Made by a program: the position numbers and the translations under genes. The notes beneath the pieces were generated by a model. It made no database searches. It saw only the letters and a program-made list of their open reading frames with translations, and was not told the DNA's origin. From a virus: DNA of 27,743 bases. Where the stretch lies: the IMG/VR virus record IMGVR_UViG_3300031857_001086, positions 1 through 27,743 of that record; one strand, 5' to 3'. Positions within the stretch are counted from its first letter, which is position 1. Each line of letters begins with the position of its first letter. This document shows, piece after piece, positions 1-27,743 of this stretch.

Positions 1-171
1 TTTGATCTCAGCCACCTTGTCTTGCCACTCTTGCACAGTTGCCTCACCGCGCTGTGCTTTGAAGAACAACGGGTCGGCTTCTGCGATGTAGGCTGCGTGA
101 CGGTTGGCTTCTGCCTTCTCTGCGGCAATGGCAGCGGCCTTCACTGGGTCGATTGCGATGTTAAAACTCAT
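1..171 (-). CDS. small phage tail-region protein (C-terminus cut by window edge)
   Basis: The reading frame opens with ATG at 171 and runs off the left edge after 57 codons without a stop, so the C-terminus is missing. The visible part begins MSFNIAIDPV, continues as an Ala/Glu-rich helix, and has a segment reading ADPLFFKAQRGEATVQEW. I associate that kind of segment with small proteins encoded just downstream of phage tail fibres, so a tail-fibre-associated or assembly role is possible but not demonstrated. The start overlaps the end of the preceding gene by 11 bp, which fits translational coupling in the late operon. No catalytic motif is visible. Confidence 0.75.
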   Translation of the reverse strand, partial: MSFNIAIDPVKAAAIAAEKAEANRHAAYIAEADPLFFKAQRGEATVQEWQDKVAEIK

Positions 172-397
172 TTGATGTGCCTCCGATACCGTCAGTCAGT
201 TCTGCCTCGTCCACCGTCCATGCGTCACGTTGGCTGCGGTCTGATGGGATGTCTGATGCGTCTACGATCTTGAACGGCTTGCCAGCAGGAACGTCCTTGA
301 TGGCGATGGCTTGGATGCCGTGTTGCTCAAGGGCTTCTGGCGTTGGGATGATGACAGCGACCACGCCGTTGTCTTGGTTGTAGATGATGCGATTCAT
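161..397 (-). CDS. conserved small phage protein next to tail fibre genes
   Basis: A 78-residue protein starting MNRIIYNQDNGVVAVIIPTP. It has a strand-rich N-terminal half and an acidic C-terminal half (DAWTVDEAELTDG near residues 58-70). Proteins with this opening recur in uncultured aquatic phages beside fibre genes. Their function is not known to me. It lies 12 bp downstream of the 172-residue fibre-like gene and overlaps the next small gene by 11 bp, so it belongs to the fibre end of the late operon. It might be a fibre accessory or assembly factor, but only position supports that. Confidence 0.75.
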   Translation of the reverse strand: MNRIIYNQDNGVVAVIIPTPEALEQHGIQAIAIKDVPAGKPFKIVDASDIPSDRSQRDAWTVDEAELTDGIGGTSNEF

Positions 398-409
398 GTT
401 GGTTGTCCT

Positions 410-928
410 TTAGCGGAAGATGGCAACGTTGCAAAATGCAGCATCTAGGTTGACATTGGCGCCACCAAAATTAACTGACACAGAAGATGTTGACCAGCTA
501 TACGGGCGAAGATCATCTCCGTTATTCGCTGAAGCAGCGGTGTTTGTTACAACCCCTGAACATACAGCAGCAAAGTTTGCATCAGGCATCGCAGTCGTGA
601 AGTTGACCGTGTAGTCGCCAGTGTTGTTGTCCGTAATACTCGACACGTTCCCACTCGCACGGATCGCCACAGTGCCAGTGCCGTTGAAGTTCACCCATGC
701 GCGGCAGGTGTAGCTTGGGGCAGAGCCAGAAGGCGTTGCCAGCACAGAACTACCCAGAGTGACGTCACCGCTGAAAGAGCCAGTGGTGGCAGACAAAGCC
801 TGACCAGAGACAAACACCGTGCCAGCAGCGTCTGGTAAATCAATCGTCCGGTCACTGTTCGTGTTGGGCGCGCTGATCGTGAGGGTGCCTGTACCCGATG
901 CCGATGGCGCGAGGGCTATTTTGCTCAT
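410..928 (-). CDS. short tail fibre / appendage protein
   Basis: A 172-residue protein rich in Gly, Ser, Thr and Asn, with features common in phage fibres. The N-terminal half has TISAPNTNSDRTIDLPDAAG followed by a TGSFSGDVTLG repeat-like segment. The C-terminal half resembles the receptor-binding or knob domains of short fibres (YTCRAWVNFNGTGTVAIRAS, residues about 105-124). There are no enzymatic motifs. Its ATG overlaps the stop of the S74 fibre gene by 4 bp (ATGA), so the two are probably translated together. It is likely exposed on the virion and involved in host contact; that role is inferred from composition and location. Confidence 0.75.
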   Translation of the reverse strand: MSKIALAPSASGTGTLTISAPNTNSDRTIDLPDAAGTVFVSGQALSATTGSFSGDVTLGSSVLATPSGSAPSYTCRAWVNFNGTGTVAIRASGNVSSITDNNTGDYTVNFTTAMPDANFAAVCSGVVTNTAASANNGDDLRPYSWSTSSVSVNFGGANVNLDAAFCNVAIFR

Positions 929-1854
929 GCTTGTCCTTCCAGTGCCACCACTCGGGCGGTCAATGATTCGATGGTCTGTGCTTGTGCATCGTTGATGGCT
1001 TTGAGTTCTTGAATAGCCGCCGTGAGCGTTGCCACCAAGAAGCTGGTGTCGATGCCTTGGTACTGTGGGTTGCCGTCAGCGTCCACTGCGTCTTTCTCGC
1101 CTGTCACAGCCGATGGGCAGACCTCTTGCAGTTCGTGGGCGATGAAGCCTTCGTCCGTCTCGCCTGTTGACTTCCATGTGTAGGTTACTGGCTTGAGCGC
1201 AGCGACCTTCGCCAACGCGCCTGTCATTGGCGCAATGTTTTCTTTCAGACGGTAGTCGGAGGAAGTTACATAGGATGTGCTGGTGTCGTTCGCTTGGATT
1301 GACCCGACAGTTGTGTTAGTTGTATTTCGGCAGATAAACGCATAATTGACGCTTCCTGCTGCTGTATTCTTTGTTCCAAACGCAACTTTACTGCCACCTT
1401 GGGCCAAAGCAAATATAGAAACATCAGAATACCCACTCGTAGCCCCCACCAGCAAGTTACCGCTGGAGTCGATACGGGCGCGTTCGGCAAGAGTGCCACC
1501 GCCCTCCGTATAAAACAGCAAATTTCCCGCTGTCCCAGAAACTTGATCCATTTCAATACGAGCTTTGACATCTGTGTTGTCACCAGACTCCACAAAATTG
1601 ATAAAAGGCGAATTGCTAGAGTTTTCAATGGTCAAGTTGCCTGTAATGTGCAGCTTTGTATTCGGCGAACTCGTCCCAATACCCACGTTACCAGACGCAT
1701 CCACTCTGACTCGCTCCGAACCGCCAGTAGACACACCGACAATATCGGTTCCAAAAAACACACCCGTGTTGGCATCAGACCCACGAATCGCAGGTGTACC
1801 CGCAGTCCCGTCAACATCGGACAAGCCGCTTGTGCCATCAAGAATTAGTGACAT
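925..1854 (-). CDS. tail fibre protein with C-terminal peptidase S74 chaperone domain
   Basis: A 309-residue protein. Residues 1-195 are Gly/Ser/Thr-rich fibre sequence with the short repeats usual in such fibres (VDASGNVGIGTSSP near 51-64; RIDSSGNLLVGATS near 127-140). Residues about 197-309 match the intramolecular chaperone domain of endosialidase-type fibres (peptidase S74). They contain SSDYRLKENI at 198-207, with the expected self-cleavage Ser199-Asp200 and a Lys at 204, then GFIAHELQEV at 236-245 and a terminal helix at 280-306 suited to a trimeric coiled coil. In characterised relatives this domain trimerises the fibre and cuts itself off. ATG at 1854; the stop overlaps the next fibre gene by 4 bp. 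Confidence 0.88.
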   Translation of the reverse strand: MSLILDGTSGLSDVDGTAGTPAIRGSDANTGVFFGTDIVGVSTGGSERVRVDASGNVGIGTSSPNTKLHITGNLTIENSSNSPFINFVESGDNTDVKARIEMDQVSGTAGNLLFYTEGGGTLAERARIDSSGNLLVGATSGYSDVSIFALAQGGSKVAFGTKNTAAGSVNYAFICRNTTNTTVGSIQANDTSTSYVTSSDYRLKENIAPMTGALAKVAALKPVTYTWKSTGETDEGFIAHELQEVCPSAVTGEKDAVDADGNPQYQGIDTSFLVATLTAAIQELKAINDAQAQTIESLTARVVALEGQA

Positions 1855-1864
1855 TGTTTACCCC

Positions 1865-2452
1865 TTAAATTACAACATAGCGTGCGCCGCTACTGACGGT
1901 CACGGTGACGCCTGAGTTGATCGTGACAGGCCCAGTAGACATCGCGTTCTTTGTCGCCGGGATGGTGTAGTTGGCTGTGACTGCTTGATCGTTTTCAACG
2001 AACACAGCATCAGAGCCACCACCCGTAGCGCCTCCACCCACGGACCCCCATGCCGAGCCGTTGTAGCCCTCAAACTTTGCAACGTCACTGTTGAACCGGA
2101 AAAATCCAGCAGCGGGTGAGCCGTCACGCTGCGCCTCAGTGCCAGCGGGGATGCGTGTAGAGCCAGTCGTCCCGGTAATAACCTCAAGTGCCACCTTCGC
2201 AGTGGCGGCTGTGGTCGATCCGGTGCCGCCCTCGGCCACCTGAATCTGGTCGCCGGTCAACGCAATGGTGCCAGCGATGGTCAGAACCTTGCCAGAGCCG
2301 ACGTTTAGGCCAACACTGGTGCCGGTGCCGTCGGCCTTGAAGATGCCGTCAATCGTGTCCAAGTCGGTGTTGAGCTTGGTGCCCCACGTGTCGGTGGACG
2401 CGCCAACTTCTGGCTTGACCAGACTCAGGTTTGTGGTGTTCGTATCTGCCAT
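1865..2452 (-). CDS. phage tail fibre / appendage structural protein
   Basis: A 195-residue protein beginning [20 protein letters not shown]. This opening, followed by [16 protein letters not shown] (residues 23-38), is common at the N-terminus of phage tail fibre proteins. The middle has the [19 protein letters not shown] motif (residues about 73-91), also typical of fibre repeats. The C-terminal third is Gly/Ser/Val-rich with no enzymatic residues. It sits between the repeat protein and the S74 fibre, 10 bp from the latter. It probably forms the proximal part or attachment module of a fibre assembled from several separately encoded chains. Confidence 0.8.
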
Positions 2453-2505
2453 GATTTACCTCTCAATGGGTTCAATTATCAGACGAAACAGGCCAGCGCG
2501 GAACA

Positions 2506-3264
2506 CTACACCGCGACCCAGACCTCGGAATTTTGCGAGACCGGGGTCCATGTCTCGGACGTGTCCGGTATGTCAGTCCACGTCTCGGACGTGTCGGCCA
2601 GCTTGGTCCAGCTCTCAGCCGTGTCAGAAATTTCAGTCCACGTCTCGGGCGTGTCTGGGTCGTCGTTCCACTTGTAAGCCCCGGCGATCACGACAGACGA
2701 CTGACCCCTGTACCCAACAATCGCCTTGCGCACCCGACGGCCCAAAACAATCGTTTGCGAACTGGAAACAACCGTCACCGCCTGATTGACGATGACGTTG
2801 GAGTCGACCACGAAGATCGAATCCGACGCCACGCTTGCGGCCATGAAGGCCACCCGGATCGCGCTGATCTCGGTGCTTGACGCCGACGACACGGCACCAG
2901 CACCCAGTGCCACACGGCGGGCAGCGATTGCCACCGCTGACGTGCTGCTTACGTCACCCGCACCCAGTGCTACCCTGCGTGCGGCAAGCGCCACAGCCGA
3001 TGCGCTGGCCACAGCAGCGTTGCCGTCACACAGACGCTGCGCGGATGCGGCCATGGTGGACGTGCTGGCAACAGCCGCAGACCCAATGGCCACACGCTTT
3101 GCGTCAACAGCCGCACTGGACGTGGACGTGATCTCAAACGCGCCAAAGACAAAACGAGTCCCGCTAATGGAAGCGGAACTCGTCGCGGTGATGTCGGCAG
3201 CTCCGAGGCTGACGCCGTAGGAGTAATTGCCCCCGCCGTAGTAGCCGGAGCCGTATGCTGCCAT
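2506..3264 (-). CDS. virion appendage protein built from two tandem-repeat arrays
   Basis: A 252-residue protein with three parts. Residues 1-20 are Gly/Tyr-rich (YGSGYYGGGNYSYG). Residues 21-140 are six back-to-back 20-residue repeats with a G-[AS]-x3-[VI]-x-S-x-S pattern, most ending in [RK]-[VF] plus two hydrophobic residues; a seventh, decayed unit follows. Residues 204-252 are five 10-residue repeats of the type D-T-x-E-[TS]-W-T. A basic stretch (GRRVRK) lies between the arrays. The regular, indel-free spacing suggests a repetitive beta-type fold. The gene is in the fibre block, so a fibre or decoration role is likely. I do not recognise a named family. Confidence 0.75.
   Translation of the reverse strand: MAAYGSGYYGGGNYSYGVSLGAADITATSSASISGTRFVFGAFEITSTSSAAVDAKRVAIGSAAVASTSTMAASAQRLCDGNAAVASASAVALAARRVALGAGDVSSTSAVAIAARRVALGAGAVSSASSTEISAIRVAFMAASVASDSIFVVDSNVIVNQAVTVVSSSQTIVLGRRVRKAIVGYRGQSSVVIAGAYKWNDDPDTPETWTEISDTAESWTKLADTSETWTDIPDTSETWTPVSQNSEVWVAV
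2509..2655 (-). repeat. five in-frame 30-bp repeats encoding DTxETWT units
   Basis: Residues 204-252 of the appendage protein consist of DTPETWTEIS, DTAESWTKLA, DTSETWTDIP, DTSETWTPVS and a degenerate last unit QNSEVWVAV. On the plus strand this appears as repeated blocks of the cacgtctcgg(a/g)cgtgtc type. Each unit places one Trp at the same register. Confidence 0.88.
2845..3204 (-). repeat. six in-frame 60-bp (20-codon) repeats
   Basis: Six consecutive 20-codon units encode residues 21-140 of the appendage protein with no length variation. The two most alike units encode GNAAVASASAVALAARRVAL and GAGDVSSTSAVAIAARRVAL. Their DNA is also similar, suggesting expansion by duplication. Position-specific conservation of Gly1, the Ser/Thr pair and Arg/Val near the end is seen by direct alignment. 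Confidence 0.85.
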
Positions 3265-3265
3265 G

Positions 3266-3661
3266 TTAGGTCAGGGTGACGGTCAGGCTGGTGGCCGGGA
3301 TGCGGAACACGTCACCATCGTTGATGGTGCGGGCCGTGGTCAACTGCGCCCAAGCAATCATGTTACCGCTGGTCTCTGCATCAAAGATGGCCGCGTGGGT
3401 GATCGTGCCCCAGTTGCCACCGCTTGCAGGATCGAACTCGATGGCCGCGCTGTTGGTGGCCGTGGTGTCGGTGCCCGACACGGTGATGGTGCCGGTGGCC
3501 TTGCGGGCGTATGCGTTGCCAGAGACCTCGGTGCCACCACCTGCGTCAGATGGCGCTGCGGTGAACAAGCCCACATACCAAGCGGTCGGGCGAGTGGCCG
3601 AGCCGGTGGTCAGCAACCATGTGAGAACGAGGTTCTCGGTGTAATTGGTGAAAGAGGACAT
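3266..3661 (-). CDS. phage tail/virion protein with TRPTAWYVGLF motif
   Basis: A 131-residue protein. Residues about 23-36 read TRPTAWYVGLFTAA, a motif I recognise from a widespread family of small virion proteins in aquatic phages, usually annotated as tail fibre or hypothetical. The rest is strand-rich with alternating Thr/Ser/Ala, and includes an ATNSAAIEFDPASGGNWGTI stretch near the centre. It overlaps the adaptor gene by one base (TGATG) and sits 1 bp before the repeat-protein start. It is likely a structural component at the tail or appendage base. The exact role is not known. Confidence 0.78.
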   Translation of the reverse strand: MSSFTNYTENLVLTWLLTTGSATRPTAWYVGLFTAAPSDAGGGTEVSGNAYARKATGTITVSGTDTTATNSAAIEFDPASGGNWGTITHAAIFDAETSGNMIAWAQLTTARTINDGDVFRIPATSLTVTLT

Positions 3662-4281
3662 CAGCGTGCTCCAAAGGGTTTGACCCGTGCTCTGATCAAG
3701 CCGCTTGCGCTGCCACCTTGGTCAGCAAACTTGATCGACTCGATGGCCGTATTGTAAAGAGTTCCCCACACCGCGACACGCTCGTCATCCTTCAAATACG
3801 GCGCGGCTTGCATCAGCGATCCGTACAGGTACGCGTCGGGCGAGGAGGTCAGCAGCCAGTTGGTGGTCACGCTGTCGGAGAGCTTGTCCAGCTTGGCGAA
3901 GTACACCAGCTCGGCGGTGTAGGTCGCGTCAGGGGACGGCGAGACACGAATCTGGTTACCGATGATGGTGAAGTATTTGGGGATGCCGGGGGCGCTGCCT
4001 TGAATCTGGTCCCGGTCGTCCATCTGCTCCGGCGTCAAAAAGTCCAGAGGCTGGATTGGATTGGCACTGGTGATCTTGAGCGTCTTGGCCTCAAGGAAGT
4101 CGGAGGGCAGTGCGCTGTACTGCGTGTCGATGGAGGCCGTGGACCGGCCAACCATCTGACGCACTCGCAGTGGGCGCTCCATCTGCGCCTCGGCCAAGTC
4201 GATGAACGTGGGAATGACCGCAGTCAAGTCTGAGCGGTTCAGAAAGTCAGCAATGTTGCTCTTGAGCTGCGTGTAGTTCAT
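3661..4281 (-). CDS. head-tail adaptor (connector) protein
   Basis: The protein starts MNYTQLKSNIADFLNRSDLT at ATG 4281, preceded by an AGGGA Shine-Dalgarno five bases upstream. An in-frame TTG at 4296 has no such signal. At 206 residues it has the helical N-terminus, a central segment (SALPSDFLEAKTLKI) and a C-terminal helical half (SPDAYLYGSLMQAAPYLKDD) typical of phage adaptor proteins that bind below the portal ring in podovirus-like phages. Family assignment is by these motifs, and the location in the late operon after portal and capsid agrees. The start lies 1 bp past the stop of the glycosyltransferase-like gene. Confidence 0.75.
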   Translation of the reverse strand: MNYTQLKSNIADFLNRSDLTAVIPTFIDLAEAQMERPLRVRQMVGRSTASIDTQYSALPSDFLEAKTLKITSANPIQPLDFLTPEQMDDRDQIQGSAPGIPKYFTIIGNQIRVSPSPDATYTAELVYFAKLDKLSDSVTTNWLLTSSPDAYLYGSLMQAAPYLKDDERVAVWGTLYNTAIESIKFADQGGSASGLIRARVKPFGAR

Positions 4282-4282
4282 G

Positions 4283-4930
4283 TCATTCCCTGCCAATCAG
4301 TGTGTGCTCGTGCTTGTACTCAAACGTGCCGATGTGATGGACCTCCTTGGACAGGTCTTGGTCGATCAGCGTCTTGAACCCGTTCTCAGCCGCACGGCGG
4401 CAAAACCAAACGTCCTCGCCAATGTAGTCCTCTGCGGCTGGCACCCAAGGGATGGCAAACCACGGATATTCCATCTTGTTGTAGACCTCTGCCTTGATGA
4501 GCATTACGCCCATGCCGCAATAGTCCACCTCAACGAGACCCGTTGAGTCCTCTTCAGTATAGACGCGATTGATCTTTTCGGCATCCTGCCCCGGCACATT
4601 TTTCTTCACCGCAATCGGCTCTGTCGGGAACCGGCGCTTGGCGTAGTTGGCGCAGACAATATTTTCGTCCCGGTCCAACAAGCGGATCAGCGCGTCCTTG
4701 GGGAACCTCATGTCGCTGTCAAGCCAGAAGGTGTGGGTGCAGCCAGCCTTGACCGCATCACGTGCTAGGTCTTGGCGCTGCGCAGACAGCAGGGTGCCCG
4801 AGCTGGTGTAGATCACCACACGGTTCTCGGTGGTGCCAATGGTGTAGCCCACCAGCCTTGCGAGGTCAAAGGCAAAGCCCGAGTTCACAAAGTCGCGGGT
4901 GGGTACGAGGATTCCAATGATGTTTTGCAT
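4283..4930 (-). CDS. GT-A-type glycosyltransferase-like protein
   Basis: A 215-residue protein opening IIGILVPTRDFVNSGFAFDL, a nucleotide-sugar-binding type first strand. It then has HTFWLDSDMRFP (residues 66-77) with the metal-binding D71-S-D73 motif of GT-A glycosyltransferases. A later GEDVWFCRRA (171-180) has the acidic pair E172-D173 expected for the catalytic region, and HHIG at 198-201 could be a further metal or substrate ligand. Donor and acceptor cannot be deduced. Lying between the capsid and adaptor genes, it may glycosylate a virion protein or host surface molecule (inference). One-base overlap with the preceding gene (TAATG). Confidence 0.75.
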   Translation of the reverse strand: MQNIIGILVPTRDFVNSGFAFDLARLVGYTIGTTENRVVIYTSSGTLLSAQRQDLARDAVKAGCTHTFWLDSDMRFPKDALIRLLDRDENIVCANYAKRRFPTEPIAVKKNVPGQDAEKINRVYTEEDSTGLVEVDYCGMGVMLIKAEVYNKMEYPWFAIPWVPAAEDYIGEDVWFCRRAAENGFKTLIDQDLSKEVHHIGTFEYKHEHTLIGRE

Positions 4931-5244
4931 TAAACGCGTCCGGGTCGAGTTCTAAAAAATCTGTTATCTGGGTCGTTGAGCCAAGCCTTCAAACGTGCTT
5001 GATCATCAACAATGCCCTTGGCCTTCAAGTCGTAAAAGACCGCCATCGGGATGGATGCAACCTTGTGCATGTCACCCTTCCAGTTGGCCTTCTCATCAAT
5101 CTGGTTGTACTGAGACTTGTTGTCTTCCACAACACCAGTGGCGTTCACAATGGTCTCAATGACAGCCTCATCGGTGTCGCCGTTGTAGTGCCACATCTTC
5201 TTGACCCCGGTGACGGGATCAATGTCAAAAACTTTTGAGTGCAT
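4930..5244 (-). CDS. hypothetical late-operon protein
   Basis: A 104-residue soluble protein starting MHSKVFDIDPVTGVKKMWHY, with a charged helical middle and a C-terminal part (ARLKAWLNDPDNRFFRTRPG) that looks like a compact helical tail. No family is recognised. It directly follows the intrinsic terminator behind the capsid gene. The terminator's T-run ends two bases before the ATG, and there is no normal Shine-Dalgarno, so expression is probably low compared with the capsid protein. Position suggests a minor virion or assembly protein. Confidence 0.75.
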   Translation of the reverse strand: MHSKVFDIDPVTGVKKMWHYNGDTDEAVIETIVNATGVVEDNKSQYNQIDEKANWKGDMHKVASIPMAVFYDLKAKGIVDDQARLKAWLNDPDNRFFRTRPGRV

Positions 5245-5246
5245 AT

Positions 5247-5273
5247 AAAAAAGGGGGGTGATTAGCCCCCCTT
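5247..5273 (-). terminator. intrinsic terminator behind major capsid gene
   Basis: On the minus strand an 8-bp stem AAGGGGGG / CCCCCCTT with a 7-nt loop is followed by six T residues (overlapping the stem end). It begins 8 bp after the capsid stop codon. Termination here would give the capsid gene a higher transcript level than the downstream genes. Confidence 0.88.
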
Positions 5274-5280
5274 CATTCCA

Positions 5281-6258
5281 TTACTGGATAGTGCTGTTCA
5301 AGTCGTAAACAGCGCCGTGGGCCTTCTCGTTCATGACCTTCAAGCCCCACTCGACCAACAGCATGCGCTTCTCAGCGTCGCCGGTCTTGGCCAATTCGGT
5401 GGTCTGGAAGGGACGCAGGTAGGCAATCGATGCGTACTCGGGGTCCAACACAAACACGTCACGCTCACGTTGGAAGCGGTTAGCGACGATGCTCACGTTG
5501 CCGAAGTCCGACACGTAGATGTCAGCAGCGCCAATGATGGTGGAAGGCTTTGCGCCAGTAGCGTTGAAACGCTGACCAGCGATACCAGCCATCTTGGACA
5601 GGTTCTGCTTGTTGATGGGACCAGCCATCACGATGGAGGGCTTGCCACCTTCAGTCCACACCTTCTGGATCACATCCTTCAGCAAGGTCTCGCTGAAAGA
5701 GCGCAAGTTGGTGGTGGTCGCATCGGTACGAGCGGCATCGGGAATCGAGGTGTACGAGGGATCGCTACCGCCAGTGCCTTCGCTGGTGTTGGTCTTCAAG
5801 AAGGCCAACAGGGCACCGGTCTTGCGAGCAGCCGAAGTGCTACCAGCGGCAGCAGCTTGGTTGGCCAGCATGGTGGTTTCCATGTCGCGCTTCAACTCGG
5901 CGCTGCGCTTGGCCAACTGGTAAGACAGTTCGCTGCGGCGACCAGCCTTGTCCACGGACTCCAAGGTGCCGGAGATGATCACGTCTTTACGCGAAATCTG
6001 GGTGTAGTTGCCCAAACGCACGGTGGCAGTGGCAGCGGTGAAAGATGCAACGTCGTCGCCTTCGATCTGGGCGTTGGTCGTAACCGCAGCGGCCAAGTCG
6101 TCGGTCTGCCACTCGTAGAACGTGTTCTTGACGTTCTCTTTGCCGACGTTCGACATGAACGGGGTATCTTCAGGGCTGATCTGATAGATCAAGTTGGAAA
6201 GGTCTTCCCGCACGCCTTTAGCGTCAAAGCGGGTATAGGTATTGGTGATTGCTGCCAT
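5281..6258 (-). CDS. major capsid protein (DUF5309 / SU10-like HK97 fold)
   Basis: A 325-residue protein starting MAAITNTYTRFDAKGVREDL. The sequence LIYQISPEDTPFMSNVGK (residues about 23-40), followed by TFYEWQTDDLA and later the VWTEGGKPSIVMAGPINKQ and DPEYASIAYLRPF segments, is characteristic of the DUF5309/SU10-type major capsid family. That family adopts the HK97 fold and assembles the icosahedral shell. Length is normal for the family. The ATG at 6258 has a strong AAGGAG site 6 bases upstream. The gene lies 17 bp after the scaffold gene and is followed by a terminator, the usual arrangement for the most abundant virion protein. Confidence 0.93.
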   Translation of the reverse strand: MAAITNTYTRFDAKGVREDLSNLIYQISPEDTPFMSNVGKENVKNTFYEWQTDDLAAAVTTNAQIEGDDVASFTAATATVRLGNYTQISRKDVIISGTLESVDKAGRRSELSYQLAKRSAELKRDMETTMLANQAAAAGSTSAARKTGALLAFLKTNTSEGTGGSDPSYTSIPDAARTDATTTNLRSFSETLLKDVIQKVWTEGGKPSIVMAGPINKQNLSKMAGIAGQRFNATGAKPSTIIGAADIYVSDFGNVSIVANRFQRERDVFVLDPEYASIAYLRPFQTTELAKTGDAEKRMLLVEWGLKVMNEKAHGAVYDLNSTIQ

Positions 6259-6275
6259 GATGGCTCCTTAACAAG

Positions 6276-7262
6276 TTACAAGAATTTTTCAAACAGGTTG
6301 GCCGCATCGCGGACACTTCCTGTTGCCTTGAGACGCTGTTGAGCTTGCTTGACTACACTCGATTGCGGCTTACCGGACGCTGCCACACCGGGCTTGGCGA
6401 CCTTGCCGACTGACTGCTGCGGTTTGATGCTCTGGCGCTTGCTCACCATCGAGTCGTACGACGCCAGCTTGCGCAGCGCCAACAACATGCGGTGATCAGT
6501 AATTCCATTCAACTCCTGCTCAGTCAATCCGATGGCCTTGCCTGCATTGATCCAATCGGCCTTGGCTTTCGCCGCGACCTTGGGGTCTTTCAGCTCGGGT
6601 GCCGCAGACAACAACAAGTCCTTCTCTTGGGAGAGTCGTTCTTGCATCGCCTTGTGCGTTTCCCTCTGGTGCTCTTGCATCAAACGCTGCTGTTCTGACT
6701 GGATAGCCATCATCTTTTCAGCGTTAACGCGCTGCAGTTCGCGCTGTCGTACCCACTCGATTGGGTCTTCGTTGTAAAGACGGTCCAGATCGACGTTGGG
6801 CTGTTGCGCTTCTTGCAGTTGGGCTTGCAGGGCCGTCAACAATTGAGAATACTGTGCTCGCTCGGTACGCACCGACTCCAGTTCTGCTTGAGCGGCTTTG
6901 CGCTCTTGAGCAAGTGCCTGTGTCTTGCGCGTGTAGTCCTCTGTGCGGCTGTAGCCCTTTTGCAGCTCCTCCAGCGTCACCTCAACTTCTTTGCCGTCAA
7001 CTTTGACGGTGAACTTTGATGGCTGTTCTTGCTGCTCGGTGTCTTCATCCCCATCGGACTCTTCGCCTTCGGCTTCCTCGTCTGATGCGTTCTCCTCTTC
7101 AGACTCGTCTGCCTCGACGGATTCGGAGGATTGCTCCTCCTCCAGCGCCTCTTCTTGCTCTTGCTGTTCTCCCTCTTCCAAGGGCAGCATTGCTTCAAAG
7201 GCTGATGCAGCTTGCGCTGCGGTCATGGACTGCGAAACTGGTTGTCCCGTGGTATCGCTCAT
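6276..7262 (-). CDS. capsid scaffolding protein
   Basis: A 328-residue highly charged protein. Residues about 29-80 are an extreme Glu/Asp/Ser/Gln tract. Residues about 82-120 contain KFTVKVDGKEVEVTLEELQK and the EDYTRK segment often seen in scaffold proteins of this capsid type. Residues about 115-225 are Gln/Glu/Arg-rich and should form coiled coil, and the C-terminus is basic, as needed to bind the capsid shell. Scaffolds guide capsid assembly and leave or are degraded afterwards. It is placed between portal and capsid genes as usual. No protease domain is visible. Confidence 0.88.
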   Translation of the reverse strand: MSDTTGQPVSQSMTAAQAASAFEAMLPLEEGEQQEQEEALEEEQSSESVEADESEEENASDEEAEGEESDGDEDTEQQEQPSKFTVKVDGKEVEVTLEELQKGYSRTEDYTRKTQALAQERKAAQAELESVRTERAQYSQLLTALQAQLQEAQQPNVDLDRLYNEDPIEWVRQRELQRVNAEKMMAIQSEQQRLMQEHQRETHKAMQERLSQEKDLLLSAAPELKDPKVAAKAKADWINAGKAIGLTEQELNGITDHRMLLALRKLASYDSMVSKRQSIKPQQSVGKVAKPGVAASGKPQSSVVKQAQQRLKATGSVRDAANLFEKFL

Positions 7263-7290
7263 GTCTTTGATTCCTATGTTACTTCAAACG

Positions 7291-7545
7291 TCATCCCCGT
7301 TGCATCTGCCTCTGCGCATACATGGCGCGGTCGGTGTAGGTCTGCAACTGGGTCTTGAGGTCTTCAATCGCAAGGATGGCCATGTAGGCCTTCTCGCGTT
7401 GTTCGACTTCATTAACTTTACTATTTTTCCAATCGTTTGTGTAACGCTCTTGCAGTTCTTTTAACGCTTCCGTGAGAACGGAGTCGGGGGCCAGCAGCTC
7501 TTCAGCGGCACGCCCCAACTCCAGTGTGTCGTGCAGGTTCGCCAT
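7291..7545 (-). CDS. small helical protein between portal and scaffold genes
   Basis: An 84-residue protein predicted to be almost wholly helical (ELGRAAEELLAPDSVLTEAL, then a long charged helix to the C-terminal QRQMQRG). The start overlaps the portal stop by one base (TGATG), so its production is tied to the portal. Small genes at this position in related podovirus-like late operons are commonly uncharacterised. A head-assembly role is inferred from position only. Confidence 0.75.
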   Translation of the reverse strand: MANLHDTLELGRAAEELLAPDSVLTEALKELQERYTNDWKNSKVNEVEQREKAYMAILAIEDLKTQLQTYTDRAMYAQRQMQRG

Positions 7546-9746
7546 CAGACCATGCCTTGGTTCATGCTCTGCATGGCCATGCGGTCACGCTCAACGGCCA
7601 CGTTCAACTGCTGCTCGTTGATCACGGCACCGTACTTTAGCTCCAGCTCGCGCAGCTTGATGAACTTGTCGATGTCCATCTTGTCGCGCTCTCGGTCGTC
7701 GGCCATCTGCATCTTCTGCTGCTCAAGCTGCAGCTCTGCGGCCTTCTTCTGGATGTCGGCTTGGATTGACTGGACCTGCACCTGTGCCAGCATCTCCTCA
7801 GGCGATGGTTTGGCTGGCTCTTGCGACTGTGGCGGCATGTAATCGGCGGGGATGGCGTTGAAGAACTGGCTGGCGTCCTTAAACCCGGACAGCTCGACCA
7901 TCTTGCGCAGCGTGTTGGCGTACTGCGCTGGGGTCACCAGCGGGTTCATCGGACCCATCTGCATCAATGCCTGTTCCTGCTTGGCGGCGATCATGCCCAG
8001 CATCTGCATCTTCTGCTCGGTGTCGCCGGTGCCCATGCCCACGTTGATGGCCACGTCCATGGTGGCGTCCCACGAGCGGGGGTCGATCTGCACCCACTCG
8101 TTGCGCATGCGGACCATGCGGGGCTTGTCTTGGTGCTTCACAGACAACTGCAGGATCAGCTTGAACAGCTTCTTCATGCCCTCGGCCAAGATGCGCGTGG
8201 TCAGCTCAATGCGCATCTGGTTGGCGCTCACCGTGGCGCTCACAGCCGCCTTGGTGGTGGACTGCAGCGCGTCGGCGTTCAGGCCCATCGACGCACGGCT
8301 CATGCCGGTGCGCTCTTCCTTGATGCTGTCCATGTACTCCAGCATCGGGAACGCGGCTTGGCCAACAAACGGCTGGGCCAGCGGCATCACCATGCCGGGT
8401 GCCCGCATGCGGATGATGGCACCCGTCTCGTTGTTCAGCACGTCGTCCATGTTGACCTGACCCTCGACCACCGCGGTGCGGGGGTGGATGCTCTGGGCCA
8501 AGCTGTCCAAAGTGTTGCGCAGGATGTCGCTCTTGATCTCCTGCAAGTCCTTGGTGTAGTCGAACACGCTGTTGGCTTCCAGCGGACTTGTGTGTGGCTC
8601 GGGGTCGCATGGGAAATCAGCAAAGCCCACCAAGTCGGCAGGCTCGTTGTTGACGATGGTGTAGCCCTCGCCAAGGCAGCACACCTTGCGCAGCTCGGGG
8701 ATGCCGTCTCCGTCGTAGTCCACGCGCATGTAGCCCTCGACGTACAGCGCACGCTGCATGGCCGGGTTGTGCGACTCGTTCAACGACCCCATCGTGGTGG
8801 TGGTCGGGCGGCGGCGCAGGTACTCGTCGTTGTACTCAAAGTCGGTCGTGGAGATGTTCTCCATGATCAGGTCTTCGTCGTAGCCCATCTCAAGCAGCTC
8901 GGCCACGGTGGCCATCTTGCGGTGGCCAACAAACGCAGCCGACTCGATGTCACGCGCATTGCGGTCGATCAAGAACTCTTCTGGCGGCACGCCCTCCACG
9001 CAAATCTTGCCCTCCTCGATGGTGCGCTTGACCTCAACGTCGAACATCTGCGGGATCGGCATCATCACCGGCTGGCCGGTCATGGGGTCCATGGTCAACT
9101 GAGGCTCGGTTACGTCCGGGTCGTCGTACTGGGTGATAACGGTCACCACGGCACCGGGTTCCTGCTGGAGCATCATCACGGTGCCCTCGTCCAAGCCGGT
9201 GTACTTCTCGGTGCGCACGGTGGTGTTCTTGGCCCACCAAGTCTTCACGATGCCGCACTTGCGGACCAGAGAATCCTTGAAGGTGCCGTACAGCACCATA
9301 AAGCCGGGGTTGTCTTGGTTCAGGACGTAGTTGGAGTAGTCGCTGGCCTGCTCTGCGGCCTTCACGTCCTCTGGGCCACGGGGCATGAACTCGACCACGC
9401 GCTCGGAGCTGAAGAACACCCGCATGATGCTGGGCAGCATGGCATTCACCGTGTCGCGCACCTCGGTGGCCACCACACGGCTGTTGCCCTCCTCCTCGTT
9501 GCCAAACGGGTCGCCACGGTAGTAGGCCGTGGCCTGTGCGCGGATCGGACTCAGGTCGGTGTCGATGTAGGTGACGGCATCCTCAATCTCGGCAGAGACC
9601 ACCGACTGGAAGTCGTGCTCGTTCATGAACAAAGCAGACGACTCGCCGGTCTCGTCCTCCTCGATCTCGACCAGCTCGCGCTGGGCGTCCTCGGCCAGCT
9701 TCATGCCGTCGGCTTGGTAGTTCTCGTCCGTGTCGTACTTTTTCAT
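7545..9746 (-). CDS. portal protein
   Basis: A 733-residue protein, the size expected for large podovirus-type portals. N-terminal features include EVRDTVNAMLPSIMRVFFS (residues about 105-124) and PEDVKAAEQASDYSNYVLNQ, followed by a strand-rich wing region containing GVPPEEFLIDRNARDIESA and a DYDGDGIPELRKV segment. The central stem/clip region has EERTGMSRASMGLNADALQS. The C-terminal 130 residues are a Gln-rich coiled coil typical of this portal group. The portal forms the dodecameric ring through which DNA is packaged and ejected. It is encoded after the large terminase and before the scaffold, as in many tailed phages. Confidence 0.93.
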   Translation of the reverse strand: MKKYDTDENYQADGMKLAEDAQRELVEIEEDETGESSALFMNEHDFQSVVSAEIEDAVTYIDTDLSPIRAQATAYYRGDPFGNEEEGNSRVVATEVRDTVNAMLPSIMRVFFSSERVVEFMPRGPEDVKAAEQASDYSNYVLNQDNPGFMVLYGTFKDSLVRKCGIVKTWWAKNTTVRTEKYTGLDEGTVMMLQQEPGAVVTVITQYDDPDVTEPQLTMDPMTGQPVMMPIPQMFDVEVKRTIEEGKICVEGVPPEEFLIDRNARDIESAAFVGHRKMATVAELLEMGYDEDLIMENISTTDFEYNDEYLRRRPTTTTMGSLNESHNPAMQRALYVEGYMRVDYDGDGIPELRKVCCLGEGYTIVNNEPADLVGFADFPCDPEPHTSPLEANSVFDYTKDLQEIKSDILRNTLDSLAQSIHPRTAVVEGQVNMDDVLNNETGAIIRMRAPGMVMPLAQPFVGQAAFPMLEYMDSIKEERTGMSRASMGLNADALQSTTKAAVSATVSANQMRIELTTRILAEGMKKLFKLILQLSVKHQDKPRMVRMRNEWVQIDPRSWDATMDVAINVGMGTGDTEQKMQMLGMIAAKQEQALMQMGPMNPLVTPAQYANTLRKMVELSGFKDASQFFNAIPADYMPPQSQEPAKPSPEEMLAQVQVQSIQADIQKKAAELQLEQQKMQMADDRERDKMDIDKFIKLRELELKYGAVINEQQLNVAVERDRMAMQSMNQGMV

Positions 9747-9772
9747 GTTCTCACCACTTTATTTTGTCGCCA

Positions 9773-9892
9773 TCACTTGGCTTTGGCCTTGGCCAAGCAC
9801 TTGCCAGCGGCCTTGCACTTGCCCGGCGTTGGGCAACCAGCGCAGGGCTTGAAGGGCTTCATTGGGATCATTTTTTTGGTGGCCATGGTCAT
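9773..9892 (-). CDS. tiny Cys/Lys-rich protein (39 aa)
   Basis: The frame ATG 9892 to TGA 9773 encodes 39 residues: a hydrophobic/basic start ([16 protein letters not shown]) and then four cysteines (C17, C20, C26, C32) spaced as C-x2-C-x5-C-x5-C, ending in a Lys/Ala tail. The pattern could bind a metal ion, but no family is established to my knowledge. Its start overlaps the preceding tiny gene by 4 bp (ATGA), and all three tiny genes between terminase and portal share this coupling, so they are likely real. An alternative ATG is present at 9886. Confidence 0.7.
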   Translation of the reverse strand: MTMATKKMIPMKPFKPCAGCPTPGKCKAAGKCLAKAKAK

Positions 9893-10035
9893 TTGCCTTT
9901 CTTGGCGGTTTTTGCCGAGGCTTTGAAGGCCGCAGCGGTTGGGGCACCCTTGGTGCCGGGTTTGCGCATCTTCTCCTTGGAACCCTCTTTGATGCGCTCG
10001 CGCTTGGCTGCAATATTTGAATAGAGACCCTTCAT
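9889..10035 (-). CDS. tiny basic protein MKGLYSN type (48 aa)
   Basis: A 48-residue, strongly basic protein reading [20 protein letters not shown], then [12 protein letters not shown] and a Lys/Ala-rich tail. Proteins with the opening KGLYxNIxAKRERI and the KMRKPGxKGAPT segment recur next to terminase/portal genes in aquatic phage contigs, as far as I recognise. Function unknown. The charge would allow binding to DNA or to the acidic scaffold. Start and stop both form ATGA overlaps with its neighbours. Confidence 0.75.
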
Positions 10036-10175
10036 TTTTTGCCTTTCTTTGCCTTAGCCTTTTCGGCCACGCTCAAGGCAATGGCCACCGCCTGCTTCTG
10101 CGGCTTGCCAGCCTTGACCTCTTTCTTTATGTTGGAAGAGACCGTTTTTTGAGAATAGCCCTGCTTGAGTGGCAT
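10032..10175 (-). CDS. tiny basic protein MPLKQGYSQ type (47 aa)
   Basis: A 47-residue basic protein: [20 protein letters not shown], then [17 protein letters not shown] and a lysine-rich end. The pattern [30 protein letters not shown] is one I recognise as recurrent in phages, where it is left as hypothetical. It follows the large terminase by 33 bp and is coupled to the next tiny gene by ATGA. A role in DNA packaging or virion DNA organisation is possible from charge and place, but unproven. Confidence 0.78.
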
Positions 10176-10208
10176 AAGTTCACCTCGCTTGCGCGAATTT
10201 TCGCACTT

Positions 10209-11633
10209 TTACGCCAGCCGTGGCACATTCCTTCTGAGGGGCTTGGCCCAGCTCTTGGAGCCACCGCTGGAGCCATAAATCGCCGTGGCCGCGTCCCCCG
10301 CAAACGTCAGGATCAGCGAGTCGGCGCAGTCGGGTGACTTCAGACCCCGCTTTTTGATGTCCTCCTTGGACTCCACGCGGGTCTTGCCGGTGCTGGAAAA
10401 CGTGTACCGCACCGTGGCCAGCTCTGCCGTCAGTCGGGAGTCGTCTGGGATGCGGCAGTCGCGCTTCTCAAACCACGCCTTGCACTTGTACCAAAGCTCG
10501 GCCTTCAGGTTGGCGTAAGTTTGGTTTGGGCTAAAACTCGGGCTTTCGCTTACGTTAATACCCACCGCTGGCAGTCCCAGTTCCTTCAAGCGGTCCACCA
10601 CGCCAGCGCCAAGGCCAATCGAGTCCACCATGATCGACTCGGGCTTGTCCTCCTGCTTTTGCGCCTCGTACTCGGCCACCACCGCCCCCGTCAATTGCAT
10701 CAGGTCCAAGTTGCGCCACACCCGGCTGGCCTCGGTCACGGTGTTGCCCTTGCGCTTGGTCAGGCTTGAGCTGTCCGAGCCAAAGCGTGCCACGTCCAGA
10801 CCCCAGATCATGGGCGCGTATTGGGTCGGGGCCACGTCGCGGTTCTTCGCCGCCTCGATCAGCTCCATGGAGATGATCGTGTCGTCGTCCGAACGCGGGA
10901 ACTCGCCCAGCACACGGATGCGGTACGCGTTGCTTTCCTCCCCGTACCGGCTGGCCATCTCGCTGATGTACTCGGTGCTCACCCGTGGCGAGTCCTCGCA
11001 CGACACCCGAAACGTCACCCACTCGCTGCTCAGTCGGTTGTGCGTGTCGTAGAAGAACCCACTGGATCGCGTCGGGTTGCCCAGTAAGAGCGTCACGGCG
11101 TTGTGGCCGGACATGGAGCCAGCCGCAGCCTCAAACACCTGTTCCGGCACGCCCGAGGCCTCGTCGGCCACCAGCATCACGTTGTCCGAGTGGATACCCT
11201 GCAAGGCTTCTGGCTGCTCCGCCCGCGATGTCCGTGCCGAGATGAACATCTCGTCCGGTGCGGCGTTGAAGACGATGCGGTCCTGCTTGACCGTCACCAA
11301 GTCTTGGAGCGGCTGCGGCATCTGCAGCACCCACCGCTTCAGCTCCGCGAACATGGCGTCAAACAGTTGCGAGCTGGTCGGTGCGGTCACCACCACCTTG
11401 ACCGGGGAGCGCGTCATGAAGTACCAGAGCATCGCCCACGCGCTGGCCGTGGACTTGCCCACGCCGTGGCCAGACCGCACGCTCACACGCCGGTTGCCCT
11501 TGGCGATGGCCATCAGGAACTTGATCTGCCACTTGTCGGGCGTGACCCCCAGCACCTCGTCCACAAACATCACCGGGTTGTTTTGGTATCTCTCGACCCA
11601 CTCCTCAAAGACGTTGCGTTTGGTTTGTGTCAT
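10209..11633 (-). CDS. terL: terminase large subunit
   Basis: A 474-residue ATPase-nuclease that drives DNA into the procapsid. The N-terminal ATPase domain has Walker A SGHGVGKST (54-62), an adjacent VVVTAPTSSQ segment and Walker B MLVADE with D157-E158. The nuclease domain (RNase H-like) starts with WGLDVARFGSDSS (D280), continues with IMVDSIGLGAG (D337) and ends with KSPDCADSLIL (D435/D438), supplying the metal-binding acidic residues. Length and domain order are normal. ATG at 11633 lies 30 bp after a small coiled-coil gene. The small subunit is 4.5 kb away, not adjacent. Confidence 0.95.
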   Translation of the reverse strand: MTQTKRNVFEEWVERYQNNPVMFVDEVLGVTPDKWQIKFLMAIAKGNRRVSVRSGHGVGKSTASAWAMLWYFMTRSPVKVVVTAPTSSQLFDAMFAELKRWVLQMPQPLQDLVTVKQDRIVFNAAPDEMFISARTSRAEQPEALQGIHSDNVMLVADEASGVPEQVFEAAAGSMSGHNAVTLLLGNPTRSSGFFYDTHNRLSSEWVTFRVSCEDSPRVSTEYISEMASRYGEESNAYRIRVLGEFPRSDDDTIISMELIEAAKNRDVAPTQYAPMIWGLDVARFGSDSSSLTKRKGNTVTEASRVWRNLDLMQLTGAVVAEYEAQKQEDKPESIMVDSIGLGAGVVDRLKELGLPAVGINVSESPSFSPNQTYANLKAELWYKCKAWFEKRDCRIPDDSRLTAELATVRYTFSSTGKTRVESKEDIKKRGLKSPDCADSLILTFAGDAATAIYGSSGGSKSWAKPLRRNVPRLA

Positions 11634-11663
11634 AGCCGTGCGGCCCCCAGTTGGTTAAATTGC

Positions 11664-11876
11664 TCAGTACGACGACTTGTCATTGTGGCTCGGTGCATCG
11701 CCTCCAGCACCCTCGGGTCCACCCTCTCGAATGGCCAGAATGCACTTGGCGTAGATGTGCTCAAGGGTGTGGCGCAGCCGGATGGACTCCTCGATGGCCG
11801 CGTCACGCTGGCGTCTGATTTGCTTGTTTTCATACTGCAGGTCTGCGACCAGCAAGTCGAGTTCTCGTTCGTTCAT
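11664..11876 (-). CDS. small coiled-coil protein upstream of terL
   Basis: A 70-residue protein starting MNERELDLLVADLQYENKQI. Residues 1-45 form a heptad-like amphipathic helix and the C-terminus is Gly-rich and disordered (GGPEGAGGDAPSHNDKSSY). The ATG is preceded by AAGGAG at a good distance. The start lies 47 bp inside the end of the preceding gene in another frame. No family recognised. Confidence 0.65.
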   Translation of the reverse strand: MNERELDLLVADLQYENKQIRRQRDAAIEESIRLRHTLEHIYAKCILAIREGGPEGAGGDAPSHNDKSSY

Positions 11877-12075
11877 CTTGTTCTCCTTGTTCGATGATGT
11901 TGGTCAACCGGGTGATCCGCTCTTGGTGGTACTGCGACATGGACCGGGCGTACTCCTCGGCGCTGTGCGCCTTGAGCAGCTCGCGCCGTGCCTGCTCCAG
12001 CTCCTCGCGCACCATCTCGTCAGCCGTCGGTGGCTGGAAGATGTGGATGAAGTCTGCAAAGATGATCTTGATCAT
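11830..12075 (-). CDS. hypothetical helical protein
   Basis: An 81-residue protein: a short hydrophobic start (MIKIIFADFIHIFQPPTADE) and then a long charged helix (REELEQARRELLKAHSAEEY, QYHQERITRLTNIIEQGEQD). It may form a coiled coil. The start overlaps the stop of the winged-helix-like gene by 4 bp. No catalytic motif and no recognised family; part of the early small-gene series. Confidence 0.68.
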   Translation of the reverse strand: MIKIIFADFIHIFQPPTADEMVREELEQARRELLKAHSAEEYARSMSQYHQERITRLTNIIEQGEQDERTRTRLAGRRPAV

Positions 12076-12314
12076 GGTGCTGGGCAGTCCTTCGGAATCT
12101 CGGCCACGCAGTACACCGCGACACTCGGGACCGCCCTTCCAGACACCCCATCGGTGTTGGCCGTGTAGCCGCTCACGTACACGTCCACCATGGACTTCAA
12201 CACCGCACGCACCCGCGACGGCCCCAAGTTCAGCGCCGACGCGATCTGCGTTACGGTCTGTTCTTGGTTCTCGCGCAGGTGGTTGCGGATCACCTCGTCT
12301 GTGTGTATCGCCAT
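12072..12314 (-). CDS. small winged-helix/HTH-like protein
   Basis: With the start at ATG 12314 (AGGAGGT seven bases upstream; a GTG three bases further out is too close to it), the protein has 80 residues. HTDEVIRNHLRENQEQTVTQ followed by IASALNLGPSRVRAVLKSMV has the helix-turn-helix spacing of small winged-helix DNA-binding proteins. The C-terminal half (VAVYCVAEIPKDC) would supply the wing strands. It might regulate phage transcription, but no operator can be assigned. It overlaps the preceding membrane-protein gene by one base. Confidence 0.65.
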   Translation of the reverse strand: MAIHTDEVIRNHLRENQEQTVTQIASALNLGPSRVRAVLKSMVDVYVSGYTANTDGVSGRAVPSVAVYCVAEIPKDCPAP

Positions 12315-12415
12315 CACTTCACCTCCTCTTGTTGTTGTGGCATCAGTTCTTGGTCAAGGTACTGGCCCAGCATGAATGCCCCCAGTACCAGCAGGAATAT
12401 GGCAACGGTTTTCAT
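12314..12415 (-). CDS. 33-aa single-span membrane microprotein
   Basis: ATG 12415 to TGA 12314 encodes MKTVAIFLLVLGAFMLGQYL followed by a polar tail DQELMPQQQEEVK. Residues 4-20 make one transmembrane helix. It is coupled to the preceding microprotein by ATGA and to the next gene by one base. The longer upstream frame extension has biased, out-of-frame-looking composition, so the internal ATG is preferred. Confidence 0.65.
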   Translation of the reverse strand: MKTVAIFLLVLGAFMLGQYLDQELMPQQQEEVK

Positions 12416-12513
12416 GGCGCAATCCACATGGCCACCATGGCGCCAAAGCCCATGATGATGGCCGCGTAAATGACGTACAAGCAGATGGTCTGCAGTTGGT
12501 CCCAGTCGTTCAT
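12412..12513 (-). CDS. 33-aa single-span membrane microprotein
   Basis: ATG 12513, preceded by a GGGGG-type ribosome site, encodes MNDWDQLQTICLYVIYAAII followed by MGFGAMVAMWIAP, one transmembrane helix with a short acidic N-terminal segment. Its stop overlaps the next microprotein start (ATGA), giving a pair of adjacent membrane microproteins. Holin-like or membrane-modifying roles are possible but unsupported beyond hydrophobicity. Confidence 0.65.
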   Translation of the reverse strand: MNDWDQLQTICLYVIYAAIIMGFGAMVAMWIAP

Positions 12514-12782
12514 GTGTCCCCCTTGTTGATGCTGTTGAGGTAGTGCTTGCCAGCGGCCACCGCCTCGATCTCGATGTACCACTGGTCAGACCGCATCTTG
12601 GTGCCAGAGCCTTCCAAGGCGGTGACCAGTTGCTGGATGATGGGCGCAGGGTCTGGTGCTGGTGCCACCGGCCACGGCTTACCACCGTGGTAGGTCTTGA
12701 CCGGGGGCTGTTCGGCCAGTCTAGCGTTCACACGGTCAAGCTCTGCCTGTAAGACAGAGGTCAGTTCGTCTTTGTCGGTCAT
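12510..12782 (-). CDS. hypothetical early protein
   Basis: The start is set at ATG 12782, which has an AGGAG six bases upstream and forms ATGA with the previous stop. An in-frame start further upstream lacks these. The 90 residues begin MTDKDELTSVLQAELDRVNA (helix), pass through a Pro-rich linker (PVAPAPDPAP) and end in a second helical part. No family recognised. Confidence 0.68.
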   Translation of the reverse strand: MTDKDELTSVLQAELDRVNARLAEQPPVKTYHGGKPWPVAPAPDPAPIIQQLVTALEGSGTKMRSDQWYIEIEAVAAGKHYLNSINKGDT

Positions 12783-12988
12783 GCGCTCTCCTCGTTGAAT
12801 TTTCTGAGCAGGCACTCGTAGTGGCGGTCACCCCACAGGTGGCATCCGGGGCCGTGTGTGCCGATGCGCTCTGCGCGGTTCTGTTCCCACGTCAGGGTTT
12901 TGTTTAGGCGGTCAACCTCGGCTTGCGCTTCATCAGCCCGGACGTATTCAACGCCATGCTCGGTGTCATCGCGTGTGATTCGGTTCAT
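12779..12988 (-). CDS. hypothetical early protein with Cys/His cluster
   Basis: The start at ATG 12988 forms ATGA with the preceding gene and has GGAG upstream. The 69-residue protein has a charged N-terminal coiled coil (YVRADEAQAEVDRLNKTL) and then THGPGCHLWGDRHYECLL, in which two Cys and two His lie close together and could bind a metal. No family recognised. Confidence 0.65.
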   Translation of the reverse strand: MNRITRDDTEHGVEYVRADEAQAEVDRLNKTLTWEQNRAERIGTHGPGCHLWGDRHYECLLRKFNEESA

Positions 12989-13188
12989 TTCGTCATCTCC
13001 CAAACAAGCACCAGACAAACGCCGAACAGTGTGCCCAGCACCCAGCCAAGGGCCAGTGCCACCCAGCCCTTCAAAGACCTACGCCATGCGCTTGGGGCTT
13101 GGTGAATCCAAAACGCAGGGGTTTTCTTGCCCACCTTGGCGGGGCTGATGTTGAAATGCTCCAACTCAAATTGTTCTCTTGAGGTCAT
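12985..13188 (-). CDS. small membrane-anchored protein
   Basis: A 67-residue protein with a polar N-terminal 40 residues followed by one clear transmembrane helix (WVALALGWVLGTLFGVCLVL, about residues 42-61). The N-terminus probably faces the cytoplasm, judging by the Arg/Lys just before the helix. Both ends form ATGA overlaps. Function unknown. Confidence 0.68.
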   Translation of the reverse strand: MTSREQFELEHFNISPAKVGKKTPAFWIHQAPSAWRRSLKGWVALALGWVLGTLFGVCLVLVWEMTK

Positions 13189-13478
13189 TTGAACCCCTCT
13201 GCTTTTGCTATTGCGTCACGTGCTGCGTCGAACGCCTGCACAATTTCATCGCTCCTGTCAGGGTCGTAGCAGTTGTCCATCATGGCGTACAGTGCGGCCA
13301 ATAGGTCGGGCGCAGCAGCCATCAAACGAGCGTTTGCTCTGGCATCCTTGAGCGTAGTTCGCTTGTCTCCTTTGACCCGAGCAATGGGTGCAAACCCCCC
13401 AGATTCGCAAGAGACCAAGAACTCTCCGTTACGGCCCTCGTGATAGCGCCAACGGCCACCTGTGTGTTGTGCGGTCAT
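13185..13478 (-). CDS. conserved small phage protein (ANARLxAAAPDLL family), copy 1
   Basis: A 97-residue protein with the hallmark HTxGxWR start (MTAQHTGGRWRYHEGRNGEF) and the ANARLMAAAPDLLAAL segment in the centre. This pattern is widespread in phages and prophages of Proteobacteria and is annotated as hypothetical. It is a paralogue of the protein at 13663-13956: they share HTxGxWR, GGxAPIAxVKGDKRxT and the ANARL motif. ATGA overlaps at both ends. Confidence 0.82.
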   Translation of the reverse strand: MTAQHTGGRWRYHEGRNGEFLVSCESGGFAPIARVKGDKRTTLKDARANARLMAAAPDLLAALYAMMDNCYDPDRSDEIVQAFDAARDAIAKAEGFK

Positions 13479-13660
13479 ACTCCATACTCCTTAACTGCGC
13501 CTTCAATCGACACTCTCCATGTGATGAAGTTGTGCTCCTTGCCTTTCTCGGCCACCCACTCGCTGAACTCTTTGACCAGCTTGTCCGTGGGTATCGGGTA
13601 GAACGACGCCACCTTCAAGGTGAACGCCAAGTCTTGTGTCACTGCGTGTACGCTGCTCAT
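13475..13660 (-). CDS. hypothetical early protein
   Basis: A 61-residue protein starting MSSVHAVTQDLAFTLKVASF with mixed strand/helix character and no motif I recognise. It lies between the two paralogous ANARL-family genes, two bases after the second and overlapping the first by ATGA. Confidence 0.65.
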   Translation of the reverse strand: MSSVHAVTQDLAFTLKVASFYPIPTDKLVKEFSEWVAEKGKEHNFITWRVSIEGAVKEYGV

Positions 13661-13662
13661 GC

Positions 13663-13956
13663 TTAACCTCCTGTTGCTTTGTCGATCGCCGCACGCGCTT
13701 TGTCAACCCAAGCCCAGTACTCTTCATCAGTTGCGGACATGCTTTGCGGCATAGTTTGAAGCGCATCCAAAAGATCAGGTGCGGCAGCAATCAGTCGGGC
13801 GTTTGCAGCCGCTTGTTCCATCGTTGACCGCTTGTCGCCTTTGACCTTTGCTATCGGCGCGTACCCGCCGGATGACCCCTCGTCCCGAATATCAAACTCA
13901 TCTGACTTGATCGCGGCGCGCATCCTCCACGGACCCGGTGTGTGTTGTGCGTTCAT
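13663..13956 (-). CDS. conserved small phage protein (ANARLxAAAPDLL family), copy 2
   Basis: A 97-residue paralogue of the gene at 13185-13478. It begins MNAQHTPGPWRMRAAIKSDE, has GGYAPIAKVKGDKRSTMEQA and the ANARLIAAAPDLLDAL motif, and ends in an acidic/aromatic helix (ATDEEYWAWVDKARAAIDKA). The family is common among phages and has no established function. The N-terminal 60 residues are much more alike between copies than the C-terminal parts, suggesting an old duplication with divergence. Confidence 0.82.
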   Translation of the reverse strand: MNAQHTPGPWRMRAAIKSDEFDIRDEGSSGGYAPIAKVKGDKRSTMEQAAANARLIAAAPDLLDALQTMPQSMSATDEEYWAWVDKARAAIDKATGG

Positions 13957-14171
13957 TTCTTGTTCCTCTCACAGTATTGATTCATTGCTTGCTTGGCCCG
14001 TACCTCACTGCCGTCGAACCACCACTTGGTGCAAGTCTCTAGGGCTTGCGGGGACATGAGCGCTCTCTCCTGCCCGTCACGGTATCCCTGCAGATACCCG
14101 TGCTCATACGCGTCCTCGGTGAACCAGAACAAGCTCACGCCAAAGACGATTGCGATCAGTATTTCTTTCAT
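13953..14171 (-). CDS. small protein with N-terminal membrane anchor
   Basis: A 72-residue protein with an N-terminal hydrophobic helix (MKEILIAIVFGVSLFWF) and a soluble part containing GYLQGYRDGQERALMSPQAL, C47 and C67. This is a signal-anchor or short export signal layout, and the two cysteines might pair if the soluble part is periplasmic. The start forms an ATGA with the previous gene. Function unknown. Confidence 0.68.
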   Translation of the reverse strand: MKEILIAIVFGVSLFWFTEDAYEHGYLQGYRDGQERALMSPQALETCTKWWFDGSEVRAKQAMNQYCERNKK

Positions 14172-14527
14172 GCCGTGATCCTCATCACGTCAACGTGGTC
14201 GCCACTGACCGCCGTGGTGTAGGTCTCGGTCCCCCACGCCTTGGTCAGCATGATGCAGATCACAGAGCGCACCGACTCGGCATCAAACCCACCCACCGGC
14301 ACAGACTGCACGTCACCAGCGGCCAAGTCCATGTCCACCAGCCCACGTGCGTAGCTCGTCAGTGCCCCGTAGGGGTAACGGTTCGCGGCGCGCTTCTTTG
14401 GCTTTGCCACCACCACCTCAAGCCCGCCAAACTGCTCGCCGGTCTTGGTGATGATCTTGTAATCACACCCCAGCGCCTCCAGCACTGCGATGGCACGGTT
14501 AAATTCACGTTGCTGTATTTCTTTCAC
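14168..14527 (-). CDS. hypothetical early protein (GTG start)
   Basis: The frame starts with GTG at 14527, six bases after a clear GGAG, and encodes 119 residues. The N-terminus (REFNRAIAVLEALGCDYKII) is helical and is followed by two short strands and a basic patch (KPKKRAANRYPYG). This could be a small nucleic-acid-associated protein, but nothing specific is seen. The stop overlaps the next gene by 4 bp. Confidence 0.7.
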   Translation of the reverse strand: MKEIQQREFNRAIAVLEALGCDYKIITKTGEQFGGLEVVVAKPKKRAANRYPYGALTSYARGLVDMDLAAGDVQSVPVGGFDAESVRSVICIMLTKAWGTETYTTAVSGDHVDVMRITA

Positions 14528-14547
14528 TTCTTTCTCCTTTGGTTGAG

Positions 14548-15018
14548 TTACTTCAAGTCCTTCAGTCGACCAGCACGTCCGGCGCTGATCTCTTTCTTCA
14601 CATAGGCGATGGCCCGCTCCATCTGCCCCACGGTCACCACATCTAAAAGCTCGTCGTGCAGGGCCATCAGGTCGCGCAAGGCTTGCATCTCCGGTGCCCT
14701 CAATGTGGTGCCCTTGCCAGCGTTTGCTCGGTCGCAGACGTCCATCAGGGCAACACCAGAGCGGGCCAAGGTGCCGTCCACATCAGGCCCACCCAGCGTC
14801 ACCATCAGCCCCTCGGTGATGTTCCTTGCGGCCACCACCGCGTCAAGGTGCGGCTTCCGCGCCATCCCCTTGACCAGCATCTCCATGGCCACATGGAGCT
14901 TCAGCTTCCAGTCGATCACATACGTGCCGTGGTCAACCAGTAACGTGCTGCTCTCCACCACGTAAGCCACCGGGTCTGTCAGCACCGGGCGTGGCCTGTA
15001 CTTAGACCGCTTCCTCAT
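14548..15018 (-). CDS. conserved hypothetical phage protein (KRSKYRPRPV type)
   Basis: The start is at ATG 15018, where the stop of the upstream microprotein overlaps (ATGA). The 156 residues start MRKRSKYRPRPVLTDPVAYV and continue as a mostly helical protein with an AMEMLVKGMARKPHLDAVVA segment. I recognise the opening from hypothetical proteins in phages of Burkholderiales and relatives. No enzyme motif. It may bind nucleic acid via the basic N-terminus, which is speculation. Confidence 0.75.
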   Translation of the reverse strand: MRKRSKYRPRPVLTDPVAYVVESSTLLVDHGTYVIDWKLKLHVAMEMLVKGMARKPHLDAVVAARNITEGLMVTLGGPDVDGTLARSGVALMDVCDRANAGKGTTLRAPEMQALRDLMALHDELLDVVTVGQMERAIAYVKKEISAGRAGRLKDLK

Positions 15019-15113
15019 ACCCCACCCGGCAACCAGCCCAGCACGGCCATGGCCACGAACGCCACACCCAGCACCGCACAACCCACCATCACCATCACGT
15101 CTTCTCGTTGCAT
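15015..15113 (-). CDS. 32-aa membrane microprotein, first gene of small-gene series
   Basis: ATG 15113 encodes MQREDVMVMVGCAVLGVAFV followed by AMAVLGWLPGGV, one transmembrane helix. The start has a good site (GGAG, seven bases upstream), and the stop forms ATGA with the next gene. It is the first gene behind the promoter at 15144-15173, so it would be the leading product of that transcript. Confidence 0.68.
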   Translation of the reverse strand: MQREDVMVMVGCAVLGVAFVAMAVLGWLPGGV

Positions 15114-15143
15114 CGTTTTCTCCGGTTTAGTTAAAGAAATATT

Positions 15144-15173
15144 ATTGTCTCAATCAAGTGATGATTCTGTCAA
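15144..15173 (-). promoter_or_regulatory. sigma70-type promoter for the small-gene operon
   Basis: On the minus strand TTGACA (15173-15168), an 18-bp spacer and GACAAT (15149-15144) precede the microprotein start at 15113 by about 31 bp. A short inverted repeat TGATT-gacag-AATCA overlaps the -35 box. The same -35, spacer length and -10 recur at 15905-15934. Confidence 0.6.
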
Positions 15174-15181
15174 TCACTTTT

Positions 15182-15865
15182 TTATGCCAGCTTCTCCAGC
15201 ACCCGCGACACCGTGACCGCCTGCCACTGGCCCTTCTTGCTGGGCGTCAGTACCCCCATGTCGTTCAAACGCTTCGCCGCCTCACGCAGACCGCCACCAG
15301 CAGCCACAGCCTCGCGCACCACGTCGGCCAACTCAGCAGCACGGCCATCGGCCTTTGCCTTGTTCGCAATCGCGGCCTTCTCCACACCCACCGCCGTGCC
15401 AGCCGCACCACGGAATCCACCGAGCTTCACGCCGCGCTCCTTGGCCTGCATTAGTGCGGCCTTCGTGCGCTCGCTGATCCGGCGTCTTTCAAACTCCGCA
15501 AACCCAGCCATCATGGTCAACTGCACCCGCCCGGTGCTGGTGGTCAGGTCCAGCTCCGGCAAATCACCAAACAAGATCGGCACGCCACTGTCGGCCAGCC
15601 CGAGGAGGAACTTGGCATCCCTCGCCAGCCGGTCCAGCTTGGCCACCACCAGCGTCCCCCCGATGTTCTTGCACAGCGTCATGGCCATGTGCAAGGCCTG
15701 TCGCTCGCAGTTGCCACCAGACTCCACCTCAGTGAACTCCTTCACCAAGCCCCAGCCACGGCTCGCCGCCATCTGCCGCACCACAGACCTCTGGTCGTCC
15801 AGCCCCAAGCCAGATCGGCCCTGCTCGTCAGTGCTCACCCGGTAGTACGCAACAACTCTTGACAT
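15182..15865 (-). CDS. resolvase/invertase-type serine recombinase
   Basis: A 227-residue protein with the full small serine-recombinase catalytic domain: AYYRVSTDEQGRSGLGLDDQ (R9 and nucleophile S11), LVVAKLDRLARDA (D78, R79, R82) and the E-helix region FAEFERRRISERTKAAL (122-138). Residues about 180-225 form a C-terminal helix-turn-helix DNA-binding part. The size fits resolvases and invertases, not large phage integrases. It probably cuts and rejoins DNA at a site nearby, perhaps the array upstream. ATG 15865 has GGAG seven bases upstream. Possible roles are genome-multimer resolution or inversion; integration is less likely. Confidence 0.9.
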   Translation of the reverse strand: MSRVVAYYRVSTDEQGRSGLGLDDQRSVVRQMAASRGWGLVKEFTEVESGGNCERQALHMAMTLCKNIGGTLVVAKLDRLARDAKFLLGLADSGVPILFGDLPELDLTTSTGRVQLTMMAGFAEFERRRISERTKAALMQAKERGVKLGGFRGAAGTAVGVEKAAIANKAKADGRAAELADVVREAVAAGGGLREAAKRLNDMGVLTPSKKGQWQAVTVSRVLEKLA

Positions 15866-15894
15866 CGGTTTCTCCGTTTAAAAAAAATTTTTTG

Positions 15895-15911
15895 TGACAA
15901 GGTGATTGTCA
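15895..15911. promoter_or_regulatory. inverted repeat TGACAA-5-TTGTCA overlapping promoter -10
   Basis: A perfect 6-bp inverted repeat with a 5-bp spacer (ggtga) covers the -10 element of the recombinase promoter. This is a typical operator position for a dimeric repressor, or alternatively a recombinase half-site pair. The binding protein is not known. Confidence 0.5.
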
Positions 15912-15934
15912 GGGGTGTAGGTGGTGGGTGTCAA
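15905..15934 (-). promoter_or_regulatory. sigma70-type promoter for the serine recombinase
   Basis: Minus-strand TTGACA (15934-15929), 18-bp spacer, GACAAT (15910-15905); the start codon follows about 40 bp later. It is identical in both boxes and spacing to the promoter at 15144-15173. A palindrome overlaps the -10. Confidence 0.55.
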
Positions 15935-16114
15935 TGGGGTATTTGCGAATAGGTGAAAAAATTTTTTTAAGGTGGTGTTGGCTCATTGGGTAATGAGTGA
16001 AAAATTTTTTTTAAGGGATTGAGGTATGTGGGATACCGCAGCTGCAGCCGCACCCGCCGCGCCGCGAAGGGGGGGGTCCAGCGCCAAAGCGGTCGAGATG
16101 GCCACCGCTGGGTT

Positions 16115-16152
16115 GTTACGCGACACACATCGTTCGTTGCGTGTGTTGTAAC
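16115..16152. other. interrupted inverted repeat (hairpin) behind terS
   Basis: GTTAC (16115-16119) plus GACACAC (16122-16128) can pair with GTGTGTT and GTAAC at 16141-16152, giving 12 pairs with a 2-nt bulge and a 12-nt loop. It lies 9 bp downstream of the small-terminase stop. There is no T-run, so it is not a normal terminator. It may belong to the regulatory or recombination region upstream of the recombinase gene. Confidence 0.45.
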
Positions 16153-16160
16153 ACCCCTGC

Positions 16161-16667
16161 TCACACGTCGATAACGGTGCTTGCTGGGCGTCTACGCAAG
16201 CTGTCCAGCGCCATGTCCCCAAGGTTCAGCGTGACTGTCGGCCCCTGCTTCTCGCCGTACACAGCCGGGTTCATCTTGCCAGCAAGCCACTTGCGGGCCT
16301 CGATGCGCAGCTTGGCCACCTGCGCCGTCTGCGGCTCTGCTTCGTCAGCAATCTGTAAGGTTTCGTCGGCCAGCGCGTCTGCCCCGGCCTCGCGTGCGCG
16401 TGAGTATGTCGATGCCCGTTCTGTACTCTTTTTGACCCAGCGGTCGAAGGCATCACTGGAAATGTCCAACAGCTCCAGCATTCGTTTCTTCGTCATCCCC
16501 CGAGCCACCATCTCGAACACGGCTAATTCGCCTCCTGCGGAGTGAATCGCTTTGTTGACCTTGGTCATCTCGAGCTTCTCAAGCTGCCCAGCCTCGGCCC
16601 GTTTCACGTGCTTCTGGACATGCGCCTCAACGAATGCCTCGTTTGAAGTCAATGCGTCTGTCGTCAT
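16161..16667 (-). CDS. terS: terminase small subunit (Sf6-like)
   Basis: A 168-residue protein. Residues about 48-80 form a helix-turn-helix (MVARGMTKKRMLELLDISSD, then FDRWVKKS). The remainder matches the Sf6-type small terminase pattern: SRAREAGADALADETLQIAD (89-108) and VAKLRIEARKWLAGKMNPAV (118-137) followed by YGEK. Such proteins recognise the packaging site as rings and hand the DNA to the large subunit. The gene overlaps the nuclease gene by ATGA. It is unusual here in lying 4.5 kb from terL with the early genes between them. Confidence 0.85.
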   Translation of the reverse strand: MTTDALTSNEAFVEAHVQKHVKRAEAGQLEKLEMTKVNKAIHSAGGELAVFEMVARGMTKKRMLELLDISSDAFDRWVKKSTERASTYSRAREAGADALADETLQIADEAEPQTAQVAKLRIEARKWLAGKMNPAVYGEKQGPTVTLNLGDMALDSLRRRPASTVIDV

Positions 16668-17026
16668 GCCAAGTACTCCTCAATCAATCGGTATGCGTCA
16701 TCCGCACCCCGTGCAACCAAACACAGATACCCTTCGGCGTTGAGCCGACCGGATATGTCCTTTTGGGCCGCACTCACGACCCCCTCAACCGTCTTCATCT
16801 CCACGAATAGCCCGTGAAACCCCCTAGAAGGCCGCAGGACGCACAGATCAGGCATACCCGCTAGTACCCCCTCACTTGCGAGCCTGACGCGCTCTGAGGC
16901 CGTTCTATCGCCTCCATTGGGTATTGCCGCAATGATAACCCCCGGATGGAAGGCGCGAACCTTTTGCACCACCTTCACCTGATCTTGGTGCTCTAAATAC
17001 TTTCGACCTCTTTTCACTCCCACCAT
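16664..17026 (-). CDS. VRR-NUC domain nuclease
   Basis: A 120-residue protein consisting almost wholly of a VRR-NUC fold of the PD-(D/E)xK superfamily: an N-terminal helix with E12, AAIPNGG (33-39), VLAGMPDL (54-61, D60), FVEMKT (74-79, E76 and K78) and Q88. These residues are the expected metal-binding and catalytic set. Stand-alone phage VRR-NUC proteins are thought to be structure-specific or Holliday-junction-type nucleases. Next to terS, it may process replication intermediates before packaging (inference). ATG 17026, inside the end of the upstream gene by 13 bp. Confidence 0.88.
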   Translation of the reverse strand: MVGVKRGRKYLEHQDQVKVVQKVRAFHPGVIIAAIPNGGDRTASERVRLASEGVLAGMPDLCVLRPSRGFHGLFVEMKTVEGVVSAAQKDISGRLNAEGYLCLVARGADDAYRLIEEYLA

Positions 17027-17355
17027 CCTGCACCCCCTTCTCGGTCACCGACCTTGCTGATCGCTGACGCGTCGCTGACGTCGCGGTAAAGGTTGCAGCG
17101 GTGCTTCAGGTCATCCGGGAAACACGGATGGTCGTTTGCTTGGCACACCCGCATCGTGTACTTAGCAGTCGCCCACCCCCGGTCAATGGTCACTATGTCA
17201 AACATCCACCGGTTGGCCTTATGGTTGACCCGCCTGATCTTTTCAAACTCATGCGCGGGCATCTGATGGACCATTTTTTCCTCCGTCCCCTCAGCACACG
17301 TTTTGCAGCTCACGCGGTCGTCGTCCACCCAGTTTTCGGTCACTTTTTGCATCAT
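17014..17355 (-). CDS. hypothetical Cys-containing protein
   Basis: With ATG 17355 (GAGG seven bases upstream) the protein has 113 residues. It has a C-x-x-C pair (VSCKTCAEG) near the N-terminus and a CQANDHPCFPDDLKHRC cluster towards the C-terminal half, so a zinc-bound structure is possible. The middle (KANRWMFDIVTIDRGWATAK) is strand-rich. It opens a short operon with the nuclease and terS. A GTG three bases upstream and another ATG three bases downstream are alternative starts. No family recognised. Confidence 0.65.
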   Translation of the reverse strand: MMQKVTENWVDDDRVSCKTCAEGTEEKMVHQMPAHEFEKIRRVNHKANRWMFDIVTIDRGWATAKYTMRVCQANDHPCFPDDLKHRCNLYRDVSDASAISKVGDREGGAGWWE

Positions 17356-17405
17356 CACTTTTCCTCACTTTTTCATGTTGCCTATTTTTTAAGCAAAACA
17401 CCCCA

Positions 17406-17457
17406 AAAGTTGAAGGGACGCCCCAAAGGGGTTTGGTCCCTTCGTCCCTTCAACTTT
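17406..17457. repeat. 15-bp perfect inverted repeat
   Basis: AAAGTTGAAGGGACG (17406-17420) and its exact complement CGTCCCTTCAACTTT (17443-17457), with a 22-bp spacer that contains a further CCCC-AAA-GGGG hairpin. Each arm contains one copy of the same 11-mer (CGTCCCTTCAA) that recurs as iterons at 17560-17621. Confidence 0.85.
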
Positions 17458-17460
17458 GCC

Positions 17461-17469
17461 TGTGGATAA
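17461..17469 (-). promoter_or_regulatory. DnaA box TTATCCACA
   Basis: The minus strand reads TTATCCACA, identical to the high-affinity consensus bound by the host initiator DnaA. It sits between the large inverted repeat and the hairpin, in the candidate origin. Confidence 0.65.
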
Positions 17470-17509
17470 CTTTTCCCATTTTGTAGGACCAAGGGCCACA
17501 TTCGCGCTG

Positions 17510-17540
17510 TCCAAATGGGGGCTAAGGCCCCCATATTGGA
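17510..17540. other. strong G/C hairpin in candidate origin
   Basis: TCCAA and ATGGGGGC pair with GCCCCCAT and TTGGA around a TAAG loop with one bulged A, 13 pairs in all. No T-run follows on either strand, so it is probably not an ordinary terminator. Origin cruciform or RNA-processing roles are open. Confidence 0.7.
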
Positions 17541-17559
17541 CCAGCTCTTCACGATAATG

Positions 17560-17621
17560 TCGAAGGGACCGTCCCCTCAACGTCCCCTCAACGTCCCCTC
17601 GTCCCCTCAACGTCCTGTCAA
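17560..17621. repeat. iteron cluster, 11-bp CGTCCCCTCAA units
   Basis: Direct copies at 17570-17580, 17581-17591, 17592-17599 (truncated), 17600-17610 and 17611-17621 (CGTCCTGTCAA), preceded by an inverted variant TCGAAGGGACC at 17560-17570. Further copies lie in the inverted repeat at 17410-17420 and 17443-17453. An 11-bp period places units on the same helical face. Confidence 0.8.
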
Positions 17622-17640
17622 GCACTTGGTGGACCATAAA

Positions 17641-19875
17641 TCAGCCCAACTTGACCCAGCCACTGGCCGGTGCATCTGGCGCGAATCTGGAGAAAACGGC
17701 GGTGCCAACCGCTCGTTTTACATCCCCTCTGGATGACCCCGGCACGTGCTCAAACACGTCATCCCAATGCAGCTGGTGGCAGGTCTTGTAGTCGCTCGGG
17801 ATGGTCCTTGATGCCGTCGATCCGCGCCGAATAATCACCCCCTCTGGGTGGTCATTGAGCACGGATTGGACGTAGGAACAGGCCTCATCGGCCTTGTCCA
17901 TGGCACGTTGAGATTGTTTTTCCTGTTTACTTTCTTCTGCGTTTTGTTGTCTGTCTGTCTTGGAGGACTCGGTGGGCGTCACGGTGATGCAGACCACATC
18001 TTGAAGTTTTCCGTACTTGGAGATGGTCACCTCATTGTTGACGTGGGTTTGGAATTTCAGTTCTGTGATCAGTGGCTGGTACCGCTTCTTGACCAGCGTC
18101 ATGAACCGCTCCTCTTGGTCGATGAAGAGGGTCGCCGTTAATGTTGCGTTGCCGGTCCATGCGGAGGCGCCACGGGCAGTGGCCGTGTCGTCACTTGTTG
18201 AGAGTGACTTGGCGGTGTGTGTGACGATGGCAATCGGCGTATTGAGCTTGGTAAAGAGGGTCTGCTTGATGCCCTCCATGTAGATGGCCACCTCGGAGTT
18301 GTTGTTCTCGTCCTCAATGTCGAAAGTCGCGGATGCCGTGTCGAGGATCAGGTACGGGCGCAGGGTATGGCCTTCATGTGTTGTCGTGTGCTTGAGGATG
18401 TTTTGTGTGAGCAGCAGGATGTCGGGCATCTCGGATCGGCGTGCCTCGACGACGTGGATCATCTCTTTGATTTGTTGTGGGTCGAGGTGGTGGTGCCGTG
18501 CGTAGCTGAAGAGGGAAAGCTGGACTTGGGAGACATCTTCCGTGACGTAGATCACCCGTCTGGGTGCCTCGGTGGAGAGGCTGCAGTCCTTCAGGGTGAA
18601 GCCCGCGATCACCATGGCCAGAGAGAGCATGGCGGTGGTCTTGCCCACACCGGGCTGGCCCGCGACGACCATCAAACTGTGGGCCAAGAAGTTGTCGATC
18701 AGGTAATCAATGGGGTGCAGGGTATTGAGGTCCAGATCGACCTCCTGCCAGATGGATGGCGGCTGGTCGGGCTGGGAGACAAATGGCTGGTTTATTTCTA
18801 ACGGGTCGGACAGGTCGATTAGTGCCGGGGCCGTCTTTTGGATGAAGCTGTTGAAGTCCTCGATGGCCGACTTCCGCTCCGTCTTGGTGGTGGGCGGGGT
18901 GTAGCCGTGGGCCTTCGCCAAGTGGAACAACGTGCCAAGGGAGGTGGCCCCGTTGGGCTTAAAGCTCTTCCAGTGGGCCTTGCAGTCCTCCTCGCCCTTG
19001 AACTCGGGCTGGGATGATGACCACTGCACCCACATCTGGTAGCCTGCGGCGCCAAACCCGTGTTGTAACGCCATGCCCATGTCGATCCACGTCTGGTAGT
19101 CGCCCTTGGCTATTGCGATGTAGGACAGTGCCTGCTGGGCCTTGTCCATGTCGTCCATGGGCCTTGGGCTGTACTCGATGGCCTGTGTTGTAACAGGCTG
19201 AATGGCCGGTGCTGGCTCTGGCGGGAAGATCACGTCGTCGGTGATGCCTGCTTTATGGAGCAGCTCGATCAGGCTGGTGATGGGCTTGACCTCGCCCTTG
19301 AGCTTGTCACCGGTGAGCATCACGCTCTTGCCTGCGCTGTTGGCAAGGCCAAAGATTTCGATCTCTTGGCTGTTGCCCAGCTTGATGCGCTTGGGTGCCG
19401 CCTCGTCGGCTGGCGACAGGAACATGATGTGGCCACCCTTCATGGAGTGGGACCGCTCGGTCAGCAGGTCCATGTCTCTGGCCAGCTCCAGCAGCTTGGC
19501 GATGCGTATGTCGCGGGGTGCTGTGCTGTTCTTGGTGTCGAGGTCAAGGATCACGAAGGCGTGGTCTTGGCCGTCGATCTGGGTGATGTAGGGCTGCTTC
19601 TGCAGCACCACGCCCCAGTAGGTGGCGTTGGAAGGTGGTGGCTCGTGGGCCAGCACGTCCTCGGTGTCGCACAGGTACTCTTGTGGGGTGTCGGCGCCCA
19701 CACCGGGGCCGGTAAGGCTCATGGGGCGCTTGGTGACCCTACCCCCTTGGGTGCTGACGTTAAAGCCGCAGAACCGTGCTGTGGGCACGGTGCGGGCTAT
19801 ATGTGCGGCGGCAGCGAGGGACAGCGCAGTCGTGTCTTGGGCTGGTAAAATTGACCCGCCACTTGTTTCATTCAT
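17641..19875 (-). CDS. primase-polymerase / hexameric helicase replication protein
   Basis: Using ATG 19875 (GGAG eight bases upstream; the ATG at 19950 has a poor site) the protein has 744 residues. An archaeo-eukaryotic-type PrimPol domain comes first: FVILDLDTK with D111 and D113, HSMKGGHIMF with H149, and EIEIF (171-175) before MLTGD. A PriCT-2-like domain covers about 245-325 (IDMGMALQHG, SLGTLFHLAKAHGY). The C-terminal helicase is RecA/RepA-like with Walker A AGQPGVGKTT (405-414), Walker B LILD (D512) and IVTHTAKS (550-557). Such proteins prime, and some also elongate, DNA while unwinding it. The candidate origin lies directly behind the gene. Confidence 0.88.
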   Translation of the reverse strand: MNETSGGSILPAQDTTALSLAAAAHIARTVPTARFCGFNVSTQGGRVTKRPMSLTGPGVGADTPQEYLCDTEDVLAHEPPPSNATYWGVVLQKQPYITQIDGQDHAFVILDLDTKNSTAPRDIRIAKLLELARDMDLLTERSHSMKGGHIMFLSPADEAAPKRIKLGNSQEIEIFGLANSAGKSVMLTGDKLKGEVKPITSLIELLHKAGITDDVIFPPEPAPAIQPVTTQAIEYSPRPMDDMDKAQQALSYIAIAKGDYQTWIDMGMALQHGFGAAGYQMWVQWSSSQPEFKGEEDCKAHWKSFKPNGATSLGTLFHLAKAHGYTPPTTKTERKSAIEDFNSFIQKTAPALIDLSDPLEINQPFVSQPDQPPSIWQEVDLDLNTLHPIDYLIDNFLAHSLMVVAGQPGVGKTTAMLSLAMVIAGFTLKDCSLSTEAPRRVIYVTEDVSQVQLSLFSYARHHHLDPQQIKEMIHVVEARRSEMPDILLLTQNILKHTTTHEGHTLRPYLILDTASATFDIEDENNNSEVAIYMEGIKQTLFTKLNTPIAIVTHTAKSLSTSDDTATARGASAWTGNATLTATLFIDQEERFMTLVKKRYQPLITELKFQTHVNNEVTISKYGKLQDVVCITVTPTESSKTDRQQNAEESKQEKQSQRAMDKADEACSYVQSVLNDHPEGVIIRRGSTASRTIPSDYKTCHQLHWDDVFEHVPGSSRGDVKRAVGTAVFSRFAPDAPASGWVKLG

Positions 19876-19950
19876 GAGTGGTTCTCCGGTTGAGTTGCTT
19901 GATGAACCCGTCCAGTTCGCGCTGGCCGGGTTCTTTTTTGGAGTGGCCAT
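19868..19950 (-). other. candidate 27-aa ORF needing -1 frameshift at A-AAA-AAG
   Basis: ATG 19950 starts MATPKK, and its fifth and sixth codons form the slippery heptamer A-AAA-AAG in the correct phase. A -1 slip continues as EPGQRELDGFIKQLNRRTTHE and stops at TGA 19868, overlapping the PrimPol start codon region (ATGAATGA). The unshifted frame is low-complexity (ASANWTGSSSNSTG) and fuses with PrimPol. Alternatively one A is missing from the assembled sequence. The ORF begins one base after the upstream stop. Confidence 0.35.
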
Positions 19951-19951
19951 T

Positions 19952-20968
19952 TTAGGCCTTGGACTTTTGGCGGGCCAAAGATTCTTCGGCCAGCTTGACC
20001 CCGATCAGCTCCTCGCTGATCTCGATGCCCAGCTTCTCAATGGCACTTGGACTCTTCAGGTCGAAGGCCTCTGGGTGGTCCTTGAGCGCCTCGATGGCCA
20101 ATCCTTCTGCCTTCCAAAAGCGCGTCTTGCGTCCGGGCTTGAGCGTCCAGCCCTCGATGGGCGTGGTCTTGATCTGCTGTTTTGCTGCGGCCTTGACGGC
20201 ATCGGCCCAGTTGCTGGCCATCTCGGCCAAGTCAAGCATCTCTGGGGTGACGGATGTATCGGGTGCGAAGTCCTTACGGGCGTTGTCCTGCACCTTGGTG
20301 CGCATGGACGGGCAGATGGTCTTGGCGCGGCAGTATTTGCACGCGTCGGGTGATGGGCTGGTGGGCGCATCAGGACTAAGGGCCAGCTCTGCAGCCGCCT
20401 TGAGGTCTTGCTCATGATCCAGCAGCTCCAAGCCGGACATCTCGTGAACCGAGTTGCCGACACCGGGCTGGAAGATAACCAGATGCACGTCGATGGTCTG
20501 CGGTGCTTTGAGCTGGCGCATGGCCCCGAGCGCATAGGTCATGAGCTGCTTGTTGTCCTTGGCGTCAACTGGGATGCGACCGGTCTTAAGATCAACGCAC
20601 GCAAGTGTGTTGCCCTCAACCAAGATGGCGTCAGCGGTGCCGCCAAGGGCGCGGTGGATGGGCTTCAGGCCTTCATCCACGTTGACCTCGATCAGCTTCT
20701 TGCGTGGTGCCTCAAAGTACCCATTGACGAAATCGGCGTACTGCTTGGCCATGGCGATGTAATCAGGGTCCACGTCCGGGTTGTCGATCTCCTCACCGCG
20801 CAGCAGCTTCTCGGCCAGCTCGTGGATGGCGGTGCCACGCTCCGCAGCAGGACCGGCTGGCTCGTAGGGCATCTGGCTTTCCAGACGCACGGAGCCGGGG
20901 CAGCGCATGATGCGATCAATGCGCGATGCCGACAGTCGGGCGTGTTTACGTTCAGTGTGTTGGGTCAT
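19952..20968 (-). CDS. DUF2800 / RecB-Cas4-like nuclease
   Basis: A 338-residue protein with the DUF2800 layout: HARLSASRIDRIMRCPGSVR at the N-terminus (C23), GTAIHELAEKLL (45-56), ALGGTADAI (107-115, D113), VDLKTGR (125-131, D126 and K128) and Q141, then a C-terminal C210-x2-C213-x5-C219 motif. C23 with the last three cysteines is the arrangement that binds an iron-sulphur cluster in Cas4/AddB-type nucleases. A role in end resection during recombination or replication is likely. Normal length. It precedes PrimPol, is preceded by a ribbon-helix-helix-like gene with ATGA overlap, and belongs to the operon of the promoter at 21709-21736. Confidence 0.88.
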   Translation of the reverse strand: MTQHTERKHARLSASRIDRIMRCPGSVRLESQMPYEPAGPAAERGTAIHELAEKLLRGEEIDNPDVDPDYIAMAKQYADFVNGYFEAPRKKLIEVNVDEGLKPIHRALGGTADAILVEGNTLACVDLKTGRIPVDAKDNKQLMTYALGAMRQLKAPQTIDVHLVIFQPGVGNSVHEMSGLELLDHEQDLKAAAELALSPDAPTSPSPDACKYCRAKTICPSMRTKVQDNARKDFAPDTSVTPEMLDLAEMASNWADAVKAAAKQQIKTTPIEGWTLKPGRKTRFWKAEGLAIEALKDHPEAFDLKSPSAIEKLGIEISEELIGVKLAEESLARQKSKA

Positions 20969-21108
20969 TGCTGTGCCTTCAATTGGTTGATCAATTCGCG
21001 GACCTTCTTGGCCAGCTCTGGGGTGAGGTAGTACTCGACGCGGACAAGGCCAGCGGCCTTGCGGCGCTGGCGCAGTGCGGCCACGCGCTGGGTGTTGGTG
21101 GTGGTCAT
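20965..21108 (-). CDS. 47-aa ribbon-helix-helix-like protein
   Basis: ATG 21108 encodes MTTTNTQRVAALRQRRKAAG followed by LVRVEYYLTPELAKKVRELINQLKAQQ in two consecutive pieces. The strand VRVEYYL and the two following helices are as in small ribbon-helix-helix DNA-binding proteins. It could regulate the operon or copy number. It overlaps both neighbours by ATGA. Confidence 0.72.
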   Translation of the reverse strand: MTTTNTQRVAALRQRRKAAGLVRVEYYLTPELAKKVRELINQLKAQQ

Positions 21109-21290
21109 GGGATGCGGTGGCCCAAGGGTGCGTAGGTGTTCCAGATTTCGTGGTCCGGGTCGAGTTCCTTGGCCGCAGCTTTCAGCGCCTTGAACTGGTC
21201 CATGCCGCGCTCGTAGGTGCGCATGGCGTCGCTGAATCGGAAGTCCCAGTCGTGGGCCTCAAGCGCGTCGATGTATTGGGTCATGTTCAT
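21105..21290 (-). CDS. hypothetical early protein
   Basis: The start at ATG 21290, six bases after GGAG, gives 61 residues: MNMTQYIDALEAHDWDFRFS followed by a helical part (RTYERGMDQFKALKAAAKEL) and a strand-like end. ATGs at 21290 and 21284 both fit. The longer upstream frame has the Arg/Gln-rich composition of a non-coding frame. No family recognised. Confidence 0.7.
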   Translation of the reverse strand: MNMTQYIDALEAHDWDFRFSDAMRTYERGMDQFKALKAAAKELDPDHEIWNTYAPLGHRIP

Positions 21291-21478
21291 GGCTTTCTCC
21301 AGTTGATGTCGGTGGCACTGCCGTTGCTGTACTTGCTCACGCTGATATTGCGCGCGCCCTCGATGAACAGCTCGCGTGCTTCGCGCAGGGCTTGGGCCTT
21401 GGTGCTGCAGCTTGAGCTGCGCTGGTTGCCTGACATGGCGCTGGTCCAGTGGACGGTGAATGCTGGTGCTTGGGTCAT
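21287..21478 (-). CDS. hypothetical early protein
   Basis: A 63-residue protein starting MTQAPAFTVHWTSAMSGNQR, with a Ser/Lys helix (SSSCSTKAQALREARELFIE) and a strand at the end. It has a good GGAG site before the ATG and an ATGA overlap with the next gene. Function unknown. Confidence 0.7.
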   Translation of the reverse strand: MTQAPAFTVHWTSAMSGNQRSSSCSTKAQALREARELFIEGARNISVSKYSNGSATDINWRKP

Positions 21479-21493
21479 TTCGTTTTCTCCTTC

Positions 21494-21676
21494 TCAAACA
21501 ACTTGGACCAAGAACTTGGCGTAGGCCAAGGCGTCGTCGTAGCGGTCTTTGGGGAAGATGCGGGTGCTGACAATCTCCTCGCTGTCGCAGTCCAGCAGGG
21601 ACACAGCAAAGCCCTTGCTGATCTCAGTCACGATGGCCGCGACGTTGTACTCGGTGTTGGTGAAGGTTGCGTTCAT
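21494..21676 (-). CDS. hypothetical early protein, first gene of the replication operon
   Basis: The start at ATG 21676 is preceded by CCGGAGAAACCGAA, the recurrent leader of this genome. The in-frame extension upstream lies inside the promoter and is rejected. The 60 residues start MNATFTNTEYNVAAIVTEIS and have alternating strands and an acidic region (DCDSEEIV), then FPKDRYDDALAYAKFL. No known family. It would be the first product from the promoter at 21709-21736. Confidence 0.72.
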   Translation of the reverse strand: MNATFTNTEYNVAAIVTEISKGFAVSLLDCDSEEIVSTRIFPKDRYDDALAYAKFLVQVV

Positions 21677-21708
21677 TTCGGTTTCTCCGGTTGGTTGTTG
21701 ATGGCTCC

Positions 21709-21736
21709 ATTGTATGCCGTTACCGGAAACAGTCAA
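21709..21736 (-). promoter_or_regulatory. sigma70-type promoter of the replication operon
   Basis: Minus strand TTGACT (21736-21731), 16-bp spacer, TACAAT (21714-21709); both boxes match the consensus at five of six positions. The start codon of the first gene lies 33 bp beyond the -10. The promoter is just downstream of the helicase gene end (21772). Confidence 0.75.
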
Positions 21737-21771
21737 GCTCTTTTTTCAATCCCGACAAAACCGCAGGGGTA

Positions 21772-22998
21772 TTAGATGATCTGGCTCACGATGTTTTGCT
21801 TCTTGAGCACCCGAGCCAGCACCTCGTGGTCCAAGCTGGCGCGGATGGTGAGAAGGTAGATCAGCGGCTTGATGCCGTCCTTCTTGATGTTCTCCACCCG
21901 GCTGGATGCCTGCTCCAGCGCCGAAGTGGACCACGTGCATTCCACGAACACGATGGTGTCGGCAGCGGACAGGTCCACGCCCTCCGACATGGCGGCGATG
22001 TTGCCGATGATCACCTTGGTCTTGCCCGCTTGGAAGTCGGCAATGGCCTTGTCCCGTGCGGCCCGTGGCGTGTCGCCCACCACGATCACGGGCTTGTGGG
22101 CCTTGAGCGTCTCCATCAGTCCACGCGCCACGTCCTTGTGGTGAACGAACACCACCACCGGCTCACCCGACTGCAGCAGGTCGTCGATGAACTCGGTGGC
22201 GGGCTTGATCTTCTTCTCGCCCGCCTCGCGCATGATCTCGGCCAAGCCCTCAAAGGCCAGCACCGCGTCTGGGTTGCGCACCAAGGCCTCCACATCAAAC
22301 TCGCGCTCGCGCCTGTCGATGGGCAGGTCAAACGTGATCAGCGAGACTTGAGGTTCCTTGTAGTTGGTGAACACGTCCTCTTTTTTCCTGCGCAAAACGT
22401 GTGGTTTCATGAGGGCTTTGAGTTCTGGGATGTTGCTCGCACCAGACACGTCCATGCCCCACGGCGCGACCCACATCTTGGCGTAGCGCGTGGCGAAGTC
22501 GTACCATCCTCCACGGTAAATGCCAAGGCCGTGCAGCACCGGCCACAGCTCAATTGGCCGGTTCGGAATAGGCGTCCCAGAAAGTGCGAACACGTTTTTG
22601 CACAGCTTCATCAGTCGCAGTGCGGCCTTAGTCCGAGCGGCCTTCTGATTCTTGATCCGGTGGCACTCGTCAAGCACGAGCGTGGCGAAGTTGGCCTTCT
22701 CGGGCAGGTACTGGATCAGGTCGTAGTTGATGATGGTGATTCCCGGCGTCTTGGTCAGGCCTTGGGCCGAGGCCTTGCCGTTCACTACCAAGATGGGCGT
22801 CTCTGGGTTCAGGTTGTGGACGGCGGTGGCCCACACGCTCTTGGCGATGGCGGGGCACACGATCAGGGCCGGAAGGTTTTCAAGAGCCGCTGCAGCCGTG
22901 GGCAGCGTCTTGCCCACGCGGGGCTGGTCGGCCAAGATGGCGCGGCCCTTGGCCAGTAGAAAGTTGCGGGCCTCAATTTGGTGTGGGTAGAGTTTCAT
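21772..22998 (-). CDS. SNF2-like superfamily 2 DNA helicase/translocase
   Basis: A 408-residue protein with SF2 motifs in order: Q-like start (LYPHQIEARNFLL), Walker A ADQPRVGKTL (residues 23-32), TIINYDLI, DECH box (110-113), SGTPIPN (140-146), VVVFVHHKDV (281-290), motif V-like MSEGVDLSAAD (337-347) and EQASSRV (362-368). Relatives remodel forks or displace proteins in recombination-dependent replication. The second Arg of motif VI is not evident (Asn at that position). ATG 22998 starts a transcript divergent from the SSB-like gene. The leader has only a weak Shine-Dalgarno. Confidence 0.85.
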   Translation of the reverse strand: MKLYPHQIEARNFLLAKGRAILADQPRVGKTLPTAAAALENLPALIVCPAIAKSVWATAVHNLNPETPILVVNGKASAQGLTKTPGITIINYDLIQYLPEKANFATLVLDECHRIKNQKAARTKAALRLMKLCKNVFALSGTPIPNRPIELWPVLHGLGIYRGGWYDFATRYAKMWVAPWGMDVSGASNIPELKALMKPHVLRRKKEDVFTNYKEPQVSLITFDLPIDRREREFDVEALVRNPDAVLAFEGLAEIMREAGEKKIKPATEFIDDLLQSGEPVVVFVHHKDVARGLMETLKAHKPVIVVGDTPRAARDKAIADFQAGKTKVIIGNIAAMSEGVDLSAADTIVFVECTWSTSALEQASSRVENIKKDGIKPLIYLLTIRASLDHEVLARVLKKQNIVSQII

Positions 22999-23091
22999 GT
23001 CCGTTATTTTGCCTCACACTTCGTCACTTTTCTATGCTACATTTCAGTTGTTGCATGTCGCAACGCTTAACCCAGAAACCGAAGGAAACGT
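22999..23091. promoter_or_regulatory. divergent promoter/operator region
   Basis: The 93 bp between the divergent helicase and SSB-like genes contain a perfect inverted repeat GTTGC-ATGTC-GCAAC at 23050-23064. Weak promoter pairs are seen on both strands: plus TTGCCT (23009-23014), 18 bp, TATGCT (23033-23038); minus TTGCGA (23063-23058), 18 bp, TAGCAT (23039-23034). The inverted repeat overlaps the minus -35. Confidence 0.45.
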
Positions 23092-23664
23092 ATGTCTACA
23101 CGAGTTGTAACCGGCAAGTGCCGCTTCTCCTACTTCAACGCCTTGGCGTCCCGCAAGAACGAACTCTCCGGCAAGGACGAGTTCAGCACGCAGGTGCTGG
23201 TGCCCAAGTCCGACACCGAAACCGTTGCCGCCCTGAAGGCCGCAGCCAAGGCCGCACTGGTCGCCAAGTTCGGCGACAAGATACCCAAGAACGCCCGCAA
23301 TCCTTTGCGCGACGGCGACACCGAGACCAAGGTGGACGGCTCGCCCTTGGGTGCTGAGTACGCTGGCCACTGGTTTTTCAACGCCAAGAGCGTGACCAAG
23401 CCCGGCGCGGTTGACGCCCATGGCCACGACCTCATTGGCTCGCAGGACATCGTGAGCGGCGACTTTGGTCGCGTGTCGTTGAACGCATACGCGTACTCAC
23501 AGGCAGGCAACAACGGCGTGTCTTTCGGCCTGAACAACGTCATGTTGGTCGCTAAGGGTGACACGCTCGGTGGTGGTCGCCCAAGTGCGGCTGCTGACTT
23601 CGGTATCACTGCAGGCAAGGCTGCACCTGCCGCTGCTGCCGCAGACACAGGAGACGACTGGTGA
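23092..23664 (+). CDS. DUF2815-type single-stranded DNA-binding protein
   Basis: A 190-residue protein matching the DUF2815 family, whose members have an OB fold and bind single-stranded DNA (Enc34-type). Visible features: RVVTGKCRFSYFNALASRKN at the start, FSTQVLVPKSDTET (31-44), NPLRDGDTE, GHWFFNAKS (92-100) and VSFGLNNVMLV (143-153). It ends in a flexible Ala-rich region and an acidic/aromatic tail (DTGDDW), as in bacterial SSBs, for binding partner proteins. AAGGA lies seven bases upstream of ATG 23092. The stop overlaps the next GTG start. It presumably protects DNA exposed by PrimPol-helicase and the nuclease. Confidence 0.87.
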   Translation: MSTRVVTGKCRFSYFNALASRKNELSGKDEFSTQVLVPKSDTETVAALKAAAKAALVAKFGDKIPKNARNPLRDGDTETKVDGSPLGAEYAGHWFFNAKSVTKPGAVDAHGHDLIGSQDIVSGDFGRVSLNAYAYSQAGNNGVSFGLNNVMLVAKGDTLGGGRPSAAADFGITAGKAAPAAAAADTGDDW

Positions 23665-23834
23665 AAGTAAAAAGCAAAGAGGTTCAGCTTGCGACCCGCC
23701 TGACAGCCGAGCAGGCCAAGCGCGTGGTCGAGTTCGCGGACACGTTCGGCATGAGTGTTTCGGCGGTCATCCGACTGGCGATCCTGAAGATGCTGGACGA
23801 AGAGGTCGATCAGGCCTTAAAGTCGGGCCGCTGA
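23661..23834 (+). CDS. 57-aa ribbon-helix-helix-like protein (GTG start)
   Basis: GTG 23661 to TGA 23834, with AGGAG eight bases before the start and a 4-bp overlap (GTGA) with the SSB-like gene. The protein begins MKVKSKEVQLATRLTAEQAK, then RVVEFADTFGMSVSAVIRLA and an acidic end. The strand VQLATRL followed by two helices with the MSVSAVIRLAI turn is a typical ribbon-helix-helix pattern. It probably regulates this cassette, perhaps at the inverted repeat at 23050-23064 (speculation). Confidence 0.75.
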   Translation: MKVKSKEVQLATRLTAEQAKRVVEFADTFGMSVSAVIRLAILKMLDEEVDQALKSGR

Positions 23835-23845
23835 CCCTTTGCTCT

Positions 23846-23874
23846 GGCGGTGGTTTCGGCCACCGCCTTTTCTT
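23846..23874 (+). terminator. intrinsic terminator of the SSB/RHH transcript
   Basis: A perfect 8-bp stem GGCGGTGG / CCACCGCC with a TTTCGG loop is followed by TTTTCTT. It starts 11 bp after the stop of the ribbon-helix-helix gene. Confidence 0.92.
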
Positions 23875-23903
23875 AAAATATATTCGTCCAAGAAAGTGCA
23901 TCC

Positions 23904-24086
23904 ATGATCTACACACCACACAAACCCGCACCACTGGTGCCAGCCGCGGCCAATGACATGTTCAAGCGCGGCATCTATGAGGGCAGGGAGCTGCTGCCAT
24001 TCACGGGCCGTCCCGGCAGCATGGACGCCTTTGCGTTGCCGTCGCTGCACATGGGCTTGCTGCACAAGCGTGGAGAGCGCAAGTGA
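23904..24086 (+). CDS. hypothetical protein
   Basis: A 60-residue protein starting MIYTPHKPAPLVPAAANDMF, rich in Pro, Gly and basic residues, with a GRELLPFTGRPGSMDAFALP stretch. It begins 30 bp behind the terminator, so it needs its own promoter or read-through; an AT-rich TAAAATATATT lies at about 23875-23885. Its stop overlaps the GTG start of the next gene. No family recognised. Confidence 0.68.
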   Translation: MIYTPHKPAPLVPAAANDMFKRGIYEGRELLPFTGRPGSMDAFALPSLHMGLLHKRGERK

Positions 24087-24454
24087 TCCCACGGGTGGCG
24101 CTGGACGCGTACGTGGCCATTCAAGAGCGGCCCATGAACTGCTGGGACATGGCCGCTGCGGTGCATTGCCACGTCCGCACGTCTGCACGGGTGCTGGCCG
24201 ACATGCGCAAGTCGGGGCTGGTCCACGTGAAGGAGTGGCAGCGGTCTCAGGGTGTGCATCTGGCGCTGTACGCCTTTGGCCCCGGTGAGGACGCGCCCAA
24301 GCTGCCGAACCTGACCGACAAGGAGCGCAAGGCCAGAGCTAAGGTGAAGGTGTCGGTGGAGGACAGAGACTTCGCCAGCGCACGACGGCGGCAGCTTCGC
24401 CGCAAGATCAAGATCGACCCGCTGACCGCAGCGTTTTTTGGGGGAGTGAGATGA
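24083..24454 (+). CDS. winged-helix-like DNA-binding protein (GTG start)
   Basis: GTG 24083 overlaps the previous stop (GTGA). The 123-residue protein has a winged-helix N-terminal domain (AYVAIQERPMNCWDMAAAVH, then RTSARVLADMRKSGLVHVKE, then a VHLALYAFG wing) at residues about 8-66. A charged region rich in Arg/Lys follows (ERKARAKVKV, ARRRQLRRKIKI). It is likely a transcription regulator or a replication-associated DNA-binding protein. Its stop forms ATGA with the next gene. Confidence 0.75.
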   Translation: MIPRVALDAYVAIQERPMNCWDMAAAVHCHVRTSARVLADMRKSGLVHVKEWQRSQGVHLALYAFGPGEDAPKLPNLTDKERKARAKVKVSVEDRDFASARRRQLRRKIKIDPLTAAFFGGVR

Positions 24455-24684
24455 GCACCTTAGATGATCGGGTCCAACAGGCCCAAGACCACCTATCCTC
24501 AATTGCAGAGGACGGATCGTACATACACGACATCATTGAGCTTCTTGATGAGCTGTATGCGTTGCAGCATCAAGCACAGCAGCATCACGAGACGCCCTAT
24601 GTGTCAGCGTCCCGTGACGAGCAGCGCAAGGCCCAAATTGCCTATGGCAAAAGGTGCGCTGCTTGGGCCAGTCACTCCTCTTGA
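24451..24684 (+). CDS. hypothetical helical protein
   Basis: A 77-residue protein with an amphipathic helix-rich sequence (DRVQQAQDHLSSIAEDGSYI, IHDIIELLDELYALQHQAQQ) and a polar C-terminus. Start ATGA-coupled to the winged-helix gene. Its last 13 bp lie antisense inside the end of the converging virion gene. Confidence 0.7.
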   Translation: MSTLDDRVQQAQDHLSSIAEDGSYIHDIIELLDELYALQHQAQQHHETPYVSASRDEQRKAQIAYGKRCAAWASHSS

Positions 24685-27005
24685 CCGGCCATGCTGGTGA
24701 TGGAGTAGCCCATCGCGGCCAGCGCGGCGGCAGGGGTTGCGCCAGCGCGGATCATTTTCACAGCCTTGTTCCAATCGGCTTCCGACAAGAACTTGCGCAT
24801 GTTTTGAATGTCGTCTCTTGCGCCGCCAGCCGCGGCGTCGCGGGCTGTGATTTTTCCAATAGCCGACCGGACGCCCTCTGACTCGCTCAAGTTTGCCGCA
24901 ACTTCTGGCGGTGCCTTGGCCAATGCCTCAAGGAGTCCACCGGTTGCTTCACCACTGAACGGCGCGGTTGGAACCACCTCCCCTGCTTCGTTAAATTTCC
25001 CGATGCCGGGAAAGTACCCCGAGCTTGTGACGCCCTTAGAAAGGTCTCCGGGTATCAAGTCTAGGAGGCTGTTTTGCGAAGACTTCAGGACCGCTTGCAA
25101 GTTTTTTGGAGTAGCACCCTCGTCGAACGGGTGAATCAAAGCGCCACGAGACGTGGCAGTAAGACCGTAGCCTTGTGGGTTGAGCATTTTGTTGCCCTCT
25201 GCCAAAGCCTGTGCAGACGGCATGACACCTGTGGTGGCGCTGTTGTTCAATGCGCGTGAGTCAATAACAGCAGAGTTTTTCCCAGACACGCCGCCCATGG
25301 TATTTGGCAGGTTCCAAGCACCAGCCTCTTGCGCATCAACAGCAGCACGCAAACGCTCTGCTGAGTTCATTGCATCGACGCGTGTGTCAGCAACACGACC
25401 GCCACCACCACCGGTGGGGAAGTCGAGCAAAGGCCGTGCAATGACCATTGGGTTTGATTCCATGACCCCTTGGCTGTTTATGTACGCGCCAGTTGCATCA
25501 ACCGGAGGCAGTTGGCGCATACCAAGTGCGCTGTAGATAACGTCTTTGTCGCCGCCATCAACAGCAAGCGGAGCGTTCCATGACCCGGCCTTGGTGTATG
25601 CCAGTTTGTCTTCAGGGCTTGCGTTAAGCATTTGTGGAACGTGCCCAGTAGACGCGCCGGGGATTGATTCATGCGTTGCCGATGCAGCATGCTTGTACAA
25701 ATAATCCTCAAACGTGTTGTTGGCGTCAACAATGGACTGCTTGATTGCTGCCGCCTCGTTTCCGCCAAAGTGTTTGGCAGCGTTGTAACGACCAGTTGGC
25801 CCAGAGCCGCGTGAATATAAATCTTGAGCTTTGCCAAGAACCCAAGGCACTTCTTGCAAGTGCGGGCCACTCCAGTCGGCACGGCCACCGACGTTGGCCG
25901 TGTTTGCTCTGTTAACCAGCAGCGCGGTTTCTGCATCCATAAAAGGGTGCATCGTGTTGCTGACGCCACCGGTCCAAATAGAACCGTCTGGGTTGGTGTA
26001 TCCAAACCCTTGTGCCGCACGAAAATCGTTGACGCCAAACAGCCCGGTGTTGGGCACGTTCGGGTCATTCTTTGCACGATACTCGCCAATCTTAAAACCC
26101 AGACGAGGCATTCTGTCCTGCTGGACTGCGTTGTCCAAGTTGTTCATTGGAGTGCTTCGGTACGCCATGTCGGGCATACCAAGCTGACGGGATACTTGAT
26201 GCTTCAAAGCAAAGCCAAGCTCAGACTCGGGTGACACACCTGCGCTGTAAACAGAGTGCTGGTTGAGCGACTGTGAGAGCTGGTACGGCTCGTTGGTCTG
26301 CGCTTGCGCCGCTTTTGCTCGGTCGTACCATGTGCCGGTTCGGTTTGGGTCGGCAGATTTAAGGGCATCAACGCCAGACGCAAACTGCTGGTCCAAATCC
26401 TGACGCATGCGGCCAAGAGCTTGAGGGCTTGATACGGTGCGGGGTGCGCCAATGTATCCACCATAGCCATCTGGCTTAAGGTGGGCACCTTGTTGGGCCT
26501 GACGAAGAACCTCCGCGTCGCCGCTGGTCGCCGCCATCTGTCGGTAAACGTCAGGGTCCACGCGTTGAGACTTGCCTGTTTTTACTCTTTCTTTGGGGTC
26601 TGATTTTTCGGCTTGCTTGACCTTCTTTTTCAGCTTCGCTTCACGAGCGGCTTTAGTCCCAAACAGGTCAACAATCGCCTTGTCTTCAACGCTCAAATTT
26701 TGCACAGGTATTTCGGTTACCTTTTTTGCAGCCTTTGCCGCCTTGCTGCCAGCACGCGCTGTCTTGCCAGCGGTGGTCGCGGCCTTGACGGTCATGCCAA
26801 CTGGGGGGACGATCATCAGCGCATCACCAGCCGCTCCAGCCAATTGCAGCATCGCGTCGATGTACTGCTTGTTGCGGATGTTCTGCCAGAGGTTTGGCCC
26901 CATGCCACCGCCAATGGCTGGGGCTTGGCCGATAACATCCATCAAGCCAGAGCCGGGGAGAAGCCCAGAGGCGATGGCCGTTGCGTCGTAGAGTCTTGGG
27001 TCCAT
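24672..27005 (-). CDS. large internal-virion / ejection-type protein
   Basis: A 777-residue protein with no enzyme motif found by eye. It starts MDPRLYDATAIASGLLPGSG, followed by an Ala/Gly-rich hydrophobic helix region (residues about 50-80), a Lys-rich stretch (about 85-150) and a long Gln/Asn/Gly-rich body that is poorly structured in appearance. Such large, low-complexity, helix-containing proteins are common as internal virion proteins of podovirus-like phages, where they are ejected with the DNA. Their family ties are weak, so assignment rests on length, composition and the adjacent similar gene. It is 3 bp from the upstream gene and converges with the plus-strand cassette with a 13-bp overlap and no terminator. 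Confidence 0.65.
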   Translation of the reverse strand: MDPRLYDATAIASGLLPGSGLMDVIGQAPAIGGGMGPNLWQNIRNKQYIDAMLQLAGAAGDALMIVPPVGMTVKAATTAGKTARAGSKAAKAAKKVTEIPVQNLSVEDKAIVDLFGTKAAREAKLKKKVKQAEKSDPKERVKTGKSQRVDPDVYRQMAATSGDAEVLRQAQQGAHLKPDGYGGYIGAPRTVSSPQALGRMRQDLDQQFASGVDALKSADPNRTGTWYDRAKAAQAQTNEPYQLSQSLNQHSVYSAGVSPESELGFALKHQVSRQLGMPDMAYRSTPMNNLDNAVQQDRMPRLGFKIGEYRAKNDPNVPNTGLFGVNDFRAAQGFGYTNPDGSIWTGGVSNTMHPFMDAETALLVNRANTANVGGRADWSGPHLQEVPWVLGKAQDLYSRGSGPTGRYNAAKHFGGNEAAAIKQSIVDANNTFEDYLYKHAASATHESIPGASTGHVPQMLNASPEDKLAYTKAGSWNAPLAVDGGDKDVIYSALGMRQLPPVDATGAYINSQGVMESNPMVIARPLLDFPTGGGGGRVADTRVDAMNSAERLRAAVDAQEAGAWNLPNTMGGVSGKNSAVIDSRALNNSATTGVMPSAQALAEGNKMLNPQGYGLTATSRGALIHPFDEGATPKNLQAVLKSSQNSLLDLIPGDLSKGVTSSGYFPGIGKFNEAGEVVPTAPFSGEATGGLLEALAKAPPEVAANLSESEGVRSAIGKITARDAAAGGARDDIQNMRKFLSEADWNKAVKMIRAGATPAAALAAMGYSITSMAGQEE

Positions 27006-27008
27006 GGT

Positions 27009-27743
27009 TTATTGTCCTTGCTGGTAGCGGTTGCCGGAGATTTGTGCGGCAGAGCTTGCTGCCCCAGACGACAGTCGGGCACCACCAGAGCGGATCGTGT
27101 TGAGCAGCTCAGTCATTGCAGACTGGTCCACCAACGCACGACGCACAACGTCGGGGTTGGTGGAGACCAGCACCTTGGCGATGTCGTCGCGCTGCTTTTC
27201 AGTCAAGCCGGGGGTGTTCAGGTTCATGACCTTGCGTAGTGACCTGTACGCGGCGAACATGTCGCCACCAAGGGTTTGGCGCACGTCGTCGGCGCTGACA
27301 TTCATGCCGAAGCGGTCCGCTTGCTTTAGGCTTGAGGCCGTTGGGGAGCCACTAAGGATGCGGTCTGTCGCGGCCTTAGACTGCACAGACCGTCCAATCG
27401 CGGCAAGCGTGTCGTCCAACATGTCGCCGGGGTAAACCATGCGCAAAATCTGGCCTTCCTTGGTGTCATCATTGGCCAAGTTGCGCATCAGGCTGAAGCG
27501 AGAACCTGTCGCCGCCTTGGACCGCAATGCGTCCATAAGACCATTGCGGAAGGCCTTGATTTGGCCGGGGTTCATGGTCGCAAACAGTAGCTCAACTTGG
27601 TCGGCGCTTAGGGACAAGGCTTTGCGGCCCTCTTTGAACGCCTCTGCATTTGTGCGAACTGTTGCCGCTTGCTTGCGGGCTTGACCAACAGCAGGAGCTG
27701 CCAAGTCGATCTGCGCACGCAGTGCCTTTTCCAAATCATCAAA
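27009..27743 (-). CDS. internal-virion-type protein (N-terminus beyond window)
   Basis: An open frame of 244 codons ends at TGA 27009 and is open through the right edge, so the start lies outside. An in-window TTG is not a convincing start. The visible part is helical, with Ala/Leu/Arg/Asp-rich segments (ARKQAATVRTNAEAFKEGRK, SADQVELLFATMNPGQIKAF, ADDVRQTLGGDMFAAYRSLR). It resembles the C-terminal region of large ejection or structural proteins of podovirus-like phages. It is followed after 3 bp by the 777-residue gene, so they form one transcript. Identity is uncertain. Confidence 0.6.
   Translation of the reverse strand, partial: FDDLEKALRAQIDLAAPAVGQARKQAATVRTNAEAFKEGRKALSLSADQVELLFATMNPGQIKAFRNGLMDALRSKAATGSRFSLMRNLANDDTKEGQILRMVYPGDMLDDTLAAIGRSVQSKAATDRILSGSPTASSLKQADRFGMNVSADDVRQTLGGDMFAAYRSLRKVMNLNTPGLTEKQRDDIAKVLVSTNPDVVRRALVDQSAMTELLNTIRSGGARLSSGAASSAAQISGNRYQQGQ

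Follow-up and report, generated by a model that had tools for sequence, protein, structure and literature searches.

In phage P4, the α protein binds the repeats of its origin through a winged-helix domain (PMC4234260). For the PrimQH family, the C-terminal domain was suggested by the authors as a possible recognizer of the origin, and iterons are not mentioned in that paper (PMC5862659). A few satellites and cassettes are known in which the DNA-binding domain of an initiator covaries with the iterons, e.g., PLE, of which only cognate RepA-ori pairs were found by experiment to replicate (PMC8263062). Here we describe a comparable arrangement in a 27.7-kb IMG/VR fragment (the whole stretch of DNA analyzed, referred to as the window), which encodes SU10-type portal and capsid proteins. 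A block of 282 bp lies in it between the gene for a PrimPol-helicase and a small gene whose product is rich in Cys; both are on the minus strand, and 3′ of the small gene there follow a VRR-NUC nuclease gene and then the small terminase gene. The block very probably serves a tailed phage as its replication origin and is located directly 3′ of the phage's own primase-helicase gene. The features referred to below are:

16161–16667, gene for the small terminase (TerS), two genes downstream of the block
17014–17358, minus strand, gene for the small Cys-rich (CxxC) protein, with an extra iteron in its 5′ part and in some relatives also DnaA boxes
17285–17295 (17284–17294 in the register of the first-pass annotation), minus strand, extra iteron copy GCTGAGGGGAC within the coding sequence of this gene
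17366–17400, AT-rich segment by sequence, possibly an unwinding element
17409–17454, iteron cluster B, with a unit at 17444–17454 (minus), a truncated unit at 17436–17443 (minus), a loop with CCCCTTTGGGG and an inverted unit at 17409–17419 (plus)
17461–17469, minus strand, perfect DnaA box TTATCCACA
17509–17541, hairpin with a stem of 13 pairs, located between cluster A and the DnaA box
17559–17622, minus strand, iteron cluster A, with the canonical unit GTTGAGGGGAC on the minus strand; in the register of this unit, full units at 17612–17622, 17601–17611, 17582–17592 and 17571–17581, a truncated unit at 17593–17600 and an inverted unit at 17559–17569
17641–19950, minus strand, gene for the PrimPol-helicase (769 amino acids; Pfam, PHROG and AF2 model), the proposed initiator
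17644–17955, minus strand, C-terminal domain of the PrimPol-helicase (residues 666–769), the proposed iteron-binding domain (partial correlation and natural swaps)
17683–17727, minus strand, predicted helix (residues 742–756), the proposed recognition helix (AF2 models and class-tracking positions)

The first-pass annotation, made from the sequence of the window alone, had reported at least seven copies of an 11-bp unit in the block. There are seven full units (in its register 17410–17420 (−), 17443–17453 (+), 17560–17570 (−), 17570–17580 (+), 17581–17591 (+), 17600–17610 (+) and 17611–17621 (+)) and two truncated units of 8 bp (17593–17600 and 17436–17443). What had been described as five tandem units at 17570–17621 is thus four full units and one truncated to 8 bp, with start spacings of 11, 11, 8, and 11. 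The other elements were found as described, namely the full inverted 11-mer at 17560–17570, the DnaA box between the repeats, the hairpin, the AT-rich segment (of which TTAAAAAATAGG is retained in the relative L009) and the two units that form the arms of a 15-bp perfect inverted repeat (17406–17420/17443–17457), to which the arms of cluster B reach out. The best 11-mer family in the block has 7 copies (at most two mismatches, both strands), as compared to a maximum of 5 in 287 equally long control windows and in 500 shuffles that preserve the dinucleotides. Outside the block matches to the 11-mer occur at about chance level, the exception being the copy at 17284–17294 in the next gene. Rfam and tRNA searches gave no match.

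The PrimPol-helicase is composed of an AEP primase-polymerase domain (residues ~75–240), a PriCT-2 domain (272–345), a RecA-fold helicase domain of the RepA/DnaB type (~401–620) and a C-terminal domain (666–769). It matches the Pfam families PriCT_2 (2e-19) and AAA_25 (3e-15) and a PHROG of primases, and its AF2 model matches in the PDB the NrS-1 PrimPol (2.7e-8) and a DnaB-type helicase (2r6a; 1.8e-4). The residues D136/D138, S169, H174, and E198 are invariant. In one relative (L008) the primase is a mosaic, residues 70–320 being 92–98% identical to the window protein and the remainder mostly 33–58%, which suggests recombination within this gene. Elsewhere in the window there is a gene for a small serine recombinase (resolvase) at 15182–15865, of which the block might conceivably be a res site and which has a counterpart at a similar position in MW202879, and a 777-amino-acid open reading frame at 24672–27005 without a Pfam match.

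Scans of viral contigs yielded 80 relatives plus the circular record MW202879, with identities of 39–99%; counts given below out of 59 refer to dereplicated loci, and for the number of iteron copies 1,593 windows served as controls. The same plan is found 3′ of the primase stop codon in about 80 related loci: cluster A has a full unit followed by a truncated one, then two further full units and an inverted unit, it is followed by the hairpin and DnaA boxes and then by cluster B (full unit, truncated unit, loop, inverted unit), and the last element is a further iteron copy inside the next gene. Four or more iteron copies are present in 55 of the 59 loci but in only 31 of the 1,593 control windows. 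The expectation that the repeats recur behind homologous primase genes was therefore borne out for the layout, but not for the 11-mer itself, which varies between clades. A hairpin stem of at least 10 pairs, variable in sequence, is found in 90% of the relatives versus 4% of control windows. A perfect DnaA box lies on the strand of the primase gene in 50 of the 59 loci and is never reversed there, as compared to 54 DnaA boxes elsewhere in these loci (597 kb); L008 and some others are without a perfect box. More distant relatives of the helicase (L011–L017, L125, L014) show a plan of this kind, built from other units, whereas no iterons were found behind the primase gene of seven other, distant PrimPol-type phages (GB2A, Torfinnsbu, phiHSIC, Sa179lw, VHML, RS51pmB, and CASP1). 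It should be mentioned that Escherichia phage Sa179lw (L118, ~3150–3500) has five 11-mer copies upstream, rather than downstream, of its primase gene, and that a contig from a Hydrogenophilaceae MAG (L095, 9600–9880) carries a AGGTTGGGAAG array directly 3′ of a PrimPol-PriCT gene with phage-like genes nearby, possibly a prophage origin built along the same lines. The hypothetical protein UOF82893.1, annotated across the iteron origin of MW202879 (L018; 3078–3311), is probably not the product of a real gene.

When 2.9 million viral contigs were searched for the tandem patterns of two iteron types, 44 contigs matched, and in all 41 with enough upstream sequence the 3′ end of the primase gene was directly upstream of the iterons. 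Stray arrays of these two types, which would have marked hijacking satellites, were not found among these 41 contigs. A search of a plasmid collection gave only weak and partial matches in 15 records and thus no plasmid relative of the whole PrimPol-helicase.

In all nine near-complete records the GC skew has its minimum at the 3′ end of the primase gene or at the block; in MW202879 it is at 3522 (block at ~3078–3301) and in the window at 17844, so that in none of them does it lie elsewhere, as it might have if the origin were at another site. In the window the third-codon GC skew changes its sign at the block, the flanking genes being all on the minus strand. As in iteron origins, short direct repeats are clustered, above chance, beside the gene of a putative initiator and next to a DnaA box and an AT-rich stretch. 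Together, the conserved layout and the skew minimum, which is indirect evidence for a start of replication at this site, support the first-pass interpretation as a plasmid-like iteron origin.

Although the scaffold is constant, the sequence of the iterons is not. There are altogether 12 iteron classes; the unit GTTGAGGGGAC of the window is represented in relatives by GTCGAAGGGAC, GTCGACCGGAC, GTCGATCGGAC, GTCGRRGATAC, GTCGGMGSGAC, GTCGGGTGGCC, GTAATCCGGTA and GTAAACCGGTA, CTAATGCGGAA, CTAATAGTTGG, TCAAGGGGTG (with a pitch of 10), or GATATGGGGAC. On the helicase tree parsimony gives 18 class changes, or 17 once the mislabelled row of L018 is merged with its class, numbers that are approximate because the classes were assigned by pattern. 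Cluster B differs from cluster A of its own locus by 16% mismatches and from that of other loci by 46%. The coding copy has at most one mismatch to the iterons of its own locus in 43 of the 59 loci, which is the case in only 5% of the comparisons with foreign iterons; the copy at 17284–17294 thus turned out to belong to the iteron system. Judged by these comparisons, all copies of one origin, the coding copy included, change together. In several relatives there are DnaA boxes, besides the iteron, within the 5′ coding part of the CxxC gene, and the N-terminus of the protein (LSTGYPQ) is thus shaped by the origin sequence. Some origins contain two iteron types at once (L026, L038), and within one clade of near-identical helicases three iteron classes are interleaved. 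Neither the turnover of the iterons nor the copy inside the downstream gene had been foreseen in the first-pass annotation.

Which protein reads the iterons was addressed by rank correlation of iteron distance with protein distance, the helicase segment 521–620 being held fixed (partial Mantel test). The partial rho was 0.53–0.60 for the C-terminal domain of the PrimPol-helicase, the highest of all segments and neighbors tested, a value to be read with the reservations that the test removes shared ancestry incompletely and that linkage inflates the correlation, since this domain is the primase segment nearest to the block. It was 0.35–0.44 for the helicase segment 401–520, 0.01–0.16 for the primase domain and 0.27 for the VRR nuclease (at most 0.10 with the C-terminal domain held fixed), and near zero for TerS, the exonuclease, the SNF2 helicase, SSB, and a 123-amino-acid early protein. 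The adjacent downstream protein, which is encoded on the other side of the block, gave only 0.15–0.25 (0.01–0.10 with the C-terminal domain held fixed), which argues against pure linkage.

Natural swaps point in the same direction. Between L037 and L038 the primase and helicase segments differ by 0–3%, residues 716–769 by 20%, and the cluster A iterons are different, as are patches of DNA elsewhere in the block. Conversely, L049 and L074 differ by 34–70% in the primase and helicase segments but by only 4–6% in the C-terminal domain and have the same cluster A iterons; they also share the downstream protein. Among 25 near-identical proteins that form one clade, the 25 columns tracking the iteron class most closely include 17 from the C-terminal domain, among them 742, 747, 748, 749, and 750 in the predicted helix 742–756. 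An AT-hook-like GxGRP motif accompanies TAA-type iterons (28 loci) and is absent from all 46 loci of the TCG/TTG type, an association that is no more than suggestive because only two to three independent switches contribute to it. The model of the C-terminal domain consists of helices and strands (pLDDT 89); a fold search of the PDB found no match, so that a winged helix is at most a possibility, and PDB sequence searches with the domain and with the whole protein gave nothing significant. In a viral library the fold matched nothing but a single phage AAA protein, which is presumably homologous. The replacement of the iterons some 17 times on a fixed layout thus points to the C-terminal end of the PrimPol-helicase as their reader, to which the iterons would bind, and the proposal that this protein is the initiator is favored by the covariation.

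It could also be that the block is the origin and that its iterons are read by another protein, e.g., the downstream CxxC protein, a small HTH or ribbon-helix-helix protein or a host factor. A separate iteron binder does exist in RSF1010, where it is RepC (PMC4234260), and the downstream gene adjoins cluster B and bears an iteron copy. We nevertheless consider this unlikely. In L037 and L038 the part of the downstream protein that was compared (after the CxxC) is identical despite the different cluster A iterons, and the difference is confined to the short N-terminal stretch that precedes the CxxC; as a driver of the turnover the downstream protein is also disfavored by the partial correlations. 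A RepC-like gene was not found among the proteins scanned, and the neighbors that were compared do not track the iterons. A host factor would leave the concerted turnover along the phage tree unexplained.

Much less likely still is that the block has no role as origin and that its repeats serve as an operator array, by which the primase-helicase or a regulator would control how the downstream genes are transcribed. It is true that the genes on either side of the block share one direction of transcription and that a repressor, too, would drive a coordinated change of the iterons. However, such an array accounts neither for the skew minimum in all nine near-complete records nor for the DnaA boxes in 50 of 59 loci, and a simple scan found no sigma-70-like promoter inside the block. 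The data leave room for a dual role of the block in autoregulation and as origin. That the block is a packaging initiation site (pac/cos) read by the small terminase is the least probable reading of all, for although the TerS gene is near and terminase sites can contain repeats near terS, the divergence of TerS is unrelated to the iteron type (partial rho −0.008), which is not the co-evolution of a pac site with its terminase, and DnaA boxes and a skew minimum are not expected there.

We thus favor, with a probability of roughly 0.8, that the block is a phage replication origin working with the adjacent gene as a self-contained initiator-iteron module. Since clusters A and B flank the hairpin and the host DnaA box or boxes, several initiators would assemble on both sides of these. 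Aided by host DnaA at its box, they may then open the AT-rich stretch or the hairpin. The RepA/DnaB-like helicase domain would be loaded next, the archaeo-eukaryotic primase domain would lay the first primers, probably on the exposed strands of the stem-loop, and forks would depart in both directions.

Two things are new, namely how often the iterons have been replaced on a constant scaffold within a single phage lineage, and the presence of an iteron copy inside a coding gene. At least seven putative binding sites, one of which lies within a protein-coding gene, have to change along with the initiator. It is conceivable, albeit doubtful, that the specificity turns over fast under antagonistic selection, in that a known iteron type is exploited or cut by co-infecting phages, satellites or origin-targeting nucleases; new pairs in which iterons and C-terminal domain fit each other might, just as tentatively, then be favored. 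An argument for antagonism has been made in the case of PLE and its nuclease Odn (PMC8263062). If it were to apply here, the origin would act as a replication identity tag, and the interleaved classes and mixed origins would be snapshots of switches. In any case, the 12 iteron classes, some of them separating proteins that differ almost only in residues 716–769, provide a natural experiment on the change of initiator specificity.

The module shares features with several known systems. The oriV of RSF1010 (IncQ) also has iterons and stem-loops (ssi) that are served by a primase and a helicase of the RepA type (PMC4234260), but in three separate proteins and with the iterons read by RepC. With P4 α it has in common the logic that one protein is responsible for priming, helicase activity and, putatively here, binding of the origin repeats; however, P4 α has a bacterial-type Toprim primase (PMC4234260), in place of which there is an AEP PrimPol domain together with a RepA/DnaB-like RecA-fold helicase. 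In SaPI Rep and SCCmec Cch2, the C-terminal domain of the helicase recognizes iterons directly 3′ of its gene (PMC7581432), as is predicted here, the difference being that their helicase is separate from the primase and that they belong to satellites and chromosomal cassettes rather than to a phage genome. As in the RepA-ori of PLE, the DNA-binding domain of the initiator appears to covary with the origin and modules are swapped, although PLE is a satellite with a RepA_N protein, iterons of ~30 bp and two described module groups (PMC8263062). The pRN1 replicon likewise encodes an AEP-helicase replication protein, the gene of which is immediately followed by the origin, and the structure of this origin is more conserved than its sequence (PMC4234260). 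By the order of its domains (AEP, then PriCT, then a P-loop helicase of the RepA/DnaB type, and a C-terminal domain), the protein resembles the PrimQH type (PMC5862659), and what was a guess for the C-terminal domain of that family becomes a concrete binding hypothesis with named sequences.
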